This document shows, piece after piece, positions 1 through 64,000 of a DNA stretch of 64,000 bases (position 1 is the first letter of the stretch; every line of letters starts with the position of its first letter). The stretch is from Candidatus Fermentibacterota bacterium. Lineage in GTDB: Bacteria > Fermentibacterota > Fermentibacteria > Fermentibacterales > JCC-6. Position numbers and translations under genes: made by a program. Below the pieces are notes generated by a model that was not told the DNA's origin, ran no database searches, and saw nothing but the letters and a program-made list of their open reading frames with translations. The DNA lies in assembly GCA_014728175.1 (NCBI GenBank), contig WJMA01000017.1, forward strand, positions 1 to 64,000. Direction: 5' to 3'.

Positions 1-371
1 GAATAACCAGGAGGGGCTGGAACGGCGGCTTCGGGAATTACGTTAGAATAAGACACTCCAACGGCTACGAGACCGAGTACGGGCACCTGTCCTCCTACGC
101 CGACGGGAAAACCGTAGGCACGTACGTAAGACAGGGAGAAGTGATAGGATACGTGGGAAACACTGGGCTCTCCACCGGTCCCCACGTTCATTTTGGCATG
201 AAGAAAAGCGGCTCCTACGTAAACCCGTCTACGGAGATAATGCCACCCGCCGATCCTCTGGAAGGCACGGAGCTGGAACGCTTTCGAAGGCAGGTACCGG
301 CCCTGGAGAGAATCTGGGAGGAGATGGCCGGCGGCAGGCTGCCCAAACCTGCAGTCGACTCCGAGGCCTGA
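1..371 (+). CDS. M23-family peptidase, C-terminal part (5' truncated by the window edge)
   Basis: The frame is open from base 3 and ends at TGA 369-371. It encodes the end of a LytM/M23 zinc endopeptidase domain: a GHL motif near base 82, a GxxIGxVGNTG turn, then GPHVHF, whose His residues match the catalytic and zinc-binding HxH of the family. A proline- and charge-rich tail of about 40 residues follows. M23 enzymes cut peptidoglycan cross-links in the periplasm, or act as inactive activators of amidases. The N-terminus, including any signal peptide or coiled coil, lies outside the window. The next gene, mfd, starts 45 bases downstream on the same strand, and ftsEX, a usual partner of LytM factors, lies 8 kb further on. 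Confidence 0.85.
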   Translation, partial: ITRRGWNGGFGNYVRIRHSNGYETEYGHLSSYADGKTVGTYVRQGEVIGYVGNTGLSTGPHVHFGMKKSGSYVNPSTEIMPPADPLEGTELERFRRQVPALERIWEEMAGGRLPKPAVDSEA

Positions 372-415
372 TCCCCCGGGGCTTCGATCCAATGTCCATG
401 GAAGGAAGAGCTACC

Positions 416-3400
416 ATGCCCGAAACGGGCCTCGATTGGCTTCGCGACGAACGCTTCTGGGACGAGGTGTTCTCCGAGATGCTAGATCACCTCTCCGGGC
501 AGAGACGCACCACGGTGGGAGGACTGGGAGGCTCCTCCGTTTCTCTGGCCGTAGCCTCGGCGCACAGGCTGGCCGGGCCGACCATTCTTCTGGTTGGGCG
601 AACCACCACGGCGGAGAACGTACGGGATGACCTCAGGGCGCTGCTGGGAGACGTCCTGTACTTTCCCCCCTACGAGACGCTTCCGTGGGAGGGCGAGCCC
701 GCGCACCAGGGAGTGGTGTCCGACCGGGTGGAATGTCTTACCGCGCTGCGTTCCGGCGATCCGGGCTCCGTGGTCGTGGTGCCGGCTTCCGCTCTGGTCA
801 AGAGGATTCCTCCCCCCGAAGAGCACCGTACCCTGGTCTTGGCCAGGGGAGATACCCTGAGCATGGATCGCATGGAGCGGTGGCTGGTCTCCACGGGATT
901 CGAGAGGGAGAGCGCGGTATACGAGCAGGGCAGATGGTCCCGCAGGGGGGGTATAGTGGACGTGGGATCCTTCGGAATGGAGAACCCGGTAAGGCTGGAG
1001 CTTTCCGGTGAAACCATCGAGTCGATACGGCTCTTTGACCAGCATTCCCAGCGCAGCATAAGGGAGGTGGAGGAGTTTACGGTACTTCCCGCCCGGGAGG
1101 CCTTCCTCTCACCGGACCACTGGAACAGGGCGGTGGAGGATCTGGACCAGACCCACCCCCTGGCCGGGAAACTGTGGACGGCGACCGGGTTTCCCGGAAT
1201 CGAACACTACCTGCCGCTTTTCTACGACAACCTGGGAACCGTCTTCGACTATCTGCCCTCCATAGGCACTCTGGTGCTCCTGGAGCCCGGAGAGATTTTA
1301 GCCAGGGCCTCGGAGGCCATCTCCTACCAGCGGGATTCGTTTCCCGCCGACCGGTTGCCCTTCGGCTTCCACGATCTGTTCGTGACCGGAGAGGAGGTGA
1401 GGTCTCTTACGTTCTCGGCGGACAGAACCCTCAACCTGGAGATGATCCCCCGAGAGGACGCGGACGTCTACTACAGGACCCTTCCCCAGGAGAGCTTCGT
1501 AGGTCACAGGGAGGAGATGGCCAGGCAGTTCGGAAGGTGGCTGGAGGAAGGCTACACGCTATCGGTGTGCTGCGATTCCATCGCTGAAAAGAGGGCCTTC
1601 ACCGATTTGCTTCCCTCCGATCTGGAGGTCGACGTTTCCGTTCTGTCGCTCTCCGATGGCTTCAGGATGCCCGAGCGGCGGATCGCCGTACTGGTCGAGA
1701 GGAAGCTGCTTTCGGGTCGAAGGCGCCCGGAAAGGGTAAGAAGATTCAAGGGCGGAGAGGTCGTCACCAGCTACGATGATCTGGTGCCCGGGCAGTACGT
1801 GGTCCACGTGGATCATGGAATAGGCGTGTTCCAGGGATTGGAGAGGGTCCGCACCGGAGGCCGGGAGATGGATTGCCTGGCCATAGAGTATGCCGATACC
1901 GACAGGCTCCTGGTGCCCATGAGCAGGATCAGTGACGTCCAGAAATACATGGCTCCCGGAGAGCACGAGCCCAAGCCGGACAGGATCGGTACGGGCTTCT
2001 GGGGAAGGAGGGTCAGGAGCGCCCGGAAACGGGCGAGGGACATCGCGGGGAAACTGGCGGCCATATACGCGGAGCGGAAGGCCAACCGAAGGCCGTCACT
2101 GCCACCTCCCGGGCCCAGGATGGAATCGCTGGAGCAGAGCTTTCCGTACGAGGAGACCGCCGATCAGGCCAAGACGATTCAGAGTGTCAAGAGTGATCTC
2201 CTGGAGGACCGCCCCATGGACAGGCTGGTCTGCGGAGACGTCGGATACGGCAAGACGGAGGTCGCGGTACGGGCCTCCTTCAGAGTGGTGGAGGCCGGTC
2301 GTCAGGTCGCCGTGCTGGTTCCCACCACCGTACTGGCCGAGCAACACTACAACACCTTCAGGGACAGGTTGGCCGAGCTGCCCGGCAGGACCCGGCTGCT
2401 CAGCCGCTTCCAGACGCCCGCAGAGCAGAGGAAGATACTGAGCGAGCTGGCGGAGGGAGACGTGGACATCGTAATAGGCACCCACCGGCTTTTACAGAGG
2501 GACGTACGCTTCGACGACCTGGGGTTGCTCATCGTGGATGAGGAGCATCGCTTCGGCGTAAAACAGAAGGAGTACCTGAGGGAGCTGAGAACCACCGTGG
2601 ACACTCTGTCGCTTACGGCCACCCCCATTCCCAGGACTCTTCACATGGCTCTGTCCGGCTTCAGGAACATATCCATAATCGCCAGCCCTCCCCGGGACAG
2701 ATACCCTGTACAGACCGAGCTGATCAACTTCAACGAGGGCATAATAGCCCGGGCGATAAGGAGGGAGCTGGAGAGGGAGGGGCAGGTATTCTTCGTCCAC
2801 AACAGGATCAGGTCCATAGAGAAGGCAAGAAGAAGGCTACAGGGATTTCTTCCGGACGTGGAGATAGACGTGGCCCATGGAAGGATGCCTTCCTCCCGTC
2901 TGGAGGGGGTTATGCACCGCTTCATCCAGGGAGGGTTCGACGTTCTTCTCTGCACGTCCATCATAGAGTCGGGGCTGGATCTGCCCCGGGTCAACACCAT
3001 CTTCATAGACCAGGCGCACATGTTCGGGCTGGCGGACCTCTACCAGCTCAGGGGCCGGGTGGGGCGGAGCCATCGTCGTGCATACTGCTACCTGATTCAT
3101 CCGGGCAGGCTGGAACAGCTTAAGCCCGCCGCCAAGGGCAGGATGGAGACCATAAAGAGGTACGTGGACCTGGGTTCCGGCTGGCACATAGCGATGCGGG
3201 ATTTGGAGATAAGAGGTGCGGGCGAGCTTCTGGGAGCCTCCCAGCACGGCCACATGGAGTCGATCGGTTACTCGATGTTCGTACATTTGATCGGCGAGGA
3301 GGTTCAGTGTTTGCGGGGAGCCGAGCCCGCGGCCAGAACCGGCGTCAGGGTGGAGCTGCGGGGAGGCGCCTACATCCCGGTGGACTACGTACCCGACCTC

Positions 3401-3772
3401 GTGGACCGGGTTAGGCTGTACAGAAACGTATGGAGGGCTTCCGACGAGGAGGACGTAGATGACTGGCTGAGAGAGGTCAGGGACAGGTTCGGGGTGCTTC
3501 CCGATCCGGTTATCGGTACGTCGCTGCGGGCCCGGATCCATCTGCTCGCCGGCTCCGCGGGAGTGGAGGAGGTGACCGGTGACGATAGGGAGGCCAGAAT
3601 AGTATTCCCTCCCAAATACGGTCGGAAACGAATGCTGCGGAAAGTATTATCGGATGGGGACAGGCTGTTGTCGGAGAAGACCGGGAGGAAAGTTTTACTG
3701 GTGCGGCTGCCCGATGCGGACGGAGACGAGGTGTTCGAAAGGGTCTGCGATGTATTGCGTATCCTCCGCTAG
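416..3772 (+). CDS. mfd: Transcription-repair coupling factor Mfd
   Basis: This is a full-length Mfd of 1118 residues. Mfd is the DNA translocase that removes stalled RNA polymerase and recruits UvrA to the lesion. The order is: UvrB-homology module (about 1-330), CarD-like RNA polymerase interaction domain (about 450-540, starting YDDLVPGQYVVHVDHG), helicase core with Walker A GDVGYGKTE near 607 and DEEH near 707, second RecA-like domain with the RGRVGR motif, and a C-terminal TRCF domain. I chose ATG 416 because GGAAGAG lies five bases upstream; the in-frame ATG at 392 has no such site. The gene follows the M23 peptidase and is followed after 46 bases by the first SurA-like gene. Confidence 0.96.
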   Translation: MPETGLDWLRDERFWDEVFSEMLDHLSGQRRTTVGGLGGSSVSLAVASAHRLAGPTILLVGRTTTAENVRDDLRALLGDVLYFPPYETLPWEGEPAHQGVVSDRVECLTALRSGDPGSVVVVPASALVKRIPPPEEHRTLVLARGDTLSMDRMERWLVSTGFERESAVYEQGRWSRRGGIVDVGSFGMENPVRLELSGETIESIRLFDQHSQRSIREVEEFTVLPAREAFLSPDHWNRAVEDLDQTHPLAGKLWTATGFPGIEHYLPLFYDNLGTVFDYLPSIGTLVLLEPGEILARASEAISYQRDSFPADRLPFGFHDLFVTGEEVRSLTFSADRTLNLEMIPREDADVYYRTLPQESFVGHREEMARQFGRWLEEGYTLSVCCDSIAEKRAFTDLLPSDLEVDVSVLSLSDGFRMPERRIAVLVERKLLSGRRRPERVRRFKGGEVVTSYDDLVPGQYVVHVDHGIGVFQGLERVRTGGREMDCLAIEYADTDRLLVPMSRISDVQKYMAPGEHEPKPDRIGTGFWGRRVRSARKRARDIAGKLAAIYAERKANRRPSLPPPGPRMESLEQSFPYEETADQAKTIQSVKSDLLEDRPMDRLVCGDVGYGKTEVAVRASFRVVEAGRQVAVLVPTTVLAEQHYNTFRDRLAELPGRTRLLSRFQTPAEQRKILSELAEGDVDIVIGTHRLLQRDVRFDDLGLLIVDEEHRFGVKQKEYLRELRTTVDTLSLTATPIPRTLHMALSGFRNISIIASPPRDRYPVQTELINFNEGIIARAIRRELEREGQVFFVHNRIRSIEKARRRLQGFLPDVEIDVAHGRMPSSRLEGVMHRFIQGGFDVLLCTSIIESGLDLPRVNTIFIDQAHMFGLADLYQLRGRVGRSHRRAYCYLIHPGRLEQLKPAAKGRMETIKRYVDLGSGWHIAMRDLEIRGAGELLGASQHGHMESIGYSMFVHLIGEEVQCLRGAEPAARTGVRVELRGGAYIPVDYVPDLVDRVRLYRNVWRASDEEDVDDWLREVRDRFGVLPDPVIGTSLRARIHLLAGSAGVEEVTGDDREARIVFPPKYGRKRMLRKVLSDGDRLLSEKTGRKVLLVRLPDADGDEVFERVCDVLRILR

Positions 3773-3818
3773 TTGGCTATAAACGCAAACTGCATATGGT
3801 ACTTCGAGGAGAAAGAGA

Positions 3819-5447
3819 ATGGCTTCTATGAAAATATGCCCCAAGCTCGTACCGTTTGCGCTGATGGTTCTGTTGACCTCCTGCGGGGAGGATCGCAGCC
3901 AGCTGGCGGTGGTGGGCGACACGATCATCACTGAGGAGGATTTCCAGGAGGCCTTCGAGAACCTCAGCCCCAGCGAGCAGGTGAGCGTCCTGGATCCCGG
4001 AGGAAAGCTGGAGCTCGTAGACAGGATGGTCCGTAAGAGGCTGTTGAGCCTGGCGGCGGCGGACTCCGTCGTATCGGAGCTCGAGTGGTGGCGGGATCTC
4101 TACGCCACCGCGTATCTGGCCCGGGAACGGGTGCGGGTCGGACTGCCGCAACAAAAGGATCTTCTTCTGGAAGACCGGGAGATCCGCTCCATGTACGACA
4201 GCAAGTTCGAGCTGAGCCTGGTTCTCATGGACGACAGCTCCGACGCCGAGGCCCTGGCAGAGCGATGGCGACGGGAAGGGCCGTTCCCACCACCAGAGCA
4301 GCAGATGGCTCTGGCTCCCTGGTCGGATGGAGGTTCGAGCTTCACCGCTTTCGACGGCTCCGAGCTTTTGATGCCTTCCGACCTCAGGCGGGCGTTTTCC
4401 GACTACGACGGAGAGGGGCCGGTCGTGGTCCCCTTGTTCGGAGAGTGGGCGGTCGGCGACTACGTTACCACTCCCACCGAGGATTCGATCCAGATCGATC
4501 CCCAGTTGGTGGGCATGCTCTGCATGCGGAGGCTACAGAGGGGCGCCGAGATCGAGCCCCTCAGCGAGCGGATAGAGGAGTTCTCGGCCCACGTGGGCAG
4601 CAGCAGGGGCTGCCTCGCTCCCTCCGATTCCTACGATTTTTCCCTCAGTGACACTCTGGTCCGGTACTCCGGAGGAGGGGTAACGGCGGTCGAACTGGCT
4701 CGGTTGCTGCGGCGACTGACGCCCAGGAATTTTTTCGAAGGCATTCCCGAGGAGCTCAACCCCTACCTACCTCCCCCTGCAAACACCTTTCGGAAGGAAA
4801 ACGATATCTGGCGCTACGCTGCCAAGGTGGCCGTAACCAGGTGGCAGGCGGATATTGCGAGGGAGGAGGGCATCACCGTGCCGGACAACCTCGTTGACAT
4901 GTCGAAGGTGGAGAACCTGTTGAGGCAGAAGGTGATCGCTCCAGTCATTTCCTACGACAGCTCCCATATAGCCCGGTTCTACTCCGAGCACGCCGAGCAA
5001 TACGCGATGCCTGAGAGACGATCCGTAAAGCTGGTGTACCTCCCTGTCGATCAGCTGGACCAATTGGGTCAGGTAGAAGCCCTGGAGGAGATTTCCGGAG
5101 GTCAGACCGTATTGGATTCCGCCGGGACGCTGCAACCAACTCCCCTTCAGCCCAGATCGGCCTTCGGCGATATGGCCGACCGGATCTTCTCTGCGGAGCA
5201 AAACGAGGTCAACGGACCGGTCGTGTTGCCGGACAGCCAGCTGGCGGCTTTCTTCTCCGTGGTGAATATCGATCCGGCGGTAATACCCGAGCCAGAGGGG
5301 ATTTGGCCCCTTTTGGAGCATGACTACGTCGAATTCGCAAAGCAGCGCGAGCTGGAGGACTACATCCAGGAACTGATCGATGCCTACGGCGTAAAGATAG
5401 ACAGCTCTGCGGTAAGAGCCGTCGATCCCTGGAAGGCGACCTACTAG
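3819..5447 (+). CDS. SurA/PpiC-like lipoprotein (putative periplasmic folding factor)
   Basis: The protein has 542 residues. Its signal peptide ends in a lipobox (LLTSC, Cys at about 21), so it is probably anchored in a membrane facing the periplasm. After the Cys comes a SurA-N-like segment (AVVGDTIITEEDFQEAF). Near 400 a YxEHAEQYxMPERR stretch introduces a degenerate parvulin-like region, as in PpiD and SurA proteins. I do not see the full rotamase signature (HIL...GG..G..), so chaperone activity is more likely than isomerase activity. GAGGAG lies nine bases before the ATG. It opens a run of four related genes whose start and stop codons nearly touch. The isolated gene at 39406-40980 has the same layout and is probably a paralogue. 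Confidence 0.7.
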   Translation: MASMKICPKLVPFALMVLLTSCGEDRSQLAVVGDTIITEEDFQEAFENLSPSEQVSVLDPGGKLELVDRMVRKRLLSLAAADSVVSELEWWRDLYATAYLARERVRVGLPQQKDLLLEDREIRSMYDSKFELSLVLMDDSSDAEALAERWRREGPFPPPEQQMALAPWSDGGSSFTAFDGSELLMPSDLRRAFSDYDGEGPVVVPLFGEWAVGDYVTTPTEDSIQIDPQLVGMLCMRRLQRGAEIEPLSERIEEFSAHVGSSRGCLAPSDSYDFSLSDTLVRYSGGGVTAVELARLLRRLTPRNFFEGIPEELNPYLPPPANTFRKENDIWRYAAKVAVTRWQADIAREEGITVPDNLVDMSKVENLLRQKVIAPVISYDSSHIARFYSEHAEQYAMPERRSVKLVYLPVDQLDQLGQVEALEEISGGQTVLDSAGTLQPTPLQPRSAFGDMADRIFSAEQNEVNGPVVLPDSQLAAFFSVVNIDPAVIPEPEGIWPLLEHDYVEFAKQRELEDYIQELIDAYGVKIDSSAVRAVDPWKATY

Positions 5448-5473
5448 TGAACCTTTTTTCGATTGGAGGATAC

Positions 5474-6292
5474 ATGCGCATCCTCACGATGCTGACCATT
5501 GCAGCCGTTCTGACGATCGTTTCTCCCGTCCGGGCCGATGTTCTGGCCTCGGTCGACGACGCTGCCCTGACCTGGGAGGATCTGGTGGCCATGATAGGCG
5601 GGGCGGCCAACGCCGACCTGCTGGGCGTAACCACCGATCTGGAAGCCTACGAGCTCCTTCAGAGCTGGGTGCGTGAGGAGCTGATAGTAAGAGAGGCCAG
5701 AAACATTGGGATGCTCGACGACCCGGTGGTGCAGGAGGCTCTGGAGCAGGCCGAAAGACAGATACTCCTCGAAGCTTACCTGGCCAGATTCATGGAGGAC
5801 ATGCAGGTTTCCAGGCTGGAGGTGGAAAACTACATCTCCGCATGGGAGGAAAGCTACGGTAAAGAAGTGAAGGCCAGGCACATCCTGGTGGACGACCCCA
5901 ATCTGGCGAACTCCATCTTGGCCAGGTTGACCGCGGGGGCCAGCTTCGAGGAACTGGCCGCCCAGTACTCCCTGTGTCCCAGCTCGGAGGACGGGGGCGA
6001 TCTCGGATGGCTCAAGAGGGGGGACGCCGCGGTTTCCTTCGAGGAGGAAGTGTTCGGGCTTCAGGCCGGCGAGCGAAGCGACGTCGTAGAGACCCCCATG
6101 GGTTACCACGTGGTGGAGGTCCTGGACACCAGGCCGCTGGAAGAGTCCTACACGGAACGTGAGCTGCAGGAACTGGTGACTCTCCAGCTAACCCAGGAGA
6201 AGCAGCAGCAGGCCATGCTGGAGCATCTGGAGGAACTGGAAGAGGGCCATACGGTGAACATTTACCCGGAAAGGCTGCTCGAGCATATCTAG
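5474..6292 (+). CDS. Periplasmic PpiC-type peptidyl-prolyl isomerase
   Basis: The 272-residue protein begins with a signal peptide (MRILTMLTIAAVLTIVSPVRA) and a SurA-N-like helical region. A clear parvulin domain follows in the second half: KARHILVDD, the FEELAAQYS...GGDLGWLKRG block and GYHVVEVLDTRP. Parvulins isomerise proline peptide bonds in unfolded outer-membrane or secreted clients. I take ATG 5474 because GGAGG sits five bases upstream and a signal peptide follows directly; a GTG at 5447 in frame overlaps the previous stop and lacks both features. The next gene starts one base after the stop, so the cluster is probably co-transcribed and translationally coupled. Confidence 0.88.
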   Translation: MRILTMLTIAAVLTIVSPVRADVLASVDDAALTWEDLVAMIGGAANADLLGVTTDLEAYELLQSWVREELIVREARNIGMLDDPVVQEALEQAERQILLEAYLARFMEDMQVSRLEVENYISAWEESYGKEVKARHILVDDPNLANSILARLTAGASFEELAAQYSLCPSSEDGGDLGWLKRGDAAVSFEEEVFGLQAGERSDVVETPMGYHVVEVLDTRPLEESYTERELQELVTLQLTQEKQQQAMLEHLEELEEGHTVNIYPERLLEHI

Positions 6293-6293
6293 A

Positions 6294-7127
6294 GTGGACT
6301 CGGACAGGCTGCTGATCTGGTTGGCGATAGCCGCAGCGGTCCTGGCGCCGCTGGGCGTTTTCCTGGTAGCGTATCCATCCCTGACCGGCGCTCCGGGGAG
6401 AGTGGACACCCCCCTGGTCTCCGACCGTCCTTCGCGGGAGGTGGTGGTCAGGGTGGGGGACAGCGAGCTGTTGGGGGAGCAGGTGAGTCTGGCTCACCTG
6501 GACTCCACTCTGGTGGAGCTTTGGGTTCGCGACGAGCTTCTGGCCCAGCTGTGCAGGGAGAGGGATCTGGGGAATCCGGGGGTGGCCAGTTTCATCCAGC
6601 ATAGGGCCGTACAGACCTATCTCCGTGACATTCTACTGGAGGAGGCGTTGGGAGATGTAAGTCCCCCCACGGAGGCGGAGCTTCTGACCCTGATGTCCAC
6701 GGACAGCCTGGAGTTCATGGTGGAAAGACATTACTTCCATATTCTGGTGGCCGACAGCGCCACCGCGGAATCCATCCGCACCAGAATTTCCTGGGGCGAG
6801 AGCTTCCAGCTCGCAGCGGAGAGGATCTCGCTGGGCCAGAAGGCGGGCATAGGTGGCGACATGGGCTTTCTGGTCGGGGCCGAGCTCAGCCTCAGGGGAT
6901 TTCCCGAGGAGCTGGCCCACCTGGAAGGGCTGAGTGAGGTGTACGGGTCCGACCAGGGATATCACATCTTTCTGACCACCGAGACCCGCCCCCTCACCGA
7001 CACCAACCGGGTCTTGAACAGCCTGGCGGGGCCCGTGCTAAAGTCCAGGCAAAAGGAGAAACTGGACAGCCTTCTGGCCGCCGCCCGCCGGTCCTTTCCG
7101 GTGGAGTACGCAGAGGGCTGGAGGTAG
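6294..7127 (+). CDS. Membrane-anchored PpiC-type peptidyl-prolyl isomerase
   Basis: The protein has 277 residues and starts at GTG one base after the previous stop. A single hydrophobic segment at about residues 6-27 acts as signal anchor. A SurA-N-like region follows (VVRVGDSELLGEQVSL), then a parvulin domain at about 145-240: RHYFHILVADS, SFQLAAERISLGQ, GGDMGFL and GYHIFLTTETRPL. The active-site region is more divergent than in the gene before it, so catalysis is less certain. It probably works on the periplasmic side of the inner membrane with its neighbours on exported proteins. The next gene begins after four bases. Confidence 0.82.
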   Translation: MDSDRLLIWLAIAAAVLAPLGVFLVAYPSLTGAPGRVDTPLVSDRPSREVVVRVGDSELLGEQVSLAHLDSTLVELWVRDELLAQLCRERDLGNPGVASFIQHRAVQTYLRDILLEEALGDVSPPTEAELLTLMSTDSLEFMVERHYFHILVADSATAESIRTRISWGESFQLAAERISLGQKAGIGGDMGFLVGAELSLRGFPEELAHLEGLSEVYGSDQGYHIFLTTETRPLTDTNRVLNSLAGPVLKSRQKEKLDSLLAAARRSFPVEYAEGWR

Positions 7128-7131
7128 GGTC

Positions 7132-8472
7132 GTGTACCTGCTGATACTGATGGCGGTTCTATCCGGATTCACCACCGTGGACAGAATAGTCGCCGTGGTC
7201 GGAGACAGACCGGTGTTGCACAGCGAGGTGGTCAGCGAGCTGAGAGCCGGGGGGCTGACAGCTACGGGGGCGGGGGACGTTGATCCCGAAAGCGAGGAGT
7301 ACCTGGGGGCTCTGGACGAGCTGGTGAGCCGATTACTCATAGTAGAAGCCGCCAGGGAGAGCGGATTGTATCCCTCCGAAGCGGAGAGCGCGGAAATGGC
7401 CGAGGAGAGGTTGGATAGTATCAGGGCGGAGTTCGAAAGCGAGGAAGCGTTGGTGCGAACTCTGCATGAATATGGAATCACTTTGGAAGGCTACACGGAG
7501 CGAGCAAGGCAGCTGATGTCCGATCAGGTTGCTATATCGGCCATTATGGGGCGACGGGTCAGCGCGGCGTTCGGCACCATTCCCTCCAACACTGCCGGTT
7601 ACCTCGACAGCCACAGGGCGGTGGTGGAGAGCATAGCGATGCCCAGACACCTGAGATGGATTTACCTGCCGGTCCTACCCGATTCGGAGAGCTTCGCCGC
7701 CCAGGCCGATACCCTGCTGGACCTCAGAAGAAAGATCCTGTCCGGAGACTTCTCGTTCCAGGATTGCGCCAGGACGATGTCCGACGACAGGTCCGCCGAG
7801 AGAGGCGGGGACCTGGGGTACTTCGGTGCCGGAGAGATGACCCCCATGTTCGAGGCCGCCGTATGTACCCTGGAGGTGGGTGAGATCAGTGGCCCGGTGA
7901 TAACGCATTACGGCGTTCATCTGATCGAGCTCCTCGACAGAAGGAGCATCGACAGCACCGGGGCCACCAGCATGACGGGTGAGGAGCCCCTTCCCTCGAC
8001 CGGAACGCTTGGCCAGGGCGAGCAGGTGAGGGCCAGGCATCTGCTGCTCCGTTTGGAGATGGATCGGGACGACGTTCGTAGAACCGTGGAAAGAGCCGAC
8101 TCCATTCGGCAAACGATACGTTCCGGTCTCGGCTTCGCCGAAGCGGCGAGGCTCTACAGCATGGATCGGTTCACCTCCGACTCCGGCGGTGATCTGGGAA
8201 CCGTTCTGGTTAGGGCATGGATGCCGGAGGCGGCCGGAGAGATCAGAGACCTTCCTCCCGGCGGGGTCTCCGAGCCGGTAGTCATCTCCGACGGGCTTGC
8301 CGTGGCCCTGTTCCAGGTCCTGGAAGACGAGGGCGAGATCGACTGGGGAAGGTACGCCGATTCCTACCTCCGGAACCTAGCCCGGTCGGTGGCCTACGAG
8401 CTGGAGTACAGAGACGTCGTGGATTCGCTGAAGCAAGAGATACCGGTGGTTCTATACTCGAATGAGGATTGA
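7132..8472 (+). CDS. surA: SurA-like chaperone with two parvulin domains
   Basis: The protein has 446 residues, close to SurA's usual length, with the SurA order: short signal peptide (VYLLILMAVLSGFTT), N-terminal chaperone region starting VDRIVAVVGDRPVLHSEV, then two parvulin domains. The first is at about 165-270 (MPRHLRWIYLPV, GGDLGYFGAGEMTPMFEAA, GVHLIELLDRR). The second is at about 300-410 (VRARHLLLRLEMDRDD, GGDLGTV). SurA escorts outer-membrane proteins across the periplasm. The start is GTG, with GGAGG nine bases upstream. The 3' end overlaps the S4-domain gene by 11 bases. It closes the four-gene folding cluster; orthology to SurA is inferred from domain layout. Confidence 0.85.
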   Translation: MYLLILMAVLSGFTTVDRIVAVVGDRPVLHSEVVSELRAGGLTATGAGDVDPESEEYLGALDELVSRLLIVEAARESGLYPSEAESAEMAEERLDSIRAEFESEEALVRTLHEYGITLEGYTERARQLMSDQVAISAIMGRRVSAAFGTIPSNTAGYLDSHRAVVESIAMPRHLRWIYLPVLPDSESFAAQADTLLDLRRKILSGDFSFQDCARTMSDDRSAERGGDLGYFGAGEMTPMFEAAVCTLEVGEISGPVITHYGVHLIELLDRRSIDSTGATSMTGEEPLPSTGTLGQGEQVRARHLLLRLEMDRDDVRRTVERADSIRQTIRSGLGFAEAARLYSMDRFTSDSGGDLGTVLVRAWMPEAAGEIRDLPPGGVSEPVVISDGLAVALFQVLEDEGEIDWGRYADSYLRNLARSVAYELEYRDVVDSLKQEIPVVLYSNED

Positions 8473-8731
8473 CCTCTTCCTGAAGCTCTCGGGAATAGTG
8501 AAAACCAGAAGCCGGGCGGGAAAGGCCTGCAAGGCGGGCAGAGTCAGCATCAACGGCAAAACGGCCAAACCGGCCGCCGACGTCTCGGTCGGAGACGTTC
8601 TGGAGGTTCGCATGCCCGGGGGGAGAACCGTACGGGCCAGGGTGGAGGAGATACCTTCGACCAGGCAGGTCTCCCGCAAGCGTAGAAAAGACCTGTACAC
8701 GATGCTACCGGAGGAAGACCCTTGCTGGTAA
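8462..8731 (+). CDS. S4-domain RNA-binding protein (RqcP/Hsp15-like)
   Basis: This small basic protein (89 residues) is almost entirely an S4 domain: MRIDLFLKLSGIVKTRSRAGKACKAGRVSINGKTAK, then a VSVGDVLEVRM strand, with a basic C-terminus (SRKRRKDLY). The size and layout fit the RqcP/Hsp15 group, which binds the 50S subunit carrying nascent chain-tRNA and helps clear stalled ribosomes. Its start overlaps surA by 11 bases, and its end overlaps the TTG start of ftsE by 10 bases, which points to translational coupling. Assignment to RqcP rather than another short S4 protein rests on size alone. Confidence 0.82.
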   Translation: MRIDLFLKLSGIVKTRSRAGKACKAGRVSINGKTAKPAADVSVGDVLEVRMPGGRTVRARVEEIPSTRQVSRKRRKDLYTMLPEEDPCW

Positions 8732-9399
8732 GGTTCCATGAGGTCGACCACTACTACCAGGATTGGCCGGCCCTGGAGCAGGTAAGCTTCACCATGGACG
8801 ACGGGGAGTTCCTGGTGGTCACCGGGGCCAGCGGGGCGGGCAAGACCACCCTCCTTAGGCTGATATGGATGGACCATCGGCCCACGACCGGTTTGGTGGA
8901 GGTGGCCGGCTTCAGCTCGGACAGGATAACCCGGAAAGAGCTGCCCAGTCTGAGAAAGAAGCTGGGTATAGTTTTTCAGGATTTCCGCCTGCTTCCGGAC
9001 CGGACGGTATACGAAAACGTAGCTCTTCCCCTTCAGGTTTCCGGGACGGCCGGCAAGGCGGTGAGGAAGAGGGTATTCTCCCTCTTGGCCGAGATGGGTC
9101 TCAGCCACAGAAGGGCATCGTTTCCGCACGAGCTGTCCGGTGGCGAGCAGCAAAGAATCGCCATAGCCAGGGCCATGGTGGCCCATCCTCGAATACTCCT
9201 CGCCGACGAGCCCACAGGCAACCTGGATCCAGAGGTCTCCAGGTTCGTCATCGACCTGCTGCTCTCCATAAACAAATCCGGTACGTCGGTGGTAATGGCC
9301 ACCCACGATCCCCGTCAGCTTCCGGAAGGCACCGCCAGGTTCATCTTCCTGGACCGGGGCCGGATGGTAGAGCCCACATCCTGGTCGCTGCTGGAGTAG
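8722..9399 (+). CDS. ftsE: Cell division ABC-type ATPase FtsE
   Basis: The protein has 225 residues with all ABC motifs: Walker A GASGAGKTT, Q-loop VFQDFRLLPDRTVYENVALPL (typical of FtsE), signature LSGGEQQR, and Walker B with DEPTGNLDPE. FtsE pairs with FtsX in the inner membrane. The complex does not act as a transporter but passes a signal to peptidoglycan hydrolases at the septum. The start is a TTG with GGAGGA six bases upstream. ftsX begins three bases after the stop. The M23 peptidase at the left edge of the window is a plausible downstream partner, though it is not directly linked. Confidence 0.95.
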   Translation: MLVRFHEVDHYYQDWPALEQVSFTMDDGEFLVVTGASGAGKTTLLRLIWMDHRPTTGLVEVAGFSSDRITRKELPSLRKKLGIVFQDFRLLPDRTVYENVALPLQVSGTAGKAVRKRVFSLLAEMGLSHRRASFPHELSGGEQQRIAIARAMVAHPRILLADEPTGNLDPEVSRFVIDLLLSINKSGTSVVMATHDPRQLPEGTARFIFLDRGRMVEPTSWSLLE

Positions 9400-9402
9400 A
9401 GG

Positions 9403-10278
9403 ATGAGCCTTTTGCCGATGCTAATGCGGGAGATCAAGCTTAACCTCAGGGGAAAGATGTGGTCCCTTTTGGCAGCGCTTCTGATGACGGCGCTGTCGTT
9501 CGTGGTCTTCGACGTCTTTCTGGTGGTTACCCATAACCTGGGACGGATGCTCCAACGGGAGAGGGAGGCCATCGGCATAGAGGCCTTTCTGGGGGAGGAC
9601 GTCGACGAGGCCACCGCCCGGCGGACGGCTGATACCATCACCCGCATAGAGGGAGTGAGGTCGGTGTACTACGTGTCTCCGGTCGAGGCGGAGGCCACGT
9701 TCCGCTCGGAGCTGCCCGGTCAGGAGAATCTTCTGGACCTGCTGGGTGACCGCTACCAGCTACCCGCGTCGCTTCAGATATCCCTGAACGAAGATTCCAG
9801 GGAGCCTGAGGACGTAGAGCGCATCGCACGCACCGTCACCGGAATGGACGGTTTCATAGACGTGGTCTACGGGGAAAGGTATCTGTCCGAGCTCTCCGGA
9901 ACCATGGGAGCACTGAAGCGTTTGGACCTTTTCGTGGGCCTGGTTCTGGTGGTAAGCATCTCCCTGCTGGTGGCCAACACGGTAAGGATGGCCGTGTTCA
10001 GGCGTGTTCTTACCGTACGGATATTGAGTATAATCGGTGCACCGGGTTGGTACCTTCAGCTTCCCTTCCTGGTCGAAGGCTTCCTGATGGGGTTCATCGG
10101 CTCTGCGGCCGGATTGGTCTTCACCGCCGTAGCGTCGGCCATCCTCCGGCCCAGCATCCCGCACGAGTTCCTGCCGGGAGAGATGGTGACGGGAGTAATG
10201 ATCCTGGGGAGCCTCATAGGGGTTGCCGGCAGCTGGACGGGTCTGAGGGCGGCCATTCCCGGGCATTGGAAGAGGTAA
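9403..10278 (+). CDS. ftsX: Cell division protein FtsX
   Basis: The 291-residue protein has the FtsX layout: a cytoplasmic stretch, a first membrane helix at about 25-45 (LAALLMTALSFVVFDVFLV), an external domain to about 170 with the VYYVSPVEAEATFR and LPASLQISLN segments, then three C-terminal membrane helices ending in a FtsX/MacB-like permease domain (GFLMGFIGSAAGLVF). It forms the membrane half of FtsEX, which controls septal peptidoglycan hydrolases. It starts three bases after ftsE, so the pair is translated as a unit. Confidence 0.94.
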   Translation: MSLLPMLMREIKLNLRGKMWSLLAALLMTALSFVVFDVFLVVTHNLGRMLQREREAIGIEAFLGEDVDEATARRTADTITRIEGVRSVYYVSPVEAEATFRSELPGQENLLDLLGDRYQLPASLQISLNEDSREPEDVERIARTVTGMDGFIDVVYGERYLSELSGTMGALKRLDLFVGLVLVVSISLLVANTVRMAVFRRVLTVRILSIIGAPGWYLQLPFLVEGFLMGFIGSAAGLVFTAVASAILRPSIPHEFLPGEMVTGVMILGSLIGVAGSWTGLRAAIPGHWKR

Positions 10279-10307
10279 TCGGTATCGATGGATGATTGGA
10301 CGTACGT

Positions 10308-10727
10308 ATGAGATTAGTAGTGTTTTCGCTCGTATTGGTGCTGGCTGCGACCTCCGGAGCACAGGAGGACTCCGGGCGGCCCCAGGGCACTCAGACCACC
10401 GAGTCGGCTCAGGCGGAGGGCTCCACCGAGGAGGGACAGGCTCCGGTATGTCCCACCGGAGGCATCGGGGGAATACTCCCCATAGTCGCGATGGTGGCCA
10501 TCTTCTACTTCCTCATAATCAGGCCTCAACAGAAGCAGCAGAAGAAGCTGAAGGAGATGAGGTCCAACCTCAAGAAGGGAGACAGCGTAGTCTCTTCGGG
10601 CGGTATCTACGGGGTCGTAACCAACGACAAGGGCAAAAAGATGACCGTCCGGATAGCCGACGGGGTAAAAGTGGAGGTAGACCGCGACACCCTCAACAAG
10701 GTATCCGAGGAAGAGGGTCAGGAGTAG
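10308..10727 (+). CDS. yajC: Preprotein translocase subunit YajC with an added N-terminal signal-like segment
   Basis: The C-terminal 85 residues are a typical YajC: one membrane helix (ILPIVAMVAIFYFLIIRPQQKQQKK) followed by a small basic domain (LKKGDSVVSSGGIYGVV). YajC joins SecDF-YidC at the inner membrane. Ahead of it lie a hydrophobic signal-like segment (MRLVVFSLVLVLAATSGA) and a linker of about 30 polar residues rich in Q, E, G and T. Most YajC proteins begin right at the membrane helix. ATG 10308 is preferred; TTG 10296 is in frame, and neither has a strong ribosome site. It sits between ftsX and def instead of beside secDF. Confidence 0.88.
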   Translation: MRLVVFSLVLVLAATSGAQEDSGRPQGTQTTESAQAEGSTEEGQAPVCPTGGIGGILPIVAMVAIFYFLIIRPQQKQQKKLKEMRSNLKKGDSVVSSGGIYGVVTNDKGKKMTVRIADGVKVEVDRDTLNKVSEEEGQE

Positions 10728-10730
10728 GCG

Positions 10731-11258
10731 GTGCCGTACCAGCTTCAGCTACTGGGGTCTCCGGTCCTGAGGAAAAAGACCGAGCCCCTGGATCTCCGGG
10801 AGGACCGCGGGGAGATCGAAAGGTTCCTTCCGGCCATGCGGGACATACTCCACCGGCGGGAGGGCATAGGTCTGGCCGGCCCCCAGGCCAACGCCTCTCT
10901 GAGGGTATTCTTACTGGACGCGGACAGGCTGCCGGTCGAAGGTCATGGGGTCTTTATAAACCCGGAGGTGAGCAGCTCCGGACGGGAGGTTTACGAGGAG
11001 GAAGGCTGCCTGAGCATCCCCGGCATTTTCGAGAGGGTCAAAAGACGTGAATGCTCGCACGTGGAAGCGTACGACGAGAGGGGCGAGCTGTTCTCGGTGG
11101 ATCTCCGGGGGCTGGCCGCCAGAGCCGCCCAGCACGAGTTCGACCATCTGGAGGGCGTTCTTTTCATCGATCATCTCAGTCCCATTATCAAAAGGATGCT
11201 GCGCAAGAAGCTCAGAGAGATCAGGGCCGAGGCGGAGAAGCTGGGCCAGGTCGGCTGA
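10731..11258 (+). CDS. def: Peptide deformylase
   Basis: The 175-residue protein carries the three deformylase motifs: GIGLAGPQ (near 44), EEGCLSIP (near 90, with the metal-binding Cys) and QHEFDHLEG (near 133, two metal-binding His and the catalytic Glu). It removes the formyl group from new polypeptides in the cytoplasm. It begins with GTG three bases after yajC. fmt, which adds the formyl group to initiator tRNA, follows after eight bases, the usual def-fmt pairing. Confidence 0.95.
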   Translation: MPYQLQLLGSPVLRKKTEPLDLREDRGEIERFLPAMRDILHRREGIGLAGPQANASLRVFLLDADRLPVEGHGVFINPEVSSSGREVYEEEGCLSIPGIFERVKRRECSHVEAYDERGELFSVDLRGLAARAAQHEFDHLEGVLFIDHLSPIIKRMLRKKLREIRAEAEKLGQVG

Positions 11259-11266
11259 TCGTGGCC

Positions 11267-12202
11267 ATGCGAACAGTTTTCCTGGGTACGTCCGAGTTTG
11301 CGCTGCCGATCCTCAGAGAGCTCGATGCATCCAGCCATATCGATCTGCGGCTGGTTCTCAGCCGGCCCTCAAAACCTTCGGGAAGAGGGCTGGAGCCTAC
11401 CGATCCCCCGGTCGCCATTGAGGCGAAGAGCCTGGGCATAGACCTGGCCCAACCCAGAAAGCCCGGCGAGGCCTCGATCCTGGATCGTCTACGAAGGCTC
11501 TCCCCCCGGTTGATGGTCTGTGCCGCGTACGGTGCCTACATGCCGGAGAGCCTGATCGGTATGGCTTCCCTTGGAGTGGTGAACGTCCACCCGTCGCTTC
11601 TGCCGGCCTACAGGGGTGCCGCTCCCGTAGCCAGAGCCATTATGGAAGGAAAGACCGTGACCGGGGTAAGCTTCATGCTCACCGACACCGAGGGTTGGGA
11701 CACCGGTCCGGTGCTGACCAGCTTCTCGCATCCGGTAAACCCCGAGGACACCACGGGCTCCCTTACCGAAAAGCTCTCCCGGCTGGCCGGGCGGAAAGTG
11801 GTGGAGGTCGTAGTGGGTTACGCCGAGGGTGACATCGAACCGGCACCGCAGGAGGGTGAGCCCTCCTACGCCCGGAAGATCGAAAAGAGCGAGACCTGGA
11901 TAGACTGGACCGAGGAGGCCGCCCGGATAGAGCGACTGGTACGGGCCCTCCAGCCCTCACCGGGAGCTAGAACCCGGTACGGAAAAAGGATGCTGAAGGT
12001 CGTGTGCGCCGAGGTGGCGGAGGGAGACTTCGGGAAGCCGGGGACGGTCAGGCTCGTGGGGGAAGGGATAGTAATCGCCTGTGGCCGGAACGGGTTGAGA
12101 CCCCTGGTGGTCCAACCGGAGTCCAGGAAAGCCATCGCGGTGGCGGACTTCGTAAGGGGCTACAGGCCGCGGGACGGGGAAAGATTCGGTGGCCGGCCGT
12201 AG
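11267..12202 (+). CDS. fmt: Methionyl-tRNA formyltransferase
   Basis: The 311-residue protein starts MRTVFLGTSEFALPIL and has the formyl-transfer signature NVHPSLLPAYRGAAPVARAI with the catalytic Asn and His, plus a C-terminal tRNA-binding domain (YARKIEKSETWIDW onward). It formylates Met-tRNA for initiation. The frame is open upstream into def, but homology begins here. GTG 11261 is an alternative start two codons earlier. The end overlaps the DUF116 gene by 14 bases. Confidence 0.95.
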   Translation: MRTVFLGTSEFALPILRELDASSHIDLRLVLSRPSKPSGRGLEPTDPPVAIEAKSLGIDLAQPRKPGEASILDRLRRLSPRLMVCAAYGAYMPESLIGMASLGVVNVHPSLLPAYRGAAPVARAIMEGKTVTGVSFMLTDTEGWDTGPVLTSFSHPVNPEDTTGSLTEKLSRLAGRKVVEVVVGYAEGDIEPAPQEGEPSYARKIEKSETWIDWTEEAARIERLVRALQPSPGARTRYGKRMLKVVCAEVAEGDFGKPGTVRLVGEGIVIACGRNGLRPLVVQPESRKAIAVADFVRGYRPRDGERFGGRP

Positions 12203-12899
12203 CAGGCTGCTTTTCGTGCTGGGTGTGTTCGTCTTCACGTTTCCCTTCGCCGTCTTGCTGTACGTTTTTCTTTCCGCAGTCGGATACGGTACGATGATCT
12301 GCCTTCTGGGGAGCCTGTTACTTGCCGCCCTGACCGTGGCAGCCGCCCTCCTCTCGGCAGGTACCCTCGGTCACGGGGGGCGCCCGCTGTTCTTCTTCTT
12401 TCTGAGGACCTCTTTCTGGGCCCTCAAGATACTGGAGAGACCCCTCCGTTTAAGACCGTTCGACCCGGAGAGAATGGTCGTGGAGATGAACAACGTATTC
12501 ATGGAAAAACACTGGCCGTCGTCCAGGGCCGACGGGATACTGCTGCTGATTCCCCATTGCCTTCAGAACCACGTGTGCACGCACAGGCTGACCTTCGACA
12601 TCGATGCCTGCGAGAGATGCGGCCGCTGCCCGGTCGGTGAGTTGCTGGAGCTGCGAGACCGGTTCGGAGTGAAGATGGCGGTAGCCACGGGAGGAACCGC
12701 CGCCAGGAGAATCCTGAGGGACGTCCGTCCAGACATGGTGGTAGCGGTTGCCTGTCCCCGGGACCTAAGCCTGGGCATCCTGGACGCCCATCCGGTGCCG
12801 GCGTGGGGCCAGCTCAACGAATGGCCGGAGGGTCCGTGCTTCGATACCTGGGTGGATACCGATGAGGTGGCGCGGGGATTGTCCGTCTTCGCTCGCTGA
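12189..12899 (+). CDS. DUF116 family membrane protein
   Basis: The 236-residue protein has two or three N-terminal membrane helices (about 5-60) followed by a cytoplasmic DUF116 domain: IPHCLQNHVCTHRLTFD, the Cys cluster ACERCGRCPVG, and VVAVACPRDLSLGI. The Cys residues suggest a metal or Fe-S site, but the function of DUF116 is unknown. It starts at GTG inside the end of fmt. Def-fmt-DUF116 order is familiar in other bacteria. It is the last gene of the long plus-strand run; the gene on the other strand ends seven bases away, with no obvious hairpin between them. Confidence 0.85.
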   Translation: MAGRSRLLFVLGVFVFTFPFAVLLYVFLSAVGYGTMICLLGSLLLAALTVAAALLSAGTLGHGGRPLFFFFLRTSFWALKILERPLRLRPFDPERMVVEMNNVFMEKHWPSSRADGILLLIPHCLQNHVCTHRLTFDIDACERCGRCPVGELLELRDRFGVKMAVATGGTAARRILRDVRPDMVVAVACPRDLSLGILDAHPVPAWGQLNEWPEGPCFDTWVDTDEVARGLSVFAR

Positions 12900-12906
12900 G
12901 GGTCTG

Positions 12907-14757
12907 CTATTCCTCTCTGACCTCGGTCCTGATGTCGCTCTGCACCTCCGGACCATAGCTGCGAAGCTTGTATCCCTGCTCTCTGAACAGTTTAAGGCAG
13001 GTCTTTACCACAACTTCGTCGAAGAGGGTTTTCGCGTTGAACTCTATCTCTTCCAGGGCCAGACCTATTCCCAGTGACGGCCTGTAAGGGCGATGGGAGG
13101 CCATGGCGTCGACCACGTCCGCCACCGCCAGGATACGGCTCTCCAGAATTATCTGCTCCTCTTCCAGACCGTAGGGATATCCCGAGCCGTCCAACCTTTC
13201 GTGGTGCTGGAGTATCACCTCGGCGACCGGCCAGGGGAAATCTATGGTCTTCAGTATGTCGTATCCGGCCCGGGGATGGCTCCTGATCAGCGTGTACTCC
13301 ATGTCGTTTATGGGGCCCGGCTTGGTCAGTATTTCCGACGGAACGCACATCTTGCCTATGTCGTGAAGCTGTCCCGCGGTACTCAGGCAGTTGATGCTGT
13401 CCTCGGACAGTCCCATTGACTCGGCGATAGCCGCCGCCAACTCTGCCACCTGCCTCTGATGGCCCGCGGTGTAGGGGTCCTTCATGTCCACCATCAGGCT
13501 CATGGCGCTTACCGTGCTATCTATCGTCTTGTTCAGCCTCTCCAGGCTCTCCTCCAGCTGCCCGACCGCCTCCTTGCGGGCCGTTACGTCCATTATCGTA
13601 CCGTCCAGATACTCGTACCAGTTGCCGTTCCCGCCCACCGCCCGGGCGGAGATGGTTCCCCAGAAGGTCGAGCCGTCCTTTCGGCGGAACAGGAACTCCA
13701 TGTCCTGGATCGAGCCCTCCGTGGTTATCTTCTCCACGAATCTCCTTCGAGCCTCCGGATTCGCGTAGAACTCTGCCGGAGAGGTCCGCAGCATATCCTC
13801 CATATTTTTGCATGCGAACATTCTGACCATGGCCGGGTTTGCCTGTATCATCCTTCCCTCGCCCCCGGGAGTGCTTCGGAACACTCCCACCGGGATGTTC
13901 GTGGCCAGGGCGTGGTACTGTTCCTCGCTCCGGCGGGCGGCTCGCTGGTGCTGTTTCTGCTTGGTTATGTCCTCGGTCAGTATTACCACCTTGTCCACGT
14001 TCCCGGATTCGTCCCTGACCGCATAGAATCGCTGCGAGAGCCATCCGGCGCAGCCTTTCTTGGGCTTGGGATCCACCTTGAGCTCGGGGATGTATACCTC
14101 ACCGCCTTGTTGGAAGACTTTTCGGACCCGGGGCCGGTGCTCGTGCAGGTAGGACTCGTTATCGTCCAGGCGCATGAAGCATCCCTTGCCCTCGGCCTCT
14201 TTCGCCACCTCCTCCCCGCTCATCTTCCAGATCTTCTTCCAGGAGTCGTTGGCGAACAGAAGACGGCCCCGGCTGTCTCTGACCGAGATGCCGATCGGCG
14301 CGTTGTCGGCTATGGCCTGTCTGAGTTTCTCGCTCTCGTTGAGGGCCTGTTGGTTGTTGACCTGTTCGGTAACGTCCTGGGAGATTCCCAGTATTCCAGC
14401 GACCCGACCAACGGGGTCGTACATGGGCATCTTGATGGTCTCAGCCCAGGCTTTTCCGCCGTCCGCCCTCTCCACCTGCTGGGTCAGGGAGATGGATGTG
14501 CCGAGCTCCAGGACCTGCCTGTCCGTGCTCTCGAAGAGGGCAGCCTTCTCGGCTCCGATGATCTCGCTGTCCGTTTTTCCCACCAGATCCTGCGGAGACT
14601 CGTAGCCCATGCTTTGGGCGAATTTTATGTTGCAGCCCAGGTAGGCCAGGGACTTGTTCTTCCAGAAGATCTCGTAGGGGAGCTGGTGGAGCACGTGATC
14701 CAACGGGTCCGGACCGGTATCGCCGGGCTCGATATCGGTAGCTTTCCTGTCGGTCAT
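12907..14757 (-). CDS. PAS-PAS-PAS-HD-GYP response protein (putative cyclic-di-GMP phosphodiesterase)
   Basis: The 616-residue soluble protein has three PAS regions (about 15-130, 140-265 and 280-400) followed by an HD-GYP domain. That domain has HD in QLHDIGKMCVPSEIL near 467 and HHERLDGSGYPYGL near 520, which is the HHExxDGxGYP form. HD-GYP domains hydrolyse cyclic-di-GMP; the PAS units probably sense a ligand or redox state. No membrane helix, receiver or kinase domain is seen. GGAGAG lies four bases before the ATG. The start is 37 bases after the stop of pepF on the same strand, so the two probably share the promoter at 16648-16676. Confidence 0.9.
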   Translation of the reverse strand: MTDRKATDIEPGDTGPDPLDHVLHQLPYEIFWKNKSLAYLGCNIKFAQSMGYESPQDLVGKTDSEIIGAEKAALFESTDRQVLELGTSISLTQQVERADGGKAWAETIKMPMYDPVGRVAGILGISQDVTEQVNNQQALNESEKLRQAIADNAPIGISVRDSRGRLLFANDSWKKIWKMSGEEVAKEAEGKGCFMRLDDNESYLHEHRPRVRKVFQQGGEVYIPELKVDPKPKKGCAGWLSQRFYAVRDESGNVDKVVILTEDITKQKQHQRAARRSEEQYHALATNIPVGVFRSTPGGEGRMIQANPAMVRMFACKNMEDMLRTSPAEFYANPEARRRFVEKITTEGSIQDMEFLFRRKDGSTFWGTISARAVGGNGNWYEYLDGTIMDVTARKEAVGQLEESLERLNKTIDSTVSAMSLMVDMKDPYTAGHQRQVAELAAAIAESMGLSEDSINCLSTAGQLHDIGKMCVPSEILTKPGPINDMEYTLIRSHPRAGYDILKTIDFPWPVAEVILQHHERLDGSGYPYGLEEEQIILESRILAVADVVDAMASHRPYRPSLGIGLALEEIEFNAKTLFDEVVVKTCLKLFREQGYKLRSYGPEVQSDIRTEVREE

Positions 14758-14794
14758 TGCTCTCTCCGGAATCGTGAACCGGTCAGTAGTTCCA

Positions 14795-16594
14795 TCAGGT
14801 CAACAGGTCCTCCAGCTCGGACACCACCTCGTCCATCTTACCCATCGCCGCTCTAACCGTATCGGGTCTGGTAAGCTCCACCCCCGCCTGGCCGAGGAGC
14901 TCCAGGGGTGGCTTGGAGCAGCCGGAGGACAGCAGCTCGAGGTAACTCTCCGGCGTTTCCGAGCCACCGGAAAGGATCATCTGCGACATGTGCACCGCGG
15001 AAGCCATGCCGGTGGCGTACTTGTACGTGTAGAAGTTGTAGTAGAGGTGTGGTATCCTCCCCCATTCGGTGGATATCATCCTGTCCGTCTCGTCGTAGGC
15101 GAACGTATCGCCCCGGTACTTCTCGATCAGCTTCATGTAAATATCGCCCACGTAGTTACTGGTCAGGCCCGCTCCGGACTCCACCCTTTCGTAGAGCATC
15201 CGTTCCAGCTCGGTGAACATTACCTGCCTGAATACGGTCCCTCGGAAGTCACCCACCAGATGGTCCAGCAGGTAGGCCTTCGTCTGCTCGGGTGAGGACT
15301 TCAGCAGATGGTCCAGAAGCAGCATCTCGTTGGTCGTGGATGCCACCTCCGCCACCAGTATCCTGTAATCCGAGGTGTGGTACGGCTGGGCGCGGTTGGA
15401 CAGCAGGGTGTGCATTGAATGGCCCAGCTCGTGGGCTAGGGTGAAAACCGAGCGGAGGGTGCCCGTGAAATTGTGCAGGATGTAGGGCGGCGAGTCGTAG
15501 CAACCGTCGGAGTAGGCACCCGATCTCTTGCCCCGATTCTCGTACTTGTCTATCCAGCCTCCCCGCAGTCCTTCTCCGGCCAGCTCCACGTACTCCTCGC
15601 CCAGGGGAGCCAGGGCCTCCAGTACGAGCTCCAGGGCCTCTTCGAAGCTGTAGCTGTTCTTCGGGGGTCTTACCAGGGGTACGTATAGATCGTACATCGC
15701 CAGCCGTTTCAGCCCCATTATCCTGCGGCGAAGGCCGTAGTATCTGTGTAGAACGGGAAGATGCTCGGTGGTGGTCTCGATCAGGGTATCCAGCAACTCC
15801 ACCGGGACCCTGTCCCCGAAGAGTGACGCATGCAGAGCGCTGTCGAAGCCCCTGGCCCTGGCGTAGAAGACCGCGGATCTTACATGGCCGTCCAGGAGCG
15901 AGGCCATGGTGTTCAGGTTTCCGGAAAGCTCTCCGTAGTAGCCCCGGAACACCCTTTCCCTCTGCTGCCGGCTCTCGCTCTCCAGCAGGCTGACCAGGTT
16001 GGCGTTGGTCAGCTTCGCTCGACCGTCCTCCAGCTCGATCTCGGGCAGTCTTTGGGACATGTCGACGTTGGAGAGCTTGCCGAAGCTGTTGTGAAAGCCC
16101 CGGGTGGCCTCTCGGCTCATGGCCAGCAGCTTCTCCTCGTCGGCGGACAGTATATGGGCCTTGAACCGAAGTTGCTCCTCCAGCCACGTGCGGTAAGGCT
16201 TAAGCGCATCGCTATCCATCCAGCTTCTCATGACCTCGTCCGGTAGGGCCATAACCTCCGGCAGGAAGAACGATCTCGCCGAAGCCAGCTTGGCCGCGCT
16301 GGCCGCCTGCCTGGCCACCATGTCCGAGGCCATGGGATCGGAGAGGTCCTGGTCGGACCTCAAACTGGCGTAGGTTCTGACCTTGTCTGCGAGGCGGAGC
16401 TGATCCAGGAGCTCCCGGATTGCCGAGCCGAGGGTCTCCGGAGACTCGTCAAGGCGGCCCTTCCATCGTACGATCCTGTCGGGAAACTCCTTTAATCGAG
16501 CCAGGTCCCGTTCCCAGTCCTCCTGAGAGGCGTAAAGATCGGACAGATCCCAGCGGTCCTCCGCTGGAACCTCAGACCGCTCTCTGGGCTTCAT
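14795..16594 (-). CDS. pepF: Oligoendopeptidase F (M3 family)
   Basis: The 599-residue protein matches PepF: an N-terminal helical region (WDLSDLYASQEDWERDL near the start) and a C-terminal M3 catalytic domain with LAHELGHSMHTLLS near 388, whose HExxH binds zinc, and a downstream Glu in VAEVASTTNEMLL. PepF cuts short peptides in the cytoplasm. ATG 16594 was chosen because GAGGAGG lies nine bases upstream; a GTG two codons earlier is only three bases from that site. It is the first gene of a two-gene operon with the HD-GYP protein. Confidence 0.95.
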   Translation of the reverse strand: MKPRERSEVPAEDRWDLSDLYASQEDWERDLARLKEFPDRIVRWKGRLDESPETLGSAIRELLDQLRLADKVRTYASLRSDQDLSDPMASDMVARQAASAAKLASARSFFLPEVMALPDEVMRSWMDSDALKPYRTWLEEQLRFKAHILSADEEKLLAMSREATRGFHNSFGKLSNVDMSQRLPEIELEDGRAKLTNANLVSLLESESRQQRERVFRGYYGELSGNLNTMASLLDGHVRSAVFYARARGFDSALHASLFGDRVPVELLDTLIETTTEHLPVLHRYYGLRRRIMGLKRLAMYDLYVPLVRPPKNSYSFEEALELVLEALAPLGEEYVELAGEGLRGGWIDKYENRGKRSGAYSDGCYDSPPYILHNFTGTLRSVFTLAHELGHSMHTLLSNRAQPYHTSDYRILVAEVASTTNEMLLLDHLLKSSPEQTKAYLLDHLVGDFRGTVFRQVMFTELERMLYERVESGAGLTSNYVGDIYMKLIEKYRGDTFAYDETDRMISTEWGRIPHLYYNFYTYKYATGMASAVHMSQMILSGGSETPESYLELLSSGCSKPPLELLGQAGVELTRPDTVRAAMGKMDEVVSELEDLLT

Positions 16595-16647
16595 GGCCAC
16601 GCGCCTCCTCTCATGACCCCGGCTCGCTGTTGAAGTCTGTCTGAATC

Positions 16648-16676
16648 AATATATGCCAGTCCACAGGTCCCCTCAA
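16648..16676 (-). promoter_or_regulatory. Sigma-70-type promoter for pepF and the HD-GYP gene
   Basis: On the minus strand TTGAGG (16676-16671) and TATATT (16653-16648) are separated by exactly 17 bases. The start codon of pepF lies 54 bases downstream. It is among the best consensus promoters in the window. Confidence 0.6.
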
Positions 16677-16767
16677 GGGAATTACTCTCGTTCAAGAATC
16701 ATTGCGGAGAAAGTCCTTCGAGTTGTATCGTTGCGCTTTTAAAGCTCCACGCGGACCGGAAGGGGCC

Positions 16768-17371
16768 ATGCCTAAGACCAGAGAACTCTCGACCGAGCTG
16801 CCGCGCCTGGTAACCGCCGTGGTACTAATGGGGCGGCTTCGGCAGTTTTCAGAGCCCTGCTGCCCGATTTCCTGCCCAACGAGCTGGGTATATCCGGCGA
16901 CGTAAGATGCTCGCTGGAGCTTCCCCGCGAGCTATCGGGCTTTCTGATGGTGCTGGTTCTGGGGATGATGGCCGGCATCGCCTTCCTAGTCCGCAGCCTT
17001 CCGGGATTCGTGCTGTTCATGGTTCTGCTTTCCACCGGACAGAACATGTTCTTTCCGCTGCGGGACGCCATGGCCATGGAACTCAGCGACGGAAAGAGAC
17101 GGGGCACGGTTCTGGGCATAGTAGGCGCCTCCCGGTGTCGATCGGCCTGGTGTCCGGCACCGCGTTCGCATGGCTATGCATGGAGCTCCTGTCCCGGGGA
17201 TACAGCTTCACGTACGCTACGACAGGCCTTCTGTGCCTTACTTCCGCGGTGGTCAGCCTCTTTCTGCCTACCGTAAAGGGGGATTTCGGGCGCGGCGGCG
17301 GGAGGCGTAGCCCTGATAACCCAGGCCACGGTTCAGTTTATGTCCAAAAAGGAGGCTCTCGAACGGGGTAG
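16768..17371 (+). pseudogene. Decayed or frameshifted MFS transporter fragment
   Basis: Three reading frames join into one MFS-like sequence: MPKTRELSTELPRLVTAVVL, then FRALLPDFLPNELGI...LPRELSGFLMVLVLGMM, NMFFPLRDAMAMELSDGKRRG, then VSIGLVSGTAFAWLC...YATTGLLCLTSAVVSLFLP. The PREL and PLRDA patterns resemble a small group of bacterial MFS proteins. The frames change at about 16833 (in a GGGG run) and about 17132 (in a CCC run); one extra G and one extra C would restore a single frame of about 200 codons. Even then it is half the usual MFS length, so a large internal deletion is also likely. It lies just upstream of the XRE regulator. Confidence 0.6.
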
Positions 17372-17411
17372 CAGGTACTAAATCCATCATTTTCCGGTGT
17401 GTAGTTTGTAC

Positions 17412-17440
17412 TTGACAAAATACACCCCTGTATCTAGTCT
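17412..17440 (+). promoter_or_regulatory. Promoter of the XRE-family regulator gene
   Basis: A perfect TTGACA (17412-17417) is followed after 17 bases by TAGTCT (17435-17440), 45 bases before the TTG start. The CTAGTCTAG stretch around the -10 box is partly palindromic and could be an operator for the regulator itself; that is inference. Confidence 0.5.
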
Positions 17441-17484
17441 AGTTCTATCGGAAATTGGTTTTATTCCGGTGGCTGGAGGACTTC

Positions 17485-17907
17485 TTGGCTTCCGATGAGC
17501 AGAGGTTCGGAGAGATAGTGAGAGAGCTCAGGAAGAAGAAGGGAATAAGCCTTCGGAAGTTCTCCGCGGTGATAGGCGTCAGCCCCGCATACCTCTCCAA
17601 GATAGAGAGGGACGAGTTCGCCCCTCCGGCGGAGGAGAAGGTAAGGGCCATCGCCGAGCAGCTCAACCAGGATCCTGACGAGCTCCTGGCTCTGGCCGGG
17701 AGGATCTCATCCGATCTTCCGGAGATAATAATGCAGCATCCCAGGGAGTTCGCTACGCTGCTTCGCACCTTGGACGGCGCCAGCAGGGAGGAGCTGAGGC
17801 GTTTTGTCAGGTCGGTGGGCCGCTCGATGAGAAGGATGGAGAGGGAGGAGGAAGCGGAGGAGGAGGAGCCGGAGGAGCTACCCGATCTCTGGCACCAGGA
17901 AGAGTAA
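17485..17907 (+). CDS. XRE-family helix-turn-helix regulator with acidic tail
   Basis: The 140-residue protein has an HTH domain at about 8-62 (FGEIVRELRKKKGISLRKFSAVIGVSPAYLSKIERDE), a helical middle (LLRTLDGASREELRRFVRSVGR) and a C-terminus of almost only Glu, Pro and Ala. It should bind DNA as a dimer and repress or activate a nearby promoter, possibly its own. TTG 17485 is preferred because GGAGG lies five bases before it; an upstream in-frame TTG at 17455 has no such site. A strong hairpin terminator follows the gene. Confidence 0.85.
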   Translation: MASDEQRFGEIVRELRKKKGISLRKFSAVIGVSPAYLSKIERDEFAPPAEEKVRAIAEQLNQDPDELLALAGRISSDLPEIIMQHPREFATLLRTLDGASREELRRFVRSVGRSMRRMEREEEAEEEEPEELPDLWHQEE

Positions 17908-17950
17908 TCCGCCCGCGCTGTTCGGCATCTCTGCACGGTGCGACACTGAA

Positions 17951-17981
17951 AGAGGGCCCGGTACGGAAGGACGGGCCCTCT
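17951..17981. terminator. Bidirectional hairpin terminator
   Basis: AGAGGGCCCG (17951-17960) and CGGGCCCTCT (17972-17981) form a perfect 10-base-pair stem with an 11-base loop, followed by TTCTC. It lies between two converging genes and could serve both. Confidence 0.7.
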
Positions 17982-17998
17982 TTCTCGACTAACGCCGG

Positions 17999-18997
17999 CT
18001 AGATCTTCAGAAGCTTCAGCGACGAGCGAGCTCCCGAGGGATTGCTCACCACCACCATGTAAGTCCCCGTGAAGATCGGCTGGTCCGTACTCCGAGAGGA
18101 GAACACCAACTGGCCGTCGAAGGGACCCTCGTGCACCAGCGCTCCGGAAAGGCTGTAGATCCTTACGGTGGAGTTGGCGCCGAAGCCCCTAGCCGTGATA
18201 CACACGGATTCGGAGAACGGATTGCACGACGCGGATAGGCTGGTGCCCTCTACGGGTGCCAGCTCGTCATCTTCGACCGCCTCCGTCAGGTCGACCTTGT
18301 ATATCTTGTCGTTCTGGTGGTCACCCACCCAAAGGTACTCCTCGCTGTCGATGGTCACCCCCCGGGCGTAAGGGATCAAGGCGCTGCCTATCTGGTCGAC
18401 CATCTGGTCGTTGATGTTGTACAGACGGAGTGGTATGGAGGTCCAATCCGTGGCTACCCAGACGTAACCCTGATCGGTCACCGCTATGTCCCGGGTCTCG
18501 CTGGCGTACGTAAAGCTGGTCCAGTGATACCTGCTTGATATTCCGGGAGCCGTGTAGCGGTAGGTGCAGTTCTGAGCTCTGCTGCTTACGTACAGGTAAT
18601 TATTGCATCTGGTTGCGAGTCCCGTCACCGACGAGACCGGGTTGCCTCAACCACCGCACATGTACGTTGCGCCGAGATATCCCCCCGACTCGTTGAACTT
18701 GTATACGTAGGCGCTGGTGTAGCCGTTCCAGGCCCCGACGTATACGTAGCCGTTCTCGACGGCCAGGCCGGTGGCGTCGTAGCTGGAAGATATGGAAGCG
18801 TCGAAGGAGCTTAGTATGTCGCCGTTGGTGGGATCCAGCTGGTAGACCATGTCGGAGACCTCGTCAACGGCCCACAGCTTTCCATCCTCCCATCCCAAAC
18901 CGCATACGTTGTTACAGGGAGCGTCCAGGGTGAGAACCACGCTTTTGGCCGCCCCCACAGCCGCCAGCGCTAGAACCAAAACCAGTACCCTTTTCAT
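17999..18997 (-). pseudogene. Secreted beta-propeller-like protein, interrupted by one in-frame TGA
   Basis: The first 116 codons encode a signal peptide (MKRVLVLVLALAAVGAAKS) and propeller-like repeats (VCGLGWEDGKLWAVDEVSDMVYQLDP). They stop at TGA 18649-18647. The same frame resumes at once (GNPVSSVTGLATRCNNYLYV) and runs 216 more codons through further NHL/PQQ-like blades to a Por-like C-terminal domain ending SLKLLKI. Frame and composition are undisturbed, so a single change, for example TGG to TGA, explains the break. There is no start codon with a ribosome site just after the stop. If intact it would be an extracellular or surface protein of 332 residues. GAGGAGG precedes the ATG. Confidence 0.72.
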
Positions 18998-19139
18998 TGA
19001 CTCCTCCTCTTCGATTCCGTACAGAAATACAGCGAATCAATATGATATCTATATACTAGGATATTGATCGGGTGAACAGTTCCGCAACCTCCGTTCCTGC
19101 TCTTCGGTGCGTAAGAAGTGTCCTGAATGAGACAATCGG

Positions 19140-21173
19140 CTAAAGCTTCTCCGGAATCGCTCTCTGAAGCACCAGCGCGCACCTGCAGGGCAGGTAGACC
19201 CTGATTCGGTGGTTCCGGCTCTCTTCGCTTACCACGTCTTCGGCAAGGTATCGCTGCCCCGGCTCTATCCTGCCGTGTCCGCCGAATCTGCTTTCGTCCG
19301 TATCGAACAGCAGCTCGTACTCTCCGGGAGGGGTCTGGATCGGGTAATCGACGTAGGAGGAGGAGGGATGGAAGTTGAACAAAAAGAGGAGGCCTCCCCG
19401 TTCGAATACCAGCACCTTGTCCCGGTCTTCGCAGCGCAGCAGCCGGGGGTCGGCATCCCTGAGGAGGTGGCGGCTTCGGGCGAGCCGGATCATGACCCTG
19501 TCGAAATCGGCCAGGCGTCCGTACTTCAGTTCCGGGTCGTCGCGAAGGTGCCACTGGCGCCTGGCGTAGTGGTAGGACCAGTCGTTCCCTTCCCGGGGAA
19601 AGTCTATCCACTCCGGATGGCCGAACTCGTTTCCCATGAAGTTCATGTAGCCGAAGCCCGCGGTGGCCAGAGTCGCCAGTCGGATCATCTTGTGCAGGGC
19701 CACGCCCCGGTCCACGGACAGATTGTCATCGGAAAGCCTCATGTGGTGGTACATGTCCGCGTCCATCATCTCGAAGATCAGGGACTTCCCGCCCACCAGG
19801 GCTTGATCGTGGCTCTCGGCGTAACTGATGGTTCTCTCGTCCGGGCGTCTGTTGTTGAGCTCTTGCCAGAGCCAGGACAGGTTCCAGTCCTCGTCCCGGA
19901 AGTCGTTGACCAGTTTGAACCAGCAGTCCGGTATTCCCATGGCCATGCGGTAATCGAAACCGCACCCTCCGTCCTCGACCGGAGCGGCCAGCCCGGGCAT
20001 TCCACTGACGTCTTCGGCTATGGTGATGGCGTCCGGCCTCAGCAGGTGCACCAGCCTGTTGGCCAGCGCCAGGTAGACGTAGGCGTCCACGTCCACGGAT
20101 TCGTCGAAGTATCTGTCGTAGCTGGAAAACTCCACGCCCAGGCCGCGGTGGTGGTAGAGCATGCTGGTTATGCCGTCGAAGCGGAAACCATCGATGCGAT
20201 ACTCGTCCAGCCAGAACCGGCAGTTGGACAGCAGGAAGTGTCTTACCTGGGGCTTGCCGTAGTCGAAGCATCTTGATCCCCAGGCGGGATGGTACCCGCG
20301 GTCTCCCTGGTGGAAGTACTGGTAGGTGGTGCCGTCGAATCTGGACAGGCCCTCCACCTCGTTGGCCGCCGCATGGGAGTGCACCAGGTCCATAACTACG
20401 GATATCCCCATACCGTGAGCCTCGTCCACCAGCCATTTGAGGTCTTCGGGGGGACCGAACCGGGAGGAGGCGGCGAAGAAGCTGCTGACCTGGTAGCCGA
20501 ACGAGGCGTAGTAGGGATGCTCCATGACCGCCATCAGCTGCAGTACGTTGTATCCGGCGTCGACGATCCGGGGCAGCACCTCCTCACCGAACTCGCGGTA
20601 GGTACCTACCCCTTCCCGCTCCTGGGCCATTCCCACGTGGGCCTCGTAGATCAGAGGCGCGGTGGAGTCGCGGGGGGGCGGGTCGTTCAGCCACCTGTAG
20701 GGCTCCGGCGGCATCCAGACCTGGGCGTTGAAGATCTTGGAGGACCGATCCTGGACCACACTTCTGGCGTACGCGGGTATGCGATCCCCGCTTCCCCCGG
20801 GCCATCTCAGGAACAGCCTGTACAGGTCGCCGTGGGACAGGAGGTCGGGAGGGAGGTTCAACTCCCAATCACCGTTGTCGTTGATCCTGCGCAGGACGAG
20901 CGAGTCCGAGACCTTCCAGTCGGAGAAGGTACCCGTCAGGTAAATGGAGGTGGCGTTGGGCGCCCATTCCCTCAGAACCCAGCCCTCCGACGTCCGGTGC
21001 AGACCGTAGTACTCATGGCCGCAGGCGTGGTCGGCCAGGGAGCCGCCGGGCGGGGCTAGAGAGCGCTCCGCCTTTTCTATCCGCTTTCTTCTCCGCTTTA
21101 TCTCGCCCAGGTAAGGCCGGAGGTATGGATCGTCCTCAAGGGCCGATAAGCGGTCTTCTGAGCATCTTCTCAT
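19140..21173 (-). CDS. glgB: 1,4-alpha-glucan branching enzyme, eukaryotic-type (GH13_8-like)
   Basis: The 677-residue protein has an N-terminal CBM48 (about 55-150, YYGLHRTSEGWVLREWAPNATSIYLTGTFSDW) and a GH13 barrel with DGFRFDGITSMLYHHRG near 329 (nucleophile Asp), EDVSGMPG near 387 (acid/base Glu) and YAESHDQALVGGKSL near 454. The DG(I/V)TSMLYHHRG form and the overall layout are those of plant, animal and some bacterial branching enzymes rather than the E. coli group. It makes alpha-1,6 branches in glycogen. The start overlaps the end of glgA by 38 bases with only one suitable ATG. It is the last gene of the glycogen operon; no clear hairpin follows. Confidence 0.94.
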   Translation of the reverse strand: MRRCSEDRLSALEDDPYLRPYLGEIKRRRKRIEKAERSLAPPGGSLADHACGHEYYGLHRTSEGWVLREWAPNATSIYLTGTFSDWKVSDSLVLRRINDNGDWELNLPPDLLSHGDLYRLFLRWPGGSGDRIPAYARSVVQDRSSKIFNAQVWMPPEPYRWLNDPPPRDSTAPLIYEAHVGMAQEREGVGTYREFGEEVLPRIVDAGYNVLQLMAVMEHPYYASFGYQVSSFFAASSRFGPPEDLKWLVDEAHGMGISVVMDLVHSHAAANEVEGLSRFDGTTYQYFHQGDRGYHPAWGSRCFDYGKPQVRHFLLSNCRFWLDEYRIDGFRFDGITSMLYHHRGLGVEFSSYDRYFDESVDVDAYVYLALANRLVHLLRPDAITIAEDVSGMPGLAAPVEDGGCGFDYRMAMGIPDCWFKLVNDFRDEDWNLSWLWQELNNRRPDERTISYAESHDQALVGGKSLIFEMMDADMYHHMRLSDDNLSVDRGVALHKMIRLATLATAGFGYMNFMGNEFGHPEWIDFPREGNDWSYHYARRQWHLRDDPELKYGRLADFDRVMIRLARSRHLLRDADPRLLRCEDRDKVLVFERGGLLFLFNFHPSSSYVDYPIQTPPGEYELLFDTDESRFGGHGRIEPGQRYLAEDVVSEESRNHRIRVYLPCRCALVLQRAIPEKL

Positions 21174-22671
21174 ATAGATCTATGTATTGTTTTGCCGTAA
21201 CGGCATGGTTGAATCTTTCTTCGCTCTCCCGCATTATCCTGGCGATCTGCTCCTTCCGGATCGTGCTCGGCAGCCGGTAGAAGTCCATCGCCCGGTCCAT
21301 CGCCCAGCGCAGGCCCGGCGGGTCCCAGACCTCGAATACGAAACCGTTTCCCTCGTTCCTCGATACATCAAGGGGGGACACAGTATCGTGTAGACCTCCG
21401 GTGTCCGATACCACCGGCAGGCAGCCGTAGATGCTTCCTATCATCTGGGGAAGGCCGCACGGCTCGAACAGCGAAGGCATGATCATGAAGTCCGCTGCCG
21501 CGTATCCCAGCCTGGAAAGATTCTCGTCGAAGTCGCAGACGGCGACCCTTCCGTGCAGGTCGTGGAATCTGGCTATGTCATGGAAGTGTCTCTGGTAAGA
21601 TCCGTTGGCTATCACGGCTATCTGCAGCCCGCTCTCCCAGTAGTCGGAGACCATCTCGTACATGATCTCGGCAAGCAACTGGGGTCCCTTTTGAGTCGGA
21701 TCCAGCCTGGACGGCCAGAAGAACAGGGCTGCCGTGGGATCCTCGGCCAGACCCAGCCTTTCCTGCAGTCGGAGCTTGTTCTTTCTTTTGGCCTGTGCGT
21801 GATCCTCCCAGGAGTAGTTGACCTCGATACCGGGGTCGGTGCGGGGATTGAAAGAGGGATTGGGGGCGTTGAGGATTCCGAAGGCGCATCCGGCCAGCAG
21901 CTTGTTGGCCAGCTCGCGGCGAACGCTGTCCGGAACGAATCTGTGACGTCCCTCGCATACCTCCCGCAGAAAGGTGGGGCTGACCGTGTTTACGAAATGG
22001 GCGGCGAATATCCCGCTGGTAAGAAGGTCGACTGGATTGGACCAGCGGGTCTCCTCGTAGGTGTGGGAAGGGCGGACGTAGTAAAGGTCCGTCCAGAACT
22101 CGGCCGCGTCTATGCCCCTGTCCTCAATCTCCGACAGGGTGATCTCCTGGGTGTGGATGTTGTGCACCGTGAAAAGGCAGGGCACGCCGGTCCTTCTGGC
22201 CATCGCCGGTACCAGCCCGGTCATCCAGTCGTTGCAGTGGATGAGGTCGGGATCGACTTTGGGAAGGATGTTGTTGATCACCTCCCTCTGGAAGGCAAGG
22301 CTCAGCTTCTTTCCCTCGCCATGGTAGCAGCTGTACACCTCGTCCCGATAGTGGAATATCCTGTCCTCGGCCAGATGTATCCGGGCGTCGCTGAGAATCT
22401 CCCGGTAGGCCCTGAGCTCACGGTCTATAAGCTTGCCGGCCTCTATGTTGAACATCCGTCGATAGTGGGGAAGAGCAACGTGGACGTCGGCGCCGAGCTC
22501 GAAGAGCGCGGCCACCAGCGAGGCGGAGACGTCCGCCAGCCCGCCGGCTTTGGCCCTCAGGGTTTGGGCTATGTTGCCCATCTCCCGGGGAAGGTAGGTG
22601 ATCTCCGGGGTTACCACCAGTATTCTCGGGCCCCTGGAAGCGCCTTTCGAAGTCCTCCGGCGGGCCGTCAC
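21136..22671 (-). CDS. glgA: Glycogen synthase (GT5)
   Basis: The 511-residue protein starts its homology at PRILVVTPEITYLP and has the donor-binding AKAGGLADVSASL, a middle HNIHTQEITL, and the C-terminal MIMPSLFEPCGLPQMIGSIYGCLPVVSDTGGL of GT5 enzymes. It extends alpha-1,4-glucan from a nucleotide-glucose donor, usually ADP-glucose in bacteria. GTG 22671 overlaps the stop of the phosphorylase gene as GTGA, the usual sign of coupled translation; the longer in-frame opening to 22773 only shadows that gene. No glgC lies in this operon, so the source and type of donor are open. Confidence 0.93.
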   Translation of the reverse strand: MTARRRTSKGASRGPRILVVTPEITYLPREMGNIAQTLRAKAGGLADVSASLVAALFELGADVHVALPHYRRMFNIEAGKLIDRELRAYREILSDARIHLAEDRIFHYRDEVYSCYHGEGKKLSLAFQREVINNILPKVDPDLIHCNDWMTGLVPAMARRTGVPCLFTVHNIHTQEITLSEIEDRGIDAAEFWTDLYYVRPSHTYEETRWSNPVDLLTSGIFAAHFVNTVSPTFLREVCEGRHRFVPDSVRRELANKLLAGCAFGILNAPNPSFNPRTDPGIEVNYSWEDHAQAKRKNKLRLQERLGLAEDPTAALFFWPSRLDPTQKGPQLLAEIMYEMVSDYWESGLQIAVIANGSYQRHFHDIARFHDLHGRVAVCDFDENLSRLGYAAADFMIMPSLFEPCGLPQMIGSIYGCLPVVSDTGGLHDTVSPLDVSRNEGNGFVFEVWDPPGLRWAMDRAMDFYRLPSTIRKEQIARIMRESEERFNHAVTAKQYIDLYEKMLRRPLIGP

Positions 22672-25232
22672 TGACCGTCGGCCCAGGTTATGAAGCCGGG
22701 TATCAGCCTCCGCCACTCGTCTCCGGAAGGGACCACCCGGGCGGTCAAGCCGAAACGCCCCGTCTCGCGACACTCGACCTCCTGCCTGTAGATTAGGCCT
22801 CCGTCGGGCGTTTCCTCCACCATCTGCATCTTCTGCACGTTGGTTCTCACTATCTTGCTCTCCGAGTTGACGGGGCCGTAGTAGGCCTCCACGTCAACCT
22901 CTTCGGGGGTAAGCTCTCCCAGGCGTACCACCGCTTCCACGGTGAACCTGTCACCGACGTGCAAAGCCGAGATGTCCCTGTCGGTACGGGGAACCCCCAT
23001 TCCGATGCCGTCCCAGTGGGAGCGAAGCCTTTCCGCCTGTTGCACCAGCCTTTGGGCCTTCGCCGCATCGTTCTCCCAGAGCTCCCCATGGGCCTCTAGC
23101 GCCGGGCGGTACATCAGTCTGTCGTACTCGCCCACCATGCGATGCGTGGTGAAGTAGGAAAAGGCGGTTTCTATGGAGCTCTTCATCATTCTCACCCAAT
23201 TCAGGGGGATGCTGCTCTCGGAACGATCGTAGAAGCAGGGGATAACCTCATCCTCCAGAAGATTGTACAAGGCGTTGGACTCGACGGCGTCCTGGTACTC
23301 GGTGTTGTCGTACTCCTCACCCTTGCCGATCACCCACCCGCAGTCGGGGTCGTAGGCCTCGGCCCACCAGCCGTCCAGTATGCTCAGGTTGAGAGCGCCG
23401 TTGATGGCCGCCTTCATCCCCGAGGTGCCGCTGGCCTCCATGGGTCTGCGGGGGGTGTTGAGCCAGACATCCACGCCCTGCACCAGGTACCTGGCCATCT
23501 GGATGTCGTAGTCCTCCAGGAATACCATACGCTGCCTCATCCCTGGCCTTTGGGCGAAGCGCACCAGCTCACGTATGATGCTCTTGCCCGTCTCGTCGGC
23601 CGGATGGGCCTTTCCGGCGAAGATCATCTGGATCGGCCGGTCTTCGTTGCTCAGAATGCTCTCCAGCCGCTGGGGATTCTTCAGTACGAGGTGGGCCCTC
23701 TTGTATTCCACGAATCTCCTGGCGAAGCCCACGGTGAGGGCGTCGTGGTTCAGCACGCCCCGTATTTCCTCTATCTGGGCCTTGGTGGCGTGTCTGGCGC
23801 TGTACTGCCTCTCCGCCAGCTCCCGCGCGGTCCTCACCAGCCTGGACCGGCCGGTCTCATGCGCCCGCCAGAGCTCCTCGTCGGGAATCTGGGAGATCTG
23901 GGACATGCCGTCTTCGTCCAGCTGTTTTGTTCGCCACTCCGGGCTCAGATAGGAGTCCAGCAGATCGCCGATGTCCGACAGCACCCAGGATGCGGCATGA
24001 ATGCCGTTGGTCACGTGGCTTATGGGTATCTCATCCTCCGGCCTGTCCGGCCAGAGATGGGACCACATGGAGCGGGTGGTGCTTCCGTGCAGGTCGCTTA
24101 CCCCGTTTGCGAAATGCGAGAGCCGTAAGGCGAGAACGGTCATGTTGAGCTCCCCGTTCTCGCTGTCGTTGCCGGGGGACCTTCCCCAGGAGATCACCTC
24201 CGAGGGGTCTAGACCGGTCTCGTCCCGCATGGCTTTTAAATGCTTCCCCACCACCTCGGAAGAGAAGGTCTCGTTGCCGGCGGGAACGGGAGTATGCGTG
24301 GTGAACACGCTGGTTCGCCCCACGATCTCGGCCGCGGTCCTGGTGTCGAGTCCCCGGTCCTTGACCAGGTGGGAGATGCGGGCCAGGGCGGCGAACGCGG
24401 CATGCCCTTCGTTCATGTGGCAGACCGGAGGGTCGAACCCCATACGGAGGAGAGCCTTGAAGCCGCCGAACCCCAACAGAAACTCCTGTCTCAGGCGCAC
24501 CTCTCTGTCGGAGTCGTAGAGGTAGGAGCCTACGCTTCGTAGCTCCGGGGGGTTCTCGGTCGTATTCGGGTCCAGCAGCAACAGGGGAACCCGCCCCATG
24601 TCCGCCCGCCATACGGCGGCCATGAGCCTTCCCTCGGGCAGGGGAATGGACACGTATATCTGCGAGTTCCGGTCGTTGGTTACCTTCCGCAGAGGAAGGT
24701 GATGGACCTCGTTCTCCAGCCAGGATTCCTGCTGCCATCCCTCCTCGTCGAGGTACTGATGGAACCTTCCGCAGCGGTACAGCAATCCCACCGCCACCAG
24801 GGGAAGGTCCAGGTCGGAGGAAGATTTCAGATGATCGCCCGCCAGGCAACCCAGGCCGCCGGAGTATATGCGCAGGCTTTCGTGAATTCCATACTCCAGG
24901 GAGAAGTAGGCTATGGTCGCCCTTTCGGGGTCGCTCCTGTCTTTCTCGCCGGCGTCGGACACCTCCTTCTCGAACCGTTCCCTGACCCTGGCCATACGGC
25001 TCATGAAGCCGTCGTCCTCCAACAGGGCCTGGAAACGCTCCTGGGGTATCTCGCAGAAAAAAGTAAACGGGTTGTGGTCCTTCTCCTTCCACAGCCTGGG
25101 GTTGATACGCCTGAACAGCTCGATGGCGTCCGGGTTCCAGCACCACCAGAGGTTGTGGGACAACGTTTCCAGGAATTCCAGCTCGGACGGTAGAGCGGGG
25201 GCTACGTTGAAGAGCTGTATCTTTTTACTCAA
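22668..25232 (-). CDS. glgP: Alpha-glucan (glycogen) phosphorylase, GT35
   Basis: The protein has about 854 residues. It has the N-terminal DUF3417 segment (LSHNLWWCWNPDAIELFRRINP) of the short alpha-glucan phosphorylase group. The PLP-binding region reads TSGMKAAINGALNLSILDGWW, with Lys for the Schiff base. MNEGHAAF and FTTHTPVPAGNE blocks are also present. It releases glucose 1-phosphate from glycogen. The start is uncertain: TTG 25232 has GGAAGG and GGTGGG upstream, and GTG 25262 is the longest option. It is preceded by the CBM48-like gene and overlaps glgA by four bases. Confidence 0.93.
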   Translation of the reverse strand: MSKKIQLFNVAPALPSELEFLETLSHNLWWCWNPDAIELFRRINPRLWKEKDHNPFTFFCEIPQERFQALLEDDGFMSRMARVRERFEKEVSDAGEKDRSDPERATIAYFSLEYGIHESLRIYSGGLGCLAGDHLKSSSDLDLPLVAVGLLYRCGRFHQYLDEEGWQQESWLENEVHHLPLRKVTNDRNSQIYVSIPLPEGRLMAAVWRADMGRVPLLLLDPNTTENPPELRSVGSYLYDSDREVRLRQEFLLGFGGFKALLRMGFDPPVCHMNEGHAAFAALARISHLVKDRGLDTRTAAEIVGRTSVFTTHTPVPAGNETFSSEVVGKHLKAMRDETGLDPSEVISWGRSPGNDSENGELNMTVLALRLSHFANGVSDLHGSTTRSMWSHLWPDRPEDEIPISHVTNGIHAASWVLSDIGDLLDSYLSPEWRTKQLDEDGMSQISQIPDEELWRAHETGRSRLVRTARELAERQYSARHATKAQIEEIRGVLNHDALTVGFARRFVEYKRAHLVLKNPQRLESILSNEDRPIQMIFAGKAHPADETGKSIIRELVRFAQRPGMRQRMVFLEDYDIQMARYLVQGVDVWLNTPRRPMEASGTSGMKAAINGALNLSILDGWWAEAYDPDCGWVIGKGEEYDNTEYQDAVESNALYNLLEDEVIPCFYDRSESSIPLNWVRMMKSSIETAFSYFTTHRMVGEYDRLMYRPALEAHGELWENDAAKAQRLVQQAERLRSHWDGIGMGVPRTDRDISALHVGDRFTVEAVVRLGELTPEEVDVEAYYGPVNSESKIVRTNVQKMQMVEETPDGGLIYRQEVECRETGRFGLTARVVPSGDEWRRLIPGFITWADGQ

Positions 25233-25317
25233 TACTATGCACCCACCTTCCGGTCGAGGCACCTGGGGTCTGGCTGGTAAGCGGCCGGGCTTCTACCGGC
25301 GTTTCTTTTCTTACGGA

Positions 25318-25596
25318 TCACTCCACGACTATCACGCTGTTAAGCGATCCGAGGCCGTTCGGTGTCCAGTCCGGGCACTCCGGATCTATCTGCCAGACTC
25401 CGTCGGTGATGAACTTGTACTCGTGCCTGCCCTTGGGAAGCATCAGGGTCGCTTCGTGCACCCCGTCCCGGTAACGGAGCTTCTTTTGTTTGGGGTTCCA
25501 GCCGTTGAAGGTCCCCGCTACGTACACCTCGGTGTCTTTTTCGGCGTGGAGCCTGAAGGTAACCTTTCTGCGTCCCGCCAAAGGTGATCTGGCCAT
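25318..25596 (-). CDS. CBM48/AMPK-type glycogen-binding small protein
   Basis: The 92-residue protein is a single early-set carbohydrate-binding domain: VTFRLHAEKDTEVYVAGTFNGW, a LPKGRHEYKFITDGVW block and GSLNSVIVVE. This is the pattern of the AMPK beta glycogen-binding domain. The conserved Trp and Lys residues for glucan contact are present. There is no catalytic domain. It may tether enzymes to glycogen or regulate them; this is inferred from its place between the debranching and phosphorylase genes. ATG 25596 follows AGGAGG by six bases. Confidence 0.85.
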   Translation of the reverse strand: MARSPLAGRRKVTFRLHAEKDTEVYVAGTFNGWNPKQKKLRYRDGVHEATLMLPKGRHEYKFITDGVWQIDPECPDWTPNGLGSLNSVIVVE

Positions 25597-25690
25597 TTCC
25601 TTCCTCCTCAACTCGAGCGTGGAGCCGACTTCGGTGCCATTTCCCCGTGCGGTAATATGAAGCCGGGGTTCACGGGGTGTTATCCCAGTG

Positions 25691-28600
25691 TCATGAATCT
25701 TTCAAGAAAATAAGCACCCTGAGCGTCTCCGAGCATCCCCAGGCCTGCGCCCCGCATCCCCGGAGATGATGCGGATCGTCTCCGTCCAGTATCTCCGGCA
25801 CCTGTCCCACGCAACCGCGGTCGATTACCTCAGTGCAGCTTCCCAGCAGCGCCAGGGCCTTTTCCCGCACCTTCCCGCCGTAGGTCAGGTACAGCGCCTC
25901 GACGTAGGAGGGAAGCAGCCAGGTCCAGGCCGTTCCGTTGTGGTAGGCCGGTTTGCGGCCGGTGTCATCTTCGCCCAGATATCTCCCCTGGTAAGGGCGC
26001 AAAGGATCGTTCAGGGGCTTTCCACCAAGGGTGATGGGCAGCTCGTAGCTCACCGGCCTGTCGGCCAGGCTACGCAAGCCTCCGGGCACCAGAAGCTCCC
26101 CGCAGGACCAGAGAATCTGTCCGCACAGACTCGGATCGTCAACCGCCCCCATCGTGACCGCGAAAAGCTGGTTGGGTCTGAGATGATCGTCTGCGTCAGC
26201 CTTCTCCGCAGGGCATCCGGGGCCGCAATGCAGGCAATCGCTGAGCCATTCGGCCCCCGTCTCCCCGGAGAGCCGCCTGACGAAGTAGCGGTGGATGGAG
26301 CTCTTCACCTTATCGGCCAGTCGGTTCCACTCCGGGTCGTCGTCCAGCCGGGCCAGTAGCCGCAGCGCATGGTACCACAGGGCCTGTATCTCCACCGGAT
26401 AGCCCTCCCGGGGCGTGCCGGGAGGATGATCCGTATCCATCCATGTGAAATGGGCCGGGCTGTGGATCAGGCCGCTCTCGGGGTCCATCCTTATGCCATT
26501 CGGCGTTCCGTCCACGTAATTCCGGCCGATGGAGAGCATCACGTCCCGCATGGTTCGTCCGCCGCAGTCGGATTCCGGCAGATCATCGACGCCAAAGTCC
26601 AAAAGGTCGGAGCATGCTACGAAAAGCCAGAGGGGGGCATCGGAGGTGTCGCGGTTGGAGTCGTCCTCTCCCCGGATCATGTTGGGAAGGGTGCCGGAAC
26701 GCTCGAAACCCGCCAGACACTCCAGAATGCCCTGGGCCCGTTCGATCATGCCCGCAGCGACCATGCCCCTGAGAAAAACCAGCGTGTCCCGGCCCCAGTC
26801 CAGGAACCAGGGGTAGCCCGCGATCACCGCGTGGCCCCCTCCCCGTCGAACAACGAAGTCATCCATTGCCAGGCGGAGGGTTTCCTTTAGGGACGGTTCG
26901 ACCGGATGGTCGCTCCTTCCATCTTGCGGGGAGACCCCGGATTCGCTCCCCGGAGCCGAGGCCGTGATTATCATCTCCCCGCCTCCGTTCATGGTGGTGG
27001 TGAGGTAGCCGGGGCTGAAGAGATCCGAGGAGTCTCCCAGTCCCCGCTCGGCGTCCAGAGGATGCCCGACCATGTAGGTCCACTCCGGTTGATGCACGTA
27101 CTCGGCGTTGTAGGCGGTGACCTCCAGCCTTTCGTTCTTTCCCGGAGAGAAGACGAAGCCGTTGCCCGTGGGGGTAACGCTTGGGGGCCACGACTGCTCC
27201 GGGCCGGCGTAGGCCTTCGTCTTTTCGTGGTTCGTGCGCATCTCCACGTCCGGCCTTACTATCAGCCGAACCGGCACCTCCGACGGAAGGTCGACGGCGT
27301 CTTCCGCAGAGCACTCCCGCCTCAGACTGATCCGGGTGGCGTTTTGGCCGTAGATCATCGCCACCCGGATGGTCAGGGAGACCGTCCTTCCCTGTCCCAC
27401 CGGAACCAGGAATCGCCACGACACCTCTCCACCCGGTTCTCCGTGGAAGGACCGCAGACAGTGAACGTCGATTGGCCGGGAGTAGTCCCGCCAGACCAGC
27501 CAGGTCCGGATACGGGTAAGCATGACCGTTCTGTCCGAAGGGAAGTCCGGCTCTGGATTGGCCGCCAGAAGAGCGTCGTACTGGCTTCGGATCTCTCCCC
27601 ACGATCCCCGTACCTGAGCCATTCCTCCCAGCCCGTTGGTGGATATCGCGTAGATTCCCAGCTCCTCGACCTCCCGCCTGTCGAAGGAAGTTCTGATGGG
27701 CGGCGTCGCCTCGGCCAGCACCAGCAGGTTCGATTTCGAATGCACCGTTCGGTCGGGACGGTGAACGGTCAGGTCCAGTCTGCACCTCACGTGACTCTCG
27801 GCGGCCGGGGGAGGGCGCAGGAGTACGAAGTGGTAACCTTCCTCGGCCTGGATCGATCTCTCGGTCGAACCCGTCTTCCCCTGCGTTTCCAGCCTGAGGC
27901 TGAATCGGTAGTCCGCCCTGGCGTAAAGAAGACAACCGGGAGGTACCATCACCACCCTTCCGGTGTCCTCCGGCCATCTCCATGGAACCAGGGGAACGGG
28001 CTCCCCTCCGGACGCCCGGCGGCAGAACCTCCGGGGATTCCGGCCCATCTCCCGGGCGGCGGCATCCGAGTCTTCCTCTTCCAGGTCGGTTTCGCTTCGG
28101 TAGTGGGTGAGTACTTCCAAGGCCTTCTTGCGCAGAGCCTGCTTCCTGATCCGCTCCGGAACGTTACGGTCGTGTCGCGGGGAATCTTCCAACAATCGCA
28201 GGAGCTCTTTCTCGGGAGTCAGGCATAGAACCTCTCCCGGCCGAAGCCTGACCATCGCCGGTTCCAGGCCCTCGGGGAGGCGTACCTTCCGTTCGGACAG
28301 CAGATCGTATAAAACCCCCGGGTAAAGATCCGCTGGATGGTCCCAGTGGACTTCCTCCTCCCGGTCGTGGCTGAGGTTGGCCAGAACGAGCAAAGGCTTT
28401 TCCTGCCCGGCGGATATTCTCAGAACGGCCAGGGCGTTTCCTCCTCCCCGGGTTACGATCTCCGGGCGGCCTCCGGCGTGGAAGGCAGGATGGACCCGCA
28501 GTATCCGGTTCAGCCTTGCGATCCATTCGACCTGGTTGCTCTCGCTTCCCCAGTTGAGCGGGGGGCAGCCGTGTACGTCCACCTTCTCCGTCGCCAGCCA

Positions 28601-29932
28601 CTCCACCCCGTTGGTAATGCCGAAGGCGCCCTCGATGGAGCACAGGGCGGTCACCGCCGTGCGCATGCGGGCAAAGCTGGGCGAGGTGGCCGCCAACCTG
28701 TTGTTGTCGTGGGTCTCGGCGAAGTGAACCAGGTTGCCCAGATGCATGGAGGTCTCCAAGCATCCGGGGAGGTAGGCCTCTACCTGGTCGCGATCGTAGT
28801 TCTGGAACAGCTCGGAGTAGGCCCAGTCGAGGTCGGCCTCGTCCAGCAGCCGGTCCTGAACCGCTTTGCGCCCACCCAGCCCTTCCAGTACGAAAACGGT
28901 ATCCGGGTACCGAAGCCTGACCTTGGCCACCAGGTACTTCCAGGCCGGACAGGGCACCATGTAGCCGGCGTCGCATCGGAAGCCGTCCACTCCCCGGTCG
29001 CACCAGAACAGGAAGACGTCCGCCATGTACGACCACAGCTCTTGGTGGGAGTAATCCAGCCTGGCCAGATCCTCCCAGGTAACTCCCCAGGCTCCGGGGG
29101 ACTCGAACGTCCGGTCCGCTCCTCTTACGAACCATTCCGGATGATCGATCTGCAGTTTCGATGCCCATCCGGTATGGTTTATTGGCAGGTCCAGGAACAG
29201 CTTGGCCCCTCTTGAATGCACCGCGTCCACCAGCTCGGCGAACTGCTCGAGGGGGGTGGTCCGGCGGTCGAACTCCGCCATTGAAGGATCCACGTCCCTG
29301 AAGTCGAGCACCGCGAAAGGGCTTCCGAAGCTGCCCATGCGGGCATAGGTGGTGGGGATGGGGTGGATCGGCAAAAGCTGGATTATTCGGCAGCCGAGAT
29401 CTCCCACGATGTGGTCCAAAGCCCCGATCAGGTCACGAAAGGTCCCGGAAGGGGGAATGACGGCGTATCCTTCGCGCTGCAGGGCCGCGGCCCGGGAAGA
29501 CGGATCGCTTCCGCTCTGCGATCGGTCACGGCCCATCTGCCTGACGAAGGAGGTGTAGAAGGAATTTGCGGAGCAGTACTCGGCGGGCTCCACCTTGAGC
29601 ACCACGTTTTCTCCCTCTGGCCAGACCGGCTGGTCTGAGTCCTCGGGCACCACGAAGGCCTTTGCCTCGAATCTTCCCACCTCCAGGAGAGGAAGCGTCA
29701 ACGCGAAGCGCCCGTTTCCTTTGGCCTCCATGGGAACGTCGTGCCAATCCTGGTAAAGACGGGGAGATCCGTCCTCGACACGCTCGACTATTTCGGTCCA
29801 ACGAACGTCGGCATGGCCCAGGTTGGTGCGCAGGTAGGCGCGGCCGGAATCGGAGCCGGTGGTCAGCTCGAACCGGATCAAGTCTCCGCTGTGGCTGATC
29901 AGGCGACTGCCCGGGGCCGGTATCTGCCTCAC
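25691..29932 (-). CDS. Bifunctional glycogen debranching enzyme: GH13 glucanotransferase fused to amylo-1,6-glucosidase
   Basis: The 1413-residue protein has a GH13 barrel in its first half, with GVDGFRCDAGYM near 316 (nucleophile Asp), VFVLEGLGG near 346 (acid/base Glu) and FAETHDNNR near 405. Its last 400 residues are a GDE_C (amylo-alpha-1,6-glucosidase) domain opening with AGYPWFLDWGRDT near 1039. This pairs the two activities of eukaryotic debranching enzyme, 4-alpha-glucanotransferase and 1,6-glucosidase, in one chain; most bacteria use a separate GlgX or a stand-alone GDE_C. A GTG at 29932 lies eight bases after the upstream stop. Upstream codons in the frame only shadow the TerB-like gene. 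Confidence 0.88.
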   Translation of the reverse strand: MRQIPAPGSRLISHSGDLIRFELTTGSDSGRAYLRTNLGHADVRWTEIVERVEDGSPRLYQDWHDVPMEAKGNGRFALTLPLLEVGRFEAKAFVVPEDSDQPVWPEGENVVLKVEPAEYCSANSFYTSFVRQMGRDRSQSGSDPSSRAAALQREGYAVIPPSGTFRDLIGALDHIVGDLGCRIIQLLPIHPIPTTYARMGSFGSPFAVLDFRDVDPSMAEFDRRTTPLEQFAELVDAVHSRGAKLFLDLPINHTGWASKLQIDHPEWFVRGADRTFESPGAWGVTWEDLARLDYSHQELWSYMADVFLFWCDRGVDGFRCDAGYMVPCPAWKYLVAKVRLRYPDTVFVLEGLGGRKAVQDRLLDEADLDWAYSELFQNYDRDQVEAYLPGCLETSMHLGNLVHFAETHDNNRLAATSPSFARMRTAVTALCSIEGAFGITNGVEWLATEKVDVHGCPPLNWGSESNQVEWIARLNRILRVHPAFHAGGRPEIVTRGGGNALAVLRISAGQEKPLLVLANLSHDREEEVHWDHPADLYPGVLYDLLSERKVRLPEGLEPAMVRLRPGEVLCLTPEKELLRLLEDSPRHDRNVPERIRKQALRKKALEVLTHYRSETDLEEEDSDAAAREMGRNPRRFCRRASGGEPVPLVPWRWPEDTGRVVMVPPGCLLYARADYRFSLRLETQGKTGSTERSIQAEEGYHFVLLRPPPAAESHVRCRLDLTVHRPDRTVHSKSNLLVLAEATPPIRTSFDRREVEELGIYAISTNGLGGMAQVRGSWGEIRSQYDALLAANPEPDFPSDRTVMLTRIRTWLVWRDYSRPIDVHCLRSFHGEPGGEVSWRFLVPVGQGRTVSLTIRVAMIYGQNATRISLRRECSAEDAVDLPSEVPVRLIVRPDVEMRTNHEKTKAYAGPEQSWPPSVTPTGNGFVFSPGKNERLEVTAYNAEYVHQPEWTYMVGHPLDAERGLGDSSDLFSPGYLTTTMNGGGEMIITASAPGSESGVSPQDGRSDHPVEPSLKETLRLAMDDFVVRRGGGHAVIAGYPWFLDWGRDTLVFLRGMVAAGMIERAQGILECLAGFERSGTLPNMIRGEDDSNRDTSDAPLWLFVACSDLLDFGVDDLPESDCGGRTMRDVMLSIGRNYVDGTPNGIRMDPESGLIHSPAHFTWMDTDHPPGTPREGYPVEIQALWYHALRLLARLDDDPEWNRLADKVKSSIHRYFVRRLSGETGAEWLSDCLHCGPGCPAEKADADDHLRPNQLFAVTMGAVDDPSLCGQILWSCGELLVPGGLRSLADRPVSYELPITLGGKPLNDPLRPYQGRYLGEDDTGRKPAYHNGTAWTWLLPSYVEALYLTYGGKVREKALALLGSCTEVIDRGCVGQVPEILDGDDPHHLRGCGAQAWGCSETLRVLIFLKDS

Positions 29933-29940
29933 GGTGGGGC

Positions 29941-30519
29941 TCAGGCTTCTATGCCGAAGCCGGTGGCAACCCTGGTCAGGGCCTCGTCTTCCCTGAAGTT
30001 GACCTCCCCGTCGCTTCGAGCGAGCTCCCTGAGCCAATCGTAGAAGCTCTTCAGCATGACCCGGCCGAACTCGTAATCCTTGGCGATCTGTCTCATCATG
30101 AGAGCGGCGTACTCCACGTTCATGTCCGGCGCAACGGTGGCCAGGGCATCGTCTACGACGTCCTCCAGGCTCTCCGGGTCGATGTCCAGCCTCATGGTTT
30201 CGACCAGCTCCCTGCGGAAGCGCTGGAGCTGAAGCCTCTCCCCCCAGGTGAACTTCTCGTCCACCGCGATGACGTAGGCGACCAGCAACCTGAACAATGT
30301 CCACAAAGCCTGGATGTCCGGACAGGTGTCACTCTCCCCAAGGGGGAACAATCTCTGACCGCAGCCCGGGCAGGTTCTGCAGGTATGCAGACCACCGAAT
30401 CCCCCTGAGGCGAACCGGGTGCCGCAACCGCAACAGGTTACCTCGACGGATACGGCGGACAACTCTTCCCGCGATGGCGGGTCTGCGGTCAGCTCGGCCA
30501 GTTTTTTCGCGACATCCAT
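29941..30519 (-). CDS. Zinc-ribbon TerB-like protein, first gene of the glycogen operon
   Basis: The 192-residue protein has an N-terminal zinc ribbon (VTCCGCGTRF...CRTCPGCGQRLF, two CxxC pairs) and an alpha-helical TerB/DjlA-like domain (VAYVIAVDEKFTWGERLQLQRF ... VMLKSFYDWLRELARSDGEVNFREDEAL), with acidic residues placed as in metal-binding TerB proteins. The function is unknown. Its stop is eight bases from the debranching enzyme start, so it is co-transcribed with glycogen genes. It could be a sensor or assembly factor, but that is only context. It diverges from the aminotransferase gene. Confidence 0.75.
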   Translation of the reverse strand: MDVAKKLAELTADPPSREELSAVSVEVTCCGCGTRFASGGFGGLHTCRTCPGCGQRLFPLGESDTCPDIQALWTLFRLLVAYVIAVDEKFTWGERLQLQRFRRELVETMRLDIDPESLEDVVDDALATVAPDMNVEYAALMMRQIAKDYEFGRVMLKSFYDWLRELARSDGEVNFREDEALTRVATGFGIEA

Positions 30520-30581
30520 GAGTCGTAATTAGTACAATCCGCGAAGAAACGCAATGGAAAACAACCGGTCGTCTCCAGTAT

Positions 30582-30609
30582 TTGCCCTACGAGATTGGAA
30601 GGTTATACT
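30582..30609 (+). promoter_or_regulatory. Promoter of the class V aminotransferase gene
   Basis: TTGCCC (30582-30587) and TATACT (30604-30609) are 16 bases apart, about 44 bases before the TTG start at 30653. This placement supports the shorter start, as the longer frame would begin upstream of the promoter. Confidence 0.45.
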
Positions 30610-30652
30610 AACCGGTGCTCATCCGGTTTTCACCCCCCGATTCGGAGGACCA

Positions 30653-32044
30653 TTGAACAAGGCCCACTTCATGAGGGACCGAGTGCTGGGCATCGACCGC
30701 GAGTTGCCCTTGCTAGACGGCTCTACGGTGAGGTACGTGAATCTCGACAACGCCGCGAGCACCCCCCCCCTGGTCGACGTGATGCGAGCCCTCGAGGAGT
30801 TCATGCCCTACTACTCAAGCGTTCATCGAGGCTCCGGCTTCAAATCGCGGCTGAGCACCCGGGCCTACGACGAAGCCCACGAGGTGGTAGCCGAGCTGGT
30901 GGGGGCCGATACGCGGCGCAATACCGTGGTCTTCCTCCGCAACAGCACCGAGGCCATAAACAAGGTATCCCACTGCCTACCGGAGGGCTCGCTGGTGGTT
31001 ACCACCGTGATGGAGCACCACTCCAACGACCTTCCCTGGCGCGACCACCACAGGGTGATACACGCCGGTTCCACTCCAGAGGGCAGACTTGATATGGATC
31101 ATCTGGAAGAGGTGTTGGGGGAGAACGCCGGAGACGTATCCCTGGTGGCCGTTGCCGGCGCGTCCAACGTTACCGGGTTCATCCAGCCCGTTCACAGCAT
31201 AGCCCGAAGCGCGCACGATATAGGGGCGAAAATTCTCGTGGACTGCGCCCAGCTTGCTCCTCATCGAAGGATAGACGTTCTGCCGGACGATGACGAGGCC
31301 CATCTGGATTTCGTGGTTCTATCCGCCCACAAGATGTACGCTCCGTTCGGAACGGGGGCCCTTGTCGGCCCCACCGACTTCTTTCTGGAGGGGGGACCGG
31401 ACGTAAGCGGCGGGGGGACCGTGAAGGCGGTGACCCTGGATGGGGTGCACTGGCAGGGAATGCCTAAAAGGGGAGAGGCCGGGAGCCCGAACGTGCCCGG
31501 CGCCGTGGCGATGGCCGTGGCCGCGAAGGTCCTCATGGAAGTTGGATTTGACAGGATAGAGGAGCACGAGTCGGCCCTTGCCTCCTACGCCATGGGTAGG
31601 CTGAAGGACGTGGAGGGAATCACGATCTACGGAGATACCTCTGAGACCGACTTCCAGGACAGAGTGGGAGTCATTCCCTTCAATCTGGAGGGCATTAACC
31701 ATTTTCTGCTGACGGCCATACTGGGCTTCGAGGGAGGGGTGGGAACCCGCAGCGGTTGTTTTTGCGCCCATCCCTACGTTCTCCATCTTCTGGGTCTGTC
31801 GCCGGAACAGCTAGAGGATTGGAAAGCCGGGCTGATTGCCGGAGACGTCCCCGAAGTCGCGGGAATGGTTCGAATCAGCCTGGGCTGTTACAGCAGCAGG
31901 GAGGACGTGGACAGGTTGATGGAGATGCTGGATAGGATCAACGCTGGAGATTACGTCGGAAGCTACAGGAAGTCGGACGGCATTTGCATGTTCGTACCCG
32001 ATGGGTTCCCCGATCCGGCAGAGGGATACCTAAGATTCTGGTAA
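30653..32044 (+). CDS. Class V aminotransferase / cysteine desulfurase-like PLP enzyme
   Basis: The 463-residue protein has VNLDNAASTPP, VHRGSGF, RNSTEAINKV, VDCAQLAPHRRID and the PLP-binding Lys in LSAHKMYAPFGTGALVG, as in SufS/CsdA-type enzymes. A Cys-rich segment (TRSGCFCAHPYVLHLLG) lies where SufS has its active-site Cys. The substrate is unknown: no suf or isc genes are nearby, so cysteine desulfuration is not assured. TTG 30653 has GGAGGA four bases upstream, while the longest frame (from 30554) starts before the likely promoter. A C-terminal YVGSYRKSDGI tail is unassigned. Confidence 0.8.
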   Translation: MNKAHFMRDRVLGIDRELPLLDGSTVRYVNLDNAASTPPLVDVMRALEEFMPYYSSVHRGSGFKSRLSTRAYDEAHEVVAELVGADTRRNTVVFLRNSTEAINKVSHCLPEGSLVVTTVMEHHSNDLPWRDHHRVIHAGSTPEGRLDMDHLEEVLGENAGDVSLVAVAGASNVTGFIQPVHSIARSAHDIGAKILVDCAQLAPHRRIDVLPDDDEAHLDFVVLSAHKMYAPFGTGALVGPTDFFLEGGPDVSGGGTVKAVTLDGVHWQGMPKRGEAGSPNVPGAVAMAVAAKVLMEVGFDRIEEHESALASYAMGRLKDVEGITIYGDTSETDFQDRVGVIPFNLEGINHFLLTAILGFEGGVGTRSGCFCAHPYVLHLLGLSPEQLEDWKAGLIAGDVPEVAGMVRISLGCYSSREDVDRLMEMLDRINAGDYVGSYRKSDGICMFVPDGFPDPAEGYLRFW

Positions 32045-32208
32045 TTAAAGAATTGACTTCGAATGGTTGTTCGGCCGTCGCTTAGCGTATAGTGTTAATA
32101 TAATACATTACAATATTGGTTTTTCTTTCGGCCGATAGGTATACTCGATGGTAACCCATGAAACCGATGGTTCCTAGCTTATAGCCCGCAGCAGGTAAGG
32201 AGATCGTA
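32045..32208 (+). promoter_or_regulatory. AT-rich leader with a TATAAT box, upstream of a secreted-protein gene
   Basis: This stretch is far more AT-rich than its surroundings. It has a perfect TATAAT at 32099-32104 but no good -35 box 16-18 bases before it; TTGACT at 32053 is too far. A 105-base leader would separate this box from the ATG at 32209. Confidence 0.3.
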
Positions 32209-33060
32209 ATGAGGACAGCAATAGCGCTATTAATCGCCGTTTTTGCCCTTTCCTCGGCCTTCGAGGAGGGGCATACCTGGACGTGGTCCGGCATCCAGCC
32301 GCCCCCGACCTCTGACGACGTGGAGCTGACCATACTCGACAGTTGGACCGTAACCTGGGCCAGCCAGGCCCTGGGACTGGACGTGGTGGAAGACGGCACG
32401 GATCAGACGGTAATATTCGCCGACCAGATCAGCGACGCGGTTAACTCCCTGGACCCGGACGCGGGAAGCGCGGGTAGCATCAGCTTCCCTCTCTACGGGC
32501 CGAACAACTACTGCTTCGGAATAGCCTGGGGCGAAGATTCCAGCCAGACCGAGTACTGCTCGGACGACTGGAGCGCCAGCGACGTCTACTATACCGAGGA
32601 TCTGGTGGACTGGACCGCTTATACCAATCCCCTCGGGGGCAACGGCAGAGGTATGGCCTTCGACGGCACGGACTGGTGGATAGCAGGCAGCAGCGGATCG
32701 AACACCGCCGTGTGCAGGTTCGAACCCGGAGGTTCCTCCGAGCTGTTCGGGCTTCCCGAGATTCCAACCCAGCTGAGTGGTCTTGCGGCCTACCCGTACG
32801 ATGGTGATATCTACCTGGCCGTTACCGCCTACAAAACCTACAGCATCTACTTCTATGTGTACGACGGCTCCTCAGTGTCTTTCCTGGCCAGCGCGCCCTG
32901 CCCGGTCGGCTGCTCCAGCTCGCTGGGCCTGGCCTACTCGCAGGACCGGGGCACGCTGTTCTGGAGCTACAGCTCGGGGTCTTACACCATCTGCGAGCTG
33001 TCCGTGGAGTTCACCGACCTCAGCGAGGATACTTGGGGATCCATAAAGAGCAGCTTCTAG
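32209..33060 (+). CDS. Secreted protein with C-terminal WGSIKSSF tag
   Basis: The 283-residue protein has a signal peptide (MRTAIALLIAVFALSSAF) and is rich in Gly, Ser, Asp, Trp and Tyr, with propeller-like repeats such as DGTDWWIAGSSGSNTAVCRF. It contains six Cys and no domain I can name. The last residues are TWGSIKSSF, shared with the proteins at 38487-39329 and 53215-53936. AAGGAG precedes the ATG. It is probably exported and then sorted by the tag. Confidence 0.75.
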   Translation: MRTAIALLIAVFALSSAFEEGHTWTWSGIQPPPTSDDVELTILDSWTVTWASQALGLDVVEDGTDQTVIFADQISDAVNSLDPDAGSAGSISFPLYGPNNYCFGIAWGEDSSQTEYCSDDWSASDVYYTEDLVDWTAYTNPLGGNGRGMAFDGTDWWIAGSSGSNTAVCRFEPGGSSELFGLPEIPTQLSGLAAYPYDGDIYLAVTAYKTYSIYFYVYDGSSVSFLASAPCPVGCSSSLGLAYSQDRGTLFWSYSSGSYTICELSVEFTDLSEDTWGSIKSSF

Positions 33061-33151
33061 GACGATCTGCCGGCGGAGTACGGGTCTCCGTAAGCTGGCG
33101 GCTGCATTCCGTGGATCGATGGAGGGGCGGAACGATCTCCGGAGGTAGGAC

Positions 33152-33709
33152 GTGAGGTGTTTCCTGCTGGTTCTGGCCATGGCCGCGCCCTCCCTGGCCG
33201 TAGACGCCGACGCGGGGCTGGACATCGCATTCGTGGGACCGTCCCGGGTCCTGATCGGTGGGGAGGAGAGAATCGGCTTCCTGCCGGGCGTGCTGACCCG
33301 GGTCGGGTTATACGGTCCTCTCTCGGTGGAGTGCGCGGCGGGGTACTGGTCGTTTACGCCCGCCGACGAGCCCCGGCAGCAGGATCCGACCATGGACGAG
33401 TACAGGGACTACAAAGGTCGCCTCAGCCGGGGAAGGCTGGGGCTCCGTTACTCGGACGACATGTTCTTCGGATCCGCCGGAGTCGCCGTTCTCTACGAGA
33501 GAAGGTTCTGGGAGGAGCACGCGTACCTGGGCTCGGCATGGTTCGCCTGGTACAAGTTCGTCCAGAGCGAGACCGGTGTAGGCCCCTACCTGTCCGGAGG
33601 GCTCAGGATTCCCGCCGGACCGGTGGACCTGGAGGGGTCGGTATCCGTTATGTACTACTCTCTGGACGAGCTTCGATTCCTGACCGCCCTGGGATTCCGG
33701 CTCATCTAG
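33152..33709 (+). CDS. Putative small outer-membrane beta-barrel protein
   Basis: The 185-residue protein has a signal peptide (MRCFLLVLAMAAPSLA), then alternating amphipathic strands with many aromatic girdle-like residues (VECAAGYWSF, RGRLGLRYSDDMFFGSAG, LGSAWFAWYKF, LEGSVSVMYYSL) and a C-terminal LGFRLI. This suits an eight-stranded outer-membrane barrel; no specific family is recognised. GTG 33152 follows GGAGG by five bases. Its stop overlaps the stop of the converging gene by four bases. Confidence 0.6.
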   Translation: MRCFLLVLAMAAPSLAVDADAGLDIAFVGPSRVLIGGEERIGFLPGVLTRVGLYGPLSVECAAGYWSFTPADEPRQQDPTMDEYRDYKGRLSRGRLGLRYSDDMFFGSAGVAVLYERRFWEEHAYLGSAWFAWYKFVQSETGVGPYLSGGLRIPAGPVDLEGSVSVMYYSLDELRFLTALGFRLI

Positions 33710-34716
33710 CGCAAGACCACGAACCTCCTGCTGACGGTTTGCCGTTCTCCCACCAATCTGGCCAGGTAAACGCCAGGTTCGTCGATCCTCAGGCAGCGGG
33801 TCTCGCTGCCGCGTGCCGACCAGCTCTGCACCAGCCTGCCGGCCACGTCGTACACCTCGACCGTGCCCTGGCCGCCCTGGGGAAGGACCACCCCGATCTG
33901 CGCGGTGACGACCACCGGGTTGGGGGAGACGGTCAGGTCGACGTAATCGCGGGGAGCCGAAGATCTTCCCACGGCGGTCCCGATGTCCATGAACTTGTCG
34001 TACCCGGCGTTCATGACCTCCTTGTAGTTGGAGCTGTACTCCTGGACGAACGTTGCCAGATACAGGTTGTCGGAGTTCCACGCGGAAATGTCGTAGTCCG
34101 CGTCGAGATAAACCGTATCCGGATAGGGCTCGGAGAATTCCACCACCGGCCCGGCCACGCCGAACAGGTTATCCCGGAAGGCCTGATCGAAGTAGGTGCC
34201 CGACCAGTATCCCGCTCCGGGAACGTCGTCCTCTACCACTGTCGAAAACAGTCGCAGGGTGGCTTGTTCCTCCAGGTCCTGCTCCGCGATCAGGCCCACG
34301 GTAATCGTACCGGTCTGATCGTCACCTTCCCTGCTCAGGAGGATCTTGAGGTGGGAGGGGACGTTGATGCGGTTGTTGAAGGCGTTCTGCAGCCCGGAAG
34401 CGCTGCTTTGCGCGTGAATGACGCCGTCCATCTGAACCCATGGAACTCCGTTTACCCCGTAGAAGGTCTTTCTGGCGTTCTGCTGGTTGGGATTGGCGGT
34501 GTATATCGGATCGCTGGGATCCGGCCAGCTTACGTGGACCCGTATCACGGACAGGTCGCCCGCGGCAAGATGGGTGTTCACGAAAGAGTTGAGGGTGGGC
34601 TCGAAGTTCCAGCAATAACCGCAGCCGCAGTTGGTGAAATCCTCCAGCAGTACAACTCTTTCGGCGGTGCCTCCGATAGCCGCCAGAACGAGCAGGGCGA
34701 GAATAACCGGTCTCAT
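33706..34716 (-). CDS. Secreted thioredoxin-fold protein with Por-like C-terminal sorting domain
   Basis: The 336-residue protein has a signal peptide (MRPVILALLVLAAIGG), then a thioredoxin-like start, VVLLEDFTNCGCGYCWNFEPTL, with CGYC as the redox pair, and GVNGVPWVQMDG as the cis-Pro loop. This resembles the Omp28-like group. The last 80 residues form a Por-type domain: SPNP, GTVEVYDVAGRLVQ, GVYLARL, ending RRFVVLR. It may be a surface redox or lipoprotein-like factor. GGAGG lies five bases before ATG 34716; the longer frame to 34770 lacks a site. Confidence 0.8.
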   Translation of the reverse strand: MRPVILALLVLAAIGGTAERVVLLEDFTNCGCGYCWNFEPTLNSFVNTHLAAGDLSVIRVHVSWPDPSDPIYTANPNQQNARKTFYGVNGVPWVQMDGVIHAQSSASGLQNAFNNRINVPSHLKILLSREGDDQTGTITVGLIAEQDLEEQATLRLFSTVVEDDVPGAGYWSGTYFDQAFRDNLFGVAGPVVEFSEPYPDTVYLDADYDISAWNSDNLYLATFVQEYSSNYKEVMNAGYDKFMDIGTAVGRSSAPRDYVDLTVSPNPVVVTAQIGVVLPQGGQGTVEVYDVAGRLVQSWSARGSETRCLRIDEPGVYLARLVGERQTVSRRFVVLR

Positions 34717-34825
34717 CTCCAACCTCCAATTACATGCGTAGTTCCGTAGTGGAGTGCTTAATATGCCCAAGACTAAGCTAGTGCGGACCTTCCACTTCGT
34801 CCAGGGGGGGATGGACGAAAACCTG

Positions 34826-35026
34826 CTAGACCTTGTCCTCCCGGACCAGCCTGGCGAAGAACTCGAATGAGCGGTCGTAGGTCTTCTCTTCCTTATCGGG
34901 GAAGAAGCATCCCGGAAGCTCCCTCGACCTGAGGTGCGAGGTAATACAGTCGCAGCAAACGCCCTTCTTGGAACAGGGATAGGTGCAGTTGCATCTCTCG
35001 AGATTGACGCTCTTCTTGCATTCCAT
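34826..35026 (-). CDS. Cys-rich small protein (DUF6485-like)
   Basis: The 66-residue protein has eight Cys in its first 42 residues (MECKKSVNLERCNCTYPCSKKGVCCDCI and later GCFFPD) and a polar C-terminus (YDRSFEFFARLV). It fits a small family of Cys-rich proteins, probably metal-binding, of unknown role. ATG 35026 has GAGAGG seven bases upstream; the longer frame to 35080 does not. Confidence 0.75.
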   Translation of the reverse strand: MECKKSVNLERCNCTYPCSKKGVCCDCITSHLRSRELPGCFFPDKEEKTYDRSFEFFARLVREDKV

Positions 35027-35126
35027 CGGTAGTCCTCTCGACTCGTTCACGGCTCGTCGTATCGAATATGATGCTGCCAATTAAGTCGGGGCGGATCGTC
35101 ACGGTTGTAGGCTGGAGCGGGGGAGG

Positions 35127-35152
35127 GCAGGCGGCCCGGCCGGGCCGCCTGC
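35127..35152. terminator. Perfect GC-rich palindrome after the DUF378 gene
   Basis: The 26-base stretch is a perfect palindrome: GCAGGCGGCCCGG followed by its complement. It starts six bases after the DUF378 stop codon on the minus strand. There is no T run, so termination may need another factor, or the hairpin may only stabilise the transcript end. Confidence 0.5.
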
Positions 35153-35158
35153 GGTCGA

Positions 35159-35371
35159 CTACTTGCTCTTAGGTAGGGTGAAGATCAGGGTCCAGAGACC
35201 GGCTACTCCGACCACGATGTAGATGATGCGGGATATCGTCCAGGAGAACCCGATTATACCCATAATCAGGTCTCCGGTCTGCTGACCGGCGATACCCAGG
35301 ATGCCCCAGTTCAGGGCACCGACGATGACCAGGATCAGAGCGATCCAGTCGACTGCGTTGAGCTTCTTCAT
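35159..35371 (-). CDS. DUF378 membrane protein (YuzA-like)
   Basis: The 70-residue protein has two membrane helices (WIALILVIVGALNWGILGI and ISRIIYIVVGVAGLWTLIF) and the DUF378 start MKKLNAVDW. The family is widespread and its role unknown. GGGGGG lies five bases before the ATG. A likely promoter is at 35399-35428. Confidence 0.9.
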   Translation of the reverse strand: MKKLNAVDWIALILVIVGALNWGILGIAGQQTGDLIMGIIGFSWTISRIIYIVVGVAGLWTLIFTLPKSK

Positions 35372-35398
35372 CCGACCCCCCTTTCAAGACCAAAACTG

Positions 35399-35428
35399 AA
35401 TATATGCAAACTGTTAATCCGGTGCTAA
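35399..35428 (-). promoter_or_regulatory. Possible promoter of the DUF378 gene
   Basis: On the minus strand TTAGCA (35428-35423) and TATATT (35404-35399) are 18 bases apart, 28 bases before the start codon. The -35 box is a weak match. Confidence 0.35.
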
Positions 35429-35470
35429 TGCTATGGATCGCAAAACGTGGTAGACTTCTTGTACGGTTGC

Positions 35471-38143
35471 TTAATATCGGTCGAACCAGTCGGCCCTGTA
35501 TATGGGCAGCTGCTCTCTGAGTAGGGCGTAGACAATGTCGCCCTTTTCTACGCAGGTGGCGGCAACCTCCCTGAACCGGACCACCAGATGGCTGAAGTCC
35601 AGATGGTCGAGGTCTTTGTCTTTCGGGTTGAGGTCGGAATTGGCGGTGATGAACCCGCGCATGGTCTCGGTGGCCATCCGTCTGAGAAGCTCCCAGAGCT
35701 CTCTGCCGTCACGGGCGGCTATGGCCCTACCCAGGGACAATGAAACCGACAGTATCGCGTTCATCCCCAGAAGGGCCTTTCTCTGCATCACTTCGATCAG
35801 CTGGTCATGGTCGGCGGACCTGGATAGCCTGTTCTCCTGGATGGCCCGCTCGCACTCCAGCCTCAGGAGCTTTCTGTCCACGTCCAGTATCGATCCCAGG
35901 TCGCACAGCCTTCTGCCCTCGAAGGCTTCCGCAATCACCATGTCGATGTGCTCCACGGCCCTCTTGCAGCCCATCCCCCCGTAGCGCCGGGTATCCTTCC
36001 AGAGGGCGGTCAGCGCCTCGTTTCCCTTGCCCAGAACATCGTCTTCCCTTAGATCCGGCCGGAAACGGAAGGTCCCGTCCTCCTGCCTGGCGAACAACTC
36101 CGGGTAGCTGGAGGTGACCTCCCCCGGCTGGATGATGCTGTCGACGTAGTGAACCGCCTCGTCAACGCCCGCGGAGGTTCCCAGAGGGGTGGAACCCTTG
36201 AACCTTATGGTTCCCGCCCTTCCCAACAGAACGGTCGCGGCCACCGAAGGGATGCCTGCGTTAGTAGCCTCCTCCTTGCCGTAAATCCTGTGTATGGGCA
36301 TCAGACGCAACACCTCGCCCATCATACTCTTCTCCGAGGCGGCCTGGTCCAGATCCAGGTCGTCCCTTCCGGTCAAGGTACAGGCCAGATCACCCAGGGC
36401 CTCTCTCATGCGGTCCTTCTCCTCCTCTGAGATCTCCTGGAGGCTCTGCTCGGCCAGGGTGAGTATCTCCACCACCCGACCGTACTTCTGCAACCGCTCG
36501 GTGTTGGCTCCTCCTCCCGCCTTCAGTCCCACCGCGTTCATGGCAGTAGCGATCTCCGCCTCGAAGGGATCGTTGGGTGATTTGGATCTGTGAGATACGA
36601 CCAGCTCGGCACCGTATGCCAGGGAGGTCAGCATGGCCAACAAGGTTTCAGACAAAGTTCCTATCTGGTTGGCCTTGATGAGGGTGGCGTTTATTTCCCC
36701 GTTGCGCGCGCAGTTCTCTATGGACTCGTCCTTGGTAGTCACCAAATCGTCACCGATGACCATTATGCTCTCTCCCAGCCCTTCCAGACCGGAATCCGGA
36801 TCGCCGTTCATCAGCAGCTTCCAGCCGGCATGGTCCAGCTCTCCGAATCCGTCCTCGATGGAGAGAATCGGAATGTCGTCCTGGTCCATCGCCTCAAGAT
36901 ACAGCTGCAGGATCTCGTCCCTGCTCATATCCATCTTGCCCTTGTCTCGCCAGAAGCGGTACATCCCTATGGACTCTTCCTGCCCGGTTTCCATCCGGTA
37001 AGCGTTTTCCAGCTCCGATGCAGCCGGGTCGAGCGCGATGGCCACGTCCACGCCCGGCTGGTATCCACATTCGAGTATGGCCTGCTTCATCATTCTCCAC
37101 ACCCGCTGCTCCGGGACCCTGTCCCGGGGCTCGGGCTCCACGTAGGGCGCCAGGCCCCCCTCCAGCCCCACGCCCATAACCTTGGCGCCGGGGGCGGACT
37201 CTATGATCTCCTTGAGCCGGCTCTGGAGGTTGACGGTCATCTCCTGGGCCTCCTCGTAGGTCTGCGCCGAGAGGGGAACGAACATGCTCTCCTGCATGCT
37301 TACGTTGCTCTCCGGATACTCCTTCTCCGTGTGTCGACCTCCCATCGCGCAGTTCCTGAACTGCCACGGCGCTCCCACGGTGGTTCCGTCGCTCATCTCG
37401 ACCATCTGCAGCCTGGAGTTGAGAATCCTCTCTCGGGTCTCGGGCACCCTACCTATCCAGCCCCCCCGGGAGCCGCTCCTGCCGGCTTGCTCGGAAGCCT
37501 GTCCCTCCCTCGCCCGGTACTCCCCGAGCTTTCCCCGATCAGCGAGGAACCTGTCGAGAAGGCCGACCACTCCTGGAGCGAGGAAGAACCTACCCCCGTA
37601 GATGGCCCAACCGGCGTTCAGCGCCAGTCCCAGCCCTATGCCCAGGGCCGCCACGGGCAGACACACGCTTGCCAGCACGGCGCTCCATACGGGGCCCGCG
37701 GCGGATACAGCGAGGTTGTACGGTGCGTCTGGGGCGAAGTTGCCGTTCTCCTTCTTCACCCCGTAGAAGCCGCCCCAGGGTATGGTGATGAACATCTTGG
37801 CCAGCCATGCCGCCTTCCCGCCCGCGCCCTGTCCTCGAGCCTTGTCGGCCGCTTCCTGGGACGACGGGTTTAGGGCGTTCAGCCTGGCGGCGGTGAGGAA
37901 ATGGCCCATCTCGTGAATGGCTATACCCACGTGCCAGGAGATGTAAAGGATACACACAGATACAATGGTTTCCCAGCTGAGGAACATGAACCTCAGGGTC
38001 TCCAGTCTGTCCAGGGAGGCCCTGGGTAGACTCAGGACGGACGAGATGAAGGCGGCATGGAAGGAGACCAGCTTGTGATTGGCTATCACCCAGCCTCTTT
38101 CCAAAAGGCTCCGTCCGCATTCAGGACGAGGCCCTGCTTCCAT
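35471..38143 (-). CDS. Site-2-protease-like membrane domain fused to a domain-swapped (circularly permuted) enolase
   Basis: One unbroken frame of 890 residues. Residues about 45-200 hold membrane helices, HEMGH at 77-81 and a NLAVSAAGP block near 143-150, as in M50 peptidases. An enolase barrel follows with GGRH (His 271), MQESM (Glu 285), GLEGG (Glu 328), ALDPAAS (Asp 372), SIEDG (Glu 430), GDDL (Asp 465), IKANQIG (Lys 490), SHRS (518-520) and LKAGG (Lys 541). These match the yeast enolase catalytic and Mg ligands. Only then comes the canonical N-terminal domain: NAGIPSVAATVLL, the PLGTSAG loop (Ser 657) and KALLGMNAILSVSLSLGRA. The last 70 residues are unassigned. ATG 38143 has GAAGGT five bases upstream; homology begins well after it. 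Confidence 0.85.
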   Translation of the reverse strand: MEAGPRPECGRSLLERGWVIANHKLVSFHAAFISSVLSLPRASLDRLETLRFMFLSWETIVSVCILYISWHVGIAIHEMGHFLTAARLNALNPSSQEAADKARGQGAGGKAAWLAKMFITIPWGGFYGVKKENGNFAPDAPYNLAVSAAGPVWSAVLASVCLPVAALGIGLGLALNAGWAIYGGRFFLAPGVVGLLDRFLADRGKLGEYRAREGQASEQAGRSGSRGGWIGRVPETRERILNSRLQMVEMSDGTTVGAPWQFRNCAMGGRHTEKEYPESNVSMQESMFVPLSAQTYEEAQEMTVNLQSRLKEIIESAPGAKVMGVGLEGGLAPYVEPEPRDRVPEQRVWRMMKQAILECGYQPGVDVAIALDPAASELENAYRMETGQEESIGMYRFWRDKGKMDMSRDEILQLYLEAMDQDDIPILSIEDGFGELDHAGWKLLMNGDPDSGLEGLGESIMVIGDDLVTTKDESIENCARNGEINATLIKANQIGTLSETLLAMLTSLAYGAELVVSHRSKSPNDPFEAEIATAMNAVGLKAGGGANTERLQKYGRVVEILTLAEQSLQEISEEEKDRMREALGDLACTLTGRDDLDLDQAASEKSMMGEVLRLMPIHRIYGKEEATNAGIPSVAATVLLGRAGTIRFKGSTPLGTSAGVDEAVHYVDSIIQPGEVTSSYPELFARQEDGTFRFRPDLREDDVLGKGNEALTALWKDTRRYGGMGCKRAVEHIDMVIAEAFEGRRLCDLGSILDVDRKLLRLECERAIQENRLSRSADHDQLIEVMQRKALLGMNAILSVSLSLGRAIAARDGRELWELLRRMATETMRGFITANSDLNPKDKDLDHLDFSHLVVRFREVAATCVEKGDIVYALLREQLPIYRADWFDRY

Positions 38144-38417
38144 GGGGCACCTTCCTTCCGAACCACTCCGATTTCGGCCGGATCCCGGGACGAACCCCGG
38201 AAAGGGGCAGTTGCTAATCCAGCCGCTTCGGGGGGCGCCGTTGCGTAGGCACCGATTGCTCGGCCCCCCAGCGTGCTTGCGTATACGCACGCGAGAAGTA
38301 CCAAAACTTAAACCGGAGTGAACATCAGTCAATGGTCGCTTCCCCGGTCAAAGACGTTCCGTATGGATTCTGGTAGGCAGTAAGGTCCAAATTGAATATA
38401 TTGCCGTTGCGAAATGG

Positions 38418-38461
38418 GATTGACAATCGAGCGGATGTTTCGGCATGCTTCGTTGTCAATC
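38418..38461. repeat. Inverted repeat with TTGACA box between divergent genes
   Basis: GATTGACAA (38418-38426) and TTGTCAATC (38453-38461) are perfect inverted repeats 26 bases apart. The left arm contains TTGACA (38420-38425), with a weak -10, CATGCT, 18 bases later, reading toward the secreted-protein gene at 38487. It could be a regulator site or a leader hairpin. Confidence 0.5.
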
Positions 38462-38486
38462 TAACCCTTAACTCTTGGGAGGAAAA

Positions 38487-39329
38487 ATGTGTAAGATACT
38501 TGTCGTCCTCACTTTAGCAAGCCTGGCTCTTGCCTTCGGCCGGACTGACGATGCCGGTTCATGGCAGGCGGTGAACCACCAGGGCTCCGACGCTCCCTTC
38601 GACAGTCTTCAGTACATCGACGTCGAGGGTCTCGGAGCATCAGTTTACTGCGTCGGAGTAGGATTCGACGGAACCGATCTCTGGGTGACCGACGCCAACC
38701 AGGAAGCCGGTGCTCCCGTGATCCACGTCATTTCCACCGACGGCAGCCTGGTCGAGACCTTCGATCAGTACCAGACCAGCAGCTGGGGCCTGCGCGACAT
38801 GTGCTGCGACGGAACCTACATGTTCGCAAGCGAAGATTACAACGTCGACGCTTACGATATAGCCACCCGCAGCTACGCCGGCTCCTTCACCAGCTACGCC
38901 AGCAACCCCAACAGGGCTCAGGGCTGGGACGGAACCTACTTCTACACCGGCAGCTTCTCCGAGACCATCTACCAGGTGGAGTGGGACGGAGTCTTCGGCA
39001 GCAGCGCGACCTATTCCGCATGGTCGACCGCCGTCGCCAACGGCGGGCTGTACGGCACCGCCTACGACGAGACCGACGACTGCATCTGGGCATCCACCGC
39101 CAGCTACGACGGCATGGTTTACCAGATCGCGATGGACGGCAGTCTGATCGCCGAGCACGACTTCGACCCCGAGGTCAACATCGCCGGCGGATGCTGCACG
39201 GCTCCGTGGGAAGGAACCGAGCAGTACTGGATCCTCGAGCAGGGAGATCCGGATGCCGTTTGGTGCTTCCAGATCCACACACCGGCCACTACCCCGGCCA
39301 CCTGGGGGACCATAAAGAGCAGCTTCTAG
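38487..39329 (+). CDS. Secreted propeller-like protein with C-terminal WGTIKSSF tag
   Basis: The 280-residue protein has a signal peptide (MCKILVVLTLASLALAF) and NHL/PQQ-like repeats (VGVGFDGTDLWVTDANQEAG, AQGWDGTYFYTGSFSETIYQVEW, DDCIWASTASYDGMVYQIA). The end is ATWGTIKSSF, as in two other secreted proteins of the window. The codon choice is very uniform, as in highly expressed genes (many GAC, TAC, GGC). GGGAGG lies four bases before ATG 38487. A strong terminator follows. The function is unknown; export and tag-based sorting are likely. Confidence 0.8.
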   Translation: MCKILVVLTLASLALAFGRTDDAGSWQAVNHQGSDAPFDSLQYIDVEGLGASVYCVGVGFDGTDLWVTDANQEAGAPVIHVISTDGSLVETFDQYQTSSWGLRDMCCDGTYMFASEDYNVDAYDIATRSYAGSFTSYASNPNRAQGWDGTYFYTGSFSETIYQVEWDGVFGSSATYSAWSTAVANGGLYGTAYDETDDCIWASTASYDGMVYQIAMDGSLIAEHDFDPEVNIAGGCCTAPWEGTEQYWILEQGDPDAVWCFQIHTPATTPATWGTIKSSF

Positions 39330-39349
39330 CATCTATCGGCTGGGATATG

Positions 39350-39376
39350 GGGGGAAGGGTTTTTGACCCTTCCCCC
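39350..39376 (+). terminator. Rho-independent terminator after the tagged secreted-protein gene
   Basis: GGGGGAAGGG (39350-39359) pairs perfectly with CCCTTCCCCC (39367-39376) around a seven-base loop and is followed by TTTCTC. Confidence 0.75.
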
Positions 39377-39405
39377 TTTCTCGCAGGGAAGGGAAAAATA
39401 CGTAG

Positions 39406-40980
39406 ATGTCCGTCGGAGCGAACCGCTGGGTTCTATTGTTTTCCGCTCTTCCGGTGCTTGCCGGATGCGGAGCCTCGCCGAAGGGGGATTCCTGGCTCTT
39501 CGTGGTTGGTGAGGACACGGTGACGGTGTCCGAAGCCGGGGAAATCTGGCGGAAGATGGAGCCGTCGTTCAGGGCCCGTCTTTCCTCCAGCGACGATACG
39601 AGGGGGGAGTTCGTGGTGCTGGCCGCCAAGAGGCAGATGGTGAAGGCCGAGTGTGAAAGGCTGGGTCTCTACCAGTCACCGCCCCTTGTCGCGAGGGCCG
39701 AGGCCGTTTACCGGAGGAAGGCGGTCACCGCGGCCAGAGATCTTCTGGGGGCCAGGATGGCCGATTCGATATCCCCCGATGACGTGGAAGCGTTCAGGAA
39801 CAGGATAGGCACCACGGTGTGGTACACCTTGATCGATCCCGTGCAGGGTGCGACTTCGACAGGCCCGGTTCATCTTCCCGAGGCCGAGCCCGAGCTGGTT
39901 CCGATCCTGGAAAATATGGGGACCGGCGACACGGTCGAGCTGGAGAGCGGTGGCCTTCTGGTGCTGGATTCCCTGGTGCGTACGGACAGGGAACTGGTCC
40001 GGGAGTCACTTGCGGATACCGCCAGAATAGAGCGGCTGGCCACCAGCAGGCTGAGCTCCGCCGCCACCCACCGTTTACTGGACAGCCTGGAAGCACAAGC
40101 TCTGGCCCGATGCAGCGTGGATATCGACGCGATTAACGAGTTGGCCGAGTGGTTCTCCCGTCGGGAAGGTTCCCGGCCGGACGTGGACGTCGTGAGCGGA
40201 GAGTTTCTGGATCTTGGCTCCTCGGAGATGGTGCAGGCGATACGGGTTGAGTCGGAATCCAAACCCGTACAACCTTCCAATCCCGGCTGGTTGTCCTTCT
40301 TCGCCGAAAGGGCGATCGTCAGGGAGGCCCTTGCGCGTTGGTTGCAACGAACGGCTCAGGACGTCGCCGACTCGCTTCGAGAGGAGGCAGACAGCTACCT
40401 GGCCCGGCAGGCGGCCGATAGCCTTTACGGTATCTACGTCGCCGAAAGGATCGACGTAGACAGCCCCATGGTGAGGGAGGAGTACGAGCTTCAGGATTCT
40501 CTTCCCACCGTGCCGGAGCGCAGGCGGTTCGTTATGGCCACGGTCGACGACGAGCATGTGGAGGATATAGCCGAGCTGATCTCGACCGGTTCCCTGGATA
40601 GCCTGAACGAGGCTCTCCAGCCTTTGCGCAAGCTCTCGGTCTCCCGAACCGGTCTTCTGACCAGGCCATTGCGGCAGGACGAGATACCCGGCGATCACGG
40701 ATCGGCCCTGTTCGAGCTGGAACCGGAAGACACCCTGGGGTGGTACGGCCCCTCTAGGATATCCGATTACCCCGTCAGCCTGGTAGCCAGATTGGTGGAT
40801 GTACTACCCGCTCACGAATCCACCTTCGAGGAGGCCTATCCCACTTTGGAGCTCAAGGTTCGCCTCAGGCTGGAGCAGCAAAGACTTTCCAACTGGATGA
40901 TGGAGTTGGAGGAGCAGTACGGGCTGGTGGTGAACGAGGAGATCGTCTCCGCCCTCCCCGAGGACCCCGCCCTTTGGTAG
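39406..40980 (+). CDS. SurA/PpiC-like lipoprotein, second copy
   Basis: The 524-residue protein has a lipoprotein signal (ALPVLAGC, Cys at about 22) and then FVVGEDTVTVSEAGEIWRKM, as in SurA-N regions. A degenerate parvulin-like region near 350-500 begins VREEYELQDSLPTVPERRRFVMATV. Its layout matches the lipoprotein at 3819-5447, so the two are probably paralogues, though sequence identity looks low. The rotamase signature is not complete. It sits alone between two terminators, so it is its own transcription unit. The ribosome site (GAAGGG) is distant from the ATG. Confidence 0.65.
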   Translation: MSVGANRWVLLFSALPVLAGCGASPKGDSWLFVVGEDTVTVSEAGEIWRKMEPSFRARLSSSDDTRGEFVVLAAKRQMVKAECERLGLYQSPPLVARAEAVYRRKAVTAARDLLGARMADSISPDDVEAFRNRIGTTVWYTLIDPVQGATSTGPVHLPEAEPELVPILENMGTGDTVELESGGLLVLDSLVRTDRELVRESLADTARIERLATSRLSSAATHRLLDSLEAQALARCSVDIDAINELAEWFSRREGSRPDVDVVSGEFLDLGSSEMVQAIRVESESKPVQPSNPGWLSFFAERAIVREALARWLQRTAQDVADSLREEADSYLARQAADSLYGIYVAERIDVDSPMVREEYELQDSLPTVPERRRFVMATVDDEHVEDIAELISTGSLDSLNEALQPLRKLSVSRTGLLTRPLRQDEIPGDHGSALFELEPEDTLGWYGPSRISDYPVSLVARLVDVLPAHESTFEEAYPTLELKVRLRLEQQRLSNWMMELEEQYGLVVNEEIVSALPEDPALW

Positions 40981-41016
40981 TTCGGGGACGGGGGAATTGT
41001 AAAACCGAAATAAAAA

Positions 41017-41043
41017 GCCGACCCGCCTTTCCGGCGGGCCGGC
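41017..41043. terminator. Bidirectional terminator between converging genes
   Basis: GCCG-A-CCCGCC (41017-41027) pairs with GGCGGG-C-CGGC (41033-41043), with one mismatch and a five-base loop. It is followed by CCTTTTTCTTTTTTT on the plus strand and flanked by AAAAA on the other side, so it can work in both directions. Confidence 0.75.
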
Positions 41044-41065
41044 CCTTTTTCTTTTTTTCTTTCTC

Positions 41066-42781
41066 TTAGCGAAGCACGGTCATCCGTGAGACCGATGAGC
41101 CGTCAGGCGTGGTGGCCCGAACCAGATAAACGCCGTTGGCGATATCTTGAGGAAGCTTCCACAGGTAGCTGTGGCTACCGCGGCTCAATTCGCTGCTTTC
41201 TACGACCGCTACGCTGCGTCCGTAGACGTCGTAGACTCCTACCTCCACGTTGCCGTCGGTGGGCATCGTCAGCTGGAATCTGGCCGACGAGTTGACCGGG
41301 TTGGGCCTTACGGGGGAGAGAAGGGGAGACGTAGGATCGATTGCCGTTCCCGTCTCGCCTTCAGTGCCCACCAGCTCCAATGCGGCCAGTACCGCTTCGT
41401 AAGCGTCCACTCGGCCTGCGCCGTAGGTGTTGTCCTTTCCCGCGGTGCCCAGATCCAGTGAGGTCACCTCTATGATCGAGTCGATCTGAGCGACCGAGAG
41501 GTCCGGATTGGCGCTGATTATAAGCGCGGCCGTACCTGCCAGGTGGGGGGTGGCCATCGATGTACCACTCATTGTGGTGTACCCACCGGTCCACTGGGTA
41601 CTGACTATGTCGACTCCGGGACCGCTGATGTCCGGGTCCAGAAGGGGATCGCTGTCGGAGTAATCGTTCCACGGAGCGACGCTGCCCCACCAGGTGACCG
41701 GACCGCGGCTGGAGAAGCTGGCGATGTTGTCGCCGGAGTCGGTGGCCCCTGCGGTAACCACCGCGCTGGTTCCCCCATGGTAGGTCTGGTCGGGATGGAA
41801 CCATGGCGGAGGGCAGTCGCCACTGGCCAGGATGGTACCCGAGCCGGGACCGTCGTTGCCGGCTGCAACGCTATGGTAGATGCCCGCGGTCAGGGCGTCT
41901 TCCTCGGCCTCGCGCAGGGTAGCGTTGCCTACCGGGGAGGTCCCCAGGGACATGGTCAGGACGTCGGCGTCACGGTCCGCCGCCCATTCCATTGCATCTA
42001 TCCAGGTTGGGTATCCGCCCGTGTAGTAATCGATCCTCAGGGCCATTATGATGGCCGAGGGCGCGACACCGGTCTCGGTACCGGCCGCGCCGTCACCCGC
42101 TACGGTTCCCGCACAGTGGGTACCGTGACCGTAGTCGTCCATGGGGTCGGGATCCTGGTCGTAGAAATCGTAGCCGTAGTGCTCACCGGCGGGAGTGTCG
42201 TGCCACATGTTGTTGCACAGATCCGTGTGGTAGTAATCGACGCCGGTATCGATAACTCCCACTATGACGCTATCGCCCTCGTAGCCCATGGACCAGACGT
42301 CGGGGGCGTTTATCTGCTCGACGCCCCAGGCGATATCTCTACCCCGTTCCTCGGGGGTCAGGTCGTGACGGTCGACGGGCTCGATCAGGCCCCCCTCAGG
42401 ATCGGCATACTCCACGTACCATACGTCGCCGCGCCGCGACACCTCGAGTATCACGTCCCGGCTGGCCTCGGCGTAGATGAAGTTGCCCATCCAGAAAGAG
42501 CTGATGTTCCGAGCGTTGGCATCGGACAGGAAATCGATGACGTCTGCCTGGGATACGTTCGCCAGGTTCTTCAGCGCATCGATTACGAAGTCCTGTCTTG
42601 CCCGCCTGGTCATTCCAACCGTAGAGGCTTCGATGTAGCCCTGGTCGAGCTCACCCTCGACCAGTACGGTCACCGGAATGAGATCACCAGGCATGGCTGC
42701 GGACATCCGGTCGGCGAGATCGGGAGAGATGCCGCCGGCCATGACCAGTCCGGCAAGTACGAGCAAAACCAAGTATTTCAT
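41066..42781 (-). CDS. Secreted subtilisin-like serine protease (S8) with Por-like sorting domain
   Basis: The 571-residue protein has a signal peptide (MKYLVLLVLAGLVMAG), an inhibitor-like propeptide to about 150, and an S8 domain with the triad in VIDTGVDYYH (Asp near 177), HGTHCAGTVAG (His near 222) and GTSMATPHLAG (Ser near 407). The Asn of AAGNDGPG forms the oxyanion hole. The last 80 residues are a Por-type domain (RPNP, GVYDVYGRSV, GVYLVRA, end SRMTVLR). It should be a surface or extracellular protease. The gene stands alone, ending at the bidirectional terminator. Confidence 0.93.
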   Translation of the reverse strand: MKYLVLLVLAGLVMAGGISPDLADRMSAAMPGDLIPVTVLVEGELDQGYIEASTVGMTRRARQDFVIDALKNLANVSQADVIDFLSDANARNISSFWMGNFIYAEASRDVILEVSRRGDVWYVEYADPEGGLIEPVDRHDLTPEERGRDIAWGVEQINAPDVWSMGYEGDSVIVGVIDTGVDYYHTDLCNNMWHDTPAGEHYGYDFYDQDPDPMDDYGHGTHCAGTVAGDGAAGTETGVAPSAIIMALRIDYYTGGYPTWIDAMEWAADRDADVLTMSLGTSPVGNATLREAEEDALTAGIYHSVAAGNDGPGSGTILASGDCPPPWFHPDQTYHGGTSAVVTAGATDSGDNIASFSSRGPVTWWGSVAPWNDYSDSDPLLDPDISGPGVDIVSTQWTGGYTTMSGTSMATPHLAGTAALIISANPDLSVAQIDSIIEVTSLDLGTAGKDNTYGAGRVDAYEAVLAALELVGTEGETGTAIDPTSPLLSPVRPNPVNSSARFQLTMPTDGNVEVGVYDVYGRSVAVVESSELSRGSHSYLWKLPQDIANGVYLVRATTPDGSSVSRMTVLR

Positions 42782-42903
42782 TTCAACCTCCTATGCAAGG
42801 GTGCTCGTAAGTTCATAGCTTTTCTAACATATGCTTTTCTTATCGACCTACAAGGTCTTTTCGAATATCGGGTACGAATCCGTACGGCAGGTCATCCTCC
42901 GTT

Positions 42904-43740
42904 CTATCGTTCCTCCGGGCCCGTTAACTCCGACGAAAGGCTTGGCGGCCGGTAGCCGTATTTGCGAATTATCAGAGCATCCCTCTCCATGATCAGCTGC
43001 TCCGCAGACCGGTCGTAGTAGTAGGTGGTGTCCCTTTTCCTGGAGGAAGGATTTGTGCGGTCCATCTCCGCGATCCTCCGGCGGAAGGTTTCGTCGGTCT
43101 CTACTTTCGCCCTGCCCAGAAGCTCCAATATTCCCTCTGTCAGCTCTTCGGTCTTCATCATGTGGTCAACGACGTTGAGGCGCTCGTCTGCCTTCATCAA
43201 CGTTTCGATGTCCTGGATGGTTCCGTCGTAGAGATGATCGATGGTTCTATGGAGCAGCCTGCAGTACAGATAGGAGTATAGGCCAGCGAATTGGCTGAGC
43301 GAGGATCTGCCATAGTCTTCCCTTACCTCTCCGGCCCTGTCGGGGTCCATCATCAACCGGAGCCATCGCCCAAACAATTCGGGGGAGGAGGAGTCGGCGT
43401 AAGCCTCACGCCAGGGCCTACGAGGTCTTGCCATGTCCCGCAGGAAGTTGGCGATACCCCCCCGTAGGGATCTTCTATATCCATGCCCGAGAATTTTTCT
43501 CGGCTTTGCGAGCCTGTCGAAAAGTATTCCCTCGCCATCGCATCCGTAGGCCCAGGTGGATACGTACCAGTCCCAGGGATCTCTTACCGAGGCGGCCACG
43601 ATCCGATCGCTTTGGAGTACGGACTTGGGTAGTCTGCCATGCATCTCGCCCTGGCGGCCCGGACAAACCATCTTAAGTGCCTTCAGCACGTGCGAGCTTC
43701 CGGTTTTCTGCAGCCTCAGATATGCGATTCTATCTGTTAT
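42904..43740 (-). CDS. Sulfotransferase-like protein with uncertain non-standard start
   Basis: The frame reads IAYLRLQKTGSSHVLKALKM at its beginning, the PAPS-binding loop of sulfotransferases (KTGSS), and VRDPWDWYVSTWAY, the 3'-phosphate-binding motif with Arg and Ser. The first ATG/GTG/TTG codon is GTG 43689, but it lies after the loop Lys. Coding sequence clearly extends to at least 43740, where ATA overlaps the preceding TAA as ATAA. In-frame TGA at 43763 limits it. So the true start is ATA or another rare codon, or the ATG has mutated. It probably sulfates a surface glycan made with the adjacent glycosyltransferases. Confidence 0.7.
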   Translation of the reverse strand: MTDRIAYLRLQKTGSSHVLKALKMVCPGRQGEMHGRLPKSVLQSDRIVAASVRDPWDWYVSTWAYGCDGEGILFDRLAKPRKILGHGYRRSLRGGIANFLRDMARPRRPWREAYADSSSPELFGRWLRLMMDPDRAGEVREDYGRSSLSQFAGLYSYLYCRLLHRTIDHLYDGTIQDIETLMKADERLNVVDHMMKTEELTEGILELLGRAKVETDETFRRRIAEMDRTNPSSRKRDTTYYYDRSAEQLIMERDALIIRKYGYRPPSLSSELTGPEER

Positions 43741-44822
43741 GTAGATTTTCTGCTCCCCGCGTCATGCCCGGGACCAACGGAGTTCGTGGCCTCTTCGCCG
43801 AACGTCTCCCTCAAAATCTCCCGGAAGCGCTTCCTGGGTATCTCTACCGAGTAATTCTCCATCACCCACTCCCTGGCCCTTTTCCTTCTCGGCTCCAGCT
43901 GTTTCCAATTATCTGCGACGTAGTCCAGCCTGTCGGCGAGCTCCCTGGCATTGGAAAAGGTATCCACCAGCTCCGGCGCCTCCTGGACTATGTGAGTGTA
44001 CGGTTTTACCAGAGTATGCATGCCGCAGGCCAGGTACATGTTCACCTTCAGCTGGTACACCACCTTGTCCCGCCTGATGATGGTCGCAACACCTACCTGG
44101 TATTGCCCGGACAGCTCACCCACTCTCAGCCTGGGTATGGGGTCGAGAACCCGGACCCTTCCCGCCGTGGCTTTGCAGATGCGCTCGATCCGTTTTCTGG
44201 TGGGGCCGGTTCCTACAATATCGCCCTTCATCGATCTGGAAAGGCACACTCCTTCGATGAATAGCTCCGGCTGGTGCACGTCGTTTATGCATGTCAGCAG
44301 AAGGGCCTTTTCCGGCCTTGCAGGAGGCGCGAATGAAAAACGGGAGAGATCCTGATTGTGCGGGATAACTTCCACGTCGGGCACATCCGCTCCCGGCGTG
44401 GCCGTCGCAAAAAGGGCATCCTCGAGCAGCTTTTTCAGCGGGTGGCCGACCACCCATGGGTCGATCTTTCTGTGGAACCTCATCGCATAGGGGAGACCCA
44501 TTGCCCGAACCCTAAATCCCATGGCCTCGTCCAGGCACATGACGAAGTGCGCATCGAATTTCTTGAAAGCCCACCTGATAGCCATGGGTGTAACCAGTTT
44601 TCTCAGCATCCTGGTCAACCTTCTGGGTATAAACGCTATTCCGTCGCCAACTCCTCCCAGTCCCAGCCCCAGGTAGGGTACACCCTCCATCTCGTGCAGG
44701 CCCGTTCTGGCGCTGGCGATCAAGTACATGGCCTCATGCTCCTCTCCAAGTAGGTCCAAAGCGGTGGTCCATCCTCCGGAGTATCCTGGGATGGTGCCCG
44801 AAGAAGCTATTAGAATCCTCAT
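43737..44822 (-). CDS. Glycosyltransferase-like protein (GT4-type fold)
   Basis: The 361-residue protein starts MRILIASSGTIPGYSGGWTTAL, the usual entry of GT-B enzymes, and has a C-terminal half with IVGTGPTRKRIERI and a donor-site-like region (YLACGMHTLVKPYTHI), less conserved than typical GT4 proteins. ATG 44822 is chosen for the GGGAGAG ten bases upstream; a longer frame begins at 44885. It is followed directly by the sulfotransferase gene. A surface polysaccharide or glycolipid role is inferred. Confidence 0.6.
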   Translation of the reverse strand: MRILIASSGTIPGYSGGWTTALDLLGEEHEAMYLIASARTGLHEMEGVPYLGLGLGGVGDGIAFIPRRLTRMLRKLVTPMAIRWAFKKFDAHFVMCLDEAMGFRVRAMGLPYAMRFHRKIDPWVVGHPLKKLLEDALFATATPGADVPDVEVIPHNQDLSRFSFAPPARPEKALLLTCINDVHQPELFIEGVCLSRSMKGDIVGTGPTRKRIERICKATAGRVRVLDPIPRLRVGELSGQYQVGVATIIRRDKVVYQLKVNMYLACGMHTLVKPYTHIVQEAPELVDTFSNARELADRLDYVADNWKQLEPRRKRAREWVMENYSVEIPRKRFREILRETFGEEATNSVGPGHDAGSRKST

Positions 44823-45007
44823 ACGATCATTTCTCTCCCATACCATGTTCCGGAGTTTCGCATTGCCCAGAATATGCTCGATCACGGCCGGCTGGAGACA
44901 GTTGATATCGGATAATACCGAGGTTCTACTCGTTCCGTCAAAGAATGCCTCTGGCGCGTCCCCCGGCGTATGACGGTCACTCGATCCGATGGAGATGCAG
45001 CATCGCG

Positions 45008-45037
45008 TTGACCGGGCAAGGGAGCGTGGACCATAGT
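45008..45037 (+). promoter_or_regulatory. Possible promoter of the GT4 gene
   Basis: TTGACC (45008-45013) and CATAGT (45032-45037) are 18 bases apart, 37 bases before the TTG start at 45075. Nothing else is seen in the 250 bases between the divergent glycosyltransferase genes. Confidence 0.4.
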
Positions 45038-45074
45038 CTAACTTTTCGAGGATACCGGGAAAGGTCAGGATGGT

Positions 45075-46184
45075 TTGAGGGTAGGCATTGAAGTTTCACC
45101 TCTGGTTGCGGGAACCGGAGGCATCCCTACCTACGTCACGTATCTGCTCCAGGGCCTTGGCCAGGTTGACACCGAAAACGAGTACTTCCTGTACACCAAC
45201 CGCCCCGTAACCATAAAACCCGCTCTGCCTGACAATTTCACCGTAAGATTAGTTACGTGGCCTTACTACCGTTTCCAGCTCTGGTTCCAGATGGCCCTGC
45301 CGCTGAGGTTCAAAAGCGACAGGATCGATGTGTTCCATGCAACGTTTCACAGGTTCCCCCTTGCGTTGACCGTACCGGGGGTACTCACCGTTTACGACCT
45401 TTCCGGCTGCCTTACACCGGAGCATCACATCAAGAAGGTACGCCTGCTGAATTCGATGCTCCCCCTGCATTTCAAGCAAGCGGAAGAGATAATCGCAGTT
45501 TCCGAGTTTACTGCATCGGAGGTAAAACGTTTCGCGCCATCGGTATCGGAGAAAATATCGGTTATACCGGAAGCAGCCGCGCCCGACCTGTCCAGGGTCC
45601 GGGACCGGTCACTTCTCGATCGAACCAGGCGTGAATTGGATCTGCCCCGGCGGTTCATGCTTTTCCTGGGTACGTTGGAACCAAGAAAGAACCTGCCCAG
45701 GTTGCTGCAGGCGTATACCAGGGTCTCCGAGGATATTCCCCATCATCTTGTGATGTCCGGAAGCAAGGGCTGGAAGTCCGCTCCGATATTCGAAGGAATC
45801 AGGCAGGCCGGTCTGGCCGAGAAAGTCCACATAACCGGATACGTGGAAGACGAAATGATCCCGGCCCTTCTCAGCATGGCCGATTTTCTGGTCTACCCAT
45901 CCCTGTACGAAGGCTTTGGGCTGCCGGTGATCGAAGCCATGGCCTGCGGCACCCCGGTGGTGTGCTCCAATGCCGCCTCCGTACCGGAAGTTGCGGGAAA
46001 GGCTGCTTTGCTGGCCGATCCTCTTTCGGTCGAGGACATGGCCGTTAAGCTCCGCCGTATGGCTCTGGATGATGACCTCAGAAGCAGTCTATCCGACATG
46101 GGTTTGAAGAGGGCGGACCAGTTTTCCTGGGCGGATACGGCCCGAAGAACCATAGAAGTATACCGTAAAGCGGCGGGACGATAG
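45075..46184 (+). CDS. GT4 family glycosyltransferase
   Basis: The 369-residue protein is a typical GT4: MRVGIEVSPLVAGTGGIPTYV at the start, FLGTLEPRKNLPRLLQAY and YPSLYEGFGLPVIEAMACGTPVVCSNAASVPEVAG in the C-terminal donor domain (Glu-x7-Glu motif). It transfers sugar from a nucleotide donor to a glycan or lipid in the cytoplasm. TTG 45075 has AGGATGG just upstream. It diverges from the other glycosyltransferase gene. Confidence 0.9.
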   Translation: MRVGIEVSPLVAGTGGIPTYVTYLLQGLGQVDTENEYFLYTNRPVTIKPALPDNFTVRLVTWPYYRFQLWFQMALPLRFKSDRIDVFHATFHRFPLALTVPGVLTVYDLSGCLTPEHHIKKVRLLNSMLPLHFKQAEEIIAVSEFTASEVKRFAPSVSEKISVIPEAAAPDLSRVRDRSLLDRTRRELDLPRRFMLFLGTLEPRKNLPRLLQAYTRVSEDIPHHLVMSGSKGWKSAPIFEGIRQAGLAEKVHITGYVEDEMIPALLSMADFLVYPSLYEGFGLPVIEAMACGTPVVCSNAASVPEVAGKAALLADPLSVEDMAVKLRRMALDDDLRSSLSDMGLKRADQFSWADTARRTIEVYRKAAGR

Positions 46185-46229
46185 AACGAGCGGCAAAACC
46201 TCAAGTCGTTGGCCCATCGACGAAAACGG

Positions 46230-46736
46230 TCAATCTGCCGTGGTCCGGTTCGAATCGGGCTGGCGTACGGTCCAGTCTATCTGGTAGTCTTCCCCGTAAG
46301 CAATTATATCGTAGCCCAGGACGATGGATCCATCCTCAAGACCGTCCTCCGCGGGGATTCGGAATAGAAGCCTTCCCTGCGATTTTTCGCCCTCGCTAAG
46401 TACCTCCGGTAACAGCTTCTCCGGGTCGTCCTGCCCGTAGAGAGGCCGGTAGGTGCGATCCCCTAACCGAACAACGAAACTCTCCGGCTCAAGGTCGAAT
46501 CTTCGATGGCCCTCATTGGTTATCTCGACCTCCATCACCAGAAGCACTTGACTCCTATCGTACTGGACCCCGCCGAACTCACCGGGAGTATCCTCCAGGA
46601 CGTGGTGGGAGTAGGAGATCTTTATCCCGCCGGATCGGGAAGAAAGGTCGCATAGAACCCACCCTCCGACCAGGAAAAAGGCGATTAACACGCCCAGCAG
46701 GTAGTAGGGGAAGAACCTGTCCCTGGGAATATGCAT
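46230..46736 (-). CDS. Membrane-anchored protein, DUF4352-like
   Basis: The 168-residue protein has one N-terminal membrane helix (YYLLGVLIAFFLVGGWVLCDL) and an immunoglobulin-like outer domain (SQVLLVMEVEITNEGHRRFDLEPESFVVRLGDRTYRPL, then RLLFRIPAEDGLEDGSIVLGYDI), the telokin-like pattern seen in DUF4352 proteins. It is probably attached to the inner membrane with the domain outside. The role is unknown. AAAGGAGAGG lies seven bases before ATG 46736. Confidence 0.65.
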   Translation of the reverse strand: MHIPRDRFFPYYLLGVLIAFFLVGGWVLCDLSSRSGGIKISYSHHVLEDTPGEFGGVQYDRSQVLLVMEVEITNEGHRRFDLEPESFVVRLGDRTYRPLYGQDDPEKLLPEVLSEGEKSQGRLLFRIPAEDGLEDGSIVLGYDIIAYGEDYQIDWTVRQPDSNRTTAD

Positions 46737-46881
46737 AGTCGAACCTCTCCTTTGCTCTCTCATGCTCGCTTTACCGGACGATCGCCCACCTGAGCATACT
46801 TGTCAAACCCCGGGTTCCATAGGCCGCTGTCGTCGTACTTCCGCATACACATATTTCACCCAACGAAGGGAAGGAAGATCG

Positions 46882-47622
46882 ATGGACAATCACGACAGTC
46901 GAACCTACGGACGCGCGGTGAGCAGATTCTACGATCGCTGGTACTCCGAGGCGGAGCCGGAGATGCTGGACGTTCTGCAGAGTCTGTCCGAAGACGGACC
47001 GGTGCTGGAGCTGGGCATAGGCAGCGGTAGGGTGGCTCTTCCACTTGCGGAAAGGGGAATAGAGATCCACGGGGTGGATTCCTCTCCGGATATGGTCAAC
47101 CTGATGCGCGAGAAACCCGGAGGAAAAGACGTATCCGTTAAGATCGGGAGCTTCGCCGACCGTCAGTACGACGGCCCGTTCTCCATGGTCTTCGTGGTGT
47201 TCAACACCTTTTTCGCTCTGACCACCCAGGAGGAGCAGAAGCGCTGTTTTCGCAGCGTGGCTGAGATGCTGGCCCCCGGCGGCCGCTTCGTTCTGGAATG
47301 CTTCTTTCCCGACGTGGCCCGTTTCCAGGACGGCCAGACCACGCGCACCGTAGCCGTGGGCGACGGACTGGTCAGGTTGGAATGCTCCCGTCACGACGGA
47401 GCGAGGCAAACTGTGCGAACCACTCACGTTCTTCTGGGCGGCGAGAGCAAGGTGGAGATGATCCCTCTGAGCATACGCTACGCATGGCCCTCGGAGATGG
47501 ATCTGATGGCGGAGCTTGCCGGCCTTCACCTGGAGAGCAGGTGGGGAGGATGGGCCAAAGAGGCTTTCGATGACCGCTGCGCACGACACGTCTCGATCTA
47601 CATCCTGCCCAACGAAGACTGA
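46882..47622 (+). CDS. SAM-dependent methyltransferase (class I)
   Basis: The 246-residue protein has motif I VLELGIGSGRVALPLA at about 41-56, motif II EIHGVDSSPDMV, and the post-motif FSMVFVVFNTFFALTT, then LAPGGRFVLECFFPD. This is a Rossmann-fold methyltransferase of the small-molecule group; the substrate is unknown. AAGGAAG lies four bases before ATG 46882. It diverges from the DUF4352-like gene. Confidence 0.88.
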   Translation: MDNHDSRTYGRAVSRFYDRWYSEAEPEMLDVLQSLSEDGPVLELGIGSGRVALPLAERGIEIHGVDSSPDMVNLMREKPGGKDVSVKIGSFADRQYDGPFSMVFVVFNTFFALTTQEEQKRCFRSVAEMLAPGGRFVLECFFPDVARFQDGQTTRTVAVGDGLVRLECSRHDGARQTVRTTHVLLGGESKVEMIPLSIRYAWPSEMDLMAELAGLHLESRWGGWAKEAFDDRCARHVSIYILPNED

Positions 47623-47738
47623 TCAGAACCGGATCGGTTTTCGAGTACCATTCTATTCGTTGACCACGTGGCAGCGCATCCTTATCCTCCTTTCTTCCGT
47701 TTTTTGGTAGTTTGCTCGATGTCCCAGGGAGGATCGAC

Positions 47739-48677
47739 ATGAGAATCGCCTTCGGGCCGGTTCCCTCCAGACGTTTGGGAAAGAGCCTGGGCATAAACAA
47801 CATTCCCCCGAAGATCTGCACCTACTCCTGCGTGTACTGCCAGCTGGGCAGGACGGTGAAGATGCAGATCGAGCGCCGGTCGTTCTACCGACCCGAAGAG
47901 CTGCTGCAGGACGTTCAGACCCACGTCGAAAGCGCCCGGGAGGGTGGGGAGGCCATTGACTACCTGACCTTCGTTCCCGACGGCGAGCCTACCCTGGACG
48001 AGAACCTGGGCCGTTCGATCCAGATGCTCGGATCCCTGGGCGTAAGGATCGCCGTCATCTCAAACGCCTCTCTCATCTGGCGGAAGGATGTGAGGGAGGA
48101 GCTGAGCCGGGCCGACTGGGTGTCTCTCAAGGTCGATGCCGCAACCGAAGAGACCTGGCGGCGGGTGAACCGTCCCCAGGGAAGACTGGATCTGGAGTCC
48201 ATCCGGAAGGGGATGCTTGATTTCGCAGAGAGCTACCAGGGTGAGCTGATGACGGAGACCATGCTGGTCCGGGATTTCAACGACGCCGAGGAGACCGTCG
48301 AGGAGGTGGGGAAGTTTCTGCAGCTCCTGAGTCCCCGCCGGGCCTACCTATCCGTACCCATAAGGCCCCCCGCCGAAGCCGAGGCCGGCCCTCCGAGCGA
48401 GCGAACGATCAATCGGGCCTACCAGGTTCTAAGCGGTCACGTGGAGCATGTGGAGTACCTCATAGGATACGAGGGCAACGAGTTCGCCTTTACCGGCAAC
48501 GTAGAGCAGGATCTGCTAAGTATCACCGCCGTGCATCCCATGCGCGAGGACGCGGTTAAGGAGTTTCTGGACCGGGCGAATTCGGACTGGACGGTGGTCC
48601 GCAAGCTGATCGACCAACGGCAGATGGTGGAGACGGAGTACGAGGGCCACCGGTTCTACCTGCGGAAGCTGAGCTGA
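47739..48677 (+). CDS. Radical SAM protein (COG0731-like)
   Basis: The 312-residue protein has the CxxxCxxC cluster site at Cys27, Cys31 and Cys34 (ICTYSCVYCQLG), preceded by MRIAFGPVPSRRLGKSLGINN, and the GEPTLDENLG motif for SAM. This opening belongs to the COG0731 group of Fe-S oxidoreductases. A C-terminal segment of about 80 residues (AVHPMREDAVKEFLDRA) resembles a winged-helix domain. The reaction is unknown. GGAGG is six bases before ATG 47739. Confidence 0.88.
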   Translation: MRIAFGPVPSRRLGKSLGINNIPPKICTYSCVYCQLGRTVKMQIERRSFYRPEELLQDVQTHVESAREGGEAIDYLTFVPDGEPTLDENLGRSIQMLGSLGVRIAVISNASLIWRKDVREELSRADWVSLKVDAATEETWRRVNRPQGRLDLESIRKGMLDFAESYQGELMTETMLVRDFNDAEETVEEVGKFLQLLSPRRAYLSVPIRPPAEAEAGPPSERTINRAYQVLSGHVEHVEYLIGYEGNEFAFTGNVEQDLLSITAVHPMREDAVKEFLDRANSDWTVVRKLIDQRQMVETEYEGHRFYLRKLS

Positions 48678-48700
48678 ACGAGGGCTCCCCGAAAAACCCG

Positions 48701-49725
48701 TTAGTCTATCGAATAGTCGGGGTAGAGGTACCGACCCTTTGCCTCCTCCAGGCGGTTCCATTCGCCCAGCAGCAGATAACCATCTTCCGTCCCGGGCAAT
48801 ACGGAGTTTATCTACCCGCTGCCTTCGCTGGTCTCGGAGGTTCTGCTGAACGTCTCCTCGCCTTCGGAGTCGACTGCGACCAATAGCCCGGAACTCGCCA
48901 AATCCACCGATTCCCCAATGCCTCCCAAGAGGACGTATCCCTCGTCCGGCAGCGGTACGATGCTAAAGAGCTTCCAACCATCCTCTGCGCCGAAAGCCCT
49001 GCTCCATTCCACATCTCCGTGCGGAGAGATCCCGGCCAGCCAGTTGTCTCTCTCGCCCGAGCGGCGCTCGGTCTTCCCCAGAAGAGCCCAGCCGCCGTCC
49101 GCAGCCGGGACGATGCATTCCCCCAGATCATCCATGTTACCGCCGAGGGGGAGCTGCCATTCCGTCTCTCCTTCGGGATCGAACTTCACCAACACCGGTT
49201 TGTTGAAAGGCACGCATCCCGGTAGAAGGCTTCTGAAAGCGATAACGGGCACCCCGGCGGTCTGTTGAGTATCAGGTTGTCCGCCAGCAGAATTCCCCCG
49301 TGAAGACCGGATGCGATGTCTCCCGGGGCTCCGTACCATCCTCGGCCGAAACCTCTCCTCCACAGCAGCTCGCCGGTTTCGTCCAGCTTTGCCACCGCGA
49401 CATGGTCCGCCTCGGAAGGACGAAAGGAGATCATCAGAACGGCCATACATCCGTCGGAAAGCAGGCACAAGCTCTGCGGAATCAAATACTCCCTGCTGCT
49501 CACAGTCGTTCTCCAGAGCTCGCTGCCCAGAGTGTCGACCGCCACCAGGCTGTTCTCGTAGCCGTTCCCGTCGTACAACAGCACCGCGTGGCCGAAATCC
49601 GTCACCAGGTCATCCATTCCCATGGCGCTGTCCGACAGCTCGTAGATAACCTCCCACGGACCGGCCAAGGCGGTTGCCGAAGCCAACAGAGGAAGCGCGG
49701 CGGCTAGAAGACGTAGCCACCACAT
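48701..49725 (-). pseudogene. Secreted propeller-like protein, broken by a frameshift and an in-frame TAG
   Basis: The 5' part encodes a signal peptide (MWWLRLLAAALPLLASATALA) and repeats such as AVAKLDETGELLWRRGFGRGWYGAP, in phase to about 49262. There the frame shifts within a GGGG run; one more G would join it to VPVIAFRSLLPGCVPF and LVKFDPEGETEWQLPLGG. That frame meets TAG at 48814-48812 and then continues in phase (INSVLPGTEDGYLLLGEW) to TAA 48703-48701. Several repeats have the pattern D-x-x-G-E-x-x-W. Whole, it would be about 340 residues. A GGGGG site precedes the ATG. Confidence 0.7.
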
Positions 49726-49912
49726 TGGTAACCCCCTGCTCACGCCTTAATAGGATCATTCTAGCGGATGGGTGTTTGCCCCGCAAATCCATGTTCGGGT
49801 TTTGACTTTGGCGGCCGAGATTTTACCATGGAGAATCGGGACCGGTTTCGGCTGAAGCCCGCGAAATCGTTGGAAGCAAACTGCAGCAACCGATCGAGTG
49901 AGGGGAGAACAC

Positions 49913-50428
49913 GTGAACGCGAATACCTGGATAATGCTGGGCCTGTTCCTGGCCTTGGCCGGAGCCATTTGGCTGATTCACGGTGGGGAGAGGCTTCTGG
50001 ACGGCCTTCGTGAAGGCTTCGATTCCCTCAAGCACGTCTGGCTTCTGCTGTTTCTGGCTCTGGGGATCGCCGGTTTTCTGCAGGTGGTGATTCCCCACGA
50101 GGTGGTGGCGAGACATATAGGCCCACAGAGCGGTCTGAGGGGGCTCCTGATAGGGTGGGGGGTGGGGGCGGTCATGCCCGGCGCTCCCTACACGGTTCTC
50201 CCCATAGCCGCATCTCTTCTGAGGTCCGGATCCGGAATAGGCCCGGTGATGACCATGGTCCTTTCGGCCAGTATCGGAGTCGCGGTTACCAGAATTCCCT
50301 ACGAGATAGCCTTCGTGGGCTGGAAATTCATGGTTTTCCGCCTGTTCAGCTGCCTTGCGTTTCCGTTGGTCGGTGGGGTGGCGGTCAGATTACTGAACCA
50401 ATTGTTGAGATTCTTCCCCAGGGGCTAG
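49913..50428 (+). CDS. Half-size permease of the DUF318/ArsP type
   Basis: The 171-residue protein has four or five membrane helices and the motif GVGAVMPGAPYTVLPIAASLLRSGSGIGPVMTMVLSA, close to the PxxxxPxxxxLxxxG element of DUF318 permeases. It is half the usual length, like members that work as pairs or dimers. The transported molecule is unknown. GTG 49913 follows AGGGGAG by five bases; a GTG five codons upstream is the alternative. Confidence 0.75.
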   Translation: MNANTWIMLGLFLALAGAIWLIHGGERLLDGLREGFDSLKHVWLLLFLALGIAGFLQVVIPHEVVARHIGPQSGLRGLLIGWGVGAVMPGAPYTVLPIAASLLRSGSGIGPVMTMVLSASIGVAVTRIPYEIAFVGWKFMVFRLFSCLAFPLVGGVAVRLLNQLLRFFPRG

Positions 50429-50457
50429 CTCTCACGCGCAGCTGCTGCCTGGAGCGC

Positions 50458-52239
50458 CTAAAGCTTGAGCAGCATCGCCGAAGAAGAGACGTCTCCCCAA
50501 CTTACCCTTGCGCAGTAGACCCCTCGCGGAAGCTCACCTCCCGACGAAGACCTGCCGTTCCAGGAGTAGACCGCTCCGTTTTCCGTAAGAACGGGTTTCA
50601 TCTCCCGAACCAGCCTTCCGGACAGATCGAATATCTGCAACCGGCCCGGGGACCGTACGCACCCGGCAACCCTAACGGACACCGACCCGGAGAACGGATT
50701 GGGTGAAGCCAGGATAACCGGATTGGAAACCCTCAGCGCAGACTCCTCCGTGCCCTGGGACGGAGCGTCCAGGATCAGGCCGGTCCTGCCGGGGTTGTAC
50801 TGGAACATGGGCATCTGTACGTCCGCCGGATCCACCTGATCAGGAACGTCCCAAAGGTGCGCGGTGCAGAGAGGGGTGTCCAGATAGGTTAGCACCAGTA
50901 GCTCCAGGTCGCCGTCGCCGTCTACGTCGTCCAGGGCCGCGGTATCGAAGAAGGTCGAGCCGTCGGTTGTTATGGGCCAGTCCGCGATGGGATCACCGGT
51001 ATTATGGTAGCCCCTCAGCTTGCCGGGGGTTACGTTGGTGTCCCAGATGAGCTCGGGATCTGCGTCACCGTCCAGGTCGGCCACCGAGACCTGGGAGTTG
51101 ATGGCCTCGATCGGCCCCACCGGCCATCCGGTGACTGAAGAGCCGTCGTGATGCCAGGCGAACAGATGGTTGGTGGGAGTGGGCGAGAGGACCTGGTCAC
51201 CCACCAGAAGCTCCAGGTCATCGTCTCCGTCCATGTCGGCGAAGGTCGCCGGAGCGTAGATCCAGTAGCCGACTACGGTCGGCCAGCCGGCACAATCCGT
51301 ACCGTCGTGATTCAAAAGGAACATGTGATCGGTCCCGCTCAGGCTGTGGCCTCCTACCGCGATCTCCAGGTAGCCGTCATCGTCGGCGTCGGCGAACACA
51401 GGTGCGGAGTAGGAGAACACGTCGCCCGTGGTAGGCGTGTAGGGGAAGCCACTAACCGCCGACCCATCCATCTCGAAGGCGTATATGCTGCTGTACGATT
51501 CGTATACGATCTCCCGCACATCGTCGTTGTCTATGTCCGCCGCTCCCGCGGACGACGCCGGCACATGGTCCAGCTCCTGCGGCCAGCCCTGCAGAAGCTG
51601 ACCGCCGCCGTCGAAGACGTACACCCGCCCGATGGGGTAGTCGCGCTCGCCCACTACGATCTCACAGCAGCCGTCGTCGTCCAGATCTACAACCGTCGGC
51701 GATCTGGAATGGTCTCCGTTGGTTAGCGCCGGGAAACCTTCCACCACCGTTCCGTCCGTATGGTAGGCGTGGGTCCAGCCGCTGCTGCCGTTGGGCCAGT
51801 TGTCGGATGTTACCACCACCTCGCCCATGCCGTCTCCGTCCAGGTCTCCGAAAGCCGGCTGCCCGGAGGCGTGGCTGCCGTTGGGAACGGTGACCGGCCA
51901 CCCGGCAACGTAGGTGCCGTCGTGATTCAGCAGGTGAGTGGTGAGATGGGTCTGGAACAGTATCTCCGGCTCCGGGTCACCGTCGGCCTCGACGAACAAT
52001 CCTCCTTCGTCCTCCCTATAATTGCTGATGTCCACCGGCCATCCGTCCTGGTACGGATAGGGCGCCCCGGTTTCCGGCCACGGCGCGGACGGCAGGATCG
52101 ATTTAGCATCGCTGACGGCGAGAACGAAGCCCATGGCGTCCGCCAGCGGATGCTCCGGCATGTAGCTGACGTTGTTCGAATCACCCGAAAGAGCGTGCGT
52201 TGCGAGAATGAATACGCATAGGTACGGTAACGTTTTCAT
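50458..52239 (-). CDS. Secreted FG-GAP/VCBS repeat protein with Por-like sorting domain
   Basis: The 593-residue protein has a signal peptide (MKTLPYLCVFILATHALS) and about seven FG-GAP repeats with DxDxDGxxE calcium loops (FGDLDGDGMGEVVV, VDLDDDGCCEIVVG, ADADDDGYLEIAVGG, ADMDGDDDLELLVGD, DDVDGDGDLELLV), which build a beta-propeller. The last 90 residues are a Por-type domain (ASPNP, LQIFDLSGRLV, GVYCARV, end SAMLLKL). It is probably displayed at the cell surface. The gene converges with the permease gene. Confidence 0.9.
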   Translation of the reverse strand: MKTLPYLCVFILATHALSGDSNNVSYMPEHPLADAMGFVLAVSDAKSILPSAPWPETGAPYPYQDGWPVDISNYREDEGGLFVEADGDPEPEILFQTHLTTHLLNHDGTYVAGWPVTVPNGSHASGQPAFGDLDGDGMGEVVVTSDNWPNGSSGWTHAYHTDGTVVEGFPALTNGDHSRSPTVVDLDDDGCCEIVVGERDYPIGRVYVFDGGGQLLQGWPQELDHVPASSAGAADIDNDDVREIVYESYSSIYAFEMDGSAVSGFPYTPTTGDVFSYSAPVFADADDDGYLEIAVGGHSLSGTDHMFLLNHDGTDCAGWPTVVGYWIYAPATFADMDGDDDLELLVGDQVLSPTPTNHLFAWHHDGSSVTGWPVGPIEAINSQVSVADLDGDADPELIWDTNVTPGKLRGYHNTGDPIADWPITTDGSTFFDTAALDDVDGDGDLELLVLTYLDTPLCTAHLWDVPDQVDPADVQMPMFQYNPGRTGLILDAPSQGTEESALRVSNPVILASPNPFSGSVSVRVAGCVRSPGRLQIFDLSGRLVREMKPVLTENGAVYSWNGRSSSGGELPRGVYCARVSWGDVSSSAMLLKL

Positions 52240-52444
52240 ATTCTATCCCTCTAGCCGAAAGACATAAACCATCCGAGCATTCCGTCTTGCTCGGGTACTA
52301 AGCATTTGACGATTGCATAATTACCTATACAAAGAGGACCTTGCCGCAGACAACTTCAAGGCGGGCCATTCTGCAGCTGCGATACCCATCCTATTCCAAC
52401 AGGTTTTTCGATGGTCCGCATAGCGCGGACTACACACTCAGAGG

Positions 52445-53083
52445 CTATAGGTCCCAATCCGCAGGAAGGAATACCTCGATGGTACCGGATGCGTAGCAGT
52501 CGACCTGGTAGGGTGGGAATAGAACGGTGTATCCCTTCAGTCCACAGTCTTCCCCGGGAACCGGCAAAACCGTATGGTAATTCTGCTCCTCGGCGGAAGC
52601 TCCATCCTCCACCCAGTCGTCTTCGTAGCACCCCTCTTCCATGAGGCGGCTTATTACCTCAGCGGCGAATGATTCGAACCTATCCCTGCTTCCCAACAGC
52701 TCGATCGTGGATAACAGCCGATCATCGGCGATATTGTAGTTAAAGGCCCGAGTCGCAGTGTTTCCATGGGCGCCGCCGGTGTATTCCCAGACCCATGCCA
52801 GGATGCAGATGATACCCTTGGGCGAGGGCTCCTGAACCAGGTTGATTTCCAGCGACCAGTCCTGGGTGGGAAATTCCGTAGTGTGGTATCTTTCAAAATC
52901 GCTTTTGAATTCTTCGATCCTCGCCGTTGCGTATTCCTCCAGGATGTCTCCCAGGCCTTCGTTATCCAAAGCGATTTCCGGGTATTGAACCGCAATCCGA
53001 TAGCCGTCTGTTGTCTCGGTCCAGAGGGTATCGGTTATCCGCGCCTGAAGGGCAAGCAACAATAGAATGAACGTCATGTCCAC
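52445..53083 (-). CDS. DUF3298/DUF4163-like exported protein
   Basis: The 212-residue protein has a short hydrophobic start (MTFILLLLALQA), a DUF4163-like part (YRIAVQYPEI ... WVWEYTGGAHGNTATRAFNYNI) and a DUF3298-like end (GYTVLFPPYQVDCYASGTIEVFLP). This pair occurs in RsiV and PdaC-like exported proteins that bind cell-wall fragments or ligands. The enzyme domain of PdaC is absent. GTG 53083 and ATG 53077 are both possible starts. Confidence 0.8.
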   Translation of the reverse strand: MDMTFILLLLALQARITDTLWTETTDGYRIAVQYPEIALDNEGLGDILEEYATARIEEFKSDFERYHTTEFPTQDWSLEINLVQEPSPKGIICILAWVWEYTGGAHGNTATRAFNYNIADDRLLSTIELLGSRDRFESFAAEVISRLMEEGCYEDDWVEDGASAEEQNYHTVLPVPGEDCGLKGYTVLFPPYQVDCYASGTIEVFLPADWDL

Positions 53084-53214
53084 CTACCGGTGTTGATGAC
53101 TCGGTCGCACAGCTCGAATTCAGCCAAGCAATCTGGGCAAAGCCCTCCAACGGGAGCGGGCATTCCCAATGCTCTTCCCTGCCGCAGAGAGATTGCCTAA
53201 AGGAAAGAACGGAT

Positions 53215-53936
53215 TTAGAATGCGGCCTTTATGCTTCCCCAGGTATTGCTATCCAAAGCCGTAGTAGAGGCCGCCCAAGCGGCTATATTGTTTGCCAGAA
53301 CCGTATTGTCACTGCTTCCGATATAGGTGTTGGTCAGTATGTTGTGGTCACCCAGTACCAGTATCCGGCCTCCCTCCGTGAATCCGGTACCCTCCTCCAT
53401 GACTATCATGAAATCGCTGCCCGAACCGTTGTCCCCCAGAAGCAGGGCATCCGAACCGTAGGTGAAGGTGCACTCGGTCATAAAGAAATACGACGTTACA
53501 CCGTCGGTTATTGGGTGTGATGCAACCGGGTAGCCGTCACCAGACCCACTTATGGAAGTGTAGTTGGTCACGCCGTAGTTGGAGGTGAAGGACTCGTAAG
53601 CGTTCAGAGGGAATATGTCCCCGGTCACGATCAGTGTGCCGCCACCCGATATCCAATCATACAGAGCCGTTTGTTCCGCGGAGGAGAGTGCTCCGGTGGA
53701 GATGCTGAGCAGGGAGGTGTAGAAGACGTCTACACCATTGTTTCGGTAAGCAACGATGTCGGGTCCGCCAGCACCCCGCTGTTGGCCTCTATTATCCCTG
53801 CCAGAGTCGTGTGCGCCGAGCCGGTGAGAGTACCACCGGAGTAGTTGATCCTAGAATCGTCGAAGCTTCCCCAGTAGCATGTCTGAGCCACGGACATAGC
53901 TACGATAAGTAAAAGTGAAAGAATAAGATATCTCAT
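53215..53936 (-). pseudogene. Secreted protein with WGSIKAAF tag, frameshifted
   Basis: The 5' part gives a signal peptide (MRYLILSLLLIVAMSVAQ) and YWGSFDDSRINYSGG. The frame is lost near 53760, in GACCCG; one extra C would continue as PDIVAYRNNGVDVFYTSLLS. The rest has LSSAEQTALYDWISGGGTLIVTGD and GGRILVLGDHNILTN, a fold like ThuA or class I amidotransferase-like domains, and ends NTWGSIKAAF. AGAGG lies six bases before the ATG. Whole, it would have 240 residues. Confidence 0.7.
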
Positions 53937-54222
53937 TGCCAACCTCTCTTAGCCATAACCCACATGTCCAATTCCCATAAGCTGCCTATGCCAGTACTAC
54001 ACTACCTTGACCATAATAGCAATAGTCCACAACGGCGGTGCGTAGTTTGTACTGCCGAATTACAAGAATTGGTTTACTTGGTGCATGGCCAAGCTGAGAG
54101 CTGTCATGCTTTCGGGAAATCCCCCGATTCTCTCGTAGGCATTCACAAGATGCTGAAGGCGTGGCTCTGAGAAAATCCGGTCAGAGGGAGGAGATCGTGA
54201 TAAGCACCTGAACCTTTGTAGG

Positions 54223-55368
54223 CTATCCTCCCATTGCATCAAGCAGATGCTTCGTGGAAACCACCCTGACTCCAACGCCAGAGAAATCGCGACGGTAGGA
54301 TTCGGCTACATGCGGGCAGACCAGGTAATTTATTCCTTCGGGGTAGAAGGAGCGGAAGTGCCTTAAATGCCCGGGGTCGAAGTTGTCTGGGTCTATCTTG
54401 CACTCAAAAGCATCGATGCTGTCCTCACCACTTCGTACAACGAAGTCGACCTCGCGACCGCTCTTGTCACGCCAGTAGCGTAGCCCCCTCTCTCGTCCCG
54501 ATGCGCGGAGTGTGTCCAGGACCAGATGCTCCCACAGCAAACCCCGGTCCTCAGGCCTGATAGTCTGCCAGGCTCTGGCGTAGACAACAAATCCGGTGTC
54601 GAAAGCGTAGATCTTCTGTCGGCGTATGATTTCCCTTCGGCCTGCCCCTGAGAAGGGCGACAGCCGAAACACCGCATGAGCGATGCTCATTCCATCGAGA
54701 TATGAATTGACCGTAGGTCGGCTTACACCACAGTCCGATGCAAGCTTGGAGATGTCTGCGAGGCCTCCGCTCTGCCAGAAAAGAAGTCGAAGCAGCGCAA
54801 GGAAACCCCCTCTGTTCCTCACACTGAACAATTCAGCGACATCCCTGGCATAGTAGCTATCCAGCCACTCTCCGTAGAACTCGGGATCCTGATCATCGGA
54901 GAGAAGCTGCTCTGGTAGGCCGCCGTGCAGCAGCCTGCGATCCAAGTCCCTGATGCCAAACTCACCCAGGCACTCGTCCCAGAGGACAGGCGCAAGGTAT
55001 ACCGACCACTTCCTGCCAGTGAGCGAGTCGCGGAACTTTTTGGTAGCCGACAGTGTAGATGAACCAGTAGCGAGTACTCTCATCCCCGGAAACTCATCCG
55101 AGGCCGTTTTCAGAACAATGCTCGGGTCTGCCAATCGATGGATCTCATCCAGAATAACAGTGCTGTCGGGATCAAGGCTCCCGAAGAAGAGTTCGGGGTC
55201 TTCCAGCCTTCTGGCGGCGGATGGAAGCTCACAATTGAGGAAAACCGTATCCGGGATCATCCTGGCAAGCGTGGTCTTTCCGACGCGCCGAACCCCCGAC
55301 AACCAGACAATAGACCTGGTGTGCCATGCCGAGGTAATGCGATTCAGCCAAAATGCCCGGTCAATCAT
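54223..55368 (-). CDS. AAA+ ATPase with DUF4143 domain
   Basis: The 381-residue protein has Walker A GVRRVGKTTLA near 23-33, Walker B STVILDEIHRL, a sensor motif VLATGSSTLS, and a C-terminal DUF4143 domain with nuclease-like HWRDKSGREVDFVVRSG-type residues (here YWRDKSGREVDFVV; Asp and Glu of a PD-(D/E)xK-like core) and DAFECKI. These genes are common on mobile or accessory DNA and their role is unclear. No ribosome site is seen; the promoter at 55376-55404 would give an almost leaderless transcript. Confidence 0.85.
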   Translation of the reverse strand: MIDRAFWLNRITSAWHTRSIVWLSGVRRVGKTTLARMIPDTVFLNCELPSAARRLEDPELFFGSLDPDSTVILDEIHRLADPSIVLKTASDEFPGMRVLATGSSTLSATKKFRDSLTGRKWSVYLAPVLWDECLGEFGIRDLDRRLLHGGLPEQLLSDDQDPEFYGEWLDSYYARDVAELFSVRNRGGFLALLRLLFWQSGGLADISKLASDCGVSRPTVNSYLDGMSIAHAVFRLSPFSGAGRREIIRRQKIYAFDTGFVVYARAWQTIRPEDRGLLWEHLVLDTLRASGRERGLRYWRDKSGREVDFVVRSGEDSIDAFECKIDPDNFDPGHLRHFRSFYPEGINYLVCPHVAESYRRDFSGVGVRVVSTKHLLDAMGG

Positions 55369-55375
55369 GCAACCA

Positions 55376-55404
55376 TAATTAATATATGGTCGACTATACG
55401 TCAA
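55376..55404 (-). promoter_or_regulatory. Promoter predicting a near-leaderless transcript
   Basis: On the minus strand TTGACG (55404-55399) and TAATTA (55381-55376) are 17 bases apart. Transcription would start about at 55369, next to the ATG at 55368. No Shine-Dalgarno site is present, which fits. Confidence 0.35.
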
Positions 55405-55452
55405 GTATATCTACATCTAGGACCCAAGAACACATCTATCGTCGCGGGGTAG

Positions 55453-55461
55453 CCTACATTA
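55453..55461 (+). repeat. Left copy of a 9-base direct repeat flanking the insertion element
   Basis: CCTACATTA here is repeated exactly at 57099-57107, just after the transposase gene. It could be a target-site duplication. Confidence 0.45.
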
Positions 55462-57098
55462 GGGTCCACTTAACGATTGCCAGCTCGTTGTATACTAGTC
55501 ACTTAACGTCTGCTGGTGGTATATTGGGTGCAAGGGTAATCGCAATATACGTGGGAAATGCCTGCATCTGATGGGGGATTCGGTGTACCGTAATCGACGC
55601 GATCAACTGGAGTTCGAGGACTTTTATATACCGTTCAGGGGCGGACTGCGCAGCGACAATCGCTGGGTAAGACTGGCCAAGCTGATACCCTGGGACAGGG
55701 TTGAGAAGCGCTACGAGGAGTCCTTCACTCCCGGAAAGGGGCCTCATGCCAAGCCCGTGCGGATGGCCTTGGGAGCTCTCATCATCAAGGCCAAACTGGA
55801 CCTCACCGACGAGGAGACGGTGGAGCAGATACGGGAGAATCCCTATCTGCAGTACTTCATCGGTCTTGAGGGTTACACGGATGAGGCTCCATTCGATCCC
55901 AGCATGATGGTTCACTTCAGGCGTCGGCTTGGCGCGGAGGTAGTGAACGAGTTCAACGAAGATATTGTTCTGGAGCGTGTTGGCTCCCATGAGGAACGGG
56001 AGGCCACAGACAGGGATGATACAGACGACGATGATGACGGCGACGAAGGTACCTCAGGTGGTTCTGGCAACCATGGTCAGCTGCTGATAGACGCTACGTG
56101 TATCCCTGCGGACATTCGGCACCCTACGGATCTGTCGTTGTTGTCGGAGGCCCGCGAGAAGACCGAGGAGATGATAGATGTCCTCCATGAGCCGTTCTGT
56201 GGACAGCGTCCCAAGCCGAGGACCTATCGTCGGGTAGCCCGCAGGCGATATCTCGAGGTCATCAAGCAGAAGCGTGCCCGCGGGAAGCGCAAGAGGGCAG
56301 AGAAGCGATACCAGCTTGGTTGCATCCGTCGCAACCTGAAGTCGATCGGCGAGCTGATGTCCCTTCGGGGTCACGGTACTCTCACCGCTCGGCAGAAGTC
56401 GCTCCTGCCCGTCATTCGGGAGCTGTACGGGCAGCAGCTGAAGATGTACGAGCAACGTACGAACAGTCATCCGGATCGCATAGTCAGTCTGTCACAGCCT
56501 CATGTCCGCCCGATAGTCCGGGGCAAGGCCGGCTCCCGCACCGAGTTCGGTGCCAAGCTGACCATAAGCCTTGTTGACGGCTACAGTGTGATCGAGCGGG
56601 TAAGCTGGGACGCCTACAACGAATCGTGTGACCTGAAGGACCAGGTGGAGCGATACAGGAAGAGATTCGGCTGCTATCCGGAATCGGTTCATGTGGACAA
56701 GCTCTACAGGAATCGGGTGAACCGGCGGTACTGCCGTGCGAGGGCCATTCGTATCTCCGGTCCCCGCCTGGGCCGTCCCCCGAAGGATGCCAGGATACGA
56801 GCCACGATAAGAAGGCAGGTCCGGGATGATCTTGTCAAACGCAACGAGGTAGAGGGAGCCTTTGGAGTTGGTAAGCGAAGATACACGCTTGACCGCCTGA
56901 AGTGCCGGCTGAAGGAAACCAGTGAGTCGATGATAGCCCTGGTCCATCTTGTGATGAACCTGGAGAGGTGGCTGAGGGCCACTTCTCTGTCTTTGCGGAT
57001 TCGAAGGCTGTCGGATTTGCTGAATCCGTGTGGTTGGTTTGAAAAGGCAATGACAAACGCTCTACAAAGGTGCTTCAGCGTTGCGTAATTCAGGAGGC
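55462..57098 (+). mobile_element. IS5/IS1182-like insertion sequence (about 1.6 kb, ends tentative)
   Basis: The proposed element is bounded by the CCTACATTA direct repeats. Its left end reads GGGTCCACTTAACG and its right end, on the other strand, GCCTCCTGAATTACG; only about half the bases agree, so inverted repeats are imperfect or the ends are misplaced. It holds one intact transposase gene. CACTTAACG also occurs twice inside the left end (55467-55475 and 55500-55508), perhaps transposase-binding sites. Confidence 0.45.
55571..57088 (+). CDS. DDE transposase, IS5/IS1182-like
   Basis: The 505-residue protein has the N-terminal DUF772 domain (RWVRLAKLIPWDRVEKRY, ALGALIIKAKLDLTDEETVEQI, NPYLQYFIGL) and a DDE core: Asp in LLIDATCIPADIRHPTDLSLL, Asp in SVHVDKLYRNRVNRRYC with the SGPRLGRPPKD loop, and Glu in VKRNEVEGAFGVGKRRY. 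An acidic low-complexity stretch of Asp lies near 145-155. Nothing is missing, so it may be active. ATG 55571 and GTG 55583 (after GGGGGA) are possible starts. Confidence 0.92.
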   Translation: MGDSVYRNRRDQLEFEDFYIPFRGGLRSDNRWVRLAKLIPWDRVEKRYEESFTPGKGPHAKPVRMALGALIIKAKLDLTDEETVEQIRENPYLQYFIGLEGYTDEAPFDPSMMVHFRRRLGAEVVNEFNEDIVLERVGSHEEREATDRDDTDDDDDGDEGTSGGSGNHGQLLIDATCIPADIRHPTDLSLLSEAREKTEEMIDVLHEPFCGQRPKPRTYRRVARRRYLEVIKQKRARGKRKRAEKRYQLGCIRRNLKSIGELMSLRGHGTLTARQKSLLPVIRELYGQQLKMYEQRTNSHPDRIVSLSQPHVRPIVRGKAGSRTEFGAKLTISLVDGYSVIERVSWDAYNESCDLKDQVERYRKRFGCYPESVHVDKLYRNRVNRRYCRARAIRISGPRLGRPPKDARIRATIRRQVRDDLVKRNEVEGAFGVGKRRYTLDRLKCRLKETSESMIALVHLVMNLERWLRATSLSLRIRRLSDLLNPCGWFEKAMTNALQRCFSVA

Positions 57099-57107
57099 CC
57101 TACATTA
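57099..57107 (+). repeat. Right copy of the 9-base direct repeat
   Basis: CCTACATTA matches 55453-55461 exactly and begins ten bases after the transposase stop codon. Confidence 0.45.
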
Positions 57108-57500
57108 CCGACTGCCATGGGCGAATCAACAAATGGGAGTATTGGAATGCCATGCTGGAATACGAGTCCCTTGCAGTTGCATACCGAACCACAACCGTAA
57201 CCTACTTCAGAACCGTCCGGTCTTGTATGATTTGTGGCCTGGTTCGGAGGTTTCTAGACGCCCTTGAGTTATACTGGCTCCCCTAATGATCCACAGTTGG
57301 AAACCTCTCATCACCTGGATGACCGGGATCGCCAAGCTCAGGAAGATTCGCAGTGCGTAATACTCTTCCTACCAGAGGAGGCCTAGGGTGCGTGAATGCC
57401 CCTTGGAAGGGATTATCACTCCCTGGAGGAACTGCAATTGCTTCCGATAGCTAATGTGGAGAGGAAGAACCGTCTGAGTCTCTACTTGATTCCCCTGAAA
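57108..57500. other. Gene-free stretch to the right of the insertion element
   Basis: I see no coding frame, RNA gene, repeat or clear hairpin in these 393 bases. The composition is close to that of the insertion element. It may be the remains of a gene disrupted by insertion or the 3' region of the BNR-repeat gene. Confidence 0.5.
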
Positions 57501-58925
57501 TCAGTGTATTACCACGGCGTTGGCGTTGTAAGATCGCCCTTCGTGTCTGGCTGTGATCAGATAGACCCCTGATGGTAGGGAGGAGGTATCCAGCCTGCGG
57601 TTTTCCTCGGTGGTTGCTCTGACTCTACACACCAGCCTTCCGTAGATGTCTCGCACCCGCACGTCTGACAGCAAGCCCCCGGCCCCGAGGAGGTGAACCG
57701 TGGTGGACGCGTCGCAGGGATTCGGGGAGACGGATAGAATTGGCGCTGCCGGTTGCTCCGGCTCGGAGCCTATGCCGGTGTCATCCGTGCCCCTACTGAA
57801 CCAGAGTTCTGCGGAGTGCCAGATCATGTATAGAGAACCAGTTTTCCTGTCACCGGTGAAGGAACAATGGTGGCAACGCAGTTTATCATTGTTGGCGATT
57901 GCCGGTACACCCCAGGTGCGGCCGCTGTCGTAGCTGGCGGCGCAGAGCGCGTACATTTCCTCCTCATAACGTTCCGTCTGCCGCCAGGCAACGTAAACCG
58001 TCCTGCTGTCGGGAGACCATATTCCGCCCCAGTCACGGTATATGCTGTGTCCTCCCGAATCCACCCTGGCAGGCTCGGGCCACCAGTTCACGCCCGTGGA
58101 GTCCGATCTGGAGTAGTACACCTCGAAGTACGCATGGCTTCCAATGCTGTACCACGTCGTCCAGGTTACATGAACGTACGGTGCGGCCCAACAGAACTTG
58201 ATGTCGTCGCCCTCGGGGTCGTTTCCGTCGGTGGGTATCCCCACGTTTGGATGCAGCCAGGTGGCTCCGCCGTCATAGGATACGGAAGCGTACAGATATG
58301 GGTACCGAGGGTCCCTCCAGGCACAGATGAAGTTGTCGTCTCCCATCCAGTGGACCGAAGCGTAGAACTGGCTGCCGGTACCCTCGTCACCGGCCGGAAC
58401 GTCATCCGACCACGTCGCGCCACCGTCGTCCGAACAGGTGCAGTATATCCGTCTCTCGTCTATGCGATTGAAGGCAATTACTATGTGGGACCCGTCGGCG
58501 CTGCAGGCGATATCCGCCGCCACTGACTCCACACCGGAATCGGTTGCTATTACGTTCGGTTCCAGCCAGGTCAGCCCGTGGTCGGTGGACTTCGAGAAGC
58601 AGATCACACCTGGGCCGGGCCCCCTCTGATCACCCCAGGCCGCATAGAATGTTCCCAAGGTGTCTGCGGCCACGGACGGCTGCTCAGGGTAGGCTGTCGA
58701 CTCGTCGTTGACCTCAACCTGGTCCTGCCAGGTGTTGCCGCCGTCAGTTGATGCCACGCTCCAGATCTTCTTGGGATCGTCACCGTCCCAGATGGCGCAG
58801 AGTACACCGCCACCGGCGGAGGCCAGGTCACTGAATGCAACCGACGGATCGATCATCTCGTCGATACGCATGCCAGGGCCGAACTCCAGACCGCCAAGCA
58901 GCAAGGCATATACGAGAACCATCAT
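57501..58925 (-). CDS. Secreted BNR/Asp-box repeat protein (sialidase-like) with Por-like sorting domain
   Basis: The 474-residue protein has a short signal peptide (MMVLVYALLLGGLEF) and five or more Asp-box motifs of the S-x-D-x-G-x-T-W type (STDGGNTWQ, STDHGLTWL, SDDGGATWS, SYDGGATWL, SYDSGRTWG), each of which turns one blade of a sialidase-like propeller. The catalytic Arg triad, Tyr and Asp of true sialidases cannot be confirmed. The end is a Por-type domain (SVSPNP, VRVRDIYGRLV, GVYLITA, end ANAVVIH). Its ATG overlaps the stop of the C25 gene as ATGA, so the two are coupled. Confidence 0.85.
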   Translation of the reverse strand: MMVLVYALLLGGLEFGPGMRIDEMIDPSVAFSDLASAGGGVLCAIWDGDDPKKIWSVASTDGGNTWQDQVEVNDESTAYPEQPSVAADTLGTFYAAWGDQRGPGPGVICFSKSTDHGLTWLEPNVIATDSGVESVAADIACSADGSHIVIAFNRIDERRIYCTCSDDGGATWSDDVPAGDEGTGSQFYASVHWMGDDNFICAWRDPRYPYLYASVSYDGGATWLHPNVGIPTDGNDPEGDDIKFCWAAPYVHVTWTTWYSIGSHAYFEVYYSRSDSTGVNWWPEPARVDSGGHSIYRDWGGIWSPDSRTVYVAWRQTERYEEEMYALCAASYDSGRTWGVPAIANNDKLRCHHCSFTGDRKTGSLYMIWHSAELWFSRGTDDTGIGSEPEQPAAPILSVSPNPCDASTTVHLLGAGGLLSDVRVRDIYGRLVCRVRATTEENRRLDTSSLPSGVYLITARHEGRSYNANAVVIH

Positions 58926-61234
58926 GGGTGTAAGACCGCTGTTCCCTCGTAGGGTAGAATGTTCTGCTTGGTAACCGTAACCTGCATCTGACCACCGTTT
59001 TCCGGATCAAGGTACTCCGAATAGACGCCATTGGCATCCGTGAATCCCCTGGCGTACACCTCGTAGCCGGTAGCACCTTCAAGCATAAGGCAAACTCTGG
59101 CACCTTCGATTGGTTCATTGCTCACGCCTATTACCGTCACCTCGAAAATACCAGGGCAATAGAAGATACCTGGATGTTGCACGTCCACTTCTGTAGGAGT
59201 AGTGAGCCACAATGGGCAGCACGGATCGCCGATCACGTTAATCGACTTCAAATCCCACATCGGCTCGTGATCGTATTTTTCTTCTATGGGTATCTGGTAT
59301 ATTTGGTTGTAATCGGGAATGTATACGCTTCCATACCGTATTTTCGCGATATTAACTGTTTCACCTACTCCCCAACAACCGGGTTCAGTCGTCTGGTTGT
59401 ATATTTCGTCCACAAACCAACCATTTAGTCTGTGAGAAGAACTTCCGAGAGGATCCTTGCTATTCCAGCCTGAGCGAGTATTGCCGATATAACAAGGACC
59501 CAGAGGGGCGTTTGTAACGCATTCATCGCAACCCAACCACGTCTCACATATCGTTTCATTAGATTCAGCAGCGTAGTCCCCAGTACCACAATTAAATGCC
59601 CATGCTGTAGCGAATACACCATCAACACCTGTTATACTTCGAAGCTCATCAGGCAAAACCTTATAGGTGTCACCGCCTCCGGGTCCCGAACCCGAAGGAT
59701 TTGCCGCCAGGTAGTTGTTGCCCCCATGCCCTCCGAAGTTCACTCGATACGGTCCACCCTCATAAGGCTCCTCAAGACGGTATTGTAGATGATCAAGAAC
59801 TGCCTGTTTTGATATCACTACAAATCTGGTGAGGAGATCTTCGGCTTTTTCTTCGGCAAGCCAGACGGTATCTGGATAATCCGAATCAGGCAGAGTTTCA
59901 TATATCTGAAGCAATCTGAACGTAGTACAGGGAAATCCGCTCTCATCCGCACTTGCGGAGCACAAAAGCAAATCCAGTTTAGGATCGGGATCGCTGGCGT
60001 GATATTCGTGATGCTGATATTCAATTACTCTTAATACTACTTTTTCTACTTCGGTTGAGCTATGAACTGGCATACGCCCAACGACAACATCCGGTAACAG
60101 GTCCATCAGATCGTTTTCTTCGATTACGTAGGGATTATACTGTCCCCATTTATCATTGTTGTTAGTATTCCAATTAGCGAATGCGTCTAAGCATGAGTAA
60201 TACCAGTCAGTAGGAAACCAACTTACTTCTGGTGGCGTCTTCGGCCTATTATCGTCGCAGAACCTCGCCGGCACATCGGTTTCTCTGGAGACCTCAGGTT
60301 CCGGTGGGGGCGGGGAATCCGCACCGATCAGGAAGTACTTCACGCCCTCGTTCTCATGGCACCACCTGAAGCAATTCCGAATGGTTTCCGCCCAGTCTCT
60401 TCCCTCCTCCCAAAGACCGGGTACACCAGCTCCGGCGTCGATAACATCCAGAGTTATCGTCTCAGTGTAGATGCCCCGTGCATTATTCCAATCAACCAAA
60501 GGTTGCCACTGATCCTCCCAATCAGTGTTAGTTATTATCAGGCAATCGGTAAGCTCAGGGAAGCCTGAGGTATCAAGCGAATCCTCCGGAATCACGATAG
60601 GTTCGACTGAGAAATCCTGCAGAACCTCTGGATTTGCCAGGAGCCTACTAATCTCTGCGATCCGTCGTGCGTAGTTGACGTTTGTAATCCTAATTGGATC
60701 GTTGGCAGGAATGCTATCTTCGACTACTTCAAGCGCAATATTGACTTCCGGCGCCAATCTGATTTTACCGGTGGAAGGATTCCAGGTAACGGGAAAAACG
60801 TCCACTATTGCCAGCTCAATGCCATCTATTCTCCCCATCTCGTAACCAATGCACGCCACGTCAGGCCAATAAGAATCCAAGTTATACACTACGGAATCGG
60901 GATCTGCAGTGGGTATGGAATCGTCCCACGTTATCGGCACCTGCGGTTGGGTTGGCCAGATGCTGTATTCGCCGTCGAGTTCTTCCGGATCTCCTGATAT
61001 TGTGCCAGATACATCTCCCACAGTCGAACCTGCTGGGATAACAAAAACCAAAGAGACCCTGGGTAAGGAAGGATAACCCTCTCTGACGATTGGAGAAGCA
61101 CCACTTAGTTTTACGTAGTCCCAGCCTTCGACTTCTTGAAAGCTAAGATCGTCAGTCTGGAAGTTGACCGAAGTATGGAGCGTATCGGGCAGTACAAGGG
61201 TAACAATCATCTGCATGATGACCAAGGTAAGCAT
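58922..61234 (-). CDS. Gingipain-like C25 cysteine peptidase
   Basis: The 770-residue protein has a hydrophobic signal, a C25 propeptide-like domain (FQEVEGWDYVKLSGASPIVREGYPSLPRVS), the catalytic domain with FGGHGGNN (His near 499) and AFNCGTGDY (Cys near 548), and a C-terminal Ig-like/carboxypeptidase-regulatory-like domain (VTVIGVSNEPIEGARVCL). It ends in AVLHP, with no Por-type sorting domain. In Bacteroidetes, C25 members are both secreted proteases and PorU, the sortase of type IX secretion; either is possible here. The gene is visibly more AT-rich than its neighbours. AGAGGAAG lies four bases before the ATG. Confidence 0.9.
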   Translation of the reverse strand: MLTLVIMQMIVTLVLPDTLHTSVNFQTDDLSFQEVEGWDYVKLSGASPIVREGYPSLPRVSLVFVIPAGSTVGDVSGTISGDPEELDGEYSIWPTQPQVPITWDDSIPTADPDSVVYNLDSYWPDVACIGYEMGRIDGIELAIVDVFPVTWNPSTGKIRLAPEVNIALEVVEDSIPANDPIRITNVNYARRIAEISRLLANPEVLQDFSVEPIVIPEDSLDTSGFPELTDCLIITNTDWEDQWQPLVDWNNARGIYTETITLDVIDAGAGVPGLWEEGRDWAETIRNCFRWCHENEGVKYFLIGADSPPPPEPEVSRETDVPARFCDDNRPKTPPEVSWFPTDWYYSCLDAFANWNTNNNDKWGQYNPYVIEENDLMDLLPDVVVGRMPVHSSTEVEKVVLRVIEYQHHEYHASDPDPKLDLLLCSASADESGFPCTTFRLLQIYETLPDSDYPDTVWLAEEKAEDLLTRFVVISKQAVLDHLQYRLEEPYEGGPYRVNFGGHGGNNYLAANPSGSGPGGGDTYKVLPDELRSITGVDGVFATAWAFNCGTGDYAAESNETICETWLGCDECVTNAPLGPCYIGNTRSGWNSKDPLGSSSHRLNGWFVDEIYNQTTEPGCWGVGETVNIAKIRYGSVYIPDYNQIYQIPIEEKYDHEPMWDLKSINVIGDPCCPLWLTTPTEVDVQHPGIFYCPGIFEVTVIGVSNEPIEGARVCLMLEGATGYEVYARGFTDANGVYSEYLDPENGGQMQVTVTKQNILPYEGTAVLHP

Positions 61235-61391
61235 TCTGCTTCCTCTTGCTTGGCCGTGGCGTTTTGGGCTCCGGGCAAGCTACAGTATTTTCCCGATCAT
61301 ATCGTGCGTCAATGCCAATCCCGGAACGAACAGCTTGCTTTGCATTGACAATAGGATTGGCTTCGACAATTGTCTTTTTGGAGGTGCCGCC

Positions 61392-63212
61392 ATGAAACTA
61401 TTGCCCTTCATGGTCTTGTCTTTGTCATTTCCTTCTTTGGCGGACTACGCTACGCAGACCGATTGGTCGGGAGGCCCCGGTGTCTGGGGTCCGGTGATCG
61501 ATTGGGGAGATGAGTGCTACCTTACAACCGACATGGATTATTACAGTACATCGGGAGAAGTAGGAATCAAGACATCGGTCATAGAACATTTCATCGTTAA
61601 ATATCCCAGCGTAACATGCGTAGATGCCGCCGATATCAACGGTGACGGCTACCAAGATGTGCTTGCTTGCGCTGGCCAGTTTAACGACAGCATACTTTGG
61701 CTTTGGAATTTAGACGGTTCAGGGACCTCCTGGGATTACCACTGGATTGGAACCAGTTTTCGGGGTGCTTCTTGTGTCCGGCCATGCGACTTGGACGGCG
61801 ACGGAGACGTGGACGTGATCGGCTCCGCGTACGATGAAAACCTGGTTGCATGGTTCGAGAACACGGATGGAACGGGCGTTTTCTGGACGGAGCACGAGAT
61901 AGACGCCGACTTCCCAGGAGCGTATTCCGTGTATCCTGGCGATATTGATGGTGATGGAGACATGGATGTGGTCGGCGTCGCGTTCGATGCCGACCGCGTG
62001 GTCTGGTGGGAGAACGCCGACGGGGCAGGCGGCTCGTGGGTCGAGCACACCATCGAACAGGTTTTCGGCGGTCCCCTTTACGTTCATTCCAGCGACATCG
62101 ACGGTGACGGTGACCTGGACGTGCTGGCTTCCACCGATGCCGGCGACGACCTAACCTGGTGGGAGAACGCCGATGGCGCTGGTACATTCTGGGTCAAGCA
62201 CAGAGTTGATGAGAACTACTACGACTACGCGGTCTGCCTGTCGACGGACGATGTAGATGGCGACGGCGACATGGACATTTTGGGAGCCGACTACGGGGAC
62301 TGGGCGATAAAGTGGTGGGAGAACCTCGACGGAGTGGGCACGTCATGGCTTGAGCACACTGTCGACGACAGATTCGATGGAGCTTACTCAGTCCGAACGG
62401 CCGACTTCGACGGGGACGGTGACGTGGACGTACTCGGTGCGGGCTACGGTGCGGACGAAGTAGCTTGGTGGGAGAACATAGACAGCATAGGCACCACCTG
62501 GATGAAGCACCAGATTGCCGAACTCTTCTACAATGCTTCCACTTGCTGTGCGGACATCGATGGTAACGGTAACCCTGATGCCGTGGGCGCAGCGAATTAT
62601 ACCGGGTACGTAAACTGGTGGGACCTGTCGCAACGTTGTCCCAGCGGCTCGGTGGAGTCCAGCATTCTGGATGCTCGGTGCAGCCCCGACTGGGAGAATC
62701 TCTACTGGAGCTGTTCGGAGCCTGAGTCGACCAGCATTGCATTCCAGGTAAGAGCCTCCAGCGACCCCGACAACATGGGTCCTTGGTCGGACACCCTGGC
62801 AGCGCCATGCGGTCTTGAGGGCATCCTGGAGGATGGGGACAGCCTCCTGCAGTACAGGGCGATTCTCGAGACCTCCGATACCGAGGTCACGCCCAGGCTG
62901 TTCGATGTTGCAGTCATCTGGAATTCTCTAGGTATAGAAGGGGAATGCCAAAGTGATCGTCCCCGGCTTCTTCGCTTCACCCCGAACCCCACCGTTGGCA
63001 CTCCTGTGGCCAGGTTTTTCCTACCGGAGCCGTCCAATGTGGGGTTCTCGGTTTACGATTTGGCCGGCAGACTGGTAATAACCGTTCCCCAGAGAGAGTA
63101 CCAGGCGGGAAGCGGAGAGGTGGAGCTTGCCGCTACACCTCCCGGCGTCTACTTCTGCCGGATGAGGTCGGCCGGCTTCGACCTGGTTCGACGCTTCTGC
63201 GTTCTGGAATAG
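61392..63212 (+). CDS. Secreted FG-GAP/VCBS repeat protein with Por-like sorting domain
   Basis: The 606-residue protein has a signal peptide (MKLLPFMVLSLSFPSLA) and about eight near-identical repeats of about 44 residues with D-x-D-G-D-G-D-x-D-V (CDLDGDGDVDVIGSAYDEN..VAWFEN, GDIDGDGDMDVVGVAFDADRVVWWENADG, SDIDGDGDLDVLAST). The end is a Por-type domain (FTPNP, FSVYDLAGRLV, GVYFCRM, end RRFCVLE). GGAGG lies seven bases before ATG 61392; the longer in-frame opening to 61164 has no ribosome site. A GACAATTGTC palindrome lies at 61365-61374 and TTGACA at 61345. Confidence 0.88.
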   Translation: MKLLPFMVLSLSFPSLADYATQTDWSGGPGVWGPVIDWGDECYLTTDMDYYSTSGEVGIKTSVIEHFIVKYPSVTCVDAADINGDGYQDVLACAGQFNDSILWLWNLDGSGTSWDYHWIGTSFRGASCVRPCDLDGDGDVDVIGSAYDENLVAWFENTDGTGVFWTEHEIDADFPGAYSVYPGDIDGDGDMDVVGVAFDADRVVWWENADGAGGSWVEHTIEQVFGGPLYVHSSDIDGDGDLDVLASTDAGDDLTWWENADGAGTFWVKHRVDENYYDYAVCLSTDDVDGDGDMDILGADYGDWAIKWWENLDGVGTSWLEHTVDDRFDGAYSVRTADFDGDGDVDVLGAGYGADEVAWWENIDSIGTTWMKHQIAELFYNASTCCADIDGNGNPDAVGAANYTGYVNWWDLSQRCPSGSVESSILDARCSPDWENLYWSCSEPESTSIAFQVRASSDPDNMGPWSDTLAAPCGLEGILEDGDSLLQYRAILETSDTEVTPRLFDVAVIWNSLGIEGECQSDRPRLLRFTPNPTVGTPVARFFLPEPSNVGFSVYDLAGRLVITVPQREYQAGSGEVELAATPPGVYFCRMRSAGFDLVRRFCVLE

Positions 63213-63278
63213 GATGCTCTGGAGAAGCAGCGAGCAATCCGATCTGTTAACCACTGGCAAATGTGTTCGAGACAAGGT

Positions 63279-63354
63279 TGGCTCCCCGAGCAGGACTCGA
63301 ACCTGCGACCTAGTGGTTAACAGCCACCCGCTCTACCAGCTGAGCTATCGGGGA
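63279..63354 (-). tRNA. tRNA-Asn (anticodon GTT)
   Basis: On the minus strand the RNA starts TCCCCGATAGCTCAG and ends CTCGGGGAG followed by encoded CCA (63281-63279). The acceptor stem is TCCCCGA/TCGGGGA, the anticodon loop CTGTTAACC carries GTT, and the T arm is GCAGG-TTCGAGT-CCTGC. All four arms fold. Confidence 0.95.
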
Positions 63355-63456
63355 GCGCAAAAAGGTTGGCTGGAAGCGAGGCTGAAGATAGACGGGGGGC
63401 TCGAATCTGTCAAGATTTTGGGTTCTTGAGAGTTTTGGTTGCCGGAGATGTGGAGT

Positions 63457-63491
63457 GGGGGAGAGGACGGGTTGATTCCGCTCTCTCCCCC
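63457..63491 (-). terminator. Hairpin after the RRM gene
   Basis: GGGGGAGAG (63457-63465) and CTCTCCCCC (63483-63491) form a nine-base-pair stem with a 17-base loop, 15 bases after the RRM stop. There is no adjacent T run on the minus strand, so it is only a likely terminator. Confidence 0.4.
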
Positions 63492-63505
63492 GGTCTTGTT
63501 CGGTT

Positions 63506-63766
63506 CTAGGGACGGCGTCTCTTGTCGTGAGCGTAGTCTACGCGCACTGTCCGCCCGTCGATGTCCTGGTTGTCCATGGCGTTCTTGGCTGTCTCCGCAC
63601 TTTCCGCTTCTGCGAAAGTAACGAAGCCGAAGCCTCTGGATCTCCCGGTATTCCTGTCCAGGATCACCTTGGCGTCGGTCACCTCGCCGTACTCCGAGAA
63701 AGCCTCCTTAAGGCTTTCGTCGGTCGTTGCCCAAGCCAGACCACCAACGAAGAGCTTATTGTTCAT
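63506..63766 (-). CDS. RNA-recognition-motif (RRM) protein
   Basis: The 86-residue protein is one RRM: RNP2 KLFVGGLAWAT at the start, a helix (DESLKEAFSEYGEVTDAKVI), RNP1 RSRGFGFVTF, and a basic tail (HDKRRRP). Such small glycine-poor RRM proteins bind single-stranded RNA and occur in Bacteroidetes, cyanobacteria and other phyla, often as cold-induced RNA chaperones. A site (GAGAAGGTGC) precedes the ATG. The 234 bases from here to the window end hold no gene I can support. Confidence 0.93.
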   Translation of the reverse strand: MNNKLFVGGLAWATTDESLKEAFSEYGEVTDAKVILDRNTGRSRGFGFVTFAEAESAETAKNAMDNQDIDGRTVRVDYAHDKRRRP

Positions 63767-64000
63767 AGCACCTTCTCAGCGTGCTGGAGCTTGATGAGCC
63801 CCGTGGTTCAATCGAGCGGAAGCGCAGGCCGCCGCCCCTCCCAGTACTTCTGGGAGCGAAATACCTATGGAATTCCAAAGGAATGATAGCCTTGGGGAAA
63901 ACGGGAACGGGAAGATGTGCTCTTGCGTCAAACTCAGATTCGATCCGGCCAGATGAGAAATAGCAATTACGAACGTCTCGAATGGCGATTATCGATGAAG

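Follow-up and report, generated by a model that had tools for sequence, protein, structure and literature searches.

A circularly permuted, probably active enolase fused to an M50-like membrane domain in more than 10 bacterial phyla

Enolase is a near-universal enzyme of glycolysis and is among the most conserved of central metabolism. Here, we describe a bacterial gene that encodes an enolase with its two domains in reversed order, placed behind an M50-like membrane domain. Judged from its sequence and from those of its relatives, the product is likely a membrane-tethered, circularly permuted, and active enolase of PEP metabolism, and it belongs to a widespread family. In the mechanism that we favor, the M50-like helices would hold the protein in the membrane, the barrel and the displaced N-domain would fold back into a complete enolase active site, and the conversion between 2-phosphoglycerate and PEP would take place at the surface of the membrane. 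Certain Phycisphaerae lineages would have exchanged their ordinary eno for the permuted enolase; elsewhere, it would form a PEP-metabolizing module with a fused or adjacent PPDK-like dikinase, or would work beside a normal eno; and in the organism studied here, it would be an additional enolase, probably acquired laterally. The domain order, the conserved residues, the distribution, the association with a missing canonical eno, and the linkage to PEP-pathway genes are observed; catalysis, localization at the membrane, and why the enzyme would be tethered are the parts that we infer. Tethering to a membrane, as the original prediction proposed, is plausible, whereas its alternative, a sensor set free by cleavage, would be hypothetical. 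Our guesses as to the benefit of tethering are that PEP is handed to a user in the membrane or, in the long form, that the enolase is coupled to the dikinase.

Results

The gene lies in a window of 64,000 nucleotides (the whole stretch of DNA that was analyzed), which is part of a 293-kb contig in a 2.6-Mb genome, a MAG of the Fermentibacterota. It occupies positions 35471 to 38143 of the minus strand as an unbroken frame of 890 codons, with the ATG at 38143 and a TAA stop that ends at 35471. Directly before the ATG stands GGAAGGAAGG, with GGAAGG as a ribosome-binding-like stretch. From the N terminus, the 890-aa product consists of the M50-like membrane domain (residues 1-241; 37420..38143, minus), which carries HEMGH at 77-81, AAGP at 148-151, and D197; the enolase C-terminal TIM barrel (36464..37360, minus), as recognized by PF00113, hhalign, and invariant residues; a linker (residues ~561-607; 36323..36463, minus) that is helical in the structural model and poorly conserved; the displaced enolase N-terminal domain (residues 608-825; 35669..36322, minus), which was recognized by hhalign and PF03952 and contains the Ser39 loop TPLGTSAG (S657); and a variable, helical C-terminal tail (residues 826-890; 35471..35668, minus). 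After the tail region, other family members continue into a dikinase module or into 210 further residues. The ORF, Pfam, and hhalign thus bear out the single frame that had been read from the DNA, running from a HEMGH membrane part through a barrel to an N-domain. An assembly join and chance are excluded because the same domain order recurs in 66 genomes from independent projects, and decay into a pseudogene is ruled out by the single open frame and the invariant active site.

The composition of the gene is ordinary for the contig (GC 61% and GC3 79%, versus 56-62% and 66-77% in seven other genes). The gene stands alone, its neighbors being a divergent secreted-protein-like gene and small unrelated genes. 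Elsewhere in the window, minus-strand glycogen/alpha-glucan genes were recognized by eye at 19140-30304, at a distance of several kb from the gene described here; they comprise a branching enzyme, a glycogen synthase, a phosphorylase, an amylase, and a debranching-type gene. A transposase-like ORF of 505 aa was likewise recognized by eye at 55571-57088 of the plus strand.

Both halves of an enolase were recovered, in reversed order. Pfam places Enolase_C (PF00113) at residues 262-560 (E 2e-45 to 2.7e-44, with a score above the cut-off) and Enolase_N (PF03952) at residues 709-819 (E 4.5e-9), that is, C-terminal of the barrel. In hhalign comparisons of family profiles, the barrel corresponds to residues 162-434 of canonical enolase (prob 100, E 4e-52) and residues 608-825 correspond to residues 17-157 (prob 99.3, E 3.6e-20; here the profile covered residues 576-830), so that both halves align to canonical enolase over their entire length. 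The curated eno model, TIGR01060, matches in two stretches of reversed order with 190 bits and does not reach its cut-off of 300.

The residues of yeast enolase were located by motif alignment (GGxH, QE, EGG, SIED, GDD, IKxNQIG, SHRS, K-G, and GxSxG) across 67 sequences, whose identity to the window protein goes down to 45%. The counterparts of His159, Glu168, and Glu211 are H271, E285, and E328; those of the metal ligands Asp246, Glu295, and Asp320 are D372, E430, and D465; and those of Lys345, His373-Arg374-Ser375, and Lys396 are K490, H518-R519-S520, and K541. The catalytic residues of the barrel are E328, K490, H518, and K541. In the displaced domain, the Ser39-loop residue is S657. Every one of these is invariant (67/67), and all of the key residues named in the original prediction are therefore present. 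One position counts against the assignment: the catalytic Glu is preceded by Leu at residue 327, a position that is Asp in the canonical enolases aligned here.

Structure prediction had been suggested as a check, and an AlphaFold2 model built with 53 sequences (pLDDT 85, pTM 0.84) contains the expected barrel and N-domain elements. In the displaced N-domain, these are strands at 616-626, 632-640, and 646-652 followed by helices. All of the top 50 Foldseek matches listed are enolases. Residue conservation and the pTM suggest that the displaced domain packs on the barrel. The open frame, the full-length alignment of both halves, and the invariant residues support a genuine circular permutation, which the original prediction had preferred to decay. 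That prediction had also suggested that the stretch ERILNSR before the barrel might be a remnant of the old N-terminal strand, left by a tandem duplication. The family consensus there is VKxxMLxxRMQ; since ERILNSR is not conserved in the family, it is no evidence for such a strand, and we rejected it as a trace of duplication. A duplication route to the permutation is possible.

Searching 84,980 genomes for the membrane domain gave 97 places, of which 80 were kept and 66 were near full length. The order membrane domain, barrel, N-domain holds in all 66 near-full-length homologs, which come from more than 10 phyla. Hosts include Planctomycetota, Verrucomicrobiota, WOR-1/Margulisbacteria, WOR-3, Cloacimonadota, Chlorobiota, and Aminicenantes, together with Acidobacteriota, Gemmatimonadota, Krumholzibacteria, Myxococcota, Desulfonatronum, Chloroflexota, and Gammaproteobacteria. 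A weak match to the displaced domain in a further genome (G045, E 3e-4) was discarded, as the ORFs there are unlike enolase. The permuted barrels make up one clade apart from the canonical enolases (SH-aLRT 100), with long branches, so a single origin is the simplest reading. Several forms can be told apart by length: form A (about 900 aa; the window, Phycisphaerae, and one Verrucomicrobiota), form B (2026-2367 aa with the dikinase extension, or split into two genes in L116 and G036), form C (about 1,180 aa; WOR-1), form D (about 830 aa; a second Phycisphaerae clade), and others of 800-970 aa in WOR-3, Cloacimonadota, and elsewhere.

The window protein falls inside form A with a support of 100, and its nearest relatives are from Planctomycetota (66% identity to L046). 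The gene was absent from 40 other genomes of the window's phylum. The sole relative in the window's order that carries it, recorded as Candidatus Fermentibacterales (G036), has a copy that resembles form B and is 47% identical to the window protein. From this placement, the form-B-like copy in the relative, and the 40 genomes without the gene, lateral gain by the window's lineage from a Planctomycetota-like donor is probable. In the relative, a lysine-2,3-aminomutase-like radical SAM gene (L033:868-2355) lies directly upstream of the permuted enolase.

The original prediction had reasoned that the absence of a canonical eno from the same genome would make this the working enolase. For the window's organism this fails: a normal eno is present (G000:C14, E 3e-115), so the permuted gene is an additional enolase there. 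The reasoning does apply to a Phycisphaerae clade and to many form-A hosts, where the canonical gene is missing. Among the form-A hosts, canonical enolase was not found in 15/31, while phosphoglycerate kinase (PGK) was missing in 3/31 (Fisher p = 0.0016). Because these hosts had been found via the gene itself, we also took an unbiased sample, 248 genomes of the Phycisphaerae class to which G063 belongs, 13 of which carry the membrane domain. Full-length canonical eno is missing from 11/13 genomes with the permuted gene versus 16/235 without it (p = 2e-10); a match of canonical strength (E < 1e-100) occurs in 2/13 carriers (G113 and G069) versus 219/235 non-carriers. PGK is retained in 10 of the 11 eno-less carriers. 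Nine of the 11 belong to one subgroup, judged from their scores (A5 E 1e-66 to 1e-71), and carry a divergent gene (G181, G188, G284, G296, G302, G307, G312, G331, and G359; L124-L132); six of the nine gave a near-full-length protein, falling in one clade (form D). The absence of eno in these nine genomes may therefore be a single loss, and the association partly reflects shared ancestry, yet patchy incompleteness explains it poorly. A second PF00113 match was seen in G302, G331, G359, and G362. The hosts without eno are MAGs, and 100-N gaps occur in those records of the set that are titled chromosome; two single-contig "chromosomes" without eno (CP070678.1 and CP070675.1) were accordingly dropped as proof, since their record series contains such gaps, and the class-wide statistics took their place. 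A normal eno is kept by the window's genome and by about two thirds of the host genomes, and so the main enzyme is not necessarily the permuted copy. Certain Phycisphaerae lineages seem to use it in place of the ordinary eno.

Six WOR-3-like members (L076, L088, L096, L101, L103, and L104) have a canonical eno directly downstream on the same strand. This arrangement would suit a heteromeric anchor, in which a weakly catalytic permuted copy brings soluble canonical enolase, itself dimeric or octameric, to the membrane. The invariant catalytic residues and the many hosts with no canonical enolase to recruit speak against such an anchor, and we regard it as very unlikely. In three WOR-3 members, a 4Fe-4S ferredoxin-type membrane gene lies directly upstream (L096:6267-7181, L104:5703-6587, and L101:570-1448).

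Other neighbors, too, link the gene to the PEP pathway. In WOR-1, a degenerate PPDK-like gene lies beside or near the permuted enolase in 4/4 members, and one cluster (L053:1288-17498) holds a PPDK, two degenerate PPDK-like genes, the permuted enolase, a divergent PGK (167 bits versus about 500 for ordinary PGKs), a DeoC/LacD aldolase, and an FBPase_2-like metallophosphatase, which looks like a parallel set of glycolysis paralogs. Another locus (L072) has a gene of the histidine-phosphatase superfamily (phosphoglycerate-mutase-type) immediately upstream. Apart from these PEP-pathway links, mostly lineage-local synteny emerged when all flanking genes were compared for a common partner. The gene links point to the 2-phosphoglycerate/PEP segment of central metabolism.

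The dikinase module is C-terminal in 22 members, and L116 and G036 encode it separately, in a gene next to the permuted enolase. In form B, the extension resembles PPDK (TIGR01828, E 1.7e-66 in L098; PDB PPDK, E 2e-72) and retains the PPDK motifs GGKG, VRGGSVFSMPG, LQxR, and RGGSTSHAA. Nucleotide-binding (ATP-grasp) and phosphohistidine domains are present, with H1109 and the motifs invariant among the long forms (A4), and about 650 predicted helical residues precede the PPDK-like part. The PEP/pyruvate barrel (PF02896) was not found in the extension proteins of L098 or L034 (L098:12512-16075 and L034:428-4042), and the significant PDB fold matches of this barrel-less module come from its PPDK part. 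The long forms could accordingly be read as a coupled machine in which the ATP-grasp and phosphohistidine domains use the permuted enolase in place of the PEP/pyruvate barrel of PPDK. The retained motifs, the missing PF02896, and the recurrence of the module in fused, adjacent, or nearby position favor this reading, which elaborates on the tethered enolase and does not contradict it. Against it, the short forms, including that of the window, manage without the dikinase half, and the window's genome encodes only a PPDK-like protein of ordinary length (923 aa) and one further PEP-utilizer (613 aa), neither of them on the contig of the window. Moreover, we know of no precedent for an enolase site that donates or accepts a phosphoryl group. 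We give a low probability to a membrane-bound machine that would unite ATP-driven phosphohistidine chemistry and the 2-phosphoglycerate/PEP step in one polypeptide, with the window's short form as its enolase half, a half that would serve as the sole glycolytic enolase in related Phycisphaerae.

The membrane domain is M50-like, with a putative protease function. Peptidase_M50 (PF02163) matches residues 72-288 weakly (E 0.0009-0.016, under the curated cut-off). The same model matches 29/37 family members at E<=1, with a best E of 1.2e-5, and the members with listed scores reach 15-24 bits versus a gathering cut-off of 27.2. A PDB profile search with the domain gave no match. Hydrophobic stretches lie at about 25-45, 55-80, and 155-200; H77-E78-M-G-H81 and D197 are inside hydrophobic predicted helices (57-87 and 178-201), and AAGP 148-151 is in a predicted helix later than HEMGH. 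H77, E78, H81, N143, P151, and D197 are invariant (67/67), and H23, H29, and H71 are invariant wherever present. The proposed fusion of an enolase to an M50-like domain is thus supported. In the site-2 protease (S2P) SpoIVFB, the zinc ligands are H43, H47, and D137 (PMC11486902).

The chief rival to the tethered enolase takes these residues at face value: the enolase part would sense 2-phosphoglycerate or PEP and thereby control M50-like cleavage of a membrane substrate. Such a protein would need the HExxH and distal Asp that are invariant here and that S2Ps require for zinc binding (PMC11486902), and a sensor would likewise conserve its ligand-binding residues. A rhomboid protease gene lies directly upstream of the permuted enolase in one member (L076:9220-9882). 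A metabolite-gated protease leaves unexplained, however, the frequent lack of another enolase in the hosts and the fusion or linkage to PPDK, PGK, and phosphoglycerate-mutase-type genes; the M50 similarity is below the curated cut-off, and no common candidate substrate gene turned up in the neighbor clusters. There is an analogy in SpoIVFB, which carries a regulatory CBS domain. On balance, we consider a gated protease rather unlikely, and we favor the tethered enolase.

Discussion

A permuted enolase that occurs in more than 10 bacterial phyla, and is apparently able to replace the ordinary gene, indicates that a core glycolytic enzyme can be rewired. The family also makes membrane-run lower glycolysis a testable idea, and protein folding and the way permutations arise can be studied in it as in a natural experiment. 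There is a consequence for annotation, too: since the permuted protein falls short of the cut-off of the curated equivalog model, it may be in use in genomes that are scored as enolase-free.

We rate the domain order and the context as undescribed for an enolase, the assignment as enolase drawing on residues, domains, and circumstantial function. The original prediction knew of no described enolase in this order. To our knowledge, none with a differing domain order has been described, and neither a permuted enolase nor an M50/PPDK-enolase fusion was found in the literature searched, most subscription journals and preprints being outside it. The protein is, however, not a one-off and belongs to a widespread family.

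Three known systems can be compared with the permuted enolase. With site-2 proteases of the Peptidase M50 type, such as SpoIVFB, it shares an HExxH in a predicted membrane helix, an AGP motif, a distal Asp, and a C-terminal soluble part. It differs from them in a profile score below the curated cut-off, in the additional invariant His23, His29, and His71, and in a membrane domain that has no solved-structure homolog by sequence search; an S2P with an enolase attached is not known to us. PPDK (TIGR01828) has its nucleotide-binding and phosphohistidine domains matched by the C-terminal extension of the long form, which, unlike PPDK, lacks the PEP/pyruvate barrel, contains ~650 helical residues with no PPDK counterpart, and is fused to a permuted enolase; the window protein is without the PPDK-like part. 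Canonical enolase (phosphopyruvate hydratase, TIGR01060; PF03952 and PF00113) has both domains and the metal and catalytic residues in common with the permuted protein, and that of the same genome is 37% identical to the window barrel. Unlike canonical enolase, the permuted protein has its domains reversed and a membrane domain in front, carries an HTEKEYPESN insertion at the His159 loop and a Leu for Asp before Glu211, and forms a separate, long-branch clade.
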